From positions 1 through 64,000 of the forward strand of contig NZ_MDWE01000037.1 in NCBI RefSeq assembly GCF_001715195.1: a stretch of 64,000 nucleotides of DNA, read 5' to 3'. The notes beneath the pieces are model-generated. The model did not search any database. It was not told where the DNA came from and worked only from the letters and a program-made list of their open reading frames with translations. Made by a program: the position numbers and the translations under genes. This DNA is from Rhodohalobacter halophilus (GTDB lineage: Bacteria; Bacteroidota; Rhodothermia; Balneolales; Balneolaceae). This document shows positions 1 through 64,000 of this stretch, piece by piece; position 1 is the first letter of the stretch, and every line of letters begins with the position of its first letter.

Positions 1-378
1 TTATACTCTCTCCACGTTTAGACCCCCCTCCCCTTCAAGAAATTCCAGCGTTTCCACTGCATGGCGCATATGAGGGATCACAATACTGCCGCCCACTACA
101 AGCGCAACATTCAGTGCATCTACTATCTCATCTTTGGTAAATCCGCTTTTTGCACACTGTTCCAGGTGATAATCAATACAGTCGTTACAGCGAAGCACGG
201 CTGATGCAACCAGACCGAGCAGCTCCTTGGTCTCTCCGGGAAGTGATCCGTCGCGGTAGGTGTTGCTATCAAGGTTAAAAAATCGTTTCACCCCGAGGTG
301 GTTCAGATCCAGGATCTTGTCGTTCATCTCGGACCGTTTTTGTCGAAATTGTTCTAGTCGATTTGTTTTTTTAGACAT
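1..378 (-). CDS. AhpD/carboxymuconolactone decarboxylase-like protein
   Basis: A 125-residue protein of the AhpD-like carboxymuconolactone decarboxylase superfamily. The sequence shows the family's redox motif CNDC (Cys64 and Cys67) followed by a histidine at 71, in the usual helical context (AVLRCNDCIDYH). Members are small all-helical proteins that reduce peroxides or peroxiredoxin partners. The substrate cannot be told here and no ahpC lies in the window. ATG start. The stop codon is the first three bases of the window, so the gene is complete but its downstream neighbour is not visible. It diverges from the SGNH hydrolase gene. Confidence 0.85.
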   Translation of the reverse strand: MSKKTNRLEQFRQKRSEMNDKILDLNHLGVKRFFNLDSNTYRDGSLPGETKELLGLVASAVLRCNDCIDYHLEQCAKSGFTKDEIVDALNVALVVGGSIVIPHMRHAVETLEFLEGEGGLNVERV

Positions 379-446
379 ATTCGTTTTGATTAGAGCAAAC
401 AGTACATTGAATTATCTTACAGCGGCAATTTACAAATTTTCATCAC

Positions 447-1958
447 GTGTTTTTTAAACAGAAAACGTACCGACATAAACTGGTGGCCATGGGAGATAGT
501 CTCGCCCAGGGGTTCAAAAATGGGGGAATCTATCGAACCGATCTCAGTTTTCCCTCAATTCTGAATCGTGCAATGAGCCCCGATCATCAAATGGAGCTTC
601 CTTCCTTCTCCGCACAAGCCGGTATCCCGATCAATATGGAAGTTTTAATTCGCGGACTTGAGGAGGAACTGGGAGATGAAATCACCCTCTACAATTCGGT
701 TCAGGCCGGACACCACATCTACTCAACTCTGAAACGAATTAAATCGTACTGGGAAGGCCAGATGATCTCCCTGAAGAATGAGGACCAGAGAGATCCCTAT
801 CACAATCAAGCTGTTTGGGGTTTTTCGATCAGTGATAGCTGGCTGCTGAATGAAAAATTCTGCCGGGAATATATTCGGAATAATAAAACTCAATATTCCG
901 TTTTTAGTGTTCTCCCGGATCAAGCGATGTACACAACCGCACGCCTTGTTTTAAATCCAACCTTTGGCTCCCAGTACGAAAATCACAGCCAGGTTGACAA
1001 CCTGAATGAGCTGAGTGACGACGGGGGTATTGAAAATCTGATCGCATGTATCGGGCATAATAATGTGGTAGGGGCGGTTACAAAGCTGAAAATTGAATTT
1101 TCTGAGGAGAGCGACCTTAACGCCCCCTACAATGAGAGAAATTGTACCGTGTTCCGCCCGGAGCATTTTGAACAGGAACTGCGAACTCTCTACGACAAAT
1201 TGAGCCGGATGAATATCAAACGCGTGTTCGTCCCTACCATCCCGTACGTTACTATTCCCCCTGCTATCCGGGGAGTTAATAATGATTTCAGCACACCGCG
1301 TGATGGATATTTTGACTACTATGCCCGTTTCTGGATATGGGATGACGATTTTGACCCCAAAAAACATCCCCACCTCACCCGGGACGATGCCATCAAGCTG
1401 GATGAGATTGTGGATCAATACAATCACATCATCAAAGTTGTGGCTGATGAATTCGGATTTATCGTAGTTCCGGTTGCGCGCTATGTACAGGCTGCAGCAC
1501 GACGGCGGCACCTCCCTGAAACGATTTCTCCATTCCCGAAAGGGTTCATTAAAGCGCTGAAAAAGAATCCAAAAACTTCATTTATGGTAAATGAGCTTGG
1601 AGAACCCACAATCTCAACGGATTACCTGAAAATAAATGAAGAGACCGGTAAAATTGAAAAAGGCGGAATCTTCAGTCTCGATGGGCTCCATCCATCTACA
1701 ATCGGGTATGGCCTCATAGCCAACATCTACAAAATGAGCATGGAAAAGCACGGGGTACGGTTTGAACATGAGATCGACTGGGATTTTGTGATCGAAAATG
1801 AAACCCTGATCACCGACCCTCCAAAACTTCTTCACAATTTACGTCTACTGCTCCGTTTCCTCGCCGTTGGACGACAAGAGAAACTGATGATGTTTGGAAA
1901 GGGTGTTCTTCAGGAGATGGTGGAGATCTTTTCTCCAGGCCCAAAAGTGGAGCAGTAA
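447..1958 (+). CDS. SGNH/GDSL-family hydrolase
   Basis: A 503-residue protein with the marks of an SGNH/GDSL esterase/lipase-type hydrolase: GDSL at residues 16-19 with the nucleophile Ser18, a GHNN block near the middle matching the oxyanion-hole Asn, and DGLHPS near 412-417 giving the Asp-x-x-His of the triad. It is much longer than simple GDSL enzymes (200-250 residues) and carries a large insertion between blocks I and III. No signal peptide is visible. The chosen start is a GTG at 447. The next in-frame ATG (489) lies inside the GDSL block and would remove strand 1, so GTG is preferred. The substrate is unknown. It converges on hemG with a 6-base gap. Confidence 0.8.
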   Translation: MFFKQKTYRHKLVAMGDSLAQGFKNGGIYRTDLSFPSILNRAMSPDHQMELPSFSAQAGIPINMEVLIRGLEEELGDEITLYNSVQAGHHIYSTLKRIKSYWEGQMISLKNEDQRDPYHNQAVWGFSISDSWLLNEKFCREYIRNNKTQYSVFSVLPDQAMYTTARLVLNPTFGSQYENHSQVDNLNELSDDGGIENLIACIGHNNVVGAVTKLKIEFSEESDLNAPYNERNCTVFRPEHFEQELRTLYDKLSRMNIKRVFVPTIPYVTIPPAIRGVNNDFSTPRDGYFDYYARFWIWDDDFDPKKHPHLTRDDAIKLDEIVDQYNHIIKVVADEFGFIVVPVARYVQAAARRRHLPETISPFPKGFIKALKKNPKTSFMVNELGEPTISTDYLKINEETGKIEKGGIFSLDGLHPSTIGYGLIANIYKMSMEKHGVRFEHEIDWDFVIENETLITDPPKLLHNLRLLLRFLAVGRQEKLMMFGKGVLQEMVEIFSPGPKVEQ

Positions 1959-1964
1959 TCCTTG

Positions 1965-3311
1965 CTATAGAAGTTTTTCAGCCAGGCTCAACCCATTTTT
2001 AATGCAATCGGGAACCGAGATCCCATACCTGAAATTACCGGCCATGTTTAAACCCCGGTTTTGACTCTCAATTTCATTCAGCACATCCAGAACCTCATCA
2101 TACCCTACGTGGTAGGCCGGAATGGACTTTGGCCAATAGATGTGATCTTTGAATTGAGGATCACCGTTAAGCCCAATCAAATCGTTCAATTCATCCAAAA
2201 CGATGGTTAACAACGTTTCGCTGTCATTCTCAGCCAGATCGGGCTGCCGCCCGCCGCCGATAAAAACCGTAAGGAGGTGTGAATCCTCAGGTGCGCGATT
2301 TTCAAACAAGGTAGATGAAAAAAGTGCGCCAAGAATCTTGCGGTTCTCCGCTTCCGGCACTAAAAACCCAAATCCGTCCAGTGGATGATCTACATCTTCT
2401 TTTTTAAAACCGAGTAACATTACCGACAGAGGCGGATACTTTACGTTCTGTAAAGTCTGAAGCTGGGCATCCGTAATCGGTACAAGCTGCTTGTTGAGTT
2501 TGTATAAAGGTGTATTCATTACAACTTCATCATACGGACCAAACTCTCCCATGTTGGTTTTCAGTGTCCACTGTCCATTTGATTCTCGAACTGAATGCAC
2601 TTCATGATTCAGATGTACATGGTTTAATTCGGAAGCTATAGAGTTGGGAAGCTGCTGTAATCCATTTTTGAATGATATCAGTTCCCGGTCAATCCTACCC
2701 TGCTCGTTTCGTTTTTTAGACCCCGCTATAGCTCCCCAGATCATCGAACCGTACTCCTGTTCAAGATTATCCATCAGTGGAAATGCGTGCCGCAGCGAGA
2801 GGTCTTCAGGCCTATTCGCATAGATTCCGGCTACGAACGGGTTGAGGGCATAATCCAGAATATCACTTCCAAGTCGTCTCTCTACAAACTCAGCAACGGT
2901 TTGATCCCGATCGCTATTTCTTGGTATAAACGGCTCCAAAAGAACCCTCAACTTACCTGTTATACTGAACAGAGGAGTTTTAACGGCCGACATCAACGAA
3001 GATGGCAGCGGCTCAAGATGTCCATTTTTAACAATGAATCTCTTTTCGGCCTCAGGGTTGGCAGTCACTTTATCGCCTGACAGCCCCACTTCGGTTAGAA
3101 ACTCGGCCACCTGCCGATCTTTCAACAACAGAGTGTTTGGGCCATACTCTGCCTGCCACTGATCATTGCGCACCGTTTTTATAGCTCCGCCCGCCTCAGC
3201 TTTTCGCTCAAAAATTTCAACTTTGGCGCCTTTATTTTGAAGTTTCCATGCGGTAACCAGTCCGGTAATCCCAGCCCCAACAACTGCTATTTTACTATTT
3301 TTACTTGACAT
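1965..3311 (-). CDS. hemG: Protoporphyrinogen/coproporphyrinogen oxidase (HemY type)
   Basis: A 448-residue FAD-dependent oxidase of late heme synthesis. The N-terminus has the Rossmann dinucleotide motif GAGITG (12-17), then an acidic residue at the end of strand 2 (IFERK) and an EAGGAIKT segment typical of the HemY/PPO flavoproteins. The C-terminus closes with a second FAD-contacting segment (NRGLNMAGNFRYGISVPDC). The family oxidises protoporphyrinogen IX or, in the coproporphyrin-dependent branch, coproporphyrinogen III. Sequence alone does not separate the two. It diverges from a TonB-dependent receptor, and the 149-bp gap holds two palindromic operator-like sites. Iron- or heme-dependent control is therefore likely (inference). 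Confidence 0.9.
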   Translation of the reverse strand: MSSKNSKIAVVGAGITGLVTAWKLQNKGAKVEIFERKAEAGGAIKTVRNDQWQAEYGPNTLLLKDRQVAEFLTEVGLSGDKVTANPEAEKRFIVKNGHLEPLPSSLMSAVKTPLFSITGKLRVLLEPFIPRNSDRDQTVAEFVERRLGSDILDYALNPFVAGIYANRPEDLSLRHAFPLMDNLEQEYGSMIWGAIAGSKKRNEQGRIDRELISFKNGLQQLPNSIASELNHVHLNHEVHSVRESNGQWTLKTNMGEFGPYDEVVMNTPLYKLNKQLVPITDAQLQTLQNVKYPPLSVMLLGFKKEDVDHPLDGFGFLVPEAENRKILGALFSSTLFENRAPEDSHLLTVFIGGGRQPDLAENDSETLLTIVLDELNDLIGLNGDPQFKDHIYWPKSIPAYHVGYDEVLDVLNEIESQNRGLNMAGNFRYGISVPDCIKNGLSLAEKLL

Positions 3312-3351
3312 AAAATACTAGCTCAAATTCTTTCCTTTCATCTTATTTTAA

Positions 3352-3418
3352 TTTAGAACAAATCTAAACAACCATTGCATGCAGGTTTTATGCTCCATAA
3401 ATTTAGACTCATTCTAAA
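3352..3418. promoter_or_regulatory. Pair of TTTAGA-N5-TCTAAA palindromes (putative DtxR/MntR-type operators)
   Basis: Two perfect inverted repeats of the same form, TTTAGA-N5-TCTAAA, lie at 3352-3368 and 3402-3418, with centres exactly 50 bp apart. The second extends by one more base pair on each side. Their 17-19 bp length and symmetry resemble DtxR/IdeR/MntR-family boxes, and a DtxR-family gene lies 3.3 kb away (6643-7311). They sit between hemG and the TonB receptor gene. The second overlaps the presumed -7 element of the receptor promoter. Which regulator binds is inferred, not shown. Confidence 0.6.
3375..3405 (+). promoter_or_regulatory. Putative Bacteroidota-type promoter for the TonB receptor
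   Basis: A TTG at 3375-3377 is followed after 20 bp by TAAATTTA (3398-3405), one mismatch from the -7 consensus TAnnTTTG with its usual -33 TTG. The -7 overlaps the second palindrome, so binding there would block initiation. Confidence 0.4.
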
Positions 3419-3460
3419 TAATACGCGAAGCTAAATTGATAACCACGACGAATTAATCTG

Positions 3461-5692
3461 ATGAATTTAAACAAACTAACTACGCTTCTATTTGTTTCTC
3501 TTCTGTTCGGTACAACTGCGATCGCCCAGGAGAGATCAACTGCTCAAAAAGATACCACAGATTCTATCGATAAGGTAATTCTCGACCGGATTACCGTAGT
3601 CGGTGCCCCTGCCTGGATCAGTAACATTCCGGGATCTGCAAGCTATGTGAGCCCGGAACAGCTCCAAAGGCAAAGTTACACAGATATCAACAGAATTTTG
3701 AGAACCGTAAGCGGAGTCAATATCCAGGAAGAAGAAGGATTTGGCTTACGTCCAAATATCGGCCTCAGAGGTGCCGGTGTTGAGAGAAGTTCAAAAATTA
3801 ACCTGATGGAAGATGGCGTACTTGCCGCTCCGGCTCCCTATGCTGCACCGGCTGCTTACTACTTCCCAAACATGGGGCGAATCAGCTCTGTTGAGGTTCG
3901 AAAAGGATCTTCTCAAATCAAGTATGGCCCGAATACAACCGGAGGTGCCATCAACGTAATTTCCACACCGATACCAACTGAACGTAGCGGACGGGCCGAA
4001 GTAAGCATTGGCGAGCGATACTCGAACAAGCTCTATGCAAATTATGGAAACCGAACAGAACGCTTTGGTTACATGATTGAAGCGATGCAGATTGGAGATA
4101 ACGGGTTTAAAAATCTGGACAATGGAGACGACACCGGATTTCTGGTGCGCGATTTTGTCGGTAAGTTCATGGTTCGCTCTGCTCCTGAAGCTTCCACGTT
4201 CCAGCGGCTTGAACTAAAACTTGGATATAATGATCAAGTAAGTGACGAAACCTACCTTGGTCTGACCCGTGAAGATTTTGCAGTATCACCTTTCAGACGA
4301 TACGCCGGCTCACAAACCGATCAGATGAACACTGAGCACAAATCTATCATGGCACGCCATTTTGTTATGTTTAACAGCAACATCGATGTCACCACTACGC
4401 TCTATCACAATGATTTTGCGAGAGGGTGGTACAAGCTTGGCAGCGTTAATGGGACCGGAATTTCATCTGTACTGAATGATCCGGCATCCTATGCAAACGA
4501 ACTGGACATTCTTCGCGGTCAGAACAGTGCAGACGATGCCCTGAATGTGCGATCCAACAATCGCGAATATTTTTCTCAAGGTGTTGAGTCAATCTTGGCT
4601 CTCAACTTCAGCGATGGCAGCATCAGTAACGAAATTGAGCTGGGCGTTCGCCTTCACCGCGATGAGGAAGATCGCTTCCAGTACGAAGATCTCTACAGAA
4701 TGGAAAATGGAGCCATGATTTTAACCTCAGCCGGTGCACCCGGAACACAAGCCAACCGGGTTGGGTCTGCGACCGCACTTTCCATCTACCTGAAGGATGA
4801 CATTGTAATGGATCGATGGACATTTACACCGGGAGTTCGACTCGAGAACATCTGGTTCTCCAATAAAAATTATGGTACCAACGACCCCGACCGGACCGGC
4901 TCATCACTATCAGAAAATGAATATACCGTCACAGAACTTATCCCGGGTGCAGGCGTAACATTTAAAGCATCTGACCAGATCACACTGATTGCAGGAATCC
5001 ACAAAGGGTTTTCACCCCCAAGCCCAGGATCCTCTCCTGAAACTGAATCAGAATCCAGTGTAAATTATGAACTCGGTTTTCGCTTGGCAGATGACCTGAT
5101 TCGAACTGAAATCATCGGATTTTACAGCGATTACAGCAACCTGCTCGGGTCAGATCTGGAAGCAGGCGGAGGAGGCGGTACATCCGCACAATTCAATGCC
5201 GGAAGTGTTGAAGTAGTTGGGCTTGAAGTTTCTGCAGAAACCGATTTCGCAGAGATGTTCGGCACAACCTCACTATCCATTCCATTCAACATAAACTACA
5301 CGTACACCAAGGCTGAATTCCGGACATCATTCGACAGCAGTTTTGGTCCCTGGGGAACTGTACAGGAGGGAGATCAGCTTCCATTTATTCCTGAGCACCA
5401 ATTGAATATGGCTCTATCACTCAACTGGGATAGAGTACAGTTTAACATCAACAATGTGTTCTCTCCAAAAATGAGAACCGTAGCCGGACAGGGCGACATT
5501 GAGGATCAAAACAGCACCGACAGTTACTTTATTACAGATGTAAATGCAACGTATAATGTAATGAATAACATTGACCTCTTTGTAAATGCCCGAAATCTAT
5601 TGAACGAAACCTATATCGTTTCTGACCGGCCTGCAGGTGTACGTCCGGGCCTCCCAAGAACATTTATGGGAGGATTTAGAGTAAATCTCTGA
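3461..5692 (+). CDS. TonB-dependent outer-membrane receptor (FecA/ferric citrate type)
   Basis: A 743-residue TonB-dependent transporter. A signal peptide spans about residues 1-22 (ends AIAQ). The plug domain (about 40-175) contains the FecA-like signatures GLRPNIGLRG, an LMEDGV segment and PYAAPAAYYFP, then EVRKGSSQIKYGPNTTGGAIN. The rest is the 22-strand barrel with the usual closing block (LFVNARNLLNETY and a C-terminal FMGGFRVNL). There is no N-terminal carboxypeptidase-like extension and no FecA signalling domain. Plug similarity suggests a ferric siderophore or ferric citrate. Divergence from a heme-synthesis gene could equally suggest a heme/porphyrin link. A terminator follows, so it is probably monocistronic. 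Confidence 0.92.
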   Translation: MNLNKLTTLLFVSLLFGTTAIAQERSTAQKDTTDSIDKVILDRITVVGAPAWISNIPGSASYVSPEQLQRQSYTDINRILRTVSGVNIQEEEGFGLRPNIGLRGAGVERSSKINLMEDGVLAAPAPYAAPAAYYFPNMGRISSVEVRKGSSQIKYGPNTTGGAINVISTPIPTERSGRAEVSIGERYSNKLYANYGNRTERFGYMIEAMQIGDNGFKNLDNGDDTGFLVRDFVGKFMVRSAPEASTFQRLELKLGYNDQVSDETYLGLTREDFAVSPFRRYAGSQTDQMNTEHKSIMARHFVMFNSNIDVTTTLYHNDFARGWYKLGSVNGTGISSVLNDPASYANELDILRGQNSADDALNVRSNNREYFSQGVESILALNFSDGSISNEIELGVRLHRDEEDRFQYEDLYRMENGAMILTSAGAPGTQANRVGSATALSIYLKDDIVMDRWTFTPGVRLENIWFSNKNYGTNDPDRTGSSLSENEYTVTELIPGAGVTFKASDQITLIAGIHKGFSPPSPGSSPETESESSVNYELGFRLADDLIRTEIIGFYSDYSNLLGSDLEAGGGGGTSAQFNAGSVEVVGLEVSAETDFAEMFGTTSLSIPFNINYTYTKAEFRTSFDSSFGPWGTVQEGDQLPFIPEHQLNMALSLNWDRVQFNINNVFSPKMRTVAGQGDIEDQNSTDSYFITDVNATYNVMNNIDLFVNARNLLNETYIVSDRPAGVRPGLPRTFMGGFRVNL

Positions 5693-5716
5693 TATTCGAA
5701 TATCCATCCTCAATCC

Positions 5717-5750
5717 AAAAAAGCAGGCTCAATATCGGGCCTGCTTTTTT
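5717..5750 (+). terminator. Rho-independent terminator after the TonB receptor
   Basis: A GCAGGC/GCCTGC stem (5723-5728 with 5739-5744), extended by A6/T6 flanks, ends in a T run. It lies 25 bp after the receptor stop codon. Confidence 0.85.
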
Positions 5751-5819
5751 CATTTCTCCTCTTTTTTAAAAGTCCCCCTTTGTGATTACCTTCCCATCCC
5801 ATAAAAAATTCATTAAAAG

Positions 5820-6638
5820 ATGACGATATCTATATTAGGGTGCGGTTGGTTAGGTTTTCCGCTTGCACAAAACTTACTGAGCCTTGGTTTCTCGGTTAAA
5901 GGTTCCACTACATCAGAAAAAAAAGTTAAAACACTCAAACAGGCCGGTATTGAAACCTACCTGATAAAACTCCCCGAACAGTTGGAGTCGGAAGAAAACC
6001 GTGATTTTTGGAATTCGGATATTCTGTTTTTGAATATCCCGCCCTCCAGAGGGGATTCCGATGTAGAAAAAAACTATCCTACTCTTATACAGAAAGTTGT
6101 TGATAAAGCAACATCTGCCGGAATTGATTGGATCATCTTTGCCAGTTCAACATCAGTATACAGCTCTACCGGTGGAGTGACTGACGAAAGTGATGCGAAA
6201 CCGGGAAGTGCATCCCGGCCGTCGGGTGAAGCCGTGTTAAGAGCGGAACAAGTTCTGCAAAGTTCAACGCTCGATGTATCGATTATACGTTTTGGCGGAC
6301 TCTATGGATATGGGCGCCATCCGGTTAAATATTTAGCCGGAAGAAAGGATCTGTCTGATGCCTCAAAACCGGTCAACCTGATCCATCAAACAGATTGCCT
6401 GAATATTATTCAGAAAATTATTGAGCTGAATAAGAGAAATGACGTATTTAATGCCGTTTCGGACGGGCACCCGCCCAGAAAAGAGTTCTACATTTCGGCG
6501 GCGCACCATTTTAATCTGCCCGAACCTCAGTTCAGTAAAGATGGCCGAAAAGATTACCGGGTGATATCGAACGAAAAGGTTAAGAGAGAACTGGAGTACA
6601 CATTCTCCTATCCAAATCCTATGGATCACACGCCATAG
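5820..6638 (+). CDS. NAD(P)-binding epimerase-like protein (YeeZ type)
   Basis: A 272-residue Rossmann-fold protein. The N-terminus ISILGCGWLGFPLA carries GxGxxG (residues 7-12). The middle has an FASSTSVYSSTGG segment and later an IRFGGLYGYGRHP segment, which match the extended SDR/NAD-dependent epimerase family, especially the YeeZ-like members that lack the classical Tyr-x3-Lys arrangement. Substrate and reaction are not known for this subgroup. ATG start. It converges on the DtxR-type gene with only a 4-base gap and no terminator between. Confidence 0.75.
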   Translation: MTISILGCGWLGFPLAQNLLSLGFSVKGSTTSEKKVKTLKQAGIETYLIKLPEQLESEENRDFWNSDILFLNIPPSRGDSDVEKNYPTLIQKVVDKATSAGIDWIIFASSTSVYSSTGGVTDESDAKPGSASRPSGEAVLRAEQVLQSSTLDVSIIRFGGLYGYGRHPVKYLAGRKDLSDASKPVNLIHQTDCLNIIQKIIELNKRNDVFNAVSDGHPPRKEFYISAAHHFNLPEPQFSKDGRKDYRVISNEKVKRELEYTFSYPNPMDHTP

Positions 6639-6642
6639 GGAT

Positions 6643-7311
6643 CTAGCCGTTCTTGTTCACAACGTAGATATCTGACGCCACAGAGGCACCGATTGCCACA
6701 CCTTTCTCCCCTTCAACAAAGATATGGATCGGACCGTCAAAAGGTTCACGCCTGGAGACTTTAATTTTTACCCCGGGAATCAGGTTTCTCTCTTCGAGGT
6801 ATCGGAGCAGATCAGGGTCTTGATTTTTCACCCTGCGTATTATGCAAGGGGTCTCCTCTTTAATCTCCAACAGAGAAAAGAGATGTTCCTGTGGCATGGA
6901 TCCATCTTTTGCCGGGATTGGGTCACCGTGCGGATCGTACTTCGGATTGTTCAACAGCTCGGCAATCCGGTCCTCAAACTGCTCCGAAATGTGATGCTCC
7001 AGCTTTTCTGCCTCATCATGTACTTCATCCCACGAATATCCCATCATCTCTTTCAGGTAAAGCTCCAGAAGCCTGTGATGCCGGATAATTTCAAGTGCAA
7101 TCTCCTCCCCGGATTTTGTCAGCCTTGACCCGTAGTATGATTCATATTCAACAAGCCCCATCTTTGAAAGTCTTTTCACCATGTTGGTGACGGAAGCACC
7201 CGCAACGCCCATCTCTTCAGCCAACCGGGAGTTGGATACACCGTTCTCACCCTCCTGATCGAGTTTGTAGATCGCTTTTAAGTAATCTTCAACAGATTGA
7301 CTTCTCGACAT
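6643..7311 (-). CDS. DtxR/MntR-family metal-dependent transcriptional regulator
   Basis: A 222-residue regulator with the full DtxR layout: winged helix (about 1-65, with the recognition segment VAGASVTNMVKRLSKMG), metal-binding/dimerisation domain (about 66-140) and a C-terminal FeoA/SH3-like domain (about 150-222). In the metal site, EVHDEAEKLEHH matches the DtxR segment in which the ligand Cys102 is replaced by Glu, as in Mn-sensing MntR. The Asp of the N-terminal VEDY segment is kept, but MntR Glu11 is Lys. Mn versus Fe sensing is thus ambiguous. The best candidate targets in the window are the paired palindromes at 3352-3418. A thioredoxin gene lies 24 bp upstream in the same direction. 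Confidence 0.88.
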   Translation of the reverse strand: MSRSQSVEDYLKAIYKLDQEGENGVSNSRLAEEMGVAGASVTNMVKRLSKMGLVEYESYYGSRLTKSGEEIALEIIRHHRLLELYLKEMMGYSWDEVHDEAEKLEHHISEQFEDRIAELLNNPKYDPHGDPIPAKDGSMPQEHLFSLLEIKEETPCIIRRVKNQDPDLLRYLEERNLIPGVKIKVSRREPFDGPIHIFVEGEKGVAIGASVASDIYVVNKNG

Positions 7312-7335
7312 GATTATTGTAAAAGGTTTGTAGGG

Positions 7336-7845
7336 TTATCTTCCCTGGTATTCCTGAAAAGTTTGATTGAGATATTCATCACTCCCGACAAAATTTAACA
7401 GGGAGCTAAACATCGGAGCTTCAATAAAACCGGGCTGTGATCCGAGTATACTGCCTTCTGAGTTGAGAAAGTATGTGGTTGGCACGCTCTCGTTATTTAA
7501 GGCAGATGCAAACTGAGCTTCCGTCATCTCATTTCCATGGTAGTTAACCATCTCCTCAGATTCTACATTGATTCGCACCCAAATATAGTGCTCTGAAATC
7601 GCCTCCAGTACCTCGTCACTTGTGTACACATCGGCATGCATTCGCTGGCAGTAAGGGCACCACTCAGCAAAAACATCGATCAGAATCTTTTTACCGGTTT
7701 CCGGTGCTATTTTCAGTGCTTCTTCAAGCGTAATCGGCTCCGGCTGTCCGGAAGTGTCTTGGCTATACAGTTCTTTCTGACCAGCGGCCAACCATACCAG
7801 CGCTGTCAACAGCAGAGTGTAAAGAGATTTTTCAAATACCTTCAT
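7336..7845 (-). CDS. Exported thioredoxin-fold protein
   Basis: A 169-residue thioredoxin-like protein with a signal peptide or anchor (residues 1-28, hydrophobic core YTLLLTALVWLAAG). The active site is WCPYC (Cys63, Cys66), the CPYC type seen in glutaredoxins and some periplasmic thioredoxins, with the cis-Pro segment VPTTYFLNSEG downstream. It resembles the thioredoxin_7/DUF255-like family, which reduces or isomerises disulfides in the cell envelope. It lies 14 bp after the phosphatase gene and 24 bp before the DtxR gene, so the three may be one transcript. Confidence 0.82.
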   Translation of the reverse strand: MKVFEKSLYTLLLTALVWLAAGQKELYSQDTSGQPEPITLEEALKIAPETGKKILIDVFAEWCPYCQRMHADVYTSDEVLEAISEHYIWVRINVESEEMVNYHGNEMTEAQFASALNNESVPTTYFLNSEGSILGSQPGFIEAPMFSSLLNFVGSDEYLNQTFQEYQGR

Positions 7846-7859
7846 GACTTCAGATAGAT

Positions 7860-10433
7860 TTATTTCTTTTTGATCACCACGATCGTCATATCATCATGCT
7901 GATTGGCTCCATTACCAAACGTCTGCAAATCGTCTACTATTTTGCTTAGAATAGTTTCAGCATCTGCTTCGTGGTAGGCTTCAATCAATTTTTTTAGTCT
8001 GTTATCACCGTAATACTTGTTGAGATTGTTCGTAGCCTCAACCACGCCGTCAGTATAAAGAATCAAAATGTCATTTTTATGAACATCAACCGACTGTTCC
8101 ATAATGTTATTTCTGAACAGCTCTTCATCGGTAATTCCCAGCCCAATTCCCTGAGGTGTAAATACATGAAGTTTTTTCTCTTTACTGTCGAAATAGAGCA
8201 AGGGGTTATGCCCGGCTCTTGAGAACGTAAATACATTTTTTTGAGAATCGAACACTCCAAAGATAAGAGAAATAAATGTTCCTTTTCGTGCATTCTGCCT
8301 AAAGAGTTTATTGACCCGGACCAAAACCTCGATTGTAGATTTGAAATTTTCGCAGACCGCATGTATAACTCCTTTGATAAATGTCATATAAAATGCCGCC
8401 TGAATTCCCTTACCGCTCACATCCCCAATGGTTACGGCCAGCCTCTGATCGGGAAGAGAGATAAAATCATAATAGTCTCCACCCGTTTCGAATGCGGGAC
8501 GACAAACCGCAGAAATCTGCAGCCCTTCCACATCCGGAGTGCTAACCGGCAAAAATGAAGTCTGCACTTTCCTCGCAATCTGTAGCTCCTGTTTTATACG
8601 CTCACTCTGTGCAAGTTCATCCACATATTCAGGTACAAAATTTGGGAGATCCCGCGCAGATTTACCTGTGCTCATGCAGTATCCGCCAAATGCTACACCC
8701 ACTGCGGCAATTAAAATATTCGTGTAAAAAAGGAGTGCATCCGGCGATTGCTCCATCACCCAGCCGGAAGCTGTGGTGAGGTGATTGACAAAAAAGAAGA
8801 GCGCTAAAAATACGGTTAAAAAATCATCCCGTACATACATCCAGCCAATTGCCAGCCCGACAACCCCCATCATTATGAACTCTGTGCCCATCGGTCCCAC
8901 ATCGATGCCCAGTGGGTTCATCACAGCAAAAACAACACCGGTCAGCAGAACAACCCAAACAGGTTTCGACATGACAGCCTTCACTTTTCCAAGAAAGATG
9001 AGGAAGATCAGTTGTGCCGCGAAAAAATAGATCGCCAGGTTGGAAAGCATCAGAACAATATTGCTGATGTAGCGCCCATTTGAGTAAAACACCGGCTCAA
9101 CAGAAAGAAATCGGTCCGGAATGAGATAGTACATCAGTGCCCAGATCCCAGCCAGGATAAAAGAGTATGAAATACCCCGGATAAAGGTGGAACCGACCGG
9201 TTTATTGAAAAAATGCCCGATCCGAATCAGGTCAATCGACTGTAGTTTTTCAGGCCAGTTCTGTCGCGTGATGGAGTCGGCAATGGAGGTAATTAAAAAG
9301 TAAACCAGAGAGGTGAAAGCCGCCGTTAATCCGCCTACGATCAAAACCATTGATATCAGGTTAAAATCGAAACTTCCAAAGTTTTTGATGTATTCGTGAA
9401 CTGTTTCCGAAAGGACTACAAGCGGCATGATGAATCCGGCAAGAACCGCCACAAGTATGGCAGCTTTCGTATCGATCAGCCTCATTCTAAAGCGGATGAT
9501 AAAGAGTATAAGCACCCAGAACAGCACGAGAAGAAGTACAGCCCCCCGAATACCGCTTAAAATTGAAGTTGAACTCATCGAAGCTGAACCACCTGACTGC
9601 AGCGAGTGCCTCATGGAAAGTAATGCTCCGGTGGGCAGAACCGTTATGTTTAATTCGCCCCGGGTTGAAAACTCAGGATGTTCATATTGAAAGCTTACTT
9701 TTGCAGCATCCGTTACTCCAACAGGCACTTTTTCAACATTGGCAATTTCATAGTTAGACCCTGCCCATCCGGAGCGTTCCAGATAGTATTGAGCCATCTT
9801 TTCCGCAGTTGCTCTGTTTAAACGGGTTAGCTCCCCATGCTCCATATTTAAGGACAATGACTCCTCATTACCGGAAAGTTGAAATTGAATGCGTTCAAAA
9901 ATCAGGCTGTCGACCGCTTCGGGTGGAATTCTCGGATGTTCGATATCGAGTGCAAACGACAGCACATCCGCATGAAAGAAGGTAGATGGCAGACGATTTT
10001 CACTGTTCACCAACTCAATGACTTCTCCACGTTCATTGAGATGCACAGAAACAATTTGATTCTGCATGGGGCCGGCCATAAAATCGTTCGCATCAGCAAG
10101 CTCAATCAAAAACTCAGATCGCCAATAAAATGCAGGGAAATTTAGCCTGTTTGCTTCAATCCGATAAAATTGATTGATGTCTGTACCGGACTGTAAAGAA
10201 TCGAGAAGTGCTGACTTAACCCGGAAGTCTGTAATCGGGATATCTTGCGGCTGATACCCATACGACTGAACTACACTCTGAGCACGTTGAGATGCCGCCT
10301 CCTCTCCCAGAGAGGGATCCGCCAGGCTCAGCGGATGACTTTGACCGTACAGCCAAAAGAACAGGAAAGCAGCCAATATACCTGCTATAACAAGTAATGT
10401 ATCAGTTTTAGCTGAATCGAAGGAGAAACTCAA
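7860..10433 (-). CDS. Membrane-anchored SpoIIE/RsbU-type PP2C phosphatase
   Basis: An 857-residue protein. One N-terminal transmembrane helix (about 13-29) is followed by a roughly 260-residue extracytoplasmic region, then a bundle of about 8-9 hydrophobic helices (about 290-590), a short coiled linker (ELQIARKVQTSFLP) and a C-terminal SpoIIE-type Ser/Thr phosphatase (about 630-857). Metal-binding motifs are visible: GGDYYDF, IGDVSGKG and LYTDGVVEA. Family members dephosphorylate anti-anti-sigma factors or similar proteins. No STAS or anti-sigma partner lies in the window. The extracytoplasmic part may be a sensor (inference). The start codon is TTG, since no ATG is available between the upstream stop and the first helix. 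Confidence 0.88.
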   Translation of the reverse strand: MSFSFDSAKTDTLLVIAGILAAFLFFWLYGQSHPLSLADPSLGEEAASQRAQSVVQSYGYQPQDIPITDFRVKSALLDSLQSGTDINQFYRIEANRLNFPAFYWRSEFLIELADANDFMAGPMQNQIVSVHLNERGEVIELVNSENRLPSTFFHADVLSFALDIEHPRIPPEAVDSLIFERIQFQLSGNEESLSLNMEHGELTRLNRATAEKMAQYYLERSGWAGSNYEIANVEKVPVGVTDAAKVSFQYEHPEFSTRGELNITVLPTGALLSMRHSLQSGGSASMSSTSILSGIRGAVLLLVLFWVLILFIIRFRMRLIDTKAAILVAVLAGFIMPLVVLSETVHEYIKNFGSFDFNLISMVLIVGGLTAAFTSLVYFLITSIADSITRQNWPEKLQSIDLIRIGHFFNKPVGSTFIRGISYSFILAGIWALMYYLIPDRFLSVEPVFYSNGRYISNIVLMLSNLAIYFFAAQLIFLIFLGKVKAVMSKPVWVVLLTGVVFAVMNPLGIDVGPMGTEFIMMGVVGLAIGWMYVRDDFLTVFLALFFFVNHLTTASGWVMEQSPDALLFYTNILIAAVGVAFGGYCMSTGKSARDLPNFVPEYVDELAQSERIKQELQIARKVQTSFLPVSTPDVEGLQISAVCRPAFETGGDYYDFISLPDQRLAVTIGDVSGKGIQAAFYMTFIKGVIHAVCENFKSTIEVLVRVNKLFRQNARKGTFISLIFGVFDSQKNVFTFSRAGHNPLLYFDSKEKKLHVFTPQGIGLGITDEELFRNNIMEQSVDVHKNDILILYTDGVVEATNNLNKYYGDNRLKKLIEAYHEADAETILSKIVDDLQTFGNGANQHDDMTIVVIKKK

Positions 10434-10660
10434 TGCGCTGTCCGGTCGTAATTGATTAACAATTTAGATGCATTAATTTACATCGGAATTTATGAAACAA
10501 AGTTTCAAATTATTTTGTGATAATGAAAAAGAAGATATATAAAATCAATCAGGACTCATGTAGCAGAAAATCCCTGAACTGAAATTCCTGAAAAATTCCC
10601 AATTATTTTAAAAACAAGACGGTACCTTACAAAATTATTCAACCGAAATGAATTTATGAT

Positions 10661-11419
10661 ATGTGCCTGATAACTTTTTCTTATAAAACAGATGACAATT
10701 TTCCTTTCATATTTTCTACCAACCGTGATGAGTTCTATGAACGCCCCACCAGACCCGCGCAATTTTGGGAAGATCACCCCCGGCTGCTCGCCGGAAAAGA
10801 TCTCAAAGCCGGAGGAACATGGATGGGAATAACCAAAGAGAATAAATTTGCAGCGCTTACAAACTTTCGTGATTTAACCAACATCAAGGAGAATGCTCCC
10901 AGTCGCGGACAAATTGTAACGGACTTCCTGACCGGCGACTTATCACCTGTCGACTTTTTTGAAAAGATGGAGCCGTCGGCTGCTGACTATAATGGTTTCA
11001 ATCTTCTCTTTGGGTTCACGGATGAGTTGTACTACTTCAACAATGTGAAGATTGAACTGCAAAAGATAGAACCGGGATATCACACGCTAAGCAACGCATT
11101 TCTAAATAGTGAATGGCCAAAATCACAAAAAGCACTTCGTAAGTTTAAAGAGACACTTAGACAAAACCCCCTCGACCGGGAACGATATTTCGAATTTCTG
11201 CAGGATACCGAACAGTTTCCCGACCACCTGCTACCCTCAACCGGTCTGCCAATAGAGAAGGAACGGATGGTCTCCTCCATTTTCATACAATCGGAAGATT
11301 ACGGAACGCGATGCTCCACATTAATTTTTGCCGATCCAAATAGTGAAACCACATTCATAGAAAAAAGTTACAAACCCGGTACCCGCGAAGTTGATCAATC
11401 CGTCGAGTTCACTTTCTGA
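10661..11419 (+). CDS. NRDE/TANGO2-family protein
   Basis: A 252-residue protein of the NRDE (TANGO2) family. It has the diagnostic Cys2 directly after the initiator Met (MCLITF), NRDEFYERP near residue 25, GGTWMGI near 50 and TNFRD. Cys2 would become an N-terminal nucleophile after Met removal, as in Ntn hydrolases. Bacterial members have no settled function. Eukaryotic TANGO2 has been linked to heme and lipid handling. The length is typical. The 227-bp upstream gap contains only AT-rich sequence with weak palindromes. It probably has its own promoter. Confidence 0.85.
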   Translation: MCLITFSYKTDDNFPFIFSTNRDEFYERPTRPAQFWEDHPRLLAGKDLKAGGTWMGITKENKFAALTNFRDLTNIKENAPSRGQIVTDFLTGDLSPVDFFEKMEPSAADYNGFNLLFGFTDELYYFNNVKIELQKIEPGYHTLSNAFLNSEWPKSQKALRKFKETLRQNPLDRERYFEFLQDTEQFPDHLLPSTGLPIEKERMVSSIFIQSEDYGTRCSTLIFADPNSETTFIEKSYKPGTREVDQSVEFTF

Positions 11420-11497
11420 ATCCGTAAACATCCTCTATTGTCTAAAATTAATGGTTATATTCACACAGAAAAATAATAGCAACCTGTACCTTCGCTT

Positions 11498-12280
11498 ATG
11501 ACAAATTCACCGTCCGGGGATAAAGTTAGCTGTCTGATCGTAACCGCAAATCGAAAAGAGCTTTTGCGCCGGTCTCTCGTCTCTCTGAAAAATCAGACTC
11601 ATAAGAATATAGAAGTCGTTGTGATTGACAATGGTGAGGAGAAAGTTGAAAAGCTTTTGCAGATGTTCCCAAGTGAGCAGGTCAACTATACCTATATCCA
11701 ACCCTCACCCGATAACATTTTAGGTGATTTGAGAAACATCTCCCTGGATAAGGCCACGGGCGATTATATGATCTGCTGGGATGACGATGACTGGTTCCAC
11801 CCGAAAAGAATTGAAATACAGCTCAACACAATAAAATCGGGTTTTGATGCCTGCTGCCTGGAGGGGAATATATTTCATATCGACTCTCCGGATCTGATCG
11901 ACCATCCCTATATCGGCCGTCTGCCCGACGGGTCGCCAAGTTCTATCATGCATAAACGAAGCGACGCTATACGTTACCCCTCCATGCGGCGGGGTGAAGA
12001 TACCGTTTACCTAAACCGGTGGATGGATCAGGGACGTTACAAAATGCTCGATCTCTCCTACGCCTATCTGTTTGTACGGGTATTCCACGGTACGAATGTA
12101 TCCGGGAAAAAGCACTTTTTGCGAAGGCTTAAAAATTCCCCGAAAAACTGGATTCAATACATGTGGCATGCAAAGGTAAAAAGGGATCTTTTTGGTCACC
12201 CAAAATTTCAATTAACCGCGGATGAACAGAAAGCATTTGACATGTTTTTAAAGGACTCCAAAAAGCTGGGGATTCTCTGA
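11498..12280 (+). CDS. Glycosyltransferase family 2
   Basis: A 260-residue GT-A glycosyltransferase. The N-terminal segment VSCLIVTANRKELLRRSL and the strand EVVVIDNG match the GT2 nucleotide-binding fold. CWDDDDWFHPKR (near 92-103) holds the DxD metal site. No transmembrane helix is visible. Acceptor and donor cannot be read from the sequence. It opens a small glycan cluster: the membrane protein gene follows after 15 bp, then a GT8-like gene on the opposite strand and two Stealth genes. A role in making a surface polysaccharide or glycolipid is inferred from this context. Confidence 0.88.
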   Translation: MTNSPSGDKVSCLIVTANRKELLRRSLVSLKNQTHKNIEVVVIDNGEEKVEKLLQMFPSEQVNYTYIQPSPDNILGDLRNISLDKATGDYMICWDDDDWFHPKRIEIQLNTIKSGFDACCLEGNIFHIDSPDLIDHPYIGRLPDGSPSSIMHKRSDAIRYPSMRRGEDTVYLNRWMDQGRYKMLDLSYAYLFVRVFHGTNVSGKKHFLRRLKNSPKNWIQYMWHAKVKRDLFGHPKFQLTADEQKAFDMFLKDSKKLGIL

Positions 12281-12295
12281 GTAAACCACCACTTT

Positions 12296-13273
12296 ATGAT
12301 TGAGTCAATACATAACCGGGTGAGAGTGCTGCGAATGCAGTTTAAAGAGTTCAGGGAATCACCCCGCGGGAAGATCATCTTAAAATACCTGACCTATGCA
12401 GTACAGGTATTAATTATTGCCATCATTGCAATACAGCTCACGGGAATAGGGTGGATGAATATTTTCAACTCACTCCCAACAACTCCCTGGTTTTACCTCT
12501 TATTCCTGTTTATCTATTTCCTGCTCCCTTTCTCTGAAACTCTGGCCTATAAAATCACTTGGGGAATTCCATATTGGAGAAGCATTTCGATCTTCATCAA
12601 AAAAAGAATTTTCAATAAAGATGTGATGGGTTATTCCGGTGAGATTGTCCTGATGCAGTGGGCCACGCAGCACACCGAAAAATCAAAAAAACAGATTTTT
12701 AAAGATGTGAGAGATATGAACATTCTCTCCTCAGCTGCATCCACCATTATTGCATTCGGGTTGCTTGGGGTTCTGTTTTTGACCGGTCAGATTAAAGCCT
12801 TCGACAGCCTCATCCGGGATGATTTTCTTTCAGATGCAACTGTTTTTGAATATGGACTGATTCTGGTAATCGTTATCATTCTGATTGCAGTGATTACCCG
12901 GTTCCGAAAGTATCTTTTCAGCATGCCTGCGGGAACATCAGCCAAGATTTTCTCTATTCACGCCACACGGATGATACTACTCTACGCTGCACAAATACTG
13001 CAGTGGCACCTGGTGCTGCCCGATATCTCTCTTGAAATCTGGTTCACCTTTTTAAGTGTAAATATTATTATCAGCCGAATTCCGATCATTCCAAGCCAGG
13101 ACCTTGTGGCAACCGGAACCAACATCGAAATAGCAAAGATACTGCAGGTTCCGGTAGCACCTGTAACGGGGATTTTTCTGGTACACGATGTACTTGGCAA
13201 AGTATTGAATTTCATTCTCTACCTGTTTCTCACAGTTACCGGGAAGAGAGGAAAATCAGAGATTACGTTGTAA
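12296..13273 (+). CDS. Multipass membrane protein, possibly YbhN/LPG-synthase-TM-like
   Basis: A 325-residue integral membrane protein with about seven or eight hydrophobic segments (around residues 30-55, 65-85, 150-170, 200-220, 235-250, 255-275 and 295-315). The C-terminal portion (RIPIIPSQDLVATGTN) resembles the conserved loop of the UPF0104/YbhN family, whose members include lysyl-PG synthase transmembrane domains and polyprenyl-sugar handling proteins such as AglD. That assignment is weak. It is probably cotranscribed with the GT2 gene 15 bp upstream. A lipid-linked sugar role is inferred from context only. Confidence 0.6.
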   Translation: MIESIHNRVRVLRMQFKEFRESPRGKIILKYLTYAVQVLIIAIIAIQLTGIGWMNIFNSLPTTPWFYLLFLFIYFLLPFSETLAYKITWGIPYWRSISIFIKKRIFNKDVMGYSGEIVLMQWATQHTEKSKKQIFKDVRDMNILSSAASTIIAFGLLGVLFLTGQIKAFDSLIRDDFLSDATVFEYGLILVIVIILIAVITRFRKYLFSMPAGTSAKIFSIHATRMILLYAAQILQWHLVLPDISLEIWFTFLSVNIIISRIPIIPSQDLVATGTNIEIAKILQVPVAPVTGIFLVHDVLGKVLNFILYLFLTVTGKRGKSEITL

Positions 13274-13275
13274 AC

Positions 13276-14241
13276 TCACTCACGACCTACCAACCCCTCC
13301 CACACCCGATCGGCAAAATCATAAAAAGGCTTTTTTTGATGATACCAACCAAAATGAAGGCAGTATGGAGTAACTCTCATAAAATCTCCCTTACCAGGTA
13401 CCAGTGAAAATAACGATATAAGAAGCTTTCTTAACAGCCCCGATCGAACAGCTTTGAAATCGTACACAAACCGATCGTTATACAGCGTACAGGTTACCTT
13501 ACTGAAATCTTTATTATGAGACGTGTAGCTTTCAATATAATCCAGCTGGGGGCTGTTAAACCCATTCAGCCAAGGAAGGATTGGGATGTTAAGTTTAGAC
13601 ATTGCCATTCCAAGACTCCACTCACAACTCTCCTCATTCCGTCCGGTCTCACTCTTCCGGCTCCGGAAATGGGTCTCATCCCTTCTCGAGAGAAATTCCT
13701 TTGCAGCACGGCACACATCCTCAGCAACATCTCGATCGGCTGCATAGATCATCCCCGTTTGTACTCGGTTCAGGTAGGTTAGTCCGAACTTCTTTAAAGT
13801 CCTCTTGCGTCTCTGGAAGATCACATCTGCCACAATTCCTATTCCTTTAGGTCCCCCGAAAAAACCGTCTGCGATATGATTGCCTGAAATGGTAAAATGA
13901 AAGGTTTCAAGCACACTCCACAATGGATCAGGATCGCGGCACCAGATAATATCACTATCCAGGAACAGATTTTTCTCATACGGCATAAACTTATGAACCT
14001 GGTGCTTAAAACCGGTTATTGATCTATTCTCCTCAGGTAAGAAATGGATCTGATCAAACAAATCAGTCAAGCCATTCTTTTTCAATATTTGAATGTGTTC
14101 ATTTGAGCAGTAGAGTGCTACCGGTCTGTCTTCGTCGTACCTGCGAAGAGTTTTAACACTCGCAACTGCATGTCGCAGATACTTTTCATCACCATAAGAG
14201 GAGTATATGTACCCTTCCTTTTTCAATCTATTTTCGGGCAT
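13276..14241 (-). CDS. GT8-like glycosyltransferase
   Basis: A 321-residue protein. The segment YEKNLFLDSDIIWCRDPDPLW (around 90-110) has the D-x-D and flanking residues of GT-A enzymes of the GT8 type. The N-terminal YIYSSYGDEKYLRHAVASV fits their first strand and helix. Soluble, no signal peptide. It lies on the opposite strand inside the glycan cluster and ends 2 bases from the end of the membrane protein gene (convergent). Donor and acceptor are unknown. Confidence 0.72.
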   Translation of the reverse strand: MPENRLKKEGYIYSSYGDEKYLRHAVASVKTLRRYDEDRPVALYCSNEHIQILKKNGLTDLFDQIHFLPEENRSITGFKHQVHKFMPYEKNLFLDSDIIWCRDPDPLWSVLETFHFTISGNHIADGFFGGPKGIGIVADVIFQRRKRTLKKFGLTYLNRVQTGMIYAADRDVAEDVCRAAKEFLSRRDETHFRSRKSETGRNEESCEWSLGMAMSKLNIPILPWLNGFNSPQLDYIESYTSHNKDFSKVTCTLYNDRFVYDFKAVRSGLLRKLLISLFSLVPGKGDFMRVTPYCLHFGWYHQKKPFYDFADRVWEGLVGRE

Positions 14242-14407
14242 CTAATCTGACTGTTTATTCTCATAAGCTCTCTGCTGCTAAACGTATTCGATCAACTTTA
14301 TAGCAAACTACAAATTACGAGATCTAAAATGTCTTATGAAAGATTTTTATATTATGAAATTGTAAATCATTGTCCGTTATCACAATCCCCGGTAATTAAT
14401 AATACAG

Positions 14408-15421
14408 ATGGCACAGAATAATCATTCATCCGACCCGATCGATGCTGTACTCACGTGGGTGGATGGAAACGATCCGAAACACGCAGAAAAAAGAGCCAAA
14501 GCTATGAACGGATCGAAAAACCATCATAGCCACCTCCCTTCCGGGAACCATAAAACTCGTTTTTTAAATAATGGTGAGCTTTACTACTCCATAGCCTCAC
14601 TGCGAAAATTTGCGCCCTGGATTCGTACTATCTACGTGGTTACGGACAATCAGGTTCCCAAATTTCTTACTCCTGAAATTCAAAATATACAAAACATCAA
14701 AATTGTTGATCATCAGGAGATTTTTAGAACGTATGAGTGGGCACTTCCAACATTCAGTAGCATGTCTATTGAAACCGCTCTTTGGAGAATTGAGGGGCTC
14801 TCTACAAAATTTCTCTATCTCAATGATGATTTTATTCTGACTGCACCCGTACAGATTGAAGATTTTTTTGCCAGAGATAAAGTCATTCTTCGCGGAAGAT
14901 GGAAAAGAATGGCAGAGTACTCACCGCTTCGCATCAAGTTAAATCACATTTTCAGTCGGTTTGTAAAGAAATTTCTGGGAATTACCCGATCACTTAACCT
15001 ATTGACACAAATTCGTTCTGCTAAGCTTGCCAACTTCGCTGATCGATATTTTTATACTCCACATGTCCCTCACCCAATACGAACGAAAACCGTAAGTGAT
15101 TTTTACAAAGCACACCCGAAGACTTTCGAAAATAATATTCAACACAAGTTTCGCAGTACAGATCAGCATACAATACAGTATCTTGCCAACCATATAGAGA
15201 TCAAAAAGGGAAATGCTCTGCTTAAACCGCCAGACGACGTTTTGATGATCAATGGTGAGTCAGATTTTCGGTTCATGATTTCAAAAAAAATCAAACGGAT
15301 CAAAAAAGGAGACGTCAAATTCTTATGTATTCAGGGATTTGAATCGATCGATGATGAGTTACAAGATGAACTACATACACTGCTCAACGATTATTTCTCT
15401 GATGTCTACGTAAATGCGTAG
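14408..15421 (+). CDS. Stealth-family hexose-1-phosphate transferase, copy 1
   Basis: A 337-residue Stealth protein, the family of capsular polysaccharide/exopolysaccharide phosphotransferases related to the catalytic domain of GlcNAc-1-phosphotransferase. All four conserved regions are visible: CR1 (IDAVLTWVDGNDP, about 11-24), CR2 (RFLNNGELYYSIASLRKFAP and later KFLYLNDDFIL), CR3 (HVPHPIRTKTVSDFY, about 220) and CR4 near the C-terminus (FLCIQGFES). Stealth enzymes transfer sugar-1-phosphates to build phosphodiester-linked glycans. The gene is followed after 70 bp by a close paralogue, so this is a tandem duplication. Confidence 0.9.
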   Translation: MAQNNHSSDPIDAVLTWVDGNDPKHAEKRAKAMNGSKNHHSHLPSGNHKTRFLNNGELYYSIASLRKFAPWIRTIYVVTDNQVPKFLTPEIQNIQNIKIVDHQEIFRTYEWALPTFSSMSIETALWRIEGLSTKFLYLNDDFILTAPVQIEDFFARDKVILRGRWKRMAEYSPLRIKLNHIFSRFVKKFLGITRSLNLLTQIRSAKLANFADRYFYTPHVPHPIRTKTVSDFYKAHPKTFENNIQHKFRSTDQHTIQYLANHIEIKKGNALLKPPDDVLMINGESDFRFMISKKIKRIKKGDVKFLCIQGFESIDDELQDELHTLLNDYFSDVYVNA

Positions 15422-15491
15422 TGATCTGCTTATTCACTCCGGATGTACAAATCACTAATCTAAATGTAGATATTGACGTTTTTCTACCAAC

Positions 15492-16488
15492 ATGAGCCAA
15501 ACGATTACCGAACCAATTGACGCCGTTGTAATCTGGGTGGATGGTAATGATCCCTATCATGCTGAAAAGCGGACGAAAGCTCTGCGGGATGAAGGATTGA
15601 TTACATCTGATCAATTACCGACCGGACATCATAAAACTCGTTTCATTGATAATGGCGAGCTTGAATGGTGTATTAAATCCATCCGTAAATTTGCCCCATG
15701 GATTCGAAATATCTATTTGGTAACAGATAACCAAATCCCGGCTTTTTTAAATAGACAGGCCCAAAAAAATTTTAAGGTAAAAGTGGTTGACCATACAGAA
15801 ATTTTCAAATCGTATGAGTGGGCTCTGCCAACTTTCAATACACGATCTATCGAGTCTGTTCTCTGGAGAATTCCCGGTCTTTCTGAAAAATTCATCTATT
15901 TCAACGATGATTTTGTTCTAACGGCTCCGTTAACAAAAGAACACTTTTTTAAGGGCAGAAAAGTGGTCGTCAGAGGAAATTGGCGGAAAATCACACATTA
16001 TGGGAATTTCCGACTCAAGCTGAATCACCTGTTCAGTAAAGTTATTAAGAAACTTCTGGGAATTACCCGTTCGATGCACCTTCTTCTGCAGATTCGTTCA
16101 GCTCAGCTTTCCGGTTTTAAAAAAAGATATTTCTACGTTCCGCATGTACCCCATCCTGTAAAAAAAATCTACCCTCGAGAGTTATTTCAAGAACAATCCA
16201 CAGCAGTTTGAAAAAAATATCCGGTATAAATTCAGAGATACTAAGCAGTTCTCAGCTATCTTTCTCTCTTATCATTTGGAGATAGCCAATGAAAATGCAG
16301 AACTAATACCTCCCAAAAGTGCCATGATGATCAACGGTGAGATGGACCTTTCACCGGCTGTGTCGAGAAAAGTTCAAACTATTCAACGGGGAGATATTGA
16401 GTTTCTCTGTATTCAAGGTATGGAGGTCATCAGGCCCAAACAAAAAAAGCACTTAATAGATACATTAAGTGCTTTGATTGAAAATTAA
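15492..16488 (+). pseudogene. Stealth-family gene, copy 2, frameshifted at an A8 tract
   Basis: A paralogue of the preceding Stealth gene. The first frame gives 239 residues with CR1 (IDAVVIWVDGNDP) and CR2 (GELEWCIKSIRKFAPW, FIYFNDDFVL) and then stops at 16211. Past the run of eight A at 16160-16167, the frame reached by dropping one base encodes the missing CR3/CR4 part (STLESYFKNNPQQFEKNI to the stop at 16488). With seven A the product would be 331 residues and would align without gaps to copy 1 across this junction. The shift may be real inactivation, slippage-dependent or phase-variable expression, or a sequencing error. I cannot tell which. Without correction the product lacks CR3 and CR4. 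The last codons overlap a terminator serving the opposite strand. Confidence 0.85.
16442..16475 (-). terminator. Terminator of the tolC-mlaC unit, inside the end of Stealth copy 2
   Basis: A perfect 12-bp stem (16446-16457 with 16464-16475) with a 6-base loop. Read on the minus strand it is followed by seven T (complement of A at 16442-16448). It lies 21 bp past the mlaC-like stop codon and inside the coding end of the convergent Stealth gene. Confidence 0.8.
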
Positions 16489-16495
16489 CTTTCTG

Positions 16496-17080
16496 TTACG
16501 CTCTTGCGGCTCGTCTGCGTAAGCTTTCCAACAGTGCATCAAACCCCCGTTGGCGAATAATGCTTTGAAACTGACGGCGATAGGATTCTGCAGTGGAAAC
16601 ATCATCAATACTCATATCGGTGATGTACCACACGCCATCCCGCAGTTCCATATCGTAATCTACAGAAGTTCTGACGTTATCCATCTGGGCCATGGTTTTA
16701 ACTTCAGCATTTCCGTTTTCAACAGTAATTCCATTATAGGATACTTCTGCCCGGTAGATATCAAGCCTGTTCAGGGAGTTATCCCGAATGATTGTTGCAA
16801 AAAGTGACACAAACTCTTCACGCTCTTCATCCGATATTTCATGGAATGTATCGCCCAGGGCAATTTCAGACATCGACCTGAAATCGATCACATCATTGAT
16901 GATATCTTTCAATTTGTCACGCTGCTCTTGCGTATACTCACTTCCTTTGGGCCCGAGTAACTCTTTAATTTCGTCATCCCGCTCATTCAACATGGATCGA
17001 ATTTCATCCGCCTCAGATTGTGCGATTCCAATATTCACAAAAAGGAAAAACGTGATGAATAGTGTTGTTAAATATTTCAT
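16496..17080 (-). CDS. MlaC/Ttg2D-like phospholipid-binding periplasmic protein
   Basis: A 194-residue protein with a signal peptide (1-20, ending GIAQ) and an MlaC/Ttg2D fold. The conserved segments DFRSMSEIALGDTF and later YDMELRDGVWYITDMSIDDVS match the family. MlaC shuttles phospholipids between the outer and inner membranes for the Mla lipid-asymmetry system. No mlaD, mlaE or mlaF lies nearby, so the partner ABC transporter must be elsewhere if it exists. The TolC-like gene lies 12 bp upstream in the same direction and both share the terminator at 16442-16475. Confidence 0.85.
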   Translation of the reverse strand: MKYLTTLFITFFLFVNIGIAQSEADEIRSMLNERDDEIKELLGPKGSEYTQEQRDKLKDIINDVIDFRSMSEIALGDTFHEISDEEREEFVSLFATIIRDNSLNRLDIYRAEVSYNGITVENGNAEVKTMAQMDNVRTSVDYDMELRDGVWYITDMSIDDVSTAESYRRQFQSIIRQRGFDALLESLRRRAARA

Positions 17081-17092
17081 TTTAAATAGCTT

Positions 17093-18475
17093 TTAATTTA
17101 CGCTCAACTGTTTTACTGAGATTCCCGATGCTCTGTACAGAGCTGCTACCTTTTTATTCAAATCGAATACATTTTGTTTCAACTCAACACGTAATTCTAA
17201 CTCTTTCTGCATTGCATTGAGTAACTCCTCCACATCTCCGAAACCAATATCATAATTCAACTGTTCGTGCCGTACCCAGTTTCTTGCCGTGGAAAGTGCC
17301 TGTTCTGTTTGATTCGCTTTCACTTCAGCTACGGATGCTTCACGGTAGTTTTCATTCAACTCCAGATAGATACCGTCCATTAATGCATCCTTTAAATCCC
17401 GAACACGGCTAAACTCAATATCAGCCCGGTCTATTTGATTTCTGATGGATCTAAAATTAAGATTTTGTCGGATACCAAACCCAACAGCGGCAGATGCATA
17501 GTTGGTGTTGTTGATGATAAACGGATTTGTTTGGCGCGGTCGATTAGGTGTATTCGCATAACTTCCCGATATCCCTAAAAACAAAGCCGGATATTGTTGG
17601 GCTTTCACCGCATCTTTTCCTTTTTCGAGTGCCTCAATTCCGGCTTCCACACCCTTCAACTCCGGGCGGTTCTGCACTGCCAGCTGCTGATAGTAATCAT
17701 AGGGCTCTAAATCAAATGCCACAGGATCCAAAAATCTTTCTTGCGGCTCATATACTGTTCTTTCATCCCCACCCATCACATAATTCCAAATTCGTGTTAT
17801 AGATGCCAAACTCTCCTCAACCTCTCTGCGCTGCACTTCAAACTCGGTTTTGAAGATCTCAAACCGAAATACATCTGCTTCTTTCAGATCGGGATCACCA
17901 TCTTCTCTCATCTGTTCAATTTGCCGCTCTACCCTATCTACCTGTTCCTCAGCGTCTGCTAAAATTCGCTCCACTTCATAGGCCAGTAAATAACTGTGAT
18001 AGAGCTCAAACAATTGCACTTCTGCCTCAGCCGTTACTGCGCTAAATTGATAGTCTGCGGCCCTGGCACCGGCCTCGGCCGCTGCAATAGCATTATTGAT
18101 AGCTCCCCAGGTATAGACCGGCTGAATGGCACTGATCTCGGCTCTGGTGAAAATGCCCCAATCCTCCCAGTCGTTCTCAAGGTTTGGATCCAGATAGTAA
18201 TGTCCCTCCGAAAGTCCTTCAACCTCGCTTTTTACACCCGGAACTACACCATGTTGCGAGTTGAACTCTACTCTTGGCAGAATTCGTTGGTTCCGTGCTT
18301 CCCGGACCCGATTTTCTGACATACTCACAGAATTGCGCTCATAAGCAACCTGACCGGATCTTTCAAGACCGCGATCGATAAATTCCTGTAGATTTACTTT
18401 TAACGTATCCTGAGATTGTGCCGTGTTAAAAAGTAAGAACGGTATCAGTAAACTCAGATATATAAAACGATGCAC
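17093..18475 (-). CDS. TolC-family outer-membrane efflux protein
   Basis: A 460-residue outer-membrane factor with a signal peptide (1-21, ending TAQS). It has the two-repeat organisation of TolC proteins: long amphipathic helices rich in Glu/Gln/Ala (about 120-220 and 330-440) alternating with beta segments. Family members form trimeric channels for type I secretion or efflux. No inner-membrane pump or adaptor is adjacent. It is paired with an MlaC-like gene 12 bp downstream, which suggests a link to lipid export (inference). The start codon is GTG at 18475, with no nearby ATG ahead of the signal peptide. Confidence 0.87.
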   Translation of the reverse strand: MHRFIYLSLLIPFLLFNTAQSQDTLKVNLQEFIDRGLERSGQVAYERNSVSMSENRVREARNQRILPRVEFNSQHGVVPGVKSEVEGLSEGHYYLDPNLENDWEDWGIFTRAEISAIQPVYTWGAINNAIAAAEAGARAADYQFSAVTAEAEVQLFELYHSYLLAYEVERILADAEEQVDRVERQIEQMREDGDPDLKEADVFRFEIFKTEFEVQRREVEESLASITRIWNYVMGGDERTVYEPQERFLDPVAFDLEPYDYYQQLAVQNRPELKGVEAGIEALEKGKDAVKAQQYPALFLGISGSYANTPNRPRQTNPFIINNTNYASAAVGFGIRQNLNFRSIRNQIDRADIEFSRVRDLKDALMDGIYLELNENYREASVAEVKANQTEQALSTARNWVRHEQLNYDIGFGDVEELLNAMQKELELRVELKQNVFDLNKKVAALYRASGISVKQLSVN

Positions 18476-18585
18476 AGTAATTAGTTTCTTTATGATTTAG
18501 CTTACTCAACAACGAAGTGGCTAAGCTTTTATTTACCAAACAGTGACTTGATATTACAAAACTTTCTGCCATTTCGATCAGATAC

Positions 18586-18620
18586 AAAAAAAGCCCCTTT
18601 AATAATAAAGAGGCTTTTTT
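18586..18620 (-). terminator. Terminator downstream of atpG and tRNA-Ser
   Basis: The stem AAAAAAGCC-CTTTA/TAAAG-GGCTTTTTT, with one mismatch, carries A/T runs on both sides, so it can work in both directions. It lies 7 bp beyond the 3' end of tRNA-Ser on the minus strand and would end the atp/tRNA transcript. Confidence 0.75.
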
Positions 18621-18627
18621 ATAAAAG

Positions 18628-18712
18628 CGGAGGGAGAGGGATTCGAACCCCCGGAGACTTGCGCCTCAACGGTTTTCAAGACCGCCGCATTCGACCACTC
18701 TGCCATCCCTCC
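18628..18712 (-). tRNA. tRNA-Ser (TGA anticodon)
   Basis: An 85-nt class II tRNA on the minus strand. A 7-bp acceptor stem (GGAGGGA/TCCCTCC) with G discriminator, the anticodon loop CTTGAAA giving TGA, a long variable arm and a GGTTCGAATCC T-arm are all visible. CCA is not encoded. Its 5' end is only 4 nt after the atpG stop codon. Confidence 0.97.
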
Positions 18713-18716
18713 AAAA

Positions 18717-19607
18717 TTATGCATCTTCAAGTGCCGCAGCACCGGAAACAATTTCGGAAATTTCGGTCGTAATTGCACTTTGTCGAGCCTGATTGTACTT
18801 CAATCGAAGATCACGCTCGAGCTCTTTTGCATTTTCCGTAGCATTATCCATGGCCGTCATTCTGGCTCCTTGTTCAGAAGCGTTCGATTCAAGCACGGCA
18901 CGCCACAGCTGCATATTCAAGTGAACAGGTAACAGATCATTTAAAATCGACTGTCCATCAGGCTCATAAATATAGTCAATTTCATTCAGATTTGAAGAAT
19001 TTTCTTCCTCAAACTGGTCTGTTTTTAGTGGCAATACTTCATCAACCAAACGGTTTTGAGAAATTACAGATTTGAACTCATTAAAGGCAACCAAAACTTT
19101 ATCATAGTCCCCTTTGACAAACTTATCTGTAACTCCATTCATAATGGATGAAGTTGTTTCGTAATTCAAATCATCAAAAAAACCAACGTATGAGTCAACA
19201 ACGTTATATTTTCTCTTTTTAAAATAACCGTCAGCTTTACGACCAATTGTGATCAAGTCCAGCTTACCGGCTTGCTGATATTGAGAGTAGTCAGAATTGA
19301 TTCTCTGTTCAACCAGTTTAAAAAGGTTATTATTGAATCCGCCGCAAAGACCGCGATCTGAGCCCACAACAATCATTACAATGGTATCAACTTCTTCGGG
19401 TTTACGAAGAATCGGATTATCACTTCCGGCACCAGAAATTAATCTCGAAACCACACTGCGCATTTTCTTTGCATACGGTCTGGTCGCAATAATACGCTGT
19501 TGAGCTTTTCGCAGTTTAGCCGCAGCCACCATTTTCATGGCTTTGGTAATCTGCTGAGTATTCTCAATAGATGATATCCGATTTCGTATATCGCGCAGGT
19601 TTGCCAT
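18717..19607 (-). CDS. atpG: ATP synthase F1 subunit gamma
   Basis: 296 residues. The N-terminal [33 protein letters not shown] and the C-terminal [16 protein letters not shown] segments are the conserved coiled-coil ends of the gamma shaft. [12 protein letters not shown] marks the central fold. The subunit rotates inside the alpha3beta3 head. It is the last protein gene of the operon, 3 bp after atpA. beta and epsilon do not follow; tRNA-Ser does. Confidence 0.97.
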
Positions 19608-19610
19608 CGA

Positions 19611-21227
19611 TTACTCCTCTGATACGGCTATAAGTTGATCAATTGTACTTTCAGCAGTTTTAACAATCTCTGCACCAAATGTATCATCAAGCACACCAGA
19701 CTTAGCGAGTGTTTTCATCTGCTCGGAGTACTTCGCACCCACCGTTTCAATAAACATATTCTCAAACTTACGGATCAGATTAACCGGAAGTTTGTCAAGC
19801 AAACCTTCACTGTTCACTTTTAACAGAACAATCTGTTGCTCAACAGGAAGCGGTTTGTATTCACCCTGTTTCATCAGTTCAACTGTACGCTCACCGCGTT
19901 TCAACTGTCGCTGTGTAGCAGCATCAAGATCCGAACCAAACTTAGCGAATGCTTCCAATTCACGATACTGAGCCAGGTCCAGTTTAAGTGTTCCGGAAAG
20001 TTTCTTCATCGATTTAACCTGAGCAGATCCACCTACTCGAGAAACCGAGATACCCACATCAATCGCCGGACGAACACCTGAGTTAAAAAGATCGGTATCA
20101 AGGAAAATTTGACCGTCGGTAATAGAAATTACGTTTGTCGGAATGTATGCAGACACGTCACCGGCCTGAGTTTCAATAACAGGCAGCGCAGTTAATGAAC
20201 CGCCACCTTTCAGCTTCGGCTTAAGCGTATCCGGCACATTGTTCATCAGTTTAGCTACGTCATCATTGTCGATAATTTTCGCAGCACGTTCCAGCAGTCG
20301 GCTATGCAGATAGAATACATCTCCGGGATATGCTTCACGTCCCGGTGGTCTTCTCAGCAAGAGAGAGAGCTCTCGATAGGCTACAGCCTGCTTCGACAGG
20401 TCATCATAAATTACCAGAGCATGGCGACCGGTATCACGGAAATACTCACCGATCGCGGCACCGGCAAACGGTGCAATGTATCTCATTGGGGCTGATGAAC
20501 TGGCAGGTGCAGAAACAACGACCGTGTAATCCAATGCACCGTGCTCCTTCAACGTGTTTACGATCGAGGCAACTGTTGATCCCTTCTGCCCAACCGCTAC
20601 ATAAATACAGAACACCGGATTGTCTGAATCCTGGGTGTGCTTTTGGTTTATAATGGTATCAAGCGCAATGGCAGTTTTACCGGTTTGACGGTCACCAATA
20701 ATCAACTCACGCTGCCCTCGACCAATAGGAATTAATGAGTCAATTGGTTTAATACCTGTTTGAAGTGGTTCGGCTACCGGCTCACGATAAATTACACCGG
20801 GAGCTTTTCGCTCAAGCGGCAGTGTAATGGTTTCGCCGGCAATGGCGCCTTTCCCATCCAGCGGACGCCCAAGAGGATCGATAACGCGACCCAACAGACC
20901 GTCTCCAACCGACAGAGAAGCAATGTTTTTAGTTCTTTTAACCGGATGGCCCTCTTCAACAGAATTAGAAGAACCGAAAAGTACAATACCAACATTATCC
21001 TCTTCGAGGTTCAATACCATACCTCGTACGGCATTTCCGTCGTTATCTACAGAATCAGGAAGCTCAACCAGCTCACCTGCCTGCACTTTAGAAAGACCAT
21101 ATACACGAGCGATACCGTCACCCACCTCGAGAACAGTACCCACATCATAAGTATCAGTATCGCCACTGAAACCTGTAAGTTGTTTTTTTAAAATAGCCGA
21201 AACTTCGTCAGGTCTGACTTGACTCAT
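19611..21227 (-). CDS. atpA: ATP synthase F1 subunit alpha
   Basis: 538 residues. It has the Walker A motif GDRQTGKTA, the alpha-specific block [19 protein letters not shown] and the signature [14 protein letters not shown]. It binds non-catalytic ATP and contributes the arginine finger (ISVSRVGG) to the catalytic beta sites. Length and motif order are normal. It lies 18 bp after atpH. Confidence 0.98.
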
Positions 21228-21245
21228 TTGTAATTCCTAATCTTT

Positions 21246-21791
21246 TTATTCAACTGTTGCAGCCTTAAATTCTTCTTTCAGCTGACTTAATTTATGCTTC
21301 ACTGAACCGTCAATAACGGTGTCATCAATTCGAACTTTTAATCCGCCCATCAACTCTTCATTTACAGATACGTGAAGGTCAACGGTTTTCCCTGTAGATT
21401 TTTCGAGCTTGCTTTTTAGTTCATCTACCTGATCTTCATTCAGCTCAAAAGCAGATTCAACATCAATATCGATAATACCGTGGTGAGCCTTGTGAAGAGC
21501 CACAAAAGCCCGGGTTATATCGTGCAGTAATTTCTCACGACTCTTTTCGGAAAGCAGATGTAAAAGATTTTTGGTTAAATCTGATATCTTATCCCCAAAA
21601 ATTTCGTCCATTGCACTAATTTTAACGGCTTTTTTAATCAACGGACTCTTGAGAAAAAGCTGTAGATCCCGAGAATTGTCAATCGTTTCCTGTAGAAGAA
21701 GCATATCCCCGTATACAGTATCGAGAATATCTTTTTCCAGGGCCGTCTTTAAAAGTGCGCTGGCATAACGCCCGGCTGCTTTAGGTATCAT
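21246..21791 (-). CDS. atpH: ATP synthase F1 subunit delta
   Basis: 181 residues. The N-terminal AAGRYASALLKTALEK and the C-terminal VNEELMGGLKVRIDDTVIDGSVKHKL are the two conserved delta blocks. It tethers the head to the peripheral stalk. It lies 3 bp from atpF. Confidence 0.95.
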   Translation of the reverse strand: MIPKAAGRYASALLKTALEKDILDTVYGDMLLLQETIDNSRDLQLFLKSPLIKKAVKISAMDEIFGDKISDLTKNLLHLLSEKSREKLLHDITRAFVALHKAHHGIIDIDVESAFELNEDQVDELKSKLEKSTGKTVDLHVSVNEELMGGLKVRIDDTVIDGSVKHKLSQLKEEFKAATVE

Positions 21792-21794
21792 TCG

Positions 21795-22313
21795 TTAATT
21801 CTTGTTGTTTAGATCGCTGATAAATGAATCAACAAGCTTCTTATTTCTTGTCTTATCAAGCTCTGCATCAATAATTCGTGATGCGGCTTCGATTGCGAGG
21901 TCAGATACTTCTTTTCTTAGTTCTGCCATAGCACGCTGTTTTTCCTGTTCGATTGCCGCCTTGGCATCAGACAGAATTTTATCAGCATCATTTCTGGCTT
22001 TTTCAATTTTTTCTGATCGCAATACTTCTGCGTCTTCGAGAGCTTCTTTACGAATTTTCTGAGCTGCGATTTCGGCTTCTTTCAGAGCCTTGTCGTTGTC
22101 TTTAGAAATTTGCTCAGCTTTCGCAATTGCCTTCTCAGCAGATTCCAGAGAATCCTTAATTCGATTCTCCCGCTCATCCAATGCTTTCATGATGGGGGGA
22201 ACCAAAAATTTTTGCATCAAAACAAGAAATACCACTGTTGAGATCAATACCCAAATGGCAAAACCTGTATTGAATGAAAGGAGTCCTCCCCCACCCGCTA
22301 AGAAATAGTGCAT
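21795..22313 (-). CDS. atpF: ATP synthase Fo subunit b
   Basis: 172 residues. One N-terminal membrane helix (about 10-32, TGFAIWVLISTVVFLVLM) is followed by a long charged helix (about 40-165) of the right-handed coiled-coil type. It is the peripheral stalk of the enzyme. The position between atpE and atpH is canonical. Confidence 0.96.
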   Translation of the reverse strand: MHYFLAGGGGLLSFNTGFAIWVLISTVVFLVLMQKFLVPPIMKALDERENRIKDSLESAEKAIAKAEQISKDNDKALKEAEIAAQKIRKEALEDAEVLRSEKIEKARNDADKILSDAKAAIEQEKQRAMAELRKEVSDLAIEAASRIIDAELDKTRNKKLVDSFISDLNNKN

Positions 22314-22332
22314 AATGCTGGTCCTTTATAAA

Positions 22333-22572
<240 letters not shown>

Positions 22573-22575
22573 TTA

Positions 22576-23640
22576 TTAGTGATTAGTTTCGACTTCAACT
22601 GCCTGTGCATGTGCAACGGCCGTTTCGTCGTCGTGATGATGATGCTCTTCTGCTGCCATACCAATAAATACCGCAGACAACAGTGTAAAAACGTACGCTT
22701 GAATAAGTGCAACAAGTGCCTTCAGGAAATAGAGCGCCGCTGTTAACGCCACCCAAAACACACTTGAACCTACTCCTACATACGCTCCAAAAAGATCTGT
22801 AAAGATAAAAATCAATCCCAGAATACTGACAATCATAATTTTACCGGAAAGCATATTTGCAAAGAGACGAATAGCAAGCGCAAATGGCTTGGTAAACAGC
22901 CCCAAAATTTCAACCGGTGTCAAAATAATTCTAGACCAAGCGGGTACACCCGGGAACACAAACACATGCTGCCAGTAATCCTTCGTTCCGCTGAATTGTG
23001 TTATAAAAAATGTGATCCCCGCAAGAGTTGCTGTTACTGTTAAGTCTGCCGTTGCGGATGCGGCCCATGGCAACAAACCAAAAAGATTCATGAACATGAT
23101 GGCCATAAAAACTGAGAAGAGATATGGAACATATCGCTTATATTTTTCCGGGCTAATAAATTCTTTCGCAATTTCATCCCGAATAAATACAAAGAGCACT
23201 TCAAAAATATTCTGCATGGCTCCCTTTGGCTCTGTTTCAGCCCCGAGCCCGCGCCTGTAGCGACCGGCTGCCCACATCGTAATGAGCAATGTAAAAATGA
23301 TCGCAAGCCATACATACACCAAATGAGATGTAATGGACATATCCAGAGAGATTTCAGCTCCGTCAGAACGAACCAAACCACCCTCTTCTGTTTCCATAAA
23401 TTGACCGGATTCAATCGCTGATTTTGTATTGGAATAGAAATACCACTCACCATCAACCAACAGAATACGGGGAAGATAAATTTTTACACCAACAATCTCT
23501 ACATAGTCGTGATCGACAACTTTACCCATCACATCAAAAGATCCACCGTCGCTCTCTTGAGTATCAGCGGCGAGAATCCCCGGGTTAATAGCGAATAAAA
23601 ATAGAATTGTTACGGTTAATCGGCGCAGGAATTGGCTCAT
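22576..23640 (-). CDS. atpB: ATP synthase Fo subunit a
   Basis: About 354 residues from the ATG at 23640; a TTG five codons upstream is also possible. It starts with a signal-peptide-like segment and about 100 extra residues before the first core helix, as in Bacteroidota-type a subunits. The essential arginine lies in the segment FALAIRLFANMLSGK. The C-terminus has a His/Asp-rich tail (EEHHHHDDE). It forms the proton half-channels beside the c ring. The 20-bp gap to atpE agrees with one operon. Confidence 0.95.
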   Translation of the reverse strand: MSQFLRRLTVTILFLFAINPGILAADTQESDGGSFDVMGKVVDHDYVEIVGVKIYLPRILLVDGEWYFYSNTKSAIESGQFMETEEGGLVRSDGAEISLDMSITSHLVYVWLAIIFTLLITMWAAGRYRRGLGAETEPKGAMQNIFEVLFVFIRDEIAKEFISPEKYKRYVPYLFSVFMAIMFMNLFGLLPWAASATADLTVTATLAGITFFITQFSGTKDYWQHVFVFPGVPAWSRIILTPVEILGLFTKPFALAIRLFANMLSGKIMIVSILGLIFIFTDLFGAYVGVGSSVFWVALTAALYFLKALVALIQAYVFTLLSAVFIGMAAEEHHHHDDETAVAHAQAVEVETNH

Positions 23641-23664
23641 CTTATGGTTTAACAATTTACCCGA

Positions 23665-24030
23665 CTAATCAGTGAGTTTTTGGTTAAGAAATATCACTTC
23701 GTTTACAGAATGCAAAATATACGAAATTATAAAACTAACAGTAAAGCTCATTTCATCAATTTTTGTTATTAAAAGTATGGCAACGAATAGAGCCAATAAA
23801 ACCACAAAACGGATGAATAATCCGAAGTAGTAACTGGCAATAAAATCACGAAGCATACTTTTATTTGAGAAGATTGAGGCGCCCAGGTGCAGAACTACCG
23901 CCATCAAACCAATAAAGTACCCAGTGTACCAACCGACCATCATCCCCGACGGTAAAAAAAGACCAACAACTATAAATATTGCGGCAATAACAGTTGTAGC
24001 TATTACCAGTTTTCGATTCACTTCAGCCAT
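23665..24030 (-). CDS. Small membrane protein of the atp operon (AtpI-like position)
   Basis: 121 residues from the ATG at 24030, with four hydrophobic segments (about 9-25, 32-50, 68-90 and 95-110). A longer reading frame reaches 24129 but would overlap atpZ, so the inner ATG, 11 bp after the atpZ stop, is preferred. Position and topology fit the AtpI/ATP-synthase-assembly group. The sequence is too divergent for me to name it with certainty. Confidence 0.7.
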   Translation of the reverse strand: MAEVNRKLVIATTVIAAIFIVVGLFLPSGMMVGWYTGYFIGLMAVVLHLGASIFSNKSMLRDFIASYYFGLFIRFVVLLALFVAILLITKIDEMSFTVSFIISYILHSVNEVIFLNQKLTD

Positions 24031-24041
24031 GAGTGAGCGCT

Positions 24042-24254
24042 CTACTTCTCTCCTACATTTTTTATCAGTCGTATAAACATACCAATCATTAAAAACATCC
24101 CAACGGCAACCCCGCCAAGCACGCCCCACGGCGATGTCTCAAACCGAACATCCATAAAATAGCCGATCAGTATCGGTAAACTGAATGAAACAGCAATTTC
24201 GCCACCTAATGAGAGATACTCTAAATATTTTTTAAACCTTGGATCTTCAACCAA
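24042..24254 (-). CDS. AtpZ/AtpI-family protein
   Basis: 70 residues with two membrane helices (about 17-33 and 43-60) and the segment LPILIGYFMDVRFETSPWGVLGG typical of AtpZ, which pairs with AtpI in Fo assembly or ion supply. The only usable start is TTG at 24254. It follows the bactofilin stop codon TAG directly and in the same frame, so initiation presumably depends on reinitiation after the bactofilin stop. Confidence 0.8.
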   Translation of the reverse strand: MVEDPRFKKYLEYLSLGGEIAVSFSLPILIGYFMDVRFETSPWGVLGGVAVGMFLMIGMFIRLIKNVGEK

Positions 24255-24698
24255 CTATTTTTCTTCCTCTTTCTTCACCTTGGTCTCTTTTACAAAATCG
24301 GAATCACTGCTTTTATCCAGATTTGCAGAGTCACTTCCCATTCTGCAGGCTCCATTGATTTGAGCTCCCTCTTCCACCAACAGGCTTTTGGTGTAGATAT
24401 CACCGTCAATTACCGCAGAGCTGCGAAGATTCAGTTTATTAGTTACACGAATGGTGCCTTCAATTTTACCGGCTATATCGGCTTCGGCTACTTTAACATC
24501 GCCCTGTACTACTCCGGAAGATGTTACAATCAGTTTGCCTTTAGATATCCCCTCGCCTTTCAATTTTCCGGCAATTCGAATATCGTTTTGAGAGTTGATG
24601 GTTCCTTCGAGCGTTGTCCCCTCACTTACCATATTGAGGGTCGGTGATTGATTATTGGCTGTCTTACTCACGGTATTGTTGTTTTTGTTATTGAACAT
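24255..24698 (-). CDS. Bactofilin (polymer-forming cytoskeletal protein)
   Basis: 147 residues from the ATG at 24698. A disordered N-terminus of about 20 residues is followed by the bactofilin beta-helix core (about 25-120, repeats such as IRIAGKLKGEGISKGKLIV, VAEADIAGKIEGTI and AVIDGDIYTKSLLVEEGAQI) and a charged Lys/Glu tail. Bactofilins polymerise without nucleotide and often position peptidoglycan hydrolases. An M23 peptidase gene ends 11 bp upstream, the classical pairing. A longer TTG-started frame would overlap that gene and is rejected. Confidence 0.92.
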   Translation of the reverse strand: MFNNKNNNTVSKTANNQSPTLNMVSEGTTLEGTINSQNDIRIAGKLKGEGISKGKLIVTSSGVVQGDVKVAEADIAGKIEGTIRVTNKLNLRSSAVIDGDIYTKSLLVEEGAQINGACRMGSDSANLDKSSDSDFVKETKVKKEEEK

Positions 24699-24709
24699 AA
24701 GATTCAGGT

Positions 24710-25558
24710 TCAGTTGTTTAAATACATTAATGGATTTTGTGGCACACCATTTTTCCAAATCTCTAAATGCAGATGTGATCCCGTGCTCAGTACTCCGCTG
24801 TCTCCAATTTGCCCGAGAATGTCGCCCTTCAGCACAAAATCACCCTTCGAGCGAATCAGGCCGGACCCGTGCTTATACACACTCACAATCCCACCGGCAT
24901 GCTGAATGTAGATCACGTATCCGTAGTTGATGGTCCAGCCTGCATTCAATACCGTTCCATCTGCCACCGATTTAAATTCCGTGCCGGGACGAGCAGCCAG
25001 ATCAATGCCAAAATGACCATCTTCGGAGCTGTACCCTTGTGTGAAACGACCCTCAATCGGGTAATCTGACGGAAAATCGGGCGCGTTATTTAATGACCCT
25101 GAAAAAATGATCTCATTCTGCGACAACATTTCAAACGTCCGAACATTCGGAATTTCACCGCCTGAGGGGTAGTAATCTTCATTCATAAAAATTTCTGACG
25201 TTGCATCCACTGCTAAGATTGTATCTGAAGCCATACGAAGGATCTCCTTCATGTCATTTAATTGTGCATCGCGTGCCATTAATGAATCCTGCAGTGATCC
25301 CACACGTTCAGAAATTTCCAGAACACTCTGCCTCAGCGAGTAATCCTCCTTGTGCTGATAGAGCGAACCAAGGGGGGTTGCAAAAAAGATCGTTGTTGTG
25401 ATTAAAACAGAAAGCAAAATCACAACAACTGCCAATTTTATGATATCCCTCGCACGCAGTTTGAATGAGCTTGAGCCATCCGGATCATGTTCATCCAGTA
25501 CTACAACTGTAACATCGCCTTCACGTTCCGAAAAAATTCGTTTAATAAATTCCCACAT
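24710..25558 (-). CDS. Membrane-anchored M23 (LytM-type) peptidoglycan endopeptidase
   Basis: 282 residues. One N-terminal membrane helix (about 40-62) is followed by a coiled coil (about 75-110) and a LytM domain (about 165-282). Zinc ligands are visible: HFGIDLA (H-x3-D) and the second motif HLHLE. It cleaves cross-bridges in peptidoglycan from the periplasmic side. It is paired with bactofilin downstream and lies 46 bp after guaB. The same bactofilin/M23 pairing sets cell shape in other bacteria (family knowledge). Confidence 0.9.
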   Translation of the reverse strand: MWEFIKRIFSEREGDVTVVVLDEHDPDGSSSFKLRARDIIKLAVVVILLSVLITTTIFFATPLGSLYQHKEDYSLRQSVLEISERVGSLQDSLMARDAQLNDMKEILRMASDTILAVDATSEIFMNEDYYPSGGEIPNVRTFEMLSQNEIIFSGSLNNAPDFPSDYPIEGRFTQGYSSEDGHFGIDLAARPGTEFKSVADGTVLNAGWTINYGYVIYIQHAGGIVSVYKHGSGLIRSKGDFVLKGDILGQIGDSGVLSTGSHLHLEIWKNGVPQNPLMYLNN

Positions 25559-25604
25559 GGAGATTTTGCAACAATTGCTTGTTTAATACTGAGGTTCTAA
25601 ATGA

Positions 25605-27080
25605 TCAGGATACAGAATAGTTCGGTGCCTCTTTCGTGATCTGTACGGTATGAGGGTGACTCTCCTTGTAGCTTGCGGCCGAGATTTGAACAAACTCCGC
25701 CTGTTTAAGTTCCTCGATGGTCGTTGCACCCACATACCCCATAGCAGCGCGCATTCCACCAACCATTTGATGAACAACTTCACTGAGATATCCCTTATAC
25801 GGCACTCTTCCTTCAATCCCTTCAGGAACCAGTTTCAGGTCATCCTCCACATCCTGGAAGTATCTGTCTTTAGACCCTTTTCGCATTGCACTTACACTGC
25901 CCATTCCACGGTAGGATTTATACTTCCGCGATTCATAAATAATTGTCTCACCCGGGCTTTCATCCACACCGGCAAACATCGATCCCATCATTACGGCATC
26001 TGCTCCACCGGCCAGTGCTTTCGGGATATCACCCGTCTGTTTAATTCCACCATCTGCAATTAGACCGATATTGCGTTCATTTGTAAAATCTGCGATTTCC
26101 ATGATAGCTGAAAGCTGCGGAACACCCACTCCTGTTACAACTCTGGTTGTACAGATTGAACCGGGCCCCACTCCCACTTTCACTACATCTGCGCCGGCTT
26201 CAACCAGTGCCTCGGCAGCCGCGCGTGTGGCGATATTACCGCCCACAACATTCAAATTTTTATACTTCTCTTTTATTTTGCGCACCGTCTGAATAACTCC
26301 TTCAGAATGGCCATGAGCCGTATCTACCGTTATGATATCGACGCCGGATTCAACAAGTGCATCCACCCGGTCCATTGTGTCGGGGGTTACGCCCACCGCG
26401 GCGCCAACCCTCAGGCGCCCCATTTCATCCTTACATGCATTCGGAAAATTCATCTTCTTCTCAATATCCTTGAAGGTAATCAGCCCAACCAGTTTATCGT
26501 TTCCGTTAACGATTGGCAGTTTTTCTACCTTATACTCTTGCAGTATCTGCTCTGCCTCATCAAGAGTCGTTCCCTCCTTGGCTGTTACAAGATTTTCGCT
26601 GGTCATGATGTCGCCCAGCTTTTTATCTACGTAGTGTTCAAAGCGTAAATCACGGTTTGTTACAATTCCAACCAGTTCATTATCACTTTTCACGATTGGA
26701 ATCCCGCCAATTTTGTGCTTTTTCATCAAAGCGCGGGCATCTCGCACGGTGGCATCAGCCGGCAGAGTAACAGGGTCAACAATCATCCCGCTTTCACTTC
26801 TTTTTACCAGACGTACCTGCTCTGCCTGCTCTTCGATACTCATATTTTTGTGGAGCATGGCAATGCCGCCTTCTCGAGCCAGTGCAATAGCCATCCGGTA
26901 TTCGGAAACCGTATCCATGGCAGCACTGAATATAGGTGTATTGAGCCTGAGCGTTGGTGTAAGCTGAACAGAGGTGTCTACATCTCTGGGCAGAACTTTA
27001 GAGTGGTTTGGGACTAACAGAACATCATCGTACGTCAGCCCTTGGCGGGTTATTCGTGAGAAGGGAGAGGAGTTATCCAT
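25605..27080 (-). CDS. guaB: Inosine-5'-monophosphate dehydrogenase
   Basis: 491 residues from the ATG at 27080. The N-terminal TYDDVLLVP, two CBS domains (about 95-215) and the catalytic loop [15 protein letters not shown] (Cys310) identify IMPDH, which commits IMP to guanine nucleotides. The late [11 protein letters not shown] flap is present. A TTG 11 codons upstream would lengthen the frame, but a TATCTTTG box (27111-27118) overlaps that codon, so the ATG is the better start. It lies head-to-tail with M23, bactofilin and atp. Confidence 0.96.
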
Positions 27081-27110
27081 GAAAAATTCTTCGCTTGGTT
27101 TACGTTTTGG

Positions 27111-27118
27111 CAAAGATA
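27111..27118 (-). promoter_or_regulatory. Putative -7 box of guaB (TATCTTTG)
   Basis: On the minus strand TATCTTTG matches the Bacteroidota -7 consensus TAnnTTTG. It is about 30 bp ahead of the guaB ATG. A TTG at the standard -33 distance is not clear. Confidence 0.45.
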
Positions 27119-27191
27119 AGAAATCCTGCCAAACTTCTTTAGCTCAAATCTTCACAAATAATCGTCTCAACTTTAGGCAGGCATCAACTTT

Positions 27192-27515
27192 TTATAACCT
27201 GTTCACGCGCAGAGAGCTTACCGCCGTTTCCATCGAGCAAATTCCGTCCATATAGCTGTTTACCCAAAAGTCTACGCTCTCTCTTCTGCGCTGAACCCAT
27301 TCCGAATTTGTGCAGAACTGTCCTTTCAGCTCATCGATATACCCTTTCACATCTTCTTCGATAACCATTTTGAGTTCGTCCGGCAGCTCACCCCAGCCAA
27401 GAAGCGCGAGCATCTCTTCTACTTCGCGGTACTCTGCTTCCGCTTTGTGAAAGATAAGGTTCAGAACTTGATCTTCGGGAGTTACCTGAGTTTTTTTAAT
27501 GGCTGCATTCATCAT
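27192..27515 (-). CDS. Uncharacterised small acidic helical protein
   Basis: 107 residues from the double ATG at 27515. Not recognised. It looks soluble and mostly helical and contains the segments AEYREVEEMLALLGWGELP and VQRRRESVDFWVNSY. There are no cysteines paired as a motif and no membrane segment. It lies between purB and guaB in the same direction, 80 bp after the purB stop, with a 7-bp palindrome (27562-27579) ahead of it. A 10-codon GTG-started extension is possible but less likely. Confidence 0.6.
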   Translation of the reverse strand: MMNAAIKKTQVTPEDQVLNLIFHKAEAEYREVEEMLALLGWGELPDELKMVIEEDVKGYIDELKGQFCTNSEWVQRRRESVDFWVNSYMDGICSMETAVSSLRVNRL

Positions 27516-27561
27516 GATTGTGTGGTTTATTTTTGATTTACACACAATCTAAAGCCGTGGA

Positions 27562-27579
27562 GTGACATCAATATGTCAC
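27562..27579. promoter_or_regulatory. Perfect palindrome GTGACAT-N4-ATGTCAC
   Basis: A 7-bp perfect inverted repeat with a 4-base spacer lies between the purB stop and the start of the 107-aa gene. On the plus strand it precedes a T7 run by 12 bp. On the minus strand no T run follows, so it is more likely an operator or mRNA hairpin than a purB terminator. Confidence 0.4.
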
Positions 27580-27595
27580 CCCTTAAAAACTTTTT

Positions 27596-28888
27596 TTACA
27601 GACCGGCTCTTTCGAAGATTTCATCCACTCTGCGCGTGTGGTGCGCGAGATTAAACGCCTCTTCGATTTCGTCATCCGAAAGATTATTCTGAATCGTCTC
27701 ATCTTTCTTGACGATCTCCTTAAAATCACGTTTTTCTTCCCAGGCTTTCATTGCCAGTGGCTGAACCGTATCGTAGGCGGTTTCCCGATTCAGTCCTTTA
27801 TCGATGAGCATCAGGAGCAGACGCTGAGAAAAGACCAATCCGTGAGTTTTGTTCATGTTTTCCAGCATATTCTCAGGATAGACCATCAACTTCTCCATCA
27901 CACCAGAAAATCGGCTCAGCATATAGTCCAGAAGGATGGTTGCATCAGGTAAAATAATGCGTTCTACAGATGAGTGAGAAATATCACGCTCGTGCCAGAG
28001 AGGCATATTTTCGTATGCAGAAATCATATACCCCCGAAGGACCCGGGCGCAGCCTGTTATATTTTCTGAACTGACAGGATTTCTCTTATGCGGCATGGCC
28101 GATGACCCTTTCTGCCCTTTGCGGAAAAACTCTTCCGCCTCGCGTAGTTCCGTTCTCTGAAGATGACGAATCTCAACCGCAATCTTTTCAAGCGTTCCCC
28201 CGATAACAGCAAGTGTTGCCATGTAGTAGGCGTGCCGATCGCGCTGCAGGGTTTGGGTTGATACAGGTGCCGGTGAAATACCCAGAATTTCGCATGTATA
28301 CTTTTCCACCTCGGGCGGAATATGAGCAAATGTACCCACGGCGCCGGAAATTTTCCCAAACTCCACATCTTTAGCCGCATGCTCAAAGCGCTCCATATTT
28401 CTTTGCATTTCTGCATACCACAGAGCACACTTCAAACCAAAGGTTGTCGGCTCAGCGTGAACTCCGTGAGTCCGGCCCATCATCACCGTTAGTTTATGCT
28501 CTCTTGCTTTATCAGCAAGGGCTGCAGTAAATCTTTTTAGATCCTCACGTAACAGCTCATTTGCCTGTTTTAATCGATAGCCGTTGGCCGTATCCACCAC
28601 ATCGGTGGAGGTCAAACCGTAATGTACCCACTTCTTCTCATCACCAAGAGATTCTGAAACGGTTCTTGTAAACGCAACGACGTCATGTCGAGTCTCTTTT
28701 TCTATCTCTTTGATACGATCAATATCAAAGGTAGATTTTTCGTACAGGCGGTCGACTTCTTCGGAGGGTATTTTTCCAATTTTACTCCACGCACGGCAAG
28801 CGGCAAGTTCCACATCAAGCCAGGCCTGAAATTGATTTTGTTCCGACCAGATGTCGGACATCTCTTTTCGTGAATATCGTTCAATCAT
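27596..28888 (-). CDS. purB: Adenylosuccinate lyase
   Basis: 430 residues. The fumarase/aspartase superfamily signature [17 protein letters not shown] is intact (catalytic Ser in the flexible loop). The segments [14 protein letters not shown] and [15 protein letters not shown] mark the other two active-site blocks. It acts in purine synthesis at two steps: SAICAR cleavage and AMP formation. The length is typical of the short bacterial form. It starts 9 bp after the stop of the M48 gene and is probably cotranscribed with it. Confidence 0.96.
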
Positions 28889-28897
28889 AAGGTTTGT

Positions 28898-30388
28898 TTA
28901 CTGGACTGGTATTTTTAGTAAGGTTCCGGGTTCAATCATTGTATCAAGTTCCACCTGATTGATGATGGCAATATCTTCCCGCTCAATATCCATGGGGAGC
29001 TCGCCGGGAAGGAATTCGTTAAACGGCCGGCGGCGATCCGCCTCAACAACCTGCAATCTGACCGGCTGAATACTCAAGAGAGACTCATCCCGAAGCTGAT
29101 CAAATCGAGAAGTTACTAGGTTAAAGTCATCAACATGGTTATCGTATTGTGCCGCTGTTGTATAGTTAATAAATCGATAAATTCTGTTCATAAATTCAAC
29201 TGAGTAAACGTGAACCCCCAGCGTGGTTCCATCCTGCTCTATCGTACCTTCAGCCCGGTATGCATTCCACGTTTGTGAGCTTCTCGCCTCGCCCGACTCA
29301 TTCAGCGAAAACCCCTCCTGATTAACAAACTGGTTAACAGATTCTCTGGGTGTCGAGTTTTGCGAATCAATTCGCATAATCATCACTGCCTCACCCTCAC
29401 CTTTTACAAGAACAACCTGCGAAGGCTGATTAATCAACTGCCACTGATTTGGAACGGGAAAGTAGAACTCCAAATCGGGGTGAACAAATCGACCGTCATC
29501 CAAAAATCCCTGACGTGGATTGTCGCCAAAAACTATTCCGTTGATCAGTTGCAAATACCGCTCTGTACCGTAAATAGTTTGTTCATACCCTTGTTGACGC
29601 CACTCTTCAGCAAGTTGTGGAATCGTCTTTTCACGCTCTCCCGGATTTGGGTGGGTAGATAACATATTCGGAATGCTTTGTCCCGACTTTTCTGAAATTC
29701 GTCTTAGGCTGGTAAAAAATTCCGATCCTTCAGCTGCTACATAATTTTTCATGGCCGAATACTCCACACCGAGCCGGTCTGACTCTCGTTCGTGATCACG
29801 GCTATAGCTCATAAAAAGCAGTTGCGCAGCCTGGCTGCTTAAATTCAGAAGTGACTGGCCAGGTAGGCCAAAAAGCTCCTGCCCTAAAATCGACCCCCCA
29901 ATAACGGCCACCTGCCCAATTTGCTGACTCAATGCTCTCTGCGATGCATGCCGTCCGGCTACGTGGCCAATTTCGTGCCCCACAACTACGGCAAGTTGTG
30001 CTTCATTATTCAGATGACTGAGCAGGCCACGGGTTACATACACATACCCTCCGGGCAGTGCAAATGCATTCACCACCGGGCTGTCCAACACTCGAAACGT
30101 AAACTCCGTCTGCTTGAACATATCAGCAGCTCCTTCACGCCTCATATGGCTAACTTCCAACAACTCTTCACCCAATTGGGTTACATATTCACCCAGGTCA
30201 GAATCGTCGTAAAGACCGTATTGCGACACAATTTCGCCGTCAGCACTTTGGCCAATTTCAATCTCCTGCTGCCATGAGTAGGCGTAGGCTCTCTTATTTC
30301 CTGAAACAGGATTTTGCTGCACTACACAAGATGACGCAAACAGCACAAAGCTCAGTACGATCAATACATTTGTATAAACTCTTTTCAT
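28898..30388 (-). CDS. M48-family metalloprotease lipoprotein
   Basis: 496 residues. The signal peptide ends in a lipobox (LFASSC, Cys21). The zinc motif HEIGH lies near 138 (VVGHEIGHVAGRHA) and the third ligand is in the segment SYSRDHERESDRLGVEY. This matches periplasmic BepA/LoiP-like M48 proteases. The C-terminal 200 residues hold a beta-rich domain and a final stretch INQVELDTMIEPGTLLKIP that resembles a LysM-type turn. The likely role is quality control of outer-membrane or envelope proteins (family inference). Confidence 0.88.
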   Translation of the reverse strand: MKRVYTNVLIVLSFVLFASSCVVQQNPVSGNKRAYAYSWQQEIEIGQSADGEIVSQYGLYDDSDLGEYVTQLGEELLEVSHMRREGAADMFKQTEFTFRVLDSPVVNAFALPGGYVYVTRGLLSHLNNEAQLAVVVGHEIGHVAGRHASQRALSQQIGQVAVIGGSILGQELFGLPGQSLLNLSSQAAQLLFMSYSRDHERESDRLGVEYSAMKNYVAAEGSEFFTSLRRISEKSGQSIPNMLSTHPNPGEREKTIPQLAEEWRQQGYEQTIYGTERYLQLINGIVFGDNPRQGFLDDGRFVHPDLEFYFPVPNQWQLINQPSQVVLVKGEGEAVMIMRIDSQNSTPRESVNQFVNQEGFSLNESGEARSSQTWNAYRAEGTIEQDGTTLGVHVYSVEFMNRIYRFINYTTAAQYDNHVDDFNLVTSRFDQLRDESLLSIQPVRLQVVEADRRRPFNEFLPGELPMDIEREDIAIINQVELDTMIEPGTLLKIPVQ

Positions 30389-30434
30389 AACGATCCTTAT
30401 TGATTCTGTAAATTTTTCACTTCACATTCTGTTA

Positions 30435-32309
30435 TCACTCTATCACTGCATTTTCATAGTTCGATGAATTCCTCATCAGTTCAAGAAGATGCTCATAAAT
30501 TATGAATAATGCGTAAGAATCCATGGCACAATAGCGCCTTAGAAGGGTTGGAATTTCAGCAGACTCCTCTTTGGATAACCGACCGGTCTTCAGCGAAATA
30601 TATGCATTCATTGCTGCCTCACCATCATCAATTTTATATGTAGAGTGTTGCAGTAAGGAGTATGGATCAAAGTTTGTTTGATGATTCACTTTGCTGAAAT
30701 CGACTTCCCTATCATAAATATTCGCGACGCTTTGACCCGACTGACCCGACAGCACCTTCAGCTTAAAAACACTTTGCAAAATCTGTTTTAGCCCAATACT
30801 GCCATCCATAAACTTATTGTAATAACCTTCACGCACGGATCTGCTAAGATCAAAGATCCGATGGTTGTGATGTTCCCCATCCTTATAGAGAAGTCGTTTT
30901 AAAATATCGATCTCCTTACTGTATAGCATAGAATTACGCTCCATCTCCTGAAGAAGAAACCGAAGCGCTTGTGATTCAAATGGCGAATATTGAATCAGGT
31001 TCCCGTCAAAGATGGAATCTACTTTACCAAGCTGATGAATGAATTCAAGGTGCGGGTATCCGCTGTCTGCACGATCATCCAGCCACTCGGCATGTACTAT
31101 TTCCCCGGATTCATACAAGGTGTGACAGGAAAATTGAAAGTAAACGGGACTATAGGCTCCCATCCCCCGCTTCATCGGTATGGCGTAGGTAGCCGCTTCA
31201 AAATCGATAAAGTGCAGTGGATATAAAATCTGATCAAACCCAAGGGCATTCGATTTCAGCCACACATCAGGTATTTTTTTATGATGCGCTTTGAGCAGTT
31301 GAAGTTCCCGTCGCTGCTGAATGGTTATGGCTCTTGGATTATTCTTTCGAAGCTTATCAAATGATGTTGCCTCATCCGGCAAAGGACAATCTTCCTGAAA
31401 GTACTTCTCTTCTGAGAGCAACTGCTGATTGCCGTGACCGATTAAATCAAACACATGCTTCTCCGGAAACGACTTCCGGTCCCCATCGAAATATGAATTC
31501 CAGCACCTCGCTTCGCTATCTGATCCCTCTCCTCTGAATTCACACCTTCCGCACTCCTCATGGGGAGTTACATTCAGAGAGTTTGGATGGCTAAAATTTC
31601 CTTCAGATAAATCCGTCAATACATCATATATGCTCCGGCCGGCAATCTGGTGATGAGCGATCGACTCAGGAATGGCAATTATGGCTGCTTCTGTTGCTGC
31701 AGTCGCATCCATTGAGGTGAAAAGATGATCTATCTCATCACGAAGTTTTTCACGGTCAGAATTCTTCTGATTGGACTTCAGATCGAGCAGCAGATTATCA
31801 AACCCTGAACGATATCGTTTATCCGGAAAGAAGAATTCAACCTTACAATCATCCGGCATGAGGGCCTTCTGTAAAATAGCCATACGATACGCAGCTTTTA
31901 CAAGATACCCCTCTGTAGATTTACTCAAAGGCGGAACAGGCACCACTCCACCATGTTGCCGCCTTCGTAATTTACCGTGTATTTGGACGATCGTGTAAAC
32001 ATTTCCCCGTTTAGACAATAGGGGTATTCTCGTTACGAAATCACCCCATTTTACTACCGCTCCGCAGATCGTAACGCTATCACGCTCTAAAAGTTTGTCT
32101 GTCTCTTTGATCGCTTCTTGAACAGAATCTGACGTTTGAATGGCATCAGCATATTTGGATGCAAGTATATCACGTAAAAGAAGTTTATTACGCTGTTTAA
32201 ACGGCAAATAGGGCTTTCTGTTATGAAATCCACTTCGAACAAAATGAAACTTGAGCGGGCAGGAGATACTCTTTAAAAAGAGCGAATCATTGATTTCAGA
32301 ATTCCCCAT
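30435..32309 (-). CDS. DUF2779-type protein: Cas4-like N-terminus plus DEDDy exonuclease domain
   Basis: 624 residues from the ATG that shares one base with the murB stop (TGATG). The N-terminal half resembles Cas4/RecB-like PD-(D/E)xK nucleases with a four-Cys iron-sulfur pattern: Cys17 in ISCPLKF and Cys253, Cys256 and Cys269 in ECGRCEF and EARCW. The usual E-x-K pair appears altered (IVQIHGK). The C-terminal half, matching DUF2779, has a DnaQ-like layout: FIDFEA (Asp369, Glu371), an IFDLS segment and YCAMD (Tyr593-x3-Asp597, the DEDDy form). Predicted DNA or RNA exonuclease. No CRISPR or cas genes lie nearby. Confidence 0.75.
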   Translation of the reverse strand: MGNSEINDSLFLKSISCPLKFHFVRSGFHNRKPYLPFKQRNKLLLRDILASKYADAIQTSDSVQEAIKETDKLLERDSVTICGAVVKWGDFVTRIPLLSKRGNVYTIVQIHGKLRRRQHGGVVPVPPLSKSTEGYLVKAAYRMAILQKALMPDDCKVEFFFPDKRYRSGFDNLLLDLKSNQKNSDREKLRDEIDHLFTSMDATAATEAAIIAIPESIAHHQIAGRSIYDVLTDLSEGNFSHPNSLNVTPHEECGRCEFRGEGSDSEARCWNSYFDGDRKSFPEKHVFDLIGHGNQQLLSEEKYFQEDCPLPDEATSFDKLRKNNPRAITIQQRRELQLLKAHHKKIPDVWLKSNALGFDQILYPLHFIDFEAATYAIPMKRGMGAYSPVYFQFSCHTLYESGEIVHAEWLDDRADSGYPHLEFIHQLGKVDSIFDGNLIQYSPFESQALRFLLQEMERNSMLYSKEIDILKRLLYKDGEHHNHRIFDLSRSVREGYYNKFMDGSIGLKQILQSVFKLKVLSGQSGQSVANIYDREVDFSKVNHQTNFDPYSLLQHSTYKIDDGEAAMNAYISLKTGRLSKEESAEIPTLLRRYCAMDSYALFIIYEHLLELMRNSSNYENAVIE

Positions 32310-33364
32310 CACTCTACCACATTAACTTCCGGAACCAGTTCAATTCCAAACTTCTCTTCAACAGAATGTTTGATCGTCATGGCATAATTGTAGATCTCTT
32401 CTCCGGTAGCTCCTCCGTGATTTACAATGACAAGCGCTTGATTTTTGTAGGTTCCAACATTTCCAACTCTCTTTCCTTTCCAACCGGCCTGCTCAATCAA
32501 CCACCCTGCGGGTACCTTCACCTGATGATTATCTACAGGGAATGATGGCACATCCGGATAATCTCTCTTTATTTTCTCAAAAATTTGATTCGATACAATG
32601 GGGTTTTTGAAAAAACTTCCCGCATTTCCAATCAACTTCGGGTCAGGCAGTTTAGATTGACGAATCTCTACAACAGCATCATAAACATCGCGAATTACCG
32701 GATCGAATATAGCTCTCTTCTTCAAATGATTTTCAAGGGCATAGTATTCGGTGTTGATCGTGTGAGGCGGTTTACTCAGAGTCAGCCTCACATTTGTGAC
32801 GATGGCTTTGCCTTTCAGTTCATTTTTAAAAATGCTGTCTCTGTAGCCAAAGTGGCACTCCTCGGGCTGAAAGGTTTTAAACTCCCCCGATTCAATCATA
32901 AACGCGTCCAGAGACTGAAAAACATCCTTCAATTCAACTCCGTACGCCCCAATATTTTGAATAGGAGCAGCGCCGGCAGTTCCCGGAATCAGAGCCAGAT
33001 TTTCAATTCCGCCAAAATTTTTCTTCACGCACCAAGTCACCAGATCGTGCCATAAAACTCCCGCTCCGGCCTCAACGGTAACTTTTCCACCTTTATCTTC
33101 CACCACTGAGATTCCCGGAATAGATACTTTCAAAACCGGAGATGTCAGATCCGACTTGATCAATACATTGCTTCCGCCGCCAAGTATAACCGGCATACTG
33201 TTTTGAAAAATGTTTTGATCAAAAAGGTCAGACAGTTGATCACGTTTCTTGATTTCGTAAAATGTATCGGCTGTGGCAGCTACTCCCAAGGTGTTGAAAT
33301 TCCGTAAATCCACATTGGATTTGATAAAACTATTGTGATCGGCAGACGTGGAAAGTTTTGACAT
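32309..33364 (-). CDS. murB: UDP-N-acetylenolpyruvoylglucosamine reductase
   Basis: 351 residues, the E. coli-like long type I MurB. Seen: LGGGSNVLI for FAD binding, the signature IPGTAGAAPIQNIGAYG, GNAGSFFKNP with the catalytic Ser proton donor, and a C-terminal LVPEVNVVE with the active-site Glu. It reduces UDP-GlcNAc-enolpyruvate to UDP-MurNAc in peptidoglycan precursor synthesis. It lies 2 bp after the gldE-like gene stop and is coupled to the nuclease gene downstream. Confidence 0.96.
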   Translation of the reverse strand: MSKLSTSADHNSFIKSNVDLRNFNTLGVAATADTFYEIKKRDQLSDLFDQNIFQNSMPVILGGGSNVLIKSDLTSPVLKVSIPGISVVEDKGGKVTVEAGAGVLWHDLVTWCVKKNFGGIENLALIPGTAGAAPIQNIGAYGVELKDVFQSLDAFMIESGEFKTFQPEECHFGYRDSIFKNELKGKAIVTNVRLTLSKPPHTINTEYYALENHLKKRAIFDPVIRDVYDAVVEIRQSKLPDPKLIGNAGSFFKNPIVSNQIFEKIKRDYPDVPSFPVDNHQVKVPAGWLIEQAGWKGKRVGNVGTYKNQALVIVNHGGATGEEIYNYAMTIKHSVEEKFGIELVPEVNVVE

Positions 33365-33366
33365 GT

Positions 33367-34758
33367 TTATACTTGGGTCCTGCTCTGTTCAGCCGGCACC
33401 GGTTTAACCCGCAACTTCTTAACGCGGTTATTTTTCACGGAGTGAACCGTCATTTCAAGATTTTTATAGGTCATACGCTCTCCCACATTCGGAATTCTTT
33501 CTGTGAGGTGATAGACCAGGCCGCCAAGAGTTTCAAATTCATCATCATCAGAAGAGATAGAAGTGTTCAGAATCTCATCCAGATCATCAAGGTCAATTTT
33601 TGCATCAAAGATGTACACTCCGTTTTTAAACTTTGTATAGAGCTTCTCTTCCTGGTCATCATATTCATCTCCAATATCCCCGACAATCTCCTCAAGAATA
33701 TCATCGAGAGTTACAATCCCTTCGGTTCCGCCATACTCATCCACAACAATGGCGATGTGAGTCTTCTCGTGCTGAAAGTCCCTCAACAGGTCATCGAGTT
33801 TTTTTGTTGCCGGAATAAAGAGTGCCTTTCGGGCGATCGTTTTCCAGTTGATTAGATTCTCACTCATCGGCGTATTGATATACGGTAAAACATCTTTCGA
33901 ATAAATTACGCCTGAAATATTGTCCAAATCATTTTCGAAAAGAGGCATTCTGGAAAGCCCCTTCTCACGAATCAGCTGAATCACATCTTCGAGAGTTGCC
34001 GTAACAGAAACCGCCACAATATTTACCCGGGAGGTCATAATTTCCCGAACCGTGATATTTCCGAACTCAATCACATTTTCGATAATTTCACGTTCATCTC
34101 CTTTCAGCGACCCCTCCTGCTCACTCATTTCGGCCATTGTTTTCAGGTCTTGGGCCGTCATCTTATTATTCGGCTTCGGAAGCGTGCGTTCCAAACTCAT
34201 GGTACTCTCGGCAATTAGTTTTGAAACCGGAGTAAACAGGATGAAATGGGCATAGATGAATCCAACCATTCTGCGACTCACCTTCAGCGGATTATTTATG
34301 GCAATCACTTTCGGTGTGATTTCACTCAGAATCAGAATCATAAAGGTTAAGACAATAATCTCCACTGTATAGACAATCACTTCAGAAAACCCGTAGAAAG
34401 CCGCAATTTTTCCGGTCATAACTGCAGCGGTTACTGAAGCAATAATATTGGCGAAGGTATTACCAATAAGAATTGTAGCAAGCAGCCGGCGTGGTTTTTG
34501 AAGCATCTTCAGGATTTTTTTATCCTTTCCCCCGCTCTCTCCTTCTGGTTTAAGCTGCTCTATTTGATTTACCAATGAAAAAAACGCCACTTCTGATCCG
34601 GAATATAGTGCGCTGAGCAGCAGCCCGATCAACATCAAAACAATTTCGATGGAAAGTTCGGTGTAGCTCAGAGATTCCAGTTGCGGGGCTGCATTAAGTA
34701 GAATCTGATTGGAAAAAAATAGTATCGGATGACTAGGAGGTTCGTCGATCGTTTCCAA
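33367..34758 (-). CDS. CNNM/CBS/CorC-HlyC membrane protein (GldE/hemolysin-C type)
   Basis: 463 residues. An N-terminal CNNM (DUF21) domain with about four hydrophobic helices (about 35-205) is followed by a CBS pair (about 220-350, IMTSRVNIVAV and HIAIVVDEYGGTEGIVTLDDILEEIVGDI) and a CorC_HlyC domain (about 370-450). The family covers magnesium/cobalt efflux proteins and the Bacteroidota gliding protein GldE. Lying directly after ssb is the usual position of gldE in Bacteroidota, but gldD is not next; murB is. TTG start, since the first in-frame ATG lies inside helix 1. Confidence 0.85.
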   Translation of the reverse strand: METIDEPPSHPILFFSNQILLNAAPQLESLSYTELSIEIVLMLIGLLLSALYSGSEVAFFSLVNQIEQLKPEGESGGKDKKILKMLQKPRRLLATILIGNTFANIIASVTAAVMTGKIAAFYGFSEVIVYTVEIIVLTFMILILSEITPKVIAINNPLKVSRRMVGFIYAHFILFTPVSKLIAESTMSLERTLPKPNNKMTAQDLKTMAEMSEQEGSLKGDEREIIENVIEFGNITVREIMTSRVNIVAVSVTATLEDVIQLIREKGLSRMPLFENDLDNISGVIYSKDVLPYINTPMSENLINWKTIARKALFIPATKKLDDLLRDFQHEKTHIAIVVDEYGGTEGIVTLDDILEEIVGDIGDEYDDQEEKLYTKFKNGVYIFDAKIDLDDLDEILNTSISSDDDEFETLGGLVYHLTERIPNVGERMTYKNLEMTVHSVKNNRVKKLRVKPVPAEQSRTQV

Positions 34759-34806
34759 AAAACAGTACTTAATTAGTGTTAATTAAACAGATAAAACAAT
34801 ATGAAT

Positions 34807-34840
34807 AAAAAAAGGTGGCGATCAAAGGATCGTCCACCTT
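34807..34840 (-). terminator. Rho-independent terminator after ssb
   Basis: A stem of about 12 bp with one bulged base (AAGGTGG-CGATC/GATCG-CCACCTT) is followed on the minus strand by a T7 run. It lies 37 bp after the ssb stop. Confidence 0.85.
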
Positions 34841-34877
34841 AAAATACGAAATGTTCTGTCAATTCACGCTACGCGAA

Positions 34878-35324
34878 TTAAAATGGAAGGTCATCATCCA
34901 TATCATCAAAATCATCGCCTAAATTAACAGACTGAGCAGATGCAGGTTTGCCTCCGCCGGAGTTTTGTTGTGGCGATCCGCCACCTTGATCCCCGCGGCT
35001 GTCAAGCATCTGCATATTAAAGGCTTTTACTTCTGTCGTATAGCGCTTCTGCCCCTCCTTGTCTTCCCACTCACGGGTTTCGAGTTTACCTTCAAAGTAA
35101 ACCAGCGACCCTTTCTTGAGATACTGTTGACAAATTTCTGCGAGACGATTCCATACCACCACACGGTGCCATTCGGTCTTCTCCTGCAGTTCACCGTTTC
35201 TATCCTTATATCTGTCGGTTGTTGCAACGCTCATGTTTGCAACTGCTGTATTTGATTGCGTGTATCGTACATCGGGATCGGCTCCCAATCGGCCTATTAT
35301 CATCACCTTATTTAATGAACTCAT
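34878..35324 (-). CDS. ssb: Single-stranded DNA-binding protein
   Basis: 148 residues. The OB fold starts at the N-terminus ([20 protein letters not shown]) and contains [22 protein letters not shown], then a Gly/Gln/Ser-rich linker (about 112-135) and the acidic tip [12 protein letters not shown] that docks partner proteins. It coats single strands in replication, recombination and repair. It lies upstream of the GldE-like gene but is separated from it by a strong terminator. Confidence 0.97.
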
Positions 35325-35404
35325 AATTGTTTAATCATTTTGTTAACGTTCTATCTATAAGAACAGAATTTTTCAGGTCCCTTACAGAATTTATTCAAAT
35401 TTTT

Positions 35405-36151
35405 TTATCGAAGCGCGCTTTCAAGCTCAAGGGATGCATCACTTCCCTCATCTCTATATTTAATAATTACAGGGCAGTATGCGCTTAACTCTACCGATTT
35501 AGCCCACTCATTTTTTATGGGTCTTGAACCGGGGATCACTACCGCATTTTCCGGGATCGGTGCTCCTTTACCCAACAGTTTTTCGTTCACAACATCATAA
35601 ACTGGAACTGATTTTGAGAGAGTGACTCCCGGTGCAATGACTGCACCTTTTTTCACCAATATCCCTTCCACAATTACCGAACCGGCACCAATAAAACAGT
35701 CATCTTCAATTACAACCGGGCTCAATCCAACAGGCTCCAGCACACCGCCTATCTGAACTCCGGCTGAAAGATGTACATTTTTTCCAATTTGAGCACAGGA
35801 ACCAACCAATGCGTGGCTGTCGATCATGGTCCCTTCATCCACATACGCCCCAATATTTACATATGCCGGCGGCATGATGATCACCCCTTTTGCTACATAG
35901 GCTCCGCGCCTGACCGATGAACCTCCGGGTACCAGGCGAACTCCGTCTTCAGCTTCAAACATTCTTGGTGGTATGTTGTGCTTATCCACAAAACCGTCGT
36001 AAATCCCGCCATAGTTCACATTATTACCTTCCCGGAAGGCTGCCAAAATCGCTTCCTTTACATCAATGTTTGCGCTCCAGGTGTCACTGTTTTTTTCTGC
36101 TGCCCTCACGGTACCTTCTTCCAGTTGATCTAATACTTCTTCCCAATTCAT
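35405..36151 (-). CDS. dapD: Tetrahydrodipicolinate N-succinyltransferase
   Basis: 248 residues. An N-terminal helical segment (LEEGTVRAAEK) is followed by a left-handed beta helix with hexapeptide repeats. Blocks match DapD: RRGAYVAKGVIIMP, NIGAYVDEGTM, VGSCAQIGKNVHLS and GGVLEPVGLSPVVIEDD. It uses succinyl-CoA to acylate tetrahydrodipicolinate on the way to diaminopimelate and lysine. The acyl donor could be acetyl-CoA, but the DapD rather than DapH blocks support succinyl. Last gene of lysC-dapB-dapA-dapD. Confidence 0.92.
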   Translation of the reverse strand: MNWEEVLDQLEEGTVRAAEKNSDTWSANIDVKEAILAAFREGNNVNYGGIYDGFVDKHNIPPRMFEAEDGVRLVPGGSSVRRGAYVAKGVIIMPPAYVNIGAYVDEGTMIDSHALVGSCAQIGKNVHLSAGVQIGGVLEPVGLSPVVIEDDCFIGAGSVIVEGILVKKGAVIAPGVTLSKSVPVYDVVNEKLLGKGAPIPENAVVIPGSRPIKNEWAKSVELSAYCPVIIKYRDEGSDASLELESALR

Positions 36152-36152
36152 A

Positions 36153-37034
36153 TCAAGCCTTATTGTTCTTATACCAGTTTATAATTTCTGTGTCTATCTT
36201 CGTCAATCGTTGTTTCTCTTTTACATCGGCCGCAGTTAGCGGTAATCGCAACATTTCCGATTCAATGATGCCTTTTAGCTTTAACAGAACCTTTGCCGGC
36301 ACGGGATTTGGAGCAGAAAAAAGTGCTTCAACAGCTTTTTTCCATACAGGGAAAAGAGAGTCTGTATCACCATTCAGGCAGCAATCAACATAAAATGAAG
36401 TCTCTTCGGGCCAAACATTAGATGCAACGGAGACCAAACCTGCAGATCCGGCTGCTGCAAAAAACGGCATCAAACCGTCATCACCGCTAAACAGCGGAAC
36501 ATCAGGTAACTTTTCCCTGAACTCCATGTAATCGTTGATACTGCCACTGGCCTCTTTTACTGACCAAAAGTTTGGGTGATCTTTCAAATCAATCAACACC
36601 GACGGCGGTATTTTCACACCTGTTCTGGATGGGATATTGTAGATCATGCAGGGTTTTTCGGCTTCATCAAGCAACGATCTAAACCAAGCCTTCTGTCCTT
36701 CAACCCCGGGTTTTGCATAGAGTGGAGCAACCAACAGTAAAGCATCTACGTTTTTACCATTGCAATAATGTATCCAATCTTTCTGCTCATCAACTTGAAA
36801 TCCTCCCACTCCCGCCATCACAGGAACCGACAGGTTCAATCCATCAGCAAAAGCGATTATTTCTCTTTTTTCTGATGCGGACAGTGCCAAACCCTCACCG
36901 GTGCTTCCAATCAGTAGAATTCCGTTACCGGCACGTTCCTGCCGACGAATCAGCTTCTCTAAATCTTCAAAATGAATTTCTCCCGACTGTTTCATCGGGG
37001 TAATGAGTGCGGTCCAGAGTTTTAATTGCTTCAT
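36153..37034 (-). CDS. dapA: 4-hydroxy-tetrahydrodipicolinate synthase
   Basis: 293 residues, a (beta/alpha)8 barrel of the DapA/NAL family. GSTGEGLALS near 43, the tyrosine block MIYNIPSRTG near 133 and the Schiff-base lysine in SVKEASGS near 161 are present. It condenses pyruvate with aspartate semialdehyde. Sialate-lyase relatives exist, but the position between dapB and dapD fixes the role. The start overlaps the dapB stop by 4 bp (ATGA). Confidence 0.95.
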   Translation of the reverse strand: MKQLKLWTALITPMKQSGEIHFEDLEKLIRRQERAGNGILLIGSTGEGLALSASEKREIIAFADGLNLSVPVMAGVGGFQVDEQKDWIHYCNGKNVDALLLVAPLYAKPGVEGQKAWFRSLLDEAEKPCMIYNIPSRTGVKIPPSVLIDLKDHPNFWSVKEASGSINDYMEFREKLPDVPLFSGDDGLMPFFAAAGSAGLVSVASNVWPEETSFYVDCCLNGDTDSLFPVWKKAVEALFSAPNPVPAKVLLKLKGIIESEMLRLPLTAADVKEKQRLTKIDTEIINWYKNNKA

Positions 37035-37705
37035 AACAGTTCTGAAAATGCCTGATCAAAAATTGATGAAAATGAATAGACTCCTGCCGGTATTTCGGGG
37101 TGCTTCAACAAGTAGTTCACAGTCCAGATTGCTCCCTGTGCAAATAACTTTCGATCGTGAGCTTCATGCTTAAGATAGATCGACTCAAATTCAGTTTTGA
37201 TATGCAGGTTGTGAATTCCTTTAACATCACCCTGCCGATCTGAAGAGATCAATGCATCCCGATTTAACCACTTTTGCCATGAGAGTGCGGTACCGCTCGG
37301 GGCATCTTTTTTATGTACATGATGAACTTCATGGATGTGATACTCCGGGTCTTCGAGCAATTCGGCACCCTTTCCAAAGATATTCAATGCCTTTCGGATC
37401 AGGTTCATTCCAAGGCTGAAATTTGAGCCGATAACCCAACGGGCACCGGCTGCTTTTACGCGGTCCGGTAAATCTTTAGGCCACTCGTAGCCGGTTGTTC
37501 CCCAAACTGCCGGTACTTTAGCCTCCAATAGCAACTCCACAATTTCGTCAGCAGCTTCACCCGGTACAAATACAATTGCAATATCAGTTTTTTCAATTTC
37601 TTCTACAGTGGCTCTTCTTTCTGAATCGAACCGAATGGCGTCTTTACCCAACAGATCTGCAACTGCACCCCCTGTTTTTCCGGTCCCTATAACTGAAACT
37701 CTCAT
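37031..37705 (-). CDS. dapB: 4-hydroxy-tetrahydrodipicolinate reductase (short form)
   Basis: 224 residues, shorter than the usual 240-270. The N-terminal VIGTGKTGGAV is the NAD(P)-binding glycine motif, with a one-glycine variation from GxxGxxG. The substrate motif EVHHVHKKDAPSGTAL is intact, with its catalytic His and Lys. The shortening affects the linker before strand 3. It reduces the DapA product. Coupled to dapA by a 4-bp overlap and 11 bp after lysC. Confidence 0.93.
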   Translation of the reverse strand: MRVSVIGTGKTGGAVADLLGKDAIRFDSERRATVEEIEKTDIAIVFVPGEAADEIVELLLEAKVPAVWGTTGYEWPKDLPDRVKAAGARWVIGSNFSLGMNLIRKALNIFGKGAELLEDPEYHIHEVHHVHKKDAPSGTALSWQKWLNRDALISSDRQGDVKGIHNLHIKTEFESIYLKHEAHDRKLFAQGAIWTVNYLLKHPEIPAGVYSFSSIFDQAFSELL

Positions 37706-37716
37706 AACTCTGTTTG

Positions 37717-39060
37717 TTAAATGAACTTTTCGTGGAGTGTCCGGACCACGCTCTCTGCACGGTCTTCATCAACCAAAAAGCAGAGATTGTGTGAACTTGC
37801 GCCGTGGCAAATCAGCCGAATGTTAATACCCTCCAGCGAACTAAATACCGGCCCGCTTAACCCCGATGTAGTATGCAGGTTATTCCCAATTAAAGCAATA
37901 AGGGAGAGATTTCGCTGAACCTCAACCTCACAAAATGTTTTTAACTCACGAATTGCCTCATCAGGAAGATAACCCGTACCCGGGGTGGTCACATCCGTAT
38001 CAAGCGTAAGGGATACACTTACCTCACTTGTTGTTACTAAATCCACACTGATTTTGTGATCTGAAAGTACTTTAAACAGGCGGGCCAGAAAACCGTGCCG
38101 GTGGAGCATATCCAAACTGTGCACCGTTAGCAATGTTTGATTTCTTCTCAGGCTGATGGCTCGAATTACAGGACGACTTTTCGTCTGTTTCAATATCCAG
38201 GTGCCCGGCTGGTCCGGTTCAAGACTAGACCCAACATAAACACGAATATTTTTTCTGATAGCGGGCACCATTGTGGCGGGATGAAGAACCTTAGCTCCAA
38301 AAACAGAAAGCTCAGCTGCCTCATTAAAACTGATTTCTGTGATCGGCTTGGCCTCCGTTACAATTCTTGGATCTGTAGTATAGACTGCTGTTACATCGGT
38401 CCAGATTTCAAGTACATCTGCATTCACTGCCTCAGCAAAAAGCGCCGCAGAATAATCACTTCCTCCTCGACCCAGTGTTGTGGTCACTCCACTTTTTGAC
38501 CTTCCGATAAATCCCTGAGTTACAAAACATCGGTTTTTGAGGTTTGGCAAGAGCTTCTTTCTGGCATTGACCTCAATCTGCTCTATATCCGGTTCGGCTC
38601 TCCCGTGATTTTGATCGGTTGCAATGATCTCCCTTGCATCGAGCCAGGATACTTTTTCCCCGGCCTGCTCTCTTAAAACCTCTGCAAAAATTGTGGACGA
38701 TAATCGCTCACCATAAGAGAGAACCTCATCCCTATACTGAGGTGTCATCGGCCCGCCAAGGGCTCTATCCTTAAGCTGATCGAGCAGAAGAGTAACCTTA
38801 TTCAGAAGCTCCTCATTACCGGTCAGCTGTGAGCATATTTCTAAATGTTTCTTATGTATCTGATCTGCCAAATCCAGCTTTTCACTGTCGGATCGGCTTT
38901 CTGCAATGGCTGTCAACAGGTTGGTGGTTCCTGCCGTGGCACTTACTACAACAATTTTTTTATCCGGATCGGACAATACAATAGCGGCACACCGTCGCAT
39001 GGCGTTAAAATCGGCCATACTCGTACCGCCAAACTTGGCAACTTTCACTAAATCTGGCAT
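37717..39060 (-). CDS. lysC: Aspartokinase
   Basis: 447 residues from the ATG at 39060. It has the kinase signature VAKFGGTSM (7-15), GRGGSDYSAALFA for substrate binding and two C-terminal ACT-type regulatory segments (about 300-445) that usually bind lysine or threonine. It phosphorylates aspartate at the head of the diaminopimelate/lysine and threonine branches. A frame 17 codons longer exists from an upstream GTG/TTG-type codon, but the inner ATG directly before the kinase motif is the natural start. First gene of the dap operon. Confidence 0.95.
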   Translation of the reverse strand: MPDLVKVAKFGGTSMADFNAMRRCAAIVLSDPDKKIVVVSATAGTTNLLTAIAESRSDSEKLDLADQIHKKHLEICSQLTGNEELLNKVTLLLDQLKDRALGGPMTPQYRDEVLSYGERLSSTIFAEVLREQAGEKVSWLDAREIIATDQNHGRAEPDIEQIEVNARKKLLPNLKNRCFVTQGFIGRSKSGVTTTLGRGGSDYSAALFAEAVNADVLEIWTDVTAVYTTDPRIVTEAKPITEISFNEAAELSVFGAKVLHPATMVPAIRKNIRVYVGSSLEPDQPGTWILKQTKSRPVIRAISLRRNQTLLTVHSLDMLHRHGFLARLFKVLSDHKISVDLVTTSEVSVSLTLDTDVTTPGTGYLPDEAIRELKTFCEVEVQRNLSLIALIGNNLHTTSGLSGPVFSSLEGINIRLICHGASSHNLCFLVDEDRAESVVRTLHEKFI

Positions 39061-39224
39061 GGAATTTTGTTTTAAAATGCGGTTGCGAATATAGGAATTT
39101 ACCGCCCCCATTTCATCTTTAAATGGATGTTATTTACTTCTTCCAGGCTCTTTCAGATGAAATGTTCTCAACATTGTATGTGTTGTGGCTACTGAAATAC
39201 TAAACCTACTTTTCTCAGATAGTA

Positions 39225-39232
39225 TAGATTTG
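39225..39232 (+). promoter_or_regulatory. Putative -7 box for the bS22-like gene (TAGATTTG)
   Basis: A perfect match to TAnnTTTG in a 222-bp non-coding gap, about 100 bp ahead of the small ribosomal-type gene. No TTG is seen at the -33 spacing. Tentative. Confidence 0.3.
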
Positions 39233-39333
39233 AAGAAAAGATTTTGTATTTTGTTCGACTCATTCAGATGGCGGTGTTTTATAATATCGCTCTTGGAACA
39301 AGAAGTTTAATTTAATCAACCGGGTGATTATTC

Positions 39334-39426
39334 ATGCCAAGCGGAAAGAAAAGAAAACGAGCAAAGATTGCTAAGCACAAACGGAAAAAGCGACTGCGCA
39401 AAAACCGTCATAAGAAAAAAAAGTAA
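39334..39426 (+). CDS. bS22/AURKAIP1-COX24-type small basic ribosomal protein
   Basis: A 30-residue, very basic protein (MPSGKKRKRAKIAKHKRKKR and then LRKNRHKKKK). It closely matches the tiny AURKAIP1/COX24-domain proteins found across Bacteroidota-like genomes, related to mitochondrial mS38 and mycobacterial bS22 that sit on the small ribosomal subunit near the decoding centre. Twenty of 30 residues are Lys or Arg. The gene is flanked by a possible upstream -7 box and a strong terminator, so it is probably monocistronic. It is commonly missed because of its size. Confidence 0.88.
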   Translation: MPSGKKRKRAKIAKHKRKKRLRKNRHKKKK

Positions 39427-39450
39427 GCTGATTACTTACACTGAAATTCA

Positions 39451-39475
39451 GGGCACTCATGTAGTGCCCTTTTTT
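39451..39475 (+). terminator. Terminator after the bS22-like gene
   Basis: Perfect 7-bp stem GGGCACT/AGTGCCC with a 5-base loop and T6. It ends 4 bp before the stop codon of the convergent 216-aa gene. Confidence 0.88.
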
Positions 39476-39478
39476 ATT

Positions 39479-40129
39479 TCAGGCAGCCACGGTAGCCACG
39501 TTGTTATCAGCAATTTTAATGATCCGATTTGCCTTATAGAGTAAATGAGTTAGCTTTCTGCTAACAAACTCATTCACTTCATTCAAACTCTTTAAATCGG
39601 TCATTGTAAATTGGAAGTATGAAATCAGATTTATAGCGGTCAGATACTTTCCATACTCGTCTCCATCGATTTCAAGATGCCACCGGGTGATGATGTCATC
39701 ACTTATCAACAGTTCATTTACCTCCTTGCTGACACGATCCATCCACTCACTTGCTTTTTGAATTCTGTAGTTGGTATCTCCGTTGGGCTGATCAGGCTGA
39801 CTTTTACGTTCATCAAAGTGCCAAACCAACTCCACGTCAATAGATGGAGAAATATTCACTTCCGTTAAATGCTTCTCTTTCAGCATCGGATGTTTATCCG
39901 TACCATTCAGTTGATTTGCCAGGGTCGCTTCACGGAAGCTGTCCCAGTCGAAATTTATGTCGAGCTGTTTAAGATGGTTCGTGGAATCTTTCAGGTCAAT
40001 GACAATCTCCAGACCGGCAGCATTTATTCTCGATTCCTCCCAAGTTTTAAACTTTACAACATTAATATTTCTCTTGTTTAGCAGGCTGTTTATTTTGTTT
40101 ACAACCGATTGAAAAATAGGATATTGCAT
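39479..40129 (-). CDS. Uncharacterised 216-residue protein
   Basis: Not recognised. 216 residues, charged and probably soluble, with no signal peptide or paired cysteines. The N-terminal half has strands around VVKFKTWEESR and LEIVIDLKDSTNHLKQLDINFDW. The C-terminal half is mostly helical. It stands alone between convergent and divergent neighbours (bS22-like gene and rqcH). Codon use looks like its neighbours. A lineage-restricted protein is likely. Confidence 0.6.
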   Translation of the reverse strand: MQYPIFQSVVNKINSLLNKRNINVVKFKTWEESRINAAGLEIVIDLKDSTNHLKQLDINFDWDSFREATLANQLNGTDKHPMLKEKHLTEVNISPSIDVELVWHFDERKSQPDQPNGDTNYRIQKASEWMDRVSKEVNELLISDDIITRWHLEIDGDEYGKYLTAINLISYFQFTMTDLKSLNEVNEFVSRKLTHLLYKANRIIKIADNNVATVAA

Positions 40130-40172
40130 ATCAGAACTCTTACAGGTTTAGTCAACATTTACTCTCGCTCGA

Positions 40173-41759
40173 ATGAATAATTTTTATGCTCTAATATATC
40201 TAACCGAAGAGTTAAAACCCAAATTTTTGGGTCAGCCTTTTCACTTTAGCTACTCTCCGCACAAGGATGTTTGGGAGGGATACGTTGGCCACGAAAATGA
40301 CTCTCAACGCCTTATTTTCGGCACTAATCCATCCGAAACGGCACTTTTTGCGGATAAACATCGGGGTGCCAAAAAAACAAACGTTACAGAATTTTTTAAT
40401 GAATTGAAGAGAGAACGAATTACCGAGATTGAACTGGCAGAACAGGATCGTATCCTGACGATCTATTTTGGGCCTCATAAAAAACTTCTTTTCCAGATCT
40501 TTGGTAATAAACCGAATGTCTTCCTGATAAAAGACGGCATCATCACTGAATCATTTAAAGGTGGGCGTGAATTTGAAGGTGAACCTGAACCTAAACCTCG
40601 TCCGCCCAAGGAAAAAACCTGGCCAGACAAAAAGCTCTCCGCAAAACGTTCTATTCTCCATTTCTTTCCGGCATTTCCCCGCCACCTCGTTGATCCGGTG
40701 ATAGAGCATTTCAACCTGGAAAACAAACCGATGATTGAAGTTCAAAAAGCAGCTGAGTCCATTGTTGATGCGATGCTGAATCGACCGGAGTTCAGAATAC
40801 TGTCTGACGGAAATCTCTGTCTGATTCCCCAGGATCTTCTCCCGGCTGAAAATCTAAAGGTTTTTGACAACGTTAATGATGCCATCCGTTTCGCCTATTA
40901 CAAAACCTCGCGTGAACGGCGCCTGGCCGCAAGAGTTCAGACATTTAAGCCCAAACTGGAAGAGACACTGAATCGAAATGAATCTACGATCCATCAGCTC
41001 GAAGATGCTGAGAAAGGGTTAGAACGGGCCGAAAAATATGAGGAATTTGGTCACCTGCTTATGGCTCATGCCCATCAAAAAACGGATGGCGGCACGGAAT
41101 CCATCACGATTCCAAATTTTTATGATGACAATAAGCCGGTTGAAATCCCTCTGAAGCCCAAACAGTCGATTGCTGAAAATGCGCAGCGATATTACGACAA
41201 ATCAGCGAAGGCCATCCGGAGTGTTGAAGAATCAAAAAACAGACTTAAAAAGCTCAAAAAAGAGACTAAAAGTTTGAAGGCAATTCTTCGATCCTTTCAG
41301 GAAATTGAAAAGATCTATGAGTTTGATGATTGGTTTAAAGAGAACGAAGATGAGTTAAAAAGGCTGGGCGTACTCTCCAAGGCCAAGCAGGTTACATCTC
41401 TTCCCTATCGCCGGACAACCATTGAAGGATATGAAGTTTGGATCGGGAAGAATGCTAAAAGTAACGACCAACTTACAACTGACGCCCATAAAGAAGATAT
41501 TTGGCTTCATGCCCGCGGAGTGTCAGGTTCTCATGTTGTAATCCGGATGAATAATCAAAAAGAGATGCCGCCGAAACGAGTCATTCAAAAAGCAGCCGCC
41601 CTTGCGGCCTGGAACTCAAAAGCAAAAGGGAGTAAATTGGCGCCGGTAATCGTTACCAAACGAAAATATGTGACAAAACCCAAAGGATCACCCACCGGAG
41701 CGGTGCGGGTACAGAGAGAGGAAGTAGAAATGGTTCAACCCCAAAAAGAAGTTTCATGA
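40173..41759 (+). CDS. rqcH: NFACT-family ribosome quality-control protein
   Basis: 528 residues. The layout is NFACT-N (about 1-170), helical linker, long coiled coil (about 240-375) and NFACT-R (about 420-520, with EDIWLHARGVSGSHVVIRM). The family includes RqcH/Rqc2, which binds stalled 50S-peptidyl-tRNA complexes and adds C-terminal alanine tails. Older annotation calls it fibronectin-binding protein FbpA. Compared with B. subtilis RqcH the NFACT-N part looks more divergent, so the tailing role is inferred. The stop overlaps the aroK start by 4 bp (ATGA). Confidence 0.85.
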   Translation: MNNFYALIYLTEELKPKFLGQPFHFSYSPHKDVWEGYVGHENDSQRLIFGTNPSETALFADKHRGAKKTNVTEFFNELKRERITEIELAEQDRILTIYFGPHKKLLFQIFGNKPNVFLIKDGIITESFKGGREFEGEPEPKPRPPKEKTWPDKKLSAKRSILHFFPAFPRHLVDPVIEHFNLENKPMIEVQKAAESIVDAMLNRPEFRILSDGNLCLIPQDLLPAENLKVFDNVNDAIRFAYYKTSRERRLAARVQTFKPKLEETLNRNESTIHQLEDAEKGLERAEKYEEFGHLLMAHAHQKTDGGTESITIPNFYDDNKPVEIPLKPKQSIAENAQRYYDKSAKAIRSVEESKNRLKKLKKETKSLKAILRSFQEIEKIYEFDDWFKENEDELKRLGVLSKAKQVTSLPYRRTTIEGYEVWIGKNAKSNDQLTTDAHKEDIWLHARGVSGSHVVIRMNNQKEMPPKRVIQKAAALAAWNSKAKGSKLAPVIVTKRKYVTKPKGSPTGAVRVQREEVEMVQPQKEVS

Positions 41760-42301
41760 GTTCGCAAATACTATCTCAGCCGCTGTTTCTTTGTGGAATG
41801 ATGGGATCCGGCAAATCCACCATCGGGAAAAAACTCGCAAAACAGCTTGGAGTAAAATTCTCCGATATTGATTCTATAATTAAAAAAGAGACCGGAAAAT
41901 CCATTCCTGAAATCTTTGCCGACGAGGGTGAAGACGCATTCAGAACGTATGAAAGAGAGATTGTTCTCCGTGAATCTCAAAAGGCAGAGGGCGTTGTGGC
42001 TCTTGGCGGCGGCTCACTGCAAAATCAGTTGATTACAGACCATTTGAAACTCCAGGGCTGGCTTGTCTATCTCAACTGCCCGCCGGAGATTCTTGTTCAA
42101 AGGTTGAAGAGTGCACGAAACCGGCCCATGATTGCAGGGTTAAGTGAGAAAGAGATTGGCGATAAAATTGAGTCTTTACTCTCTGAACGTTCCAAATATT
42201 ACGAACAGGCACATTTTTCTGTAGATTGCACCACCCAATCAATCAACCGCATTTTGAAAAATTTAATTAATAAGCTGAAACTTTATGAACAAAAGTATTG
42301 A
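41756..42301 (+). CDS. aroK: Shikimate kinase
   Basis: 181 residues. P-loop GMMGSGKST (14-22), DIDSIIKKETGKSI for shikimate binding, the VVALGGGSL loop and RPMIAG of the lid/adenine region. It phosphorylates shikimate in aromatic amino-acid synthesis. It is coupled at its 5' end to rqcH (4-bp overlap) and at its 3' end to aroB (17-bp overlap). Confidence 0.95.
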   Translation: MSSQILSQPLFLCGMMGSGKSTIGKKLAKQLGVKFSDIDSIIKKETGKSIPEIFADEGEDAFRTYEREIVLRESQKAEGVVALGGGSLQNQLITDHLKLQGWLVYLNCPPEILVQRLKSARNRPMIAGLSEKEIGDKIESLLSERSKYYEQAHFSVDCTTQSINRILKNLINKLKLYEQKY

Positions 42302-43376
42302 GGTGAACTCTTCTCAAAGCCACTATCAGTGTAACGTTGGGCAAGATATTTTTACCGAAGAGGTTCACCGTATTCTGGACCGAGCACAAAGCTCAAACTG
42401 CTTTATTTTGATTGATGAAAATGTGGAACGACTTCATGGTGATTTAATCAGTCAATCGTTTGATGAAGCCGATTTGGAGACCTATATGATGACCGTTCCA
42501 CAGGGTGAAGCGAGTAAGTCCGTCTCATTTTGGAACAGTTGTGTAAATTTTTTGTTGGAAAACGGCGTACGAAGGAACAGCCCGGTATTTGTTATCGGAG
42601 GCGGAGTAACCGGTGATGTTGGAGGATTTGCGGCAGCCACTGCTTTACGTGGAGTGCCTCTCATTCATGTGCCAACCACAATTTTGTCGATGGTTGACAG
42701 CTCTGTTGGGGGAAAAACCGGTGTAAATCACTCTGTGGGAAAAAATCTGATTGGAGCTTTTTATCAACCGGAAGCGGTCATTGCCGATATCTCATTTCTT
42801 AAAACCCTGCCGCGCAACGAGTGGACAAACGGCCTCAGCGAAATTCTCAAATACGGAGCCATTCGGCAATCAACTATTTTTGATCAGGCTGAAATATTTC
42901 TGTCTGAAGATATCCGGCAGATAGATGAACAAAAATTGATTGATCTCATTTCTGAAAGTATCCAAATTAAAGCCGACATTGTGCAGGAGGATGAATTTGA
43001 AGGCGGTATACGAGCCTATCTCAACTTTGGGCATACGTTTGCCCATGCATTGGAAAAATCGTGTGATTACAAGAAAATAAGCCATGGTGAGGCAGTTTAC
43101 CTCGGTATGCTTGCTGCCATCGAGCTATCACGCAATCTGGGTGCCCAAATTACGGCAGATCCTATTCTTAAATATCGTTCATTATATCGTTACAGAGTAT
43201 CAAAAGAAGAGCTATCTTTGAATGATTTGATGGACCATATGAAATTTGACAAAAAACGTACCAATGAACACATTCGGTTCGTTCTGCTCAAAGAGTGGCA
43301 ACACCCATTCCTTGAAGAGGTTCAGTCAGCCAAGGCTATTCGGCAGGCCTGGAGTTACGCTTTAGATAACCTGTAA
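42285..43376 (+). CDS. aroB: 3-dehydroquinate synthase
   Basis: 363 residues. NAD-binding block VIGGGVTGDVGGFAAA, PTTILSMVDSSVGGKTGVN and the zinc ligands in NFGHTFAHALE and ISHGEAVYLGM are all present. It closes DAHP to dehydroquinate, the second step of the shikimate pathway. It starts inside aroK, so translation is probably coupled. Confidence 0.96.
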   Translation: MNKSIEVNSSQSHYQCNVGQDIFTEEVHRILDRAQSSNCFILIDENVERLHGDLISQSFDEADLETYMMTVPQGEASKSVSFWNSCVNFLLENGVRRNSPVFVIGGGVTGDVGGFAAATALRGVPLIHVPTTILSMVDSSVGGKTGVNHSVGKNLIGAFYQPEAVIADISFLKTLPRNEWTNGLSEILKYGAIRQSTIFDQAEIFLSEDIRQIDEQKLIDLISESIQIKADIVQEDEFEGGIRAYLNFGHTFAHALEKSCDYKKISHGEAVYLGMLAAIELSRNLGAQITADPILKYRSLYRYRVSKEELSLNDLMDHMKFDKKRTNEHIRFVLLKEWQHPFLEEVQSAKAIRQAWSYALDNL

Positions 43377-43406
43377 ATTTAAACCCAATAAACTCAACCA
43401 TACTCT

Positions 43407-46400
43407 TTGATCTACCGATGGATATATAACATTTGGAGATTTATTCTGATCTCCGTAACCGTTATCGGTGGATTAGTACTCTCCCTTCTGCTCATTGCAG
43501 TCGGCATTTTGCAGCTTCCTCAATCCAAAAACTACCTCAAAACGCAAATTGAAAATACGTTTAATGAGCAGTTTGAAGGATCGCTTTACATCCAATCGAT
43601 TGAAGGATTTATTCCGTTTCAAATCAACTTTACCGGGGGGCAGTTTTATGCCGCCGGTGATATTTCTCACCCTGTTATTACCTTCGAGAGTGCAAATGTT
43701 GATGTGAGCTGGTGGGATCTGTTGCAAAAAAACCTGACGATTAACTCCTTCGAACTGGTGGAGCCGGCAATTCACCTTGCCCGAACCGACGGAGAACTCA
43801 ACATCGCCAACATTTTTGTCCAAGCTGAAAGAGTTGGAACGACAGAACAGAATCCTGAGGCCGATGATCCATTTTATGAAAATATTCGGCTAATAGATGA
43901 AATCAACCTTTTTGCTCCCCGGCTTATTATCGTAAACGGTACGATGCTCTCCTCCGATGAAATCGGAATACCGGAAATTGCTCAGCTTCCCACGCCGTTG
44001 AATATCCAGAATTTAAATACTGAAATATTTCTGGAAATTACCGAAGCACAGTTATTTGCCGACATCACCAGATTCAGTGCCGATTTACCGGACACCCCGT
44101 ATCAGTATGTCCGTTTACAAGCTCAATTCTACAACGATGAGCGCTACTTTGAGGTGAACGGGTTTAACATTACCACTGCCGGTAACAGCCTCGATTTAAG
44201 CTTTGAATCACAGCCGGTTTCCATCTTCAGAAGTCAACAGCCACTGGGTGATCAGCTTAGAAATGCTGAACATCGGTTAACCATAAACCCAAGCACGGTT
44301 TCAAATGATTTATTTCGGCGATTCATCCCTCAGTTTCCCGACTTTGATGAAGAGATAAGCCTGGAGGCAAACGTGGAAGGAACCGCCGATGAACTTTGGG
44401 TAGATCGTTTTCAAATGCTCTATGGTGAAAGCGCCGTTATTTTAACTGCCAATCTGCAAGATCTGTTTGGTGAACTTACCTACGATACTCAGATAGAAAA
44501 TTTTGTTCTGATGCCCGAACACGTTCAGTGGCTTTCCGATACATTCCTGAATGGAATGGATACATCTCTGTATGAAAATATAATCCTCCGGGGGGATCTC
44601 TACGGGAACCTTCAGGAAACCACAACCGACATCACGCTCGATACAGATGCCGGTTCCATGATGGTAGATCTGTTTTTGAACCATCGTGAAAATTTAGCAT
44701 TTGAGATGCTGGCGGAACTCGATTCTCTTAATATCTCCCCTGTTTTCAGTGATTCACTCTCCAACTCCATGCTAAATGGCCGCATTGCGGTTTCAGGTAA
44801 CGGTGTTGACCGAAGCTCTGCAGTATTGGGATCCGTAGATCTTGCCGGTTCTTCAATCAAAGGGCATGAATTTCCACGCCTGATGGGAGAATTTGATTAT
44901 GGTGATAACCAACTCTCATACTCTCTGCAGGCTCAGGATCAATCCGGCACCCTTCAGGCCGCCGGCAGAGTCGATCAGCGTTCTCAACATCCTCTTTATT
45001 CAATCGAAGGAAATCTCCGGAATTTTAATGCTTCACTTTATACAGACTATTTTTCCGGCGAGAATACCGATTTTAACGCAACGTTTTCAGCCAACATCAA
45101 CGGTAACAATATTGATACAGCCCACGGCAGAGTAAGTATAGAGATGGAACCATCCATCATTGGCGCTGATACACTCCGGGCACATCAGCTCTATGCAGAC
45201 TTAAGCGAGCCTGATCAGCAGCCGAGAAATCTTCGGTTTACCAGTTCATTTGTTGATGGTGAAATTGAGGGAACCATTGCTCCAACAACCATTAAAAAGT
45301 ACGCATCGTATTGGAATCAGTATCTTCAGGAGAGAATCCGCCGCGAGTTTCTGTTCGACAGGGAGTTTACACTTGCAGATATACCTCTTTCGGATGAACC
45401 ATTCGAGTATCCGGAACTTGAGCTCACCCTTCAGCTTACAGTAAAAGATTTAAACCTTCTTCGGCACTATCTAAAAGAAGTACCCGAAATTGAAAGCCGG
45501 GCGCGTTTGACTGCCTCACTGAATGTAACGGAGGAGAACCTCCTGATATCCGGAACACTCTTCGAAGAACTCTTCAGATCAGAGAATATTCGTGCATCCA
45601 ACGTGAATACCTCTATTAATGCGGAATTTAATCACGGTGAATCCATTCGGGACTTTGGCAATCTGGATCTTCAGGTAAACAGCGGTGAGGTGAATGTAAA
45701 TGAGATGACATTCTACGACAGCTACCTCAACTTCTCTATGAGGAACGACTCCCTGCAACTGCAGCAGCAATTTGTTCGGGATGATAATATTGAGCTCCAA
45801 ACATCACTCACAGGAGCACTTTATCCCGGGCGTTTTGAAGTAACCGTAAACGACCTGCTGATCGGATCACCACAGTATAACTGGCGGTCCGGAGGGGAAT
45901 CACAGTTTATCTATACAGATGAGCATAAGTTGACTCTCAACCAGGTGCGCCTTACCAGCGATGAGGATCTGCTCGAGATTAATGGGACGTTTAGTGAGAA
46001 TTTTGAAGACTCCGTTGACTTCAAAGTTGAAAATCTTGACCTCACACGTATCTCAGACCTGATTGGCGGCAGAATCTCTTTCTCCGGAATATTGAACAGT
46101 GAGTTCATCACCCGGTCATTGACGCAAATTCCAAATATTCAGGGTGAAATAGAGGTTACAGAGGGGCGAATCAACAACCGTTTGATCGGGGATGTTTCTC
46201 TGATCAGCGAATTGAATCCGGATGAAAATCAGTTTGACACCAGCATACGCGTCTACACCGACCCGCAAAAATATACCGATTACTACGCCCGAAACGATAG
46301 TACCGGTCAAGATTTACGGATGAACGGATATTTTAAAATACCCGATGAACTTGACGAACCCGATGATGATCTGTTCTACTTTGATGCAGATCTCCGGGAA

Positions 46401-48131
46401 ATTGATCTTTGGATTGTCAGCTTTATCGTACCCAACGTAATTGAGAGAATTGAAGGGAAAGCGAATGGCACGGGCTTTATTTCCGGCAACCGGTCAGACT
46501 TCAATTTCAACTCAGATTTTACCGTAGAGAATGCCACCGGTGTTCCCCGGTTCACAAATGTTGAATATGATCTGAATGGAGAGCTTAATTTTAATAAAAC
46601 CGACGGATTGACATTCCAACAGGTAAATCTAACCGATCACAGAGGCGGTACTGCACGGTTAACCGGTACCGTTGATCTGAACGAATTTCAACCGGGAACT
46701 TATCTGGATTTAACACTCGACCTGAACGACGTCCAGTTTATGAATAACCCATTTGATCCGGATATCCCGTTTTATGGATCCCTTTATGGCACCGGACAGG
46801 CACAAATTGTTGGCTCCAACACCAGCCCGCTGCTCCGCACAAATGGATCCGTTAACCTATCGTCCCGGTCTCAAATCTCTATTCCTTTAGAAGAAGAGAC
46901 TGAATTTGAACAGGACCGCCGGTTTATTCAGTTTGTTGACACATTTGACCTGGAGGTACTTGCAGAACGTATGCGGCGCCAGCAAGAAGAGCAGGACAGT
47001 AACGGTCAAACACCGGATGAGTTAACATTTGTTGAGCTCTTTACCATGGATTTACAGTTCACTGCAAACGATCCGATCAATGTACGCCTGATTTTTGACC
47101 CGGTTACCAATGAAATTCTAAATGCTAACGGCACCGGTCAGGTTCGGGTTCTGCTTCAGGATCAGGATGTGAGTATGTTTGGCCGGTTCAACATTGAGAG
47201 CGGGGACTACCAGTTTGTAAGCGGTGATATTTTCACCCGCCGATTCACGCTTCAGGAAGGCGGGTCCATTAGCTGGCAGGGAGATTTAATTGATGCCGGC
47301 CTGGATGTTACCGCTGTTTACCGGGCCCGACCGGTAATCTCAACCTTACTCTCGTCCAATGCGGCTTCTGCCTCGCCCGAAAGTGGTCAGCGGATTCCAA
47401 TTGAACTGGTTCTTCAAATTGGAGGCACTATCACACAGGTAGAGAATGAGTTCTTTTTTAGGGTTCCCACAGGAATTGAAGGCACACTCGACCCGACTCT
47501 CGCTACTCAGATTAACAATCTGAACCAGAATGAGGAGGAGAAATTAATTCAGGCTACAAGTATTTTGTTAAGCGGTAACTTTATTCCATCCAATCAGGCT
47601 CAGGGGCTTGGCTTGGGAGAAGGTTTTTCGGGCACGGCTGCGGTTGTCAACCCTCTGCTCTCAAGTCAGGTTATCAATCCGCTGCTGTCAAATCAGATCA
47701 ACTCCCTGCTCCGAAGTGATATCACATTTGACATTGACCTGAACCTGACGGCCTTTAATGAGGTTGATTTGGGAGTGGCGTTGCGTTTGTTCGATGATCG
47801 CGTCATCTTGAGGCGGGAAGGTCAGATTACAGGGGAACAGAGCGACATCGGTGATTTAGGTGCTACATACCGGATCAACCGTACATTTTCGCTCACTGCG
47901 TTTCACCGACAAGACCCTACCCTGAGTTATACAAGCAGTATCGAAACCCGGCAAACTCAGGAAATGAATGGAGTTGGTCTCGAAGCTCAGTTCCAATTCA
48001 ACACATGGCAACAATTTAAACAGAGAATTTTGAACGCTTTCCGGGGATTATTCGGTTTAAATAAACGGGATGAAGAAGAGTCATCAGAAGAAAACAGTTC
48101 CGGTGACGCTCTCACAGAAATAGATGAATGA
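43407..48131 (+). CDS. TamB/AsmA-like translocation and assembly protein
   Basis: 1574 residues. One N-terminal signal anchor (about 10-33) is followed by a very long, repetitive beta-strand-rich region and a C-terminal DUF490/TamB domain (about 1230-1540, with VTNEILNANGTGQVRV, FNIESGDYQFVSG and AVYRARPVI). It resembles TamB and other bridge-like proteins that span the periplasm and carry lipids to, or help assemble, the outer membrane. No tamA is adjacent, although a barrel protein is encoded two genes downstream. The start must be TTG at 43407; no ATG precedes the anchor. Confidence 0.88.
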   Translation: MIYRWIYNIWRFILISVTVIGGLVLSLLLIAVGILQLPQSKNYLKTQIENTFNEQFEGSLYIQSIEGFIPFQINFTGGQFYAAGDISHPVITFESANVDVSWWDLLQKNLTINSFELVEPAIHLARTDGELNIANIFVQAERVGTTEQNPEADDPFYENIRLIDEINLFAPRLIIVNGTMLSSDEIGIPEIAQLPTPLNIQNLNTEIFLEITEAQLFADITRFSADLPDTPYQYVRLQAQFYNDERYFEVNGFNITTAGNSLDLSFESQPVSIFRSQQPLGDQLRNAEHRLTINPSTVSNDLFRRFIPQFPDFDEEISLEANVEGTADELWVDRFQMLYGESAVILTANLQDLFGELTYDTQIENFVLMPEHVQWLSDTFLNGMDTSLYENIILRGDLYGNLQETTTDITLDTDAGSMMVDLFLNHRENLAFEMLAELDSLNISPVFSDSLSNSMLNGRIAVSGNGVDRSSAVLGSVDLAGSSIKGHEFPRLMGEFDYGDNQLSYSLQAQDQSGTLQAAGRVDQRSQHPLYSIEGNLRNFNASLYTDYFSGENTDFNATFSANINGNNIDTAHGRVSIEMEPSIIGADTLRAHQLYADLSEPDQQPRNLRFTSSFVDGEIEGTIAPTTIKKYASYWNQYLQERIRREFLFDREFTLADIPLSDEPFEYPELELTLQLTVKDLNLLRHYLKEVPEIESRARLTASLNVTEENLLISGTLFEELFRSENIRASNVNTSINAEFNHGESIRDFGNLDLQVNSGEVNVNEMTFYDSYLNFSMRNDSLQLQQQFVRDDNIELQTSLTGALYPGRFEVTVNDLLIGSPQYNWRSGGESQFIYTDEHKLTLNQVRLTSDEDLLEINGTFSENFEDSVDFKVENLDLTRISDLIGGRISFSGILNSEFITRSLTQIPNIQGEIEVTEGRINNRLIGDVSLISELNPDENQFDTSIRVYTDPQKYTDYYARNDSTGQDLRMNGYFKIPDELDEPDDDLFYFDADLREIDLWIVSFIVPNVIERIEGKANGTGFISGNRSDFNFNSDFTVENATGVPRFTNVEYDLNGELNFNKTDGLTFQQVNLTDHRGGTARLTGTVDLNEFQPGTYLDLTLDLNDVQFMNNPFDPDIPFYGSLYGTGQAQIVGSNTSPLLRTNGSVNLSSRSQISIPLEEETEFEQDRRFIQFVDTFDLEVLAERMRRQQEEQDSNGQTPDELTFVELFTMDLQFTANDPINVRLIFDPVTNEILNANGTGQVRVLLQDQDVSMFGRFNIESGDYQFVSGDIFTRRFTLQEGGSISWQGDLIDAGLDVTAVYRARPVISTLLSSNAASASPESGQRIPIELVLQIGGTITQVENEFFFRVPTGIEGTLDPTLATQINNLNQNEEEKLIQATSILLSGNFIPSNQAQGLGLGEGFSGTAAVVNPLLSSQVINPLLSNQINSLLRSDITFDIDLNLTAFNEVDLGVALRLFDDRVILRREGQITGEQSDIGDLGATYRINRTFSLTAFHRQDPTLSYTSSIETRQTQEMNGVGLEAQFQFNTWQQFKQRILNAFRGLFGLNKRDEEESSEENSSGDALTEIDE

Positions 48132-48143
48132 TAAAGTTAGAAA

Positions 48144-50297
48144 ATGAGTAAAAAAGACAGATTAAGTTCTTTAGAAAAGAGAATCATAGACATTTTAAAA
48201 TCCTATCCGGATGCTTCCATACCCATCCCCTTATTGATGGATGCATTGTCACTTCCCAAAAAAGGAGAGAAAAAGATTAAGAAATCCGTCAACCGGCTAA
48301 AACAGCTTGGACACGTATTTGTTACCAAAGGAAATCTTGTCCGGCTGAATGAAGCAGCCGAAGATGACAGTAATGTGTATACCGGCAAACTGGACGTAAC
48401 CAGCCACGGGGATGGCTATGTGATGGTTGAAGGCCGGGATCAGGACATAAAAGTATCTCACAGGTTTCTGGGCACAGCTCTGAACGGCGACACTGTTAAA
48501 GTGAAGCTCACCGGTTACCACAAAAAGAGCAACAAGCCGATGGGTAAAATTGAGTCGGTTGTTGAGCGGGCAGACTCCCTTCTGGTTGGCACACTGAAAG
48601 AAGTAGCCAAAAATACCTTTTTGATTGAAACCGATCATCAGTCATCACGAGTGGACTTCTTTGTAGATCCTAAAGATATAAACGGAGCCAAACCGGGTGA
48701 TAAAGTTACATTCAGGCTGATACAGTGGGAAGATGTGCGGGGTTACCCACAGGCAAAAATACAGCAATCTTTTGGGCAGGCGGGGAGCAACGAAGCAAAC
48801 ATCCTCTCCATTCTTGCAGAAAAACAGTTTGAAGCATCGTTCCCGCCGGAAGTTGATAAATTTGCAGATGAGATTCCGGATCAAATTACAGAGGATGAAA
48901 TCAGCCGAAGACGCGATATGCGGGATGAGGTTGTTCTTACCATTGACCCGGCTGATGCCAAAGACTTTGATGACGGACTCAGTATTCAAATCCTGGACAA
49001 TGGAAATTATTATCTCGGGGTTCACATCGCAGATGTCACGCACTACATGCCTCGCAGCACGGTATTAGACGACGAAGCAATTGAACGGGGAACAAGTGTT
49101 TACCTGGTAGACCGAACCATTCCCATGCTGCCCGAACGACTCAGCAACGGGGTCTGTAGTTTGCGCCCGCATGAAGACAAGCTCGCCTATAGCTGCTTTA
49201 TGGAGATTGCGCCAAATGGAAAACTTATTGACTACTCCGTTGAAGAGACGGTTATTCACTCCAAACAGCGATTCACTTACGAGGAAGTTCAGGATATTCT
49301 GGACGGAAACACCAACCATAAATTTAAGTCGGAGCTTAAAACCCTCGAAAAACTTGCCAAGATTTTGCTGGATCAGCGATTCAGACAAGGGTCTATAAAC
49401 TTCGAAACTCCCGAACCTAAATTTGTTCTGGACAACAACGGCAAACCCGTGGATGTGATTGTCAAGGAGCGGATTTTTGCCCACCGGCTGATTGAAGAGT
49501 GCATGTTGATGGCCAACAAAACAGTTGCCAAGCACATCGACTCGCTGCGGAAAAATCAGCGGGGAGAAAAGACTGCCAAAAACGACCACCCGTTTCTGTA
49601 TCGTGTGCACGGTGAGCCCGATCTCGAAAAATTGAATAACATTAAGGAGACGGCCAAACCGCTCGGTATTAATTTAGACCTGAAAGGTGGAATTAGCCCC
49701 AAAAAGATAAACGATCTTCTAAAACAAGTTGAAGACACATCACTTGAGAATATTATCAACGGACTGATGCTGCGTGCCATGGCTAAAGCAGAGTATTCAC
49801 CGAAAAATATTGGTCATTTTGGGTTGGGTTTTAAGCATTATGCACACTTCACAAGCCCGATCCGCCGTTATCCCGATGTAATCGTTCATCGACTTTTAAA
49901 ACGCTACAGCTCCGGAGCCAATGAGTACTCATTCGATGATCTCGCAGAACTCGGGGAACACTGCAGCGAGAAAGAACGGTTAGCAGTAGAAGCTGAACGT
50001 GATTCCGTAAAACTTAAACAGGTTGAGTATCTTTCAGAGCGAATTGGTCAGGACTTTCAGGGTACCATAAGCGGTGTAACCGAAAACGGCCTTTATGTTC
50101 AAATAAATGATATATACTGTGAAGGAATGGTACGCGTTAGCGATTTAAAAGATGATTACTATGTTTATCATCCTAACATGCACTGTTTAATCGGACGATC
50201 AAAAGGTAAAAAATTCCGTCTTGGCGACTCCATCAAAGTTAAGGTAACCCGAACAGATCTCGATAAGCGACAAATAGACTTAACCCTTGCCGGGTAA
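48144..50297 (+). CDS. rnr: Ribonuclease R
   Basis: 717 residues of the RNase II/R family. An N-terminal winged helix (about 10-70), cold-shock domains (about 75-220) and the RNB domain (about 255-590) with the magnesium-binding DPADAKDFDDGLSI are followed by a C-terminal S1 domain (about 635-715). It degrades structured RNA 3' to 5'. The Lys-rich tail of the E. coli enzyme is missing; the protein ends right after S1. It lies 12 bp after tamB. Confidence 0.95.
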   Translation: MSKKDRLSSLEKRIIDILKSYPDASIPIPLLMDALSLPKKGEKKIKKSVNRLKQLGHVFVTKGNLVRLNEAAEDDSNVYTGKLDVTSHGDGYVMVEGRDQDIKVSHRFLGTALNGDTVKVKLTGYHKKSNKPMGKIESVVERADSLLVGTLKEVAKNTFLIETDHQSSRVDFFVDPKDINGAKPGDKVTFRLIQWEDVRGYPQAKIQQSFGQAGSNEANILSILAEKQFEASFPPEVDKFADEIPDQITEDEISRRRDMRDEVVLTIDPADAKDFDDGLSIQILDNGNYYLGVHIADVTHYMPRSTVLDDEAIERGTSVYLVDRTIPMLPERLSNGVCSLRPHEDKLAYSCFMEIAPNGKLIDYSVEETVIHSKQRFTYEEVQDILDGNTNHKFKSELKTLEKLAKILLDQRFRQGSINFETPEPKFVLDNNGKPVDVIVKERIFAHRLIEECMLMANKTVAKHIDSLRKNQRGEKTAKNDHPFLYRVHGEPDLEKLNNIKETAKPLGINLDLKGGISPKKINDLLKQVEDTSLENIINGLMLRAMAKAEYSPKNIGHFGLGFKHYAHFTSPIRRYPDVIVHRLLKRYSSGANEYSFDDLAELGEHCSEKERLAVEAERDSVKLKQVEYLSERIGQDFQGTISGVTENGLYVQINDIYCEGMVRVSDLKDDYYVYHPNMHCLIGRSKGKKFRLGDSIKVKVTRTDLDKRQIDLTLAG

Positions 50298-50315
50298 AAC
50301 ATAATCCCTGTTTTT

Positions 50316-53300
50316 ATGAAGCATTCATACAAATTTCTGCTTGTTTTACTGCTCACACTGTTTGCAGGAACTGCACTTACTGAGCAACTCTACGCGCAAT
50401 ATTTTTCCTATGGAAAAAATCGTGTACAGTACGAAACGTTCGACTGGCGGTTTATTGAAACAGATCATTTCGACATCTACTATTACGATTCGAAAAATTA
50501 CCACCTTGCTCAATTTACCGCAGAAACCCTGGAAGCTTCCCTAAAACAACTGAACCAGGATTTTGATGATCAACTGACAGATCGTATCCCGGTTATCATC
50601 TACGATTCTCACAGTGATTTTTCGCAAACCAATGTGGTCCAGCTACCGGTCGATGCGCAGGGAATCGGCGGTGTTACCGACAAATTAAAAAACCGGATGA
50701 CTCAGCCTTTTATGGGAGATTATGCTGATTTCCGAAGAACTCTGCAGCATGAGCTCCTTCACGCCTACATTAATGATGTGTACTATGGAGGTAATTTACA
50801 GTCTATTGCAAGAAACAATATTCAGCTTCGGTTCCCCCTTTGGTTTGAAGAGGGACTGGCCGAATACCTTGCGCTTGGCTGGGATACTCAAACCGATATG
50901 TATATTCGGGATGCTATCTTAAATAACTACCTCCCTCCAATTTCACAGTTAGGCGGGTTCTTCGCTTACAGAGGCGGGCAGGCGTTCTGGTATTACATTG
51001 AAGACCAGTACGGGCGGCCAAAAATTACTGAAATTCTACAGCGGATTAAATCCACAAGAAATATCAGGCTTTCGCTCGTGCAGTCACTGGGTCTCGAAAT
51101 TGATGAACTCTCTGAAAGATGGCAAGAATACTGGCGCCAGAGATATTTCCCAGAAGTAGCTGAACGCCAAACATTATCCAGCGTTGCAACACAAATTACA
51201 ACACGGGCACGATCCGGTTCTTACAATACAAGCCCTCAAATCTCCCCGAGGGGTGATCGTATTGCAATGATTACAAATCGCCGCGGTGTATTTGATGTCG
51301 TTGTCGTGGATGCCAACAGCGGTGAGCGGATCAAAACGATCGTAAGCGGTGCCGATAACCCAATGTTTGAGGAGCTCAACATTCTAAATCCTAACCTGAG
51401 CTGGTCGCCGGACGGAAGAAAAATTACACTCTCCAGTAAATCTGATGGAAAGTACAACCTGGCAATTGTGGATTATGAAACGCTCGACACAGAAACCATT
51501 CGATTCCCGAGCCTGGACGCGATCAATTCCGTAGCGTGGTCGCCCGATGGCAGTAAAATTGCCTTTGACGGCAACATGGGGCCGTACCAGAATATTTTTG
51601 TCTACAACCTGGAAACCGGAGATTTCCGAACCATCACAAACGATGTTTTCAGTGATACGGAACCTGCCTGGGGTCCCGATTCTGAAACAATTTACTTCGT
51701 CTCAAATCGTGGCGGTGTATTGGATCCAAATCTGGCAAAAGCCGGATATTCGATCATGCAGGACGATTCATTCTATGAAAAGGATCTCTACCGAATCCGT
51801 ATTGGAAATAACCGGATTGAACGCCTGACCAACACCCCTAATTGGTCAGAAACTCAGCCTACATTAACTGCCGACGGGCGATTTCTCTTTGTTTCAGATC
51901 AGAACGGGATTCCTAACATTTATGAATATGACTTGAACAGCCGAACCGTATTTCCCCTGACTGATCTTCAGTCCGGCATCATGCAGATATCCATTTCAAA
52001 TGATGGTACCCGCCTGGCATTTAACTCCCTCAACCGGGGGTTTCCGGACATCTTTTTAATGCGCGCACCATTCGACCGCAGAATGGATCGGCAGTTAACA
52101 CCTAACCGATGGGCGCAAGAGCGTGAGGCTACCCGTCCCGGTGATCGTGTACCGGCTGTACAATACACACAAGAGATGATTCAAAATCGTCCGGCAGGAA
52201 ATGTTGTCTCCAGCCGTCTTCTACAGGATGCCCCTGTAACCGGACATCAGCGTATGATTACCGTTCAGCCCGACACAACTGTACAGGACACGACGCAACA
52301 AGATACCACCCGAAGAACCGATCCAAATCGAATCGATTTTCGAAATTACCAATTTGGAGAAGCCGTTGTTCAGGATACAACCATCGAGCTGCGTGACGAT
52401 CCAAGAAAATTTGAACCTACAACCAATGCCACGGAAGACGGGCTATATCAACCTAAAGAGTACAGGTTGAGTTTTACTCCCGACTTCAGCTATGCAGCCG
52501 GACAAATAAGCACCTATTACGGAACCTCTGCATTTGCATTTGTTACACTGACCGATCTTTTTGGTGATCATCAGCTCTCTTTTGGTTCAAACCTCGTTTT
52601 TGATCTGCGAAACAGTGACTATACATTTCAGTATGGTTATCTGAAAAACAGAACCAACTTTTTCACCTCATTTTTCCATCAGTCACGAAATTATCAGACG
52701 TTCAGCGGAGAATTGCTCCGATTCAGAACGTTTGGCTCTTCGGTAGATTTTCAATACCCGTTTAACAGGTATCAACGAGTTGATTATGGAGTTTCAGCGA
52801 TCGGGCTTGCACGGGATTTCAGCTCCGTTACCGGAGTTGGAGGGCAGAGTCTGACCAGTGACAGAACCTACTTCCTCTATCCTCAGGTTACATTCACCGG
52901 CGACTACACCATTCCGGGTTTCATTACACCACGAGGTGGTAACCGCTATTCAGTACAGTTGTCGGCAAGTCCTCCGCTTTCGAGTGAAACCCCGGCTTTT
53001 GCTACTCTGCTTGGAGATTACAGGCAATATATTGATCTGGGTTCGCAGTACTCAATTGCACTTCGGGGAGCGGGAGCAGTTTCATACGGGCGCGATTCTC
53101 AGACCTTTTTTATGGGCGGTATGCTTGGATGGATCAATCAGAGATGGAGTGATGCCGAAATCCCGTTCGAAAGACTTGCAGATACCTTCTTCACCCTTCC
53201 CGCAACACCGCTGCGAGGCCATGAATTTAACACCATTTTCGGTGACAAGTTCTCTCTAATCAATGCTGAGTTCAGATTCCCGCTCTTTGCAGCCGTACTG

Positions 53301-53699
53301 CCGGGACCGATTCCCATCCTGCCGCTTTGGAATATTACAGCCGTCGCTTTCGTTGATGCCGGCGCAGCGTGGGGTTTTGAAGTTCCCTATTCTCGGTTTG
53401 TAGATCAAAACGGGGAACCAATTGTCTACTTCGAGAACCCGTCTGGGCTCGACTGGAAAGTTGGAACCAAGCGGGAAGAGTTCATCAACCCTCAAACCGG
53501 ACTTCTCAGAGAGGGGGAACCGCAACAGGGTGATATTCCGGCAAGTTTTGTGGATGGTGATATTTTGATCGGTGCAGGATTCGGACTTCGTACAATTCTT
53601 CTTGGCCTCCCCTTTAGATATGATATTGGATGGCCTTACGAACGAAGCGGATTTGGAAGCAGCCCGATCCACTACTTCTCCATTGGAATTGACTTTTAA
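50316..53699 (+). CDS. Gluzincin-like peptidase + TolB-type propeller + outer-membrane barrel fusion
   Basis: 1127 residues. A signal peptide (1-27, ending YAQ) is followed by three parts. First, a peptidase-MA-like domain (about 35-285) with HELLH (145-149) and FEEGLAEYLALG around 178, the layout of gluzincin zinc proteases. Second, a PD40/TolB-like beta propeller (about 290-610, repeats such as NLSWSPDGRKITLSSKSDG and SVAWSPDGSKIAFDGN). Third, after a Gln/Thr/Asp-rich linker, a C-terminal surface-antigen/BamA-like barrel (about 720-1127) ending in IHYFSIGIDF. It is probably a surface-anchored or assembly-related protein. Each part is recognisable. The function of the whole is unknown to me. 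Confidence 0.8.
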   Translation: MKHSYKFLLVLLLTLFAGTALTEQLYAQYFSYGKNRVQYETFDWRFIETDHFDIYYYDSKNYHLAQFTAETLEASLKQLNQDFDDQLTDRIPVIIYDSHSDFSQTNVVQLPVDAQGIGGVTDKLKNRMTQPFMGDYADFRRTLQHELLHAYINDVYYGGNLQSIARNNIQLRFPLWFEEGLAEYLALGWDTQTDMYIRDAILNNYLPPISQLGGFFAYRGGQAFWYYIEDQYGRPKITEILQRIKSTRNIRLSLVQSLGLEIDELSERWQEYWRQRYFPEVAERQTLSSVATQITTRARSGSYNTSPQISPRGDRIAMITNRRGVFDVVVVDANSGERIKTIVSGADNPMFEELNILNPNLSWSPDGRKITLSSKSDGKYNLAIVDYETLDTETIRFPSLDAINSVAWSPDGSKIAFDGNMGPYQNIFVYNLETGDFRTITNDVFSDTEPAWGPDSETIYFVSNRGGVLDPNLAKAGYSIMQDDSFYEKDLYRIRIGNNRIERLTNTPNWSETQPTLTADGRFLFVSDQNGIPNIYEYDLNSRTVFPLTDLQSGIMQISISNDGTRLAFNSLNRGFPDIFLMRAPFDRRMDRQLTPNRWAQEREATRPGDRVPAVQYTQEMIQNRPAGNVVSSRLLQDAPVTGHQRMITVQPDTTVQDTTQQDTTRRTDPNRIDFRNYQFGEAVVQDTTIELRDDPRKFEPTTNATEDGLYQPKEYRLSFTPDFSYAAGQISTYYGTSAFAFVTLTDLFGDHQLSFGSNLVFDLRNSDYTFQYGYLKNRTNFFTSFFHQSRNYQTFSGELLRFRTFGSSVDFQYPFNRYQRVDYGVSAIGLARDFSSVTGVGGQSLTSDRTYFLYPQVTFTGDYTIPGFITPRGGNRYSVQLSASPPLSSETPAFATLLGDYRQYIDLGSQYSIALRGAGAVSYGRDSQTFFMGGMLGWINQRWSDAEIPFERLADTFFTLPATPLRGHEFNTIFGDKFSLINAEFRFPLFAAVLPGPIPILPLWNITAVAFVDAGAAWGFEVPYSRFVDQNGEPIVYFENPSGLDWKVGTKREEFINPQTGLLREGEPQQGDIPASFVDGDILIGAGFGLRTILLGLPFRYDIGWPYERSGFGSSPIHYFSIGIDF

Positions 53700-53720
53700 T
53701 TCGGTAACGACTTAAAAACA

Positions 53721-53757
53721 AAAAACCTCATCAGGTTCTTCCCGATGAGGTTTTTTT
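53721..53757. terminator. Bidirectional terminator between convergent genes
   Basis: Stem CCTCATC/GATGAGG flanked by A5 and T7, 22 bp after the barrel-protein stop. It serves that gene and, from the other strand, the bacilliredoxin gene. Confidence 0.85.
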
Positions 53758-53777
53758 ATAGAACTGTTTGTACGGAA

Positions 53778-54224
53778 TTACTCTGCATCCTCACCGGAAA
53801 ATGCATTGTAAACCATCAAAAGATCTTCGGCCACTTCCTCTTTGCTACGCCCTTCAATTCTATGGCGGGGAATCATGGCTTTAATTTCGCCATCTACAAA
53901 GTAGGCAAATGCAGGTGATGATGGCGGATATTCGCTAAAATATTCCCGAGCCCTTGCCGTAGCTTCCTTGTCCTGACCGGCAAATACAGTTACCAGGTGG
54001 TCCGGTTTTGCATCCGTTTTCTCGAGCGATAAGCCCACGGCAGGACGAGCGTTTCCGGCAGCACAACCACAAACTGAGTTGATAACCATCAGCATCGTGC
54101 CTTCATTGTATTCTTTCATAATTCGGTCAACATCTTCAGGTGTTTTTAGTTCTTCTACACCTAAATCCGTAAGTTCTTCGCGCATCCAGGATGTATCGGG
54201 TCCTACTCCAAATCCAAATTGCAT
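53778..54224 (-). CDS. BrxA/BrxB-family bacilliredoxin
   Basis: 148 residues of the YphP/YqiW family. The active site is the CGC motif (Cys52, Cys54) in VINSVCGCAAGNARPAV, followed by VTVFAGQDKEATARAREYF. Bacilliredoxins remove bacillithiol from protein thiols. Whether this organism makes bacillithiol is not shown here. Length and motif context are typical. Monocistronic between a shared terminator and a divergent lipoprotein gene. Confidence 0.9.
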   Translation of the reverse strand: MQFGFGVGPDTSWMREELTDLGVEELKTPEDVDRIMKEYNEGTMLMVINSVCGCAAGNARPAVGLSLEKTDAKPDHLVTVFAGQDKEATARAREYFSEYPPSSPAFAYFVDGEIKAMIPRHRIEGRSKEEVAEDLLMVYNAFSGEDAE

Positions 54225-54290
54225 AGTCTTTTTATTTTTAAATGCTAAATTTTACTTGCTCAAATATAACGATATTTAATCACAATATTT

Positions 54291-54320
54291 GATAGCTGAA
54301 ACGTATTTCAGTAAGCTATC
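54291..54320 (+). promoter_or_regulatory. Hairpin just ahead of the lipoprotein gene
   Basis: GATAG-CTGAAA pairs with TTTCAG-CTATC (11 bp, 4-base bulge and 4-base loop). It ends 3 bases before the first ATG and would leave no room for a ribosome site there, which favours the ATG at 54345. Confidence 0.4.
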
Positions 54321-54323
54321 ATT

Positions 54324-55160
54324 ATGAGAAATCAACACAGCTCCATGAACTTTCGTTTATCCACAATTACACTTCTTACCGCACTCCTTTTTACTGCAGC
54401 CTGTGGAAGTACCAAACAGTTTCAGCCGGCTCCGCTCGATAGAGACCTCACCATAGATGGCAACCTCTCTGATTGGAATACTGGCCAGGCTCTGTTCGAC
54501 GAACGTGAACAAGCAAATTACTACTCAGCTTTCGATGACGACTTTCTCTATCTCTACATTGATATCAGAAGTGCATTCAAGGATGCTGCAGTCCGCCGAT
54601 CTGGGTTTACCGTTTATTTAAGTGATGATGAGGATCGACGAAATCATATCGGTGTTGGATTTCCTCCCGGTACGTTTAACCTGCTTAGAGAATACTCCAA
54701 CGCTTTTAACGATTTTACCCGAGACGGGGAATGGATGGGGAAATCGGAAAACCGGGAGTTGATGGAGAGTTTAGAAGAAGAGCTCTTTGAGCGGGTGATG
54801 ATCGTGGAACGAAGTGATCAAAATTCTGATCCCTCCTACGGGTTTATCGACTCCTCACAGCTTGAAGTTGACGGAATGGAAATTGCCGTAAACCCTGACA
54901 GCCGTACCATAGGCCTGGAAATGAAAATACCGCGGGATGGCTCTTCCATTTATGGATTTCGAGGCAACCAAGTGTGGGTAGGGTTTGCTATTGAACCACC
55001 TGAATTCAGAATACAAGGCAGTAATGAATACTCTGCAACCAACACTCAGCGCGATCGGTATGGAAACCGGGTTCGGCAACAACCTCGTTCCAACAGGGCG
55101 AATATGGCCCGTTCTCTTGGAAAAATGGAACGATGGCACATCATTCAGTTCGAGGATTGA
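54324..55160 (+). CDS. Lipoprotein with CBM9-like carbohydrate-binding domain
   Basis: 278 residues from the first ATG. The second ATG (residue 8, position 54345) gives a cleaner signal peptide and lies beyond the hairpin. The lipobox TAAC places the lipid on the Cys in AACGST. The mature part has DGNLSDWNTGQALFDEREQANYYSAFDDD, which resembles the CBM9/DOMON-like sandwich fold found in xylanase-associated and sensor proteins (WxG-x-DxxLYLYIDI pattern). The ligand is unknown. It stands alone with 306 bp of non-coding sequence behind it. Confidence 0.7.
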   Translation: MRNQHSSMNFRLSTITLLTALLFTAACGSTKQFQPAPLDRDLTIDGNLSDWNTGQALFDEREQANYYSAFDDDFLYLYIDIRSAFKDAAVRRSGFTVYLSDDEDRRNHIGVGFPPGTFNLLREYSNAFNDFTRDGEWMGKSENRELMESLEEELFERVMIVERSDQNSDPSYGFIDSSQLEVDGMEIAVNPDSRTIGLEMKIPRDGSSIYGFRGNQVWVGFAIEPPEFRIQGSNEYSATNTQRDRYGNRVRQQPRSNRANMARSLGKMERWHIIQFED

Positions 55161-55212
55161 AATTTTTATTTTTGATATGATCGAGTAACATTTTCAATCC
55201 CATCAAATTGAT

Positions 55213-55389
55213 ATAAAATCCATTATATCAACTCTATTTCTATCACTGCTTTTTTATAGCTGTTTCTGTTGCCAATTTTATGAAAGCTTTAAATTAAATA
55301 CCGATGCGCTTAGCAACTCTGAAACCGAAGCCGATTCTCTTTACGTTGTAGTTAGCGAAAACTTCATCAGTGAACCGGTACTCTATTAG
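55213..55389 (+). pseudogene. Possible relic of a small lipoprotein gene
   Basis: In the 306-bp gap between the lipoprotein gene and sodA, one frame is open for 58 codons. It reads like a lipoprotein precursor: a hydrophobic stretch (KSIISTLFLSLLFYSC) and then an acidic tail ending in FISEPVLY. The first codon that makes sense is ATA (55213), one base away from ATG, so it may be a dead gene or not a gene at all. No homologue is recognised. Confidence 0.25.
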
Positions 55390-55410
55390 TTCTAACGTGT
55401 ATGCTCAAAT

Positions 55411-55441
55411 AAAAAAGGCGCCTGAATTCAGACGCCTTTTT
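55411..55441. terminator. Terminator after sodA
   Basis: AAAAAGGCG-CTGAA/TTCAG-CGCCTTTTT stem with one mismatch, flanked by A/T runs. It lies 25 bp after the sodA stop on the minus strand and can work both ways. Confidence 0.75.
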
Positions 55442-55466
55442 AAATCATTCACTATTTCAGGAAAAC

Positions 55467-56075
55467 TTATTTAGCATCCTGATAGTTTTTCTCAACCTGG
55501 TCCCAGTTTACTACATTCCAAAAAGCACTCAGGTAGTCAGGTCTTCTGTTTTGATAGTTCAGGTAGTATGCGTGTTCCCAAACATCCACTCCAAGAATTG
55601 GAGTCAATCCGTCCATATATGGGCTGTCCTGGTTTGCAGTTGAAGTGACTACCAACTCACCGGAGTCGTTCACGCAAAGCCATCCCCAGCCTGATCCGAA
55701 TTGAGAAGCAGCCGTTGATGAAAACTCTTCCTTGAACTTATCAAAGCTTCCAAACTTCTTGTTGATCGCTTCAGCAAGTTCACCTGAAGGCTTTCCGCCA
55801 CCGTTTGGCGACATCACAGTCCAGAAGAGATTGTGGTTTGCATACCCGCCTCCATTGTTAATTACAGCTTGTTTCTTATCGGCAGGTACTTCATCTATAC
55901 GTCTTAGCACCTCTTCAATATCCAGATCAGCAAACTCATGACCTTCGAGTGCAGCGTTCAATTTGTTTGTATATCCCTGATGATGTTTTCCATGGTGAAT
56001 TTTCATGGTTCGTTCATCAATGTGCGGTTCTAACGCATCGTAATCATAAGGGAGTTTAGGTAATTCGAATGACAT
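55467..56075 (-). CDS. sodA: Superoxide dismutase (Mn or cambialistic type)
   Basis: 202 residues. Metal ligands are His27 in [16 protein letters not shown], the second His in [14 protein letters not shown], and the C-terminal Asp/His block [15 protein letters not shown]. The Gln in the segment STANQDSP is the residue seen in Mn-type enzymes; Fe-type enzymes usually supply it from another site. Mn or cambialistic use is therefore likely. It detoxifies superoxide in the cytoplasm. It diverges from sthA across 207 bp that hold an 8-bp inverted repeat. Confidence 0.95.
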
Positions 56076-56111
56076 AATTTGTCGTTTTTGAATTCAGGTT
56101 CTTGTTTCATT

Positions 56112-56140
56112 GATAACGCGCTCTATCTCAATGCGTTATC
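56112..56140. promoter_or_regulatory. Inverted repeat GATAACGC-N13-GCGTTATC between sodA and sthA
   Basis: Two perfect 8-bp arms (56112-56119 and 56133-56140) separated by 13 bases, 37 bp ahead of the sodA ATG. It could be an operator or a leader hairpin. No T run follows. Confidence 0.4.
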
Positions 56141-56282
56141 GCTTCTTTCTACTGATTAAAAAAATTACATAGAGAAAACGTTCCAACAAAATTTAATCTA
56201 TTTTTAGTTTTTGTTTGATGTTGGGAGCCTTAGATAGGTAAATTTAGTCTTATTATTGTTTTAAATAACCAAACAGAGATTT

Positions 56283-57728
56283 ATGAATTACGATTATGAT
56301 GTAATTATTATCGGGAGTGGCCCCGCCGGGTTTTCCTGCGCCATGCAGAGCACCAAGTTCGACAAGAAAGTTTTAATTGTAGAGGCCGACGAAAACCATC
56401 TCGGCGGAACCTGGCTCAATAAAGGAACCGTACCCAGCAAAGCATTGCGTGAAGCGGCCGACCTGATTCTCGATTTCCATTCTCAGTTTGGTGATGAAAA
56501 GGGGCGAAAACCATTTGAGAAATTCCGAATGGAAGACCTACTCAGTTATAAAAAGAGCGCCCTTGAGAGTAAAAACAAGAAAGTTAAATCGGATCTTATA
56601 AAGAATGAGGTGGAAACCGCACGCGGTTGGGCCAAAATTAAAGATCCAAACACAGTGGAGATTCAGGATAATCTTAATCAAACCAAAACCTACACCACTG
56701 CCAACATTCTGATTGCCACCGGCAGCAGTCCTTTACTGCCCGAAAAGTTTGATGTAGATGACAACCACATCCTGGATTATAACTCAATCCTCAACATTAC
56801 ACATATCCCGCGGCGCTTGGTAATTGTGGGTAGCGGTGTGATTTCATTTGAGTATGCCACAATTTTTGCATCCCTCGGAACACGTATCACAATTCTGAAT
56901 GATTCAGACGAATTCCTCCCCTTTCTGGACAGTGAAATCCGTCAGTCAATCCTGAAAACATTGAAAAAGCGGGGAATAGTACTTCATAAGCTTTCGGAGA
57001 TGATGGATGTAAAACCAAATCCACTCAGAACCTGTATGGAGGTCATTTTCAAAACGGAAAGTGAAAACAGAAAGCAGGTGATTGAGACAGACCACATTCT
57101 CTACGTTGGAGGGAAAAAACCAAATACCGATAATCTACTTGCGCCGGGGGTTGATGTTGAACTGGATCAATACGGCTATGTGGTGGCAGATAAAACCTAT
57201 CGTACAACCGTAGACAATATCTACGCTGCGGGAGATGTTACCGGCGAACCGACCTCAGCCTCTTCATCTTTCGTTCAGGGTCGTCTGGCTGCCTGCAACA
57301 TGTTCGATATACCCACTGAATCTCCCTCCGGAGATATCCCTTATGGTATTTACTCGATTCCCGAAGTCTCCGGAATTGGCCTGACTGAAGAACAAGCCAA
57401 GGAGCAGGGAATTGATGTGACGGTAGGCCGAGCCTATTATGAAAACCTGACCTATGCCGACATCAATCACAGAACCGACGGTATGTTAAAACTTGTCTTT
57501 CGGACTGACAATTTAAAACTTTTGGGTGTTCACATTTTTGGTGACTACGCTACAGATTTGGTCCACCTCGGGCAGAGCATCATGGTGCAAGGCGGCACAA
57601 TTAAGTACTTCATTGAAAACGTACTCAACTACCCAACTTACTCTGAGGCATACAGAATTGCTGCGTTTAACGGTGTGAACCGAGTGTATAAGGCGGGCGT
57701 GAAGTATAAAAATATACTGGAAAAGTAG
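56283..57728 (+). CDS. sthA: Soluble pyridine nucleotide transhydrogenase
   Basis: 481 residues of the pyridine-disulfide flavoprotein fold. The FAD motif is IIGSGPAGFSCAMQ, NAD(P) binding is at VIVGSGVISFEYA, and there is a C-terminal dimer domain. In place of the disulfide CxxxxC of dihydrolipoamide dehydrogenase the sequence reads GGTWLNKGTVPSK, with no cysteine, which is the mark of SthA. It balances NADPH and NADH. It is divergent from sodA, which fits a redox-stress role. The NAD(P)H preference is by family, not shown here. Confidence 0.9.
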   Translation: MNYDYDVIIIGSGPAGFSCAMQSTKFDKKVLIVEADENHLGGTWLNKGTVPSKALREAADLILDFHSQFGDEKGRKPFEKFRMEDLLSYKKSALESKNKKVKSDLIKNEVETARGWAKIKDPNTVEIQDNLNQTKTYTTANILIATGSSPLLPEKFDVDDNHILDYNSILNITHIPRRLVIVGSGVISFEYATIFASLGTRITILNDSDEFLPFLDSEIRQSILKTLKKRGIVLHKLSEMMDVKPNPLRTCMEVIFKTESENRKQVIETDHILYVGGKKPNTDNLLAPGVDVELDQYGYVVADKTYRTTVDNIYAAGDVTGEPTSASSSFVQGRLAACNMFDIPTESPSGDIPYGIYSIPEVSGIGLTEEQAKEQGIDVTVGRAYYENLTYADINHRTDGMLKLVFRTDNLKLLGVHIFGDYATDLVHLGQSIMVQGGTIKYFIENVLNYPTYSEAYRIAAFNGVNRVYKAGVKYKNILEK

Positions 57729-57745
57729 ACCGGCACATCTCAATT

Positions 57746-57775
57746 AAAAAAAGCCACGGAATACCGTGGCTTTTT
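57746..57775. terminator. Terminator between sthA and the DUF429 gene
   Basis: Perfect GCCACGG/CCGTGGC stem with A7 and T5 flanks, between convergent genes. Confidence 0.88.
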
Positions 57776-57781
57776 CTTTTA

Positions 57782-58486
57782 CTACACAAAATGGATAGCC
57801 ATTTTCAGTCCTTCAGAATCTACCGGAGGATTATCCGGAATGGTTTTTATCCCTTTATCGATCGACTGTTTAGCCGCAAGGGCCAGAGCCATGGAGTCGA
57901 CGATATCATCTTCCTCAACCTGGTTCCGGCGATACTCTTCTTTGATATCCCGAAAGAAATCATCCGCAATCTCTTCGTGCTTGCTCACCAGGCTCAGTCT
58001 GTGGCGCAGACCTTTTTTTGTGTTTTTCTTCTGATAGATCATACCGCCATTCAGATTCATAAAAATCAGTTCCGGGTGGCTTTCAAGTACGGAGCTCCTC
58101 AGCTCTTCATGTTCACCGAGTATCTGATCCAACAACCTTATTTTTGGCGTAATGTTCCACGCCTGAACTGTCAGTTTCTTTTCGGTGTACTCAAAACTCT
58201 GCATGTTCGCTTCCACATAAGACGGTGAATGAAGTGCAGGCCGAATAGGTGGACTAAATACACTTGATGCGTAATCTGCCCCTAAACGGTCGCGAAGTTT
58301 TTGATCACACTCCCTCGTGTAGTTTTCATCTTCCAGGCCAATCGGCATATCAATAAAAACACGGTCAAACTCAAAAAGCGCATCTTTAAAATCGTTATGA
58401 TCTTCGAGAATCCTGTACTCCGGTTTTTTATCAAACGTGACCAGGATCCATCCCGCCTTGCAACCGTCAATTCCTGCTGTTTTCAA
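57782..58486 (-). CDS. DUF429 protein (predicted RNase-H-fold nuclease)
   Basis: 234 residues. Conserved DUF429 blocks: GIDGCKAGW at the N-terminus, FIDMPIGLEDE near 47-57, LESHPELIFM and DDIVDSMALALAA near the C-terminus. Acidic residues in these blocks (Asp7, Asp48 and the late Asp pair) are placed as in RNase H-like nucleases, which is the basis for the predicted nuclease role. The start is TTG with a clear AAGGATA ribosome site ahead. It follows aspS after 12 bp on the same strand. Confidence 0.8.
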   Translation of the reverse strand: MKTAGIDGCKAGWILVTFDKKPEYRILEDHNDFKDALFEFDRVFIDMPIGLEDENYTRECDQKLRDRLGADYASSVFSPPIRPALHSPSYVEANMQSFEYTEKKLTVQAWNITPKIRLLDQILGEHEELRSSVLESHPELIFMNLNGGMIYQKKNTKKGLRHRLSLVSKHEEIADDFFRDIKEEYRRNQVEEDDIVDSMALALAAKQSIDKGIKTIPDNPPVDSEGLKMAIHFV

Positions 58487-58498
58487 ATCTGTATATCC

Positions 58499-60274
58499 TT
58501 ATTGAGTTACTGTTTTCCGGAGCGAGATATGAAGTTCTTTCAGCTGCGACTCATCCACTTCACTTGGGCTGTTGTCCATCGGGCTTTGCGCACGCTGATT
58601 TTTTGGAAATGCTATCACATCGCGTAAGCTCGTGGCACCCGACATCAACATCACAATTCGATCGAGTCCAAGGGCAATCCCCCCGTGAGGCGGTGCTCCA
58701 TACTTAAACGCATCCAGTAAAAATCCGAACTTCTCCTCCGCTTCCTGTTCATCGATGCCTAATAACGTAAACATACGCTGCTGGAGTTCCGGGGTATGAA
58801 TTCTGATCGATCCGCCGCCAATCTCATTTCCGTTTAATACCAAATCGTATGCCCTGGCTTTCACAGCTTTTGGATCAGACTCAAGCTTGTCTGTATCTTC
58901 CTCTTTCGGAGATGTAAATGGATGGTGTAGAGCGTGATATCGTAAATCCTCTTTCGACCACTCTACCAGCGGAAAGTCCGTAACCCATAAAAATCGCGGC
59001 TGATCTTTGTCGATCAGATCGAACTGATTTCCGATGATCAATCTCAGCCCGCCCATCTGTTTGTACACGTCCGGTGCCGGACCTGCAAGAATTAGCACCA
59101 GATCTCCATCCTCTGCTTCGGATGTTTTAGCCATAGTTTGCATGGTCTCATCTTCCAGAAATTTACCTACACTGCAGGTGATCTCTCCATCATTCAATTT
59201 CATAAAGATCATTCCTGCAGCACCTGTTTCTGAGGTCACTTTGTCAGTTAATCGATCCAGGGCGCCTCTACCCATACTGCCTTCACCGGGAACTGTGATT
59301 GAAAGCACCCGACCGCCTTTATCCACGGTTGATTTAAAAATCTTGAACCCGGATTCGGCTACATCATCAGATATGTCGTGAATCTTTACATCAAATCGGA
59401 GGTCTGGTTTGTCGGAGCCATAGGTGGTCATCGCCTCTTCGTAACTTATGCGTGGGAACGGTGTATTCAGCTCTACGCCTAAATGCTCCTTCCAAATTTC
59501 TGCCATCAGCCTTTCATGCTCCTCATATATCACCTCTTCATCCACGAACGACATTTCGACGTCCACCTGGGTAAATTCCGGCTGGCGGTCAGCTCGCAGA
59601 TCTTCATCCCGAAAGCACTTCACAATCTGAAAGTAGCGATCAAAACCGGACACCATCAGTAGCTGCTTATACGTCTGAGGGCTTTGTGGCAGAGCAAAGA
59701 ATTTCCCGGGATTTACACGGCTCGGCACCAGATAGTCACGTGCTCCTTCCGGTGTGGATTTCATCAGAACCGGGGTTTCCACCTCAGTAAAATCACGCTC
59801 GTTATAAAAATTCCGGATAGTATGATACACTTTTGAGCGCAGAATTAACTTCTCCTGCAGTTCATTTCTTCTCAGGTCGAGATAGCGGTATTTAAGCCGG
59901 GTCTCCTCGTTCGTTTTCAGATTATCTTTAATCTCAAATGGCGGAGTCTTCGATTTAGAATAGATCTTCATCTCTGCAACTTCCACCTCAATCTCACCGG
60001 TTTTCATCTCCGGGTTGATGGTCTCCTTGCTTCGGTTAATCACTTTCCCCTTTACGCCAATCACATATTCAGAACGCAGATTCTCAGCCAAAGAGTGAAT
60101 TTTTTCATTCGTCTCGTCAAAAACGATCTGTGTAATTCCATACCGGTCTCTCAAATCAATAAATATCAGCCCTCCCAAATCTCTTCGCTTGGATACCCAA
60201 CCGTTTAATACTACATCTTTACCTTTCTCATCAATTGTAAGTTCACCGCAGGTATGGGTTCGTAACCAACTCAT
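58499..60274 (-). CDS. aspS: Aspartyl-tRNA synthetase (bacterial type)
   Basis: 591 residues. OB-fold anticodon domain (1-105), class II catalytic core with motif 2 (QIVKCFRDEDLRADRQPEFTQ) and motif 3 (GGIALGLDRIVMLMSG), and the GAD insertion (about 290-410) of bacterial AspRS. It charges tRNA-Asp (or also Asn in non-discriminating forms; not decidable here). ATG start. Confidence 0.97.
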   Translation of the reverse strand: MSWLRTHTCGELTIDEKGKDVVLNGWVSKRRDLGGLIFIDLRDRYGITQIVFDETNEKIHSLAENLRSEYVIGVKGKVINRSKETINPEMKTGEIEVEVAEMKIYSKSKTPPFEIKDNLKTNEETRLKYRYLDLRRNELQEKLILRSKVYHTIRNFYNERDFTEVETPVLMKSTPEGARDYLVPSRVNPGKFFALPQSPQTYKQLLMVSGFDRYFQIVKCFRDEDLRADRQPEFTQVDVEMSFVDEEVIYEEHERLMAEIWKEHLGVELNTPFPRISYEEAMTTYGSDKPDLRFDVKIHDISDDVAESGFKIFKSTVDKGGRVLSITVPGEGSMGRGALDRLTDKVTSETGAAGMIFMKLNDGEITCSVGKFLEDETMQTMAKTSEAEDGDLVLILAGPAPDVYKQMGGLRLIIGNQFDLIDKDQPRFLWVTDFPLVEWSKEDLRYHALHHPFTSPKEEDTDKLESDPKAVKARAYDLVLNGNEIGGGSIRIHTPELQQRMFTLLGIDEQEAEEKFGFLLDAFKYGAPPHGGIALGLDRIVMLMSGATSLRDVIAFPKNQRAQSPMDNSPSEVDESQLKELHISLRKTVTQ

Positions 60275-60321
60275 AAAATTTTTGCTTTAATGCGTTTAAA
60301 ATCGTTTTCTATTTAAGTCTG

Positions 60322-60329
60322 CAAAAATA
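60322..60329 (-). promoter_or_regulatory. Putative -7 box of aspS (TATTTTTG)
   Basis: On the minus strand this fits TAnnTTTG, about 50 bp ahead of the aspS ATG. No -33 TTG at the expected distance. Confidence 0.35.
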
Positions 60330-60372
60330 ACCAATCTTTTAACCATTCGCTTATTTTGAGCGGAAAGTTTTT

Positions 60373-60802
60373 ATGAATTCAATTCTCATCCTGAACCTCT
60401 TCTCATCGTTCTTTCTGTGCGGACTGATCTGGACAGTCCAGCTGGTTCACTATCCATTCTTCCTCTTTGCAGGCAACGACCGCTTTAAGCCGTCGATGGA
60501 TTTCCACCGATCCCGCATTTCATACATTGTGATACCGGTAATGCTTGCTGAACTTTTTTCATCCGCATGGCTGACGTTTTACTCCACAGATTTCACCGGA
60601 CTTCACACTACAGGTTTACTACTCATCCTGTTGGTATGGGGAGGGCACTTTTTTCAGGCAGGTTCCCTTACACTCCAAATTGTCCTCAGGTTTTGATGCC
60701 AATGCAATCCAAAAGCTTGTTTTCACAAACTGGACAAGAACCATTCTTTGGAGTTTAAAGTCCATCCTGGGTATTCTGACTTTGAGACTATATCTAATTT
60801 AA
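60373..60802 (+). pseudogene. Small membrane protein gene, frameshifted
   Basis: The first frame gives 107 residues with three hydrophobic helices and then ends (stop at 60694-60696). The +1 frame that continues past it encodes a sensible tail (VPLHSKLSSGFDANAIQKLV, then a TNWTRTILWSLKS block) to a stop at 60800-60802. Removing one T from the T6 run at 60649-60654 joins the two into a 142-residue protein with four helices. The family has the general look of a conserved small Bacteroidota membrane protein with a P-H-x2-L and N-W-x-R-T block. The function is unknown. Confidence 0.7.
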
Positions 60803-60926
60803 TTAACAGGGATGATTCAAGATTAGTAATAAGTTAGAAACCAATAATTTTTCAACTAAAATTCTTCACCTTTTCAAATAAAAAAGTATATTCAAAGTCC
60901 TTTTCAACGTAAGTTGGCTTTGGACC

Positions 60927-61571
60927 ATGAATAAAATCAAGGTTTTAATTGCAGAAAATTTTGATGTCTACAGACATGGTTTAAGAAGTATCCTGTCTGA
61001 AGCGCCCGCCGTTTCTGAGGTTTATGCTGTACGATCAGCCAAAGATCTGGTACAGGCTTATAAAAAAAGCCCGGATTCAGTATGTATTGTCTCTTCAAAT
61101 ATTGAAGGGTCCAACATCCATGATCTGATGCAGCGACTTGAGAAAGTGCAGCCTGCCCCAAAAGTTATTGTCCTTACTTACTCCACGGATGTCAATCACC
61201 TAAATCAATCACTCAAGGCCGGAGTAAATGGATACCTGATGAAAAACTGCACAACCGGTGAACTTGAGTCGGCCATTAAAGAAGTTGCAAAAGGGAAACA
61301 AGCATTCAGTAAGTCCGTTTCCCAGATGATGGCGAATAAATATGTGGATCAAGCCAAAAAGACCGGCAGCGTAAGTAATAAATTAACAAAGCGGGAAACG
61401 GAAGTTTTGAAACTGATTGTAGAGGGACACACCAGCCCTGAGATCGCAAAAATGCTCTTCATTAGTCCCCGAACTGTTGAAACACACCGTTCAAATCTGA
61501 TGAACAAGTTGAAGATCAAAAATACGGCAGCCCTTGTTCGGTATGCGCTTGAAAAAACTGAAATTGGCTAA
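60927..61571 (+). CDS. NarL/LuxR-type response regulator with degenerate receiver
   Basis: 214 residues. An N-terminal receiver-like domain (1-120) is followed by a LuxR helix-turn-helix (about 145-210, LTKRETEVLKLIVEGHTSPEIA and ISPRTVETHRSNLMNKL). In the receiver the phospho-acceptor Asp is missing: the strand reads PDSVCIVSSNIEG, where Ser56 (or Val55) takes its place. Of the acidic pair only Glu10 remains (AENFD). The Lys in GYLMKN is kept. No histidine kinase is adjacent. It may be phosphorylation-independent (inference). A perfect palindrome lies 9 bp after the stop. Confidence 0.85.
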   Translation: MNKIKVLIAENFDVYRHGLRSILSEAPAVSEVYAVRSAKDLVQAYKKSPDSVCIVSSNIEGSNIHDLMQRLEKVQPAPKVIVLTYSTDVNHLNQSLKAGVNGYLMKNCTTGELESAIKEVAKGKQAFSKSVSQMMANKYVDQAKKTGSVSNKLTKRETEVLKLIVEGHTSPEIAKMLFISPRTVETHRSNLMNKLKIKNTAALVRYALEKTEIG

Positions 61572-61580
61572 AACCCAGGC

Positions 61581-61600
61581 ACTACGTATTTCTACGTAGT
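61581..61600. promoter_or_regulatory. Perfect palindrome ACTACGTA-N4-TACGTAGT
   Basis: An 8-bp perfect inverted repeat with 4-base centre, 9 bp after the LuxR-type gene. The arms contain TACGTA, a self-complementary hexamer. No T run follows, so a terminator is unlikely. It may be a binding site for the regulator or an mRNA hairpin. Confidence 0.4.
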
Positions 61601-61690
61601 TAAAATTACATTCTTCTACTTATTGCAGGATCGGTTTGATAAAAGTAAGTTTAAAGTGCAAATGGGGTAATAGCCGTCTGTAGATGATAT

Positions 61691-61729
61691 TTAGCAGCCT
61701 TCTTTGATCGGAGGGCTGCTAATTTTTTT
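61691..61729 (+). terminator. Rho-independent terminator after the LuxR-type gene
   Basis: Twelve-bp stem (11 pairs plus one G-T), TTAGCAGCCTTC with GAGGGCTGCTAA, 8-base loop and T7 at 61723-61729. It is 120 bp after the stop codon. Confidence 0.82.
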
Positions 61730-61782
61730 GGCCATATCTCACCTGATCATACGCCTGAATGTAAATTTCCCATCCATAAACT

Positions 61783-62025
61783 ATGCCCATAACCAAGCAG
61801 CAAGAGATTCGCGTTCAAAATTGGCTCAATGAGCGCGCCCCAAACAGTACCTGCACAATGTGCGGAAGTAAAAAGTGGATCATCGGTGATATCCTTGCAC
61901 CCACCGTCACATTTCATGGAAAGAGTGTGGACATCAGCGGAGACAGCCGGCCGATGGTACAGGTCATTTGCGGTAAGTGTGCAAAAGTGAATCTATTTGA
62001 TGCGAGTATGATTGGCTTGATATAA
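61783..62025 (+). CDS. Small zinc-ribbon protein
   Basis: 80 residues with two CxxC knuckles (Cys24/Cys27 in CTMCGSKKW; Cys63/Cys66 in VICGKCAKVN) that can hold one zinc. The stretch between the knuckles is beta-rich. It is not recognised as a named family. It looks like the small ribbon proteins often found beside translation or transcription genes. The 211-bp gap before it holds the palindrome and the terminator. No partner gene is evident. Confidence 0.7.
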   Translation: MPITKQQEIRVQNWLNERAPNSTCTMCGSKKWIIGDILAPTVTFHGKSVDISGDSRPMVQVICGKCAKVNLFDASMIGLI

Positions 62026-62043
62026 CCGATCGAAAGTATCTGA

Positions 62044-62181
62044 TCAACCAATCATCACTTCGTTAAGCTTTTTCACATTATTTACGATTCCATCTACAAG
62101 ATGAATGTTATCTTTAAACACGCCATCCAGCCCATCCTCGTTGATAAAATTGAAGGGCGGTTCAAAAAGAAAACAGTCAAC
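62044..62181 (-). pseudogene. Possible remnant of a minus-strand gene
   Basis: A 45-residue open stretch on the minus strand reads like the tail of a protein (CFLFEPPFNFINEDGLDGVF and then a VDGIVNNVKKLNEVMIG end) with a stop codon at 62044-62046. It has no start codon and is preceded by an in-frame stop. The source protein is not recognised. The plus-strand 59-codon ORF over the same bases has a K/R-rich, low-complexity product and is less convincing. Confidence 0.3.
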
Positions 62182-62210
62182 TTATTTCAGGACGATACAG
62201 GAATATTAAT

Positions 62211-62387
62211 AAGAAGCGTGAAATCCCGTGGCTTCAGAGAACCGTTATTTAAAAGAAAGGCTTCTCAAAAAAATGGGTGATGTCCCAAGAATTCGGAAAA
62301 CTGTTGCATCAAGGAAGTGAATTTTTTAAAAAAGTGTGGGGGCCCGAGGCTTCGGGAAACCGCTAAATCAAGGAAAAGGAAAGGATA
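62211..62387. repeat. Three degenerate 59-bp tandem repeats
   Basis: The units begin at about 62211, 62270 and 62329. The core TCCCGNGGCTTCGGGAAACC-like segment recurs at 62224, 62283 and 62342, exactly 59 bp apart. By eye units two and three agree at about 70 percent and one and two at about 60 percent. The third copy keeps a CCCGA/TCGGG hairpin. The array ends next to tRNA-Met. Origin unknown. Confidence 0.5.
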
Positions 62388-62395
62388 TTTTAAAG

Positions 62396-62469
62396 TAGCG
62401 TGGGGCGGAATCGAACCGCCGACCTCCGGGTTATGAATCCGACGCTCTCACCAACTGAGCTACCACGCC
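62396..62469 (-). tRNA. tRNA-Met (CAT anticodon)
   Basis: A 74-nt tRNA on the minus strand. Acceptor GGCGTGG/CCACGCT (G-T at the end), D-arm TAGCTCAGTTGGTGAGAGC, anticodon loop TTCATAA giving CAT, and T-arm GGTTCGATTCC. CCA is not encoded. The elongator form is likely. Isoleucine (lysidine) type is the alternative for a CAT anticodon. Confidence 0.9.

Positions 62470-64000
<1,531 letters not shown>

Follow-up and report, generated by a model that had tools for sequence, protein, structure and literature searches.

Conserved 17-bp palindromes ahead of iron and heme genes in Balneolaceae: operators most likely read by Fur and not by the neighbouring DtxR-family protein

Introduction

In a 64-kb stretch of the Rhodohalobacter halophilus genome (64,000 nucleotides, hereafter the window), two palindromes of the form TTTAGA-N5-TCTAAA stand between hemG and the gene for a TonB-dependent receptor, and a gene for a DtxR-family regulator lies close by. 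Are these palindromes operators and, if so, which protein reads them? We conclude that the two boxes are genuine conserved metal-related operators, of a known general kind, and, with a probability of about three in four, that they are operators of an iron regulon whose reader is a repressor that senses iron, the best candidate being the single canonical Fur of this genome (encoded on contig C23). The DtxR-family protein, which an earlier note on this DNA had named as the regulator, is then most likely the wrong one.

Results

Both palindromes match the motif exactly, and profile matches bear out the three gene calls on which the earlier note had built (hemG, the TonB receptor and the DtxR-family gene). 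The features of the locus are as follows:

1965-3311, minus strand: hemG, protoporphyrinogen oxidase, divergent from the receptor gene (TIGR00562, above cut-off)
3352-3368, no strand: box 1, TTTAGAACAAATCTAAA, exact TTTAGA-N5-TCTAAA; probable iron operator just 5' of the receptor promoter -35
3375-3380, plus strand: -35 element TTGCAT; its TTG lies 5-7 bp past box 1 in 22 of 22 genomes
3398-3403, plus strand: -10 element TAAATT, overlapping box 2 and spaced 17 bp from the -35
3402-3418, no strand: box 2, TTTAGACTCATTCTAAA, exact TTTAGA-N5-TCTAAA; probable iron operator over the receptor promoter -10/start region
3461-5692, plus strand: FecA-like TonB-dependent receptor (Pfam PF00593/PF07715; best solved relatives are FecA)
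6643-7311, minus strand: DtxR-family regulator of 222 aa with a FeoA domain (PF01325, PF02742 and PF04023, all above the Pfam cut-offs)

Box 1 lies upstream of hemG, 41 bp from its start. The receptor promoter was not found by a generic consensus scan of the window alone; it is visible as a conserved arrangement across the 22 genomes that carry the receptor with its box pair, several of which have TTGACA or TTGACT as the -35, while the 17-bp spacing to a TAAATT-like -10 is the best one in 18 of them. The element that the earlier note had called a -7 like box does overlap box 2, and is better named a -10 hexamer.

Could the boxes be chance palindromes in AT-rich intergenic DNA? Four observations bear on this question: (i) The window holds two exact sites where 0.02 are expected from dinucleotide-preserving shuffles, and none of 100 such shuffles of the window contained two. 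(ii) The whole genome (an assembly of 3.12 Mb in 92 contigs) has 6 exact sites, against 2 for the reversed-pattern control, and every one of the six precedes iron or heme genes. (iii) On the side of chance, sites with one mismatch are no commoner in this genome than in the control (17 extra sites against 27), which means that, where conservation is lacking, only near-perfect sites carry meaning. (iv) The boxes have been kept in 22 genomes although the DNA around them has diverged. In these genomes the mean pairwise identity of the 12 fixed bases is 96% for box 1 and 94% for box 2, figures that are somewhat favoured by the selection of box pairs at no more than two mismatches per box; the N5 centres share 45% and 54%, the flanking DNA 30-31% (30% for the 25 bp 5' of box 1) and the middle of the spacer 36%. 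The spacing of the two boxes, 49-51 bp in all 22 genomes, and the promoter held between them are not favoured by that selection. We therefore give chance practically no weight.

The centres of the boxes are informative as well. Among 82 distinct exact sites, the central base is flanked by T in 68% and by A in 68%; whereas the outer symmetry follows from the search pattern, this T-N-A centre does not. A narrower pattern, TTAGAATNATTCTAA, was tried and set aside. Its enrichment is weak and uneven, and the inner bases are thus better regarded as preferences than as fixed positions.

The six exact sites of the genome fall at four places:

(i) the intergenic region between hemG and the FecA-like receptor gene, two exact sites
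(ii) contig C12, ahead of the genes for a TonB siderophore receptor and, behind it, a PepSY protein, two exact sites 62 bp apart
(iii) contig C3, ahead of hemH-hemA-hemC-hemD-hemE, one exact site
(iv) contig C19, ahead of a FutA/FbpA-type Fe3+-binding protein, one exact site 35 bp upstream

Here hemH was assigned by TIGR00109 and the names hemA, C, D and E come from reading the translations; the closest solved relatives of the C19 protein are ferric-binding proteins of the FutA/FbpA type. In the relatives, the genes downstream of boxes include those for Rrf2, a HemS/ChuX heme-degrading protein, DUF4856, PepSY and TonB receptors, and the Rrf2 gene behind a box is probably the first gene of a SUF operon. 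Exact sites with no iron or heme neighbour do occur in the relatives (L083 and L088, for example). Overall, the scan of this genome agreed with the expectation of the earlier note: exact sites are rare in it, and they are concentrated before iron and heme genes.

Of the 27 genomes of the family in which the Fe3+-binding protein has a clear orthologue and the DNA upstream of it could be read (that of G015 was unreadable), 26 carry the box there, in 23 cases exact and in 3 with one mismatch; the box is missing before this gene in G031. In other families of the order, 10 of the 17 scored upstream regions of the Fe3+ gene show the same core, ATTTAGA followed at an unchanged distance by TCT, though their right half is weaker; individually, these forms are modest when set against shuffles.

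The earlier note had proposed that the boxes are the operator of the nearby 222-aa DtxR-family protein, which would put the iron and heme genes under a DtxR/IdeR-like switch. Some of the evidence is in its favour: this is the only DtxR-family gene in the genome, it lies about 3.2 kb from the boxes and keeps this linkage in many congeners, and boxes 1 and 2 share the TTTAG half-site with the order's MntR boxes, which leaves some room for a DtxR-family reader that uses another spacing. However, in the congeners G006 and G010 the dtxR gene is gone from the locus, with only 78 and 87 bp between the genes that flank the gap, and both genomes keep the box pair together with an exact box before the Fe3+ gene. 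The one dtxR match in G006 (95% complete) is a paralogue of 38% identity, located elsewhere between gcvP and a ZIP transporter gene, and no dtxR match was found in G010 (62% complete). Boxes are also present in two genomes in which no standalone homologue was found: G055 (84% complete) and G042, whose only DtxR match is fused to an ABC permease. In the one fused protein that was scanned, that of G037, Pfam found the metal-binding domain and did not find the DNA-binding domain. We favour loss of dtxR over ancestral absence because G028 has the gene in the corresponding position and, in other genera, it adjoins the same neighbour genes; G006, G010 and G026 are weakly placed in the hemG tree.

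The boxes follow the receptor. Five genomes (G003, G012, G016, G023 and G028) have hemG and dtxR at the locus but no receptor there, and in none of them does a site with up to two mismatches precede hemG; in G028 the receptor sits elsewhere and the boxes are with it. G005, whose receptor is likewise gone from the locus, has a two-mismatch relic of a box before hemG. That the boxes go when the receptor is lost or moved, while hemG and dtxR stay, indicates that they serve the receptor. Control of hemG by the boxes is doubtful for the same reason, since the upstream region of hemG loses them when the receptor is absent, and hemG is at most a possible secondary target. The idea of heme synthesis and uptake under one switch thus survives in part: hemHACDE and the iron-uptake genes share the box, and the inclusion of hemG is in doubt.

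The DtxR-family protein itself seems suited to another task. It has D9, E102, E105 and H106 at the positions of Met10, Cys102, Glu105 and His106 of DtxR, the metal ligands of that protein (PMC4805248), and also H79, E83 and H98. The Met10 and Cys102 signature of the iron-type DtxR/IdeR proteins is absent from it, and the MntR-type D9/E102 is found instead. These residues, like the gene neighbourhoods and 16-bp boxes described next, are suggestive only; the protein is more likely a MntR, that is, a manganese sensor with a 16-bp box of its own. Its relatives of roughly 50% identity in G036, G037 and G043 adjoin metal-transport genes (in G037, those for ZnuA, an ABC ATPase and an ABC-3 permease), and TTTAG-N6-CTAAA boxes lie between mntR and a TonB receptor gene in all three. 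The half-sites TTTAG and CTAAA, which boxes 1 and 2 have in common with DtxR/MntR/IdeR operators, are thus combined with a different length: the boxes at the MntR operons of the order are 16 bp long, whereas boxes 1 and 2 are 17 bp, one base longer (N7 against N6 between these half-sites), and persist without a local DtxR. A relative, PgMntR of Porphyromonas gingivalis (PMC4805248), is like the window protein a manganese-related DtxR-family member from the Bacteroidota with a C-terminal FeoA domain; in PgMntR, however, the Cys102/Glu99 position is occupied by Cys and the gene lies with that of its Mn transporter, whereas the window protein, with Glu102, is encoded on its own. PgMntR binds the promoter of its Mn transporter and not that of an iron transporter (PMC4805248). 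Gene losses, spacing and ligands all speak against the neighbouring protein, which we consider a very improbable reader of the boxes.

In the R. halophilus genome as a whole, TTTAG-N6-CTAAA is not enriched (4 sites against 12 in the control), and we take seriously just two of these sites, those whose core is CAAG/CTTG. One, TTTAGCCTTGCCTAAA (G000:C3:9041-9056, L212), lies before a ZIP transporter gene; the other, TTTAGTCTTGTCTAAA (G000:C1:2268-2283, L210), lies before the gene for a TonB receptor that is 39-40% identical to the mntR-linked receptors. Both are candidate targets of the window DtxR protein. No window-type dtxR was found in G006 or G022; in both, the ZIP gene has no 16-bp box and has its own adjacent DtxR paralogue (38%), encoded between gcvP and ZIP at L152 (G006:C42) 4736-5404 and L153 (G022:C15) 5360-6013. 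It is possible that one manganese regulator has been replaced here by another.

Which protein, then, reads the 17-bp boxes? Elimination, geometry and the set of targets make Fur the likeliest binder. A close Fur homologue, 65-96% identical, is present in 57 of the 58 genomes; the exception, G044 (88% complete), whose only Fur match has an E value of 1.9e-6 and 25% identity, has no exact site. The protein has Glu, within a VIEF/VDF stretch, where the PerR structure has Asp. Glu in place of PerR Asp104 fits iron sensing rather than peroxide sensing. The second Fur-family gene of the R. halophilus genome has a weak likeness to Zur and adjoins the gene for a probable metal ATPase.

The boxes resemble those of the Fur family (Fur, PerR and Zur) in several respects: (i) they have the odd-centred 17-bp symmetry and the preferred T-N-A centre of the 7-1-7 box, of which TTATAATNATTATAA and TAAATCGTAATNATTACGATTTA are examples (PMC545781); (ii) they occur in multiple copies at an iron-uptake promoter and overlap its -10/start region; and (iii) their targets (TonB receptors, Fe3+ ABC transport and heme genes) are typical of a Fur regulon. 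In contrast, the outer bases of this predicted site are TTTAGA...TCTAAA and those of the Fur box are TGATAAT...ATTATCA, and in a comparison of sequences the boxes did not match the E. coli Fur consensus. The difference from the PerR box TTATAAT-N-ATTATAA lies mainly at the fourth position counted from the centre, where G replaces T. Fur-family boxes do differ between lineages, those of delta-proteobacterial PerR being one case (PMC545781). No box was found upstream of fur itself, and the remaining families of the order show no enrichment of exact boxes, only the weaker forms being seen, though their Fur is 65-72% identical. A Campylobacter PerR paper was set aside, its TTTAGA matches being primers.

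Since Fur enters the argument by elimination, another iron-responsive transcription factor, for example a Rrf2- or MerR-like protein, might read the boxes instead; MliR, a MerR-like regulator of iron, is known from a marine Bacteroidota species (PMC9478572). We regard this as unlikely: Fur is found nearly everywhere among the genomes and fits the geometry, whereas Rrf2, whose gene follows a box in two relatives, looks like a target.

Discussion

With Fur as the preferred reader, the locus would work as follows. Once iron is bound, the repressor would sit on box 2, covering the -10/start region of the receptor promoter, and on box 1, beside its -35, and plentiful iron would shut off the FecA-like receptor; through the same box it would repress the siderophore receptor with its PepSY protein, the FutA-type Fe3+-binding protein and hemHACDE. 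We infer both repression as the effect and iron as the signal.

A search of the literature for the motif strings returned no papers and turned up no iron-regulon operator for Balneolaceae; within the literature searched, the operator seems undescribed in this lineage. Our results offer a testable one, set apart from a very similar, probable manganese operator. They are also a worked example of an operator whose reader is probably not the product of the nearest regulator gene, a question that gene losses in relatives decide. More tentatively, two unrelated regulators of one cell, Fur for iron and the DtxR-family MntR for manganese, may use the same TTTAG/CTAAA half-sites and be kept apart mainly by a length of 17 against 16 bp and by the central bases, a scenario that we hold to be conceivable at less than even odds.

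Two further observations were made. Box pairs spaced by 49 bp precede DUF4856 genes at L092 2436-2501, L099 2518-2583 and L229 5447-5512, an arrangement that suggests some part in iron metabolism or its control for these uncharacterised proteins. Near the siderophore receptor gene, L007 9003-15593 encodes a 1412-aa NTPase-like and a 617-aa nuclease/helicase-like protein and adjoins a MazG-like gene; judged from the translations alone, this might be a defence island.
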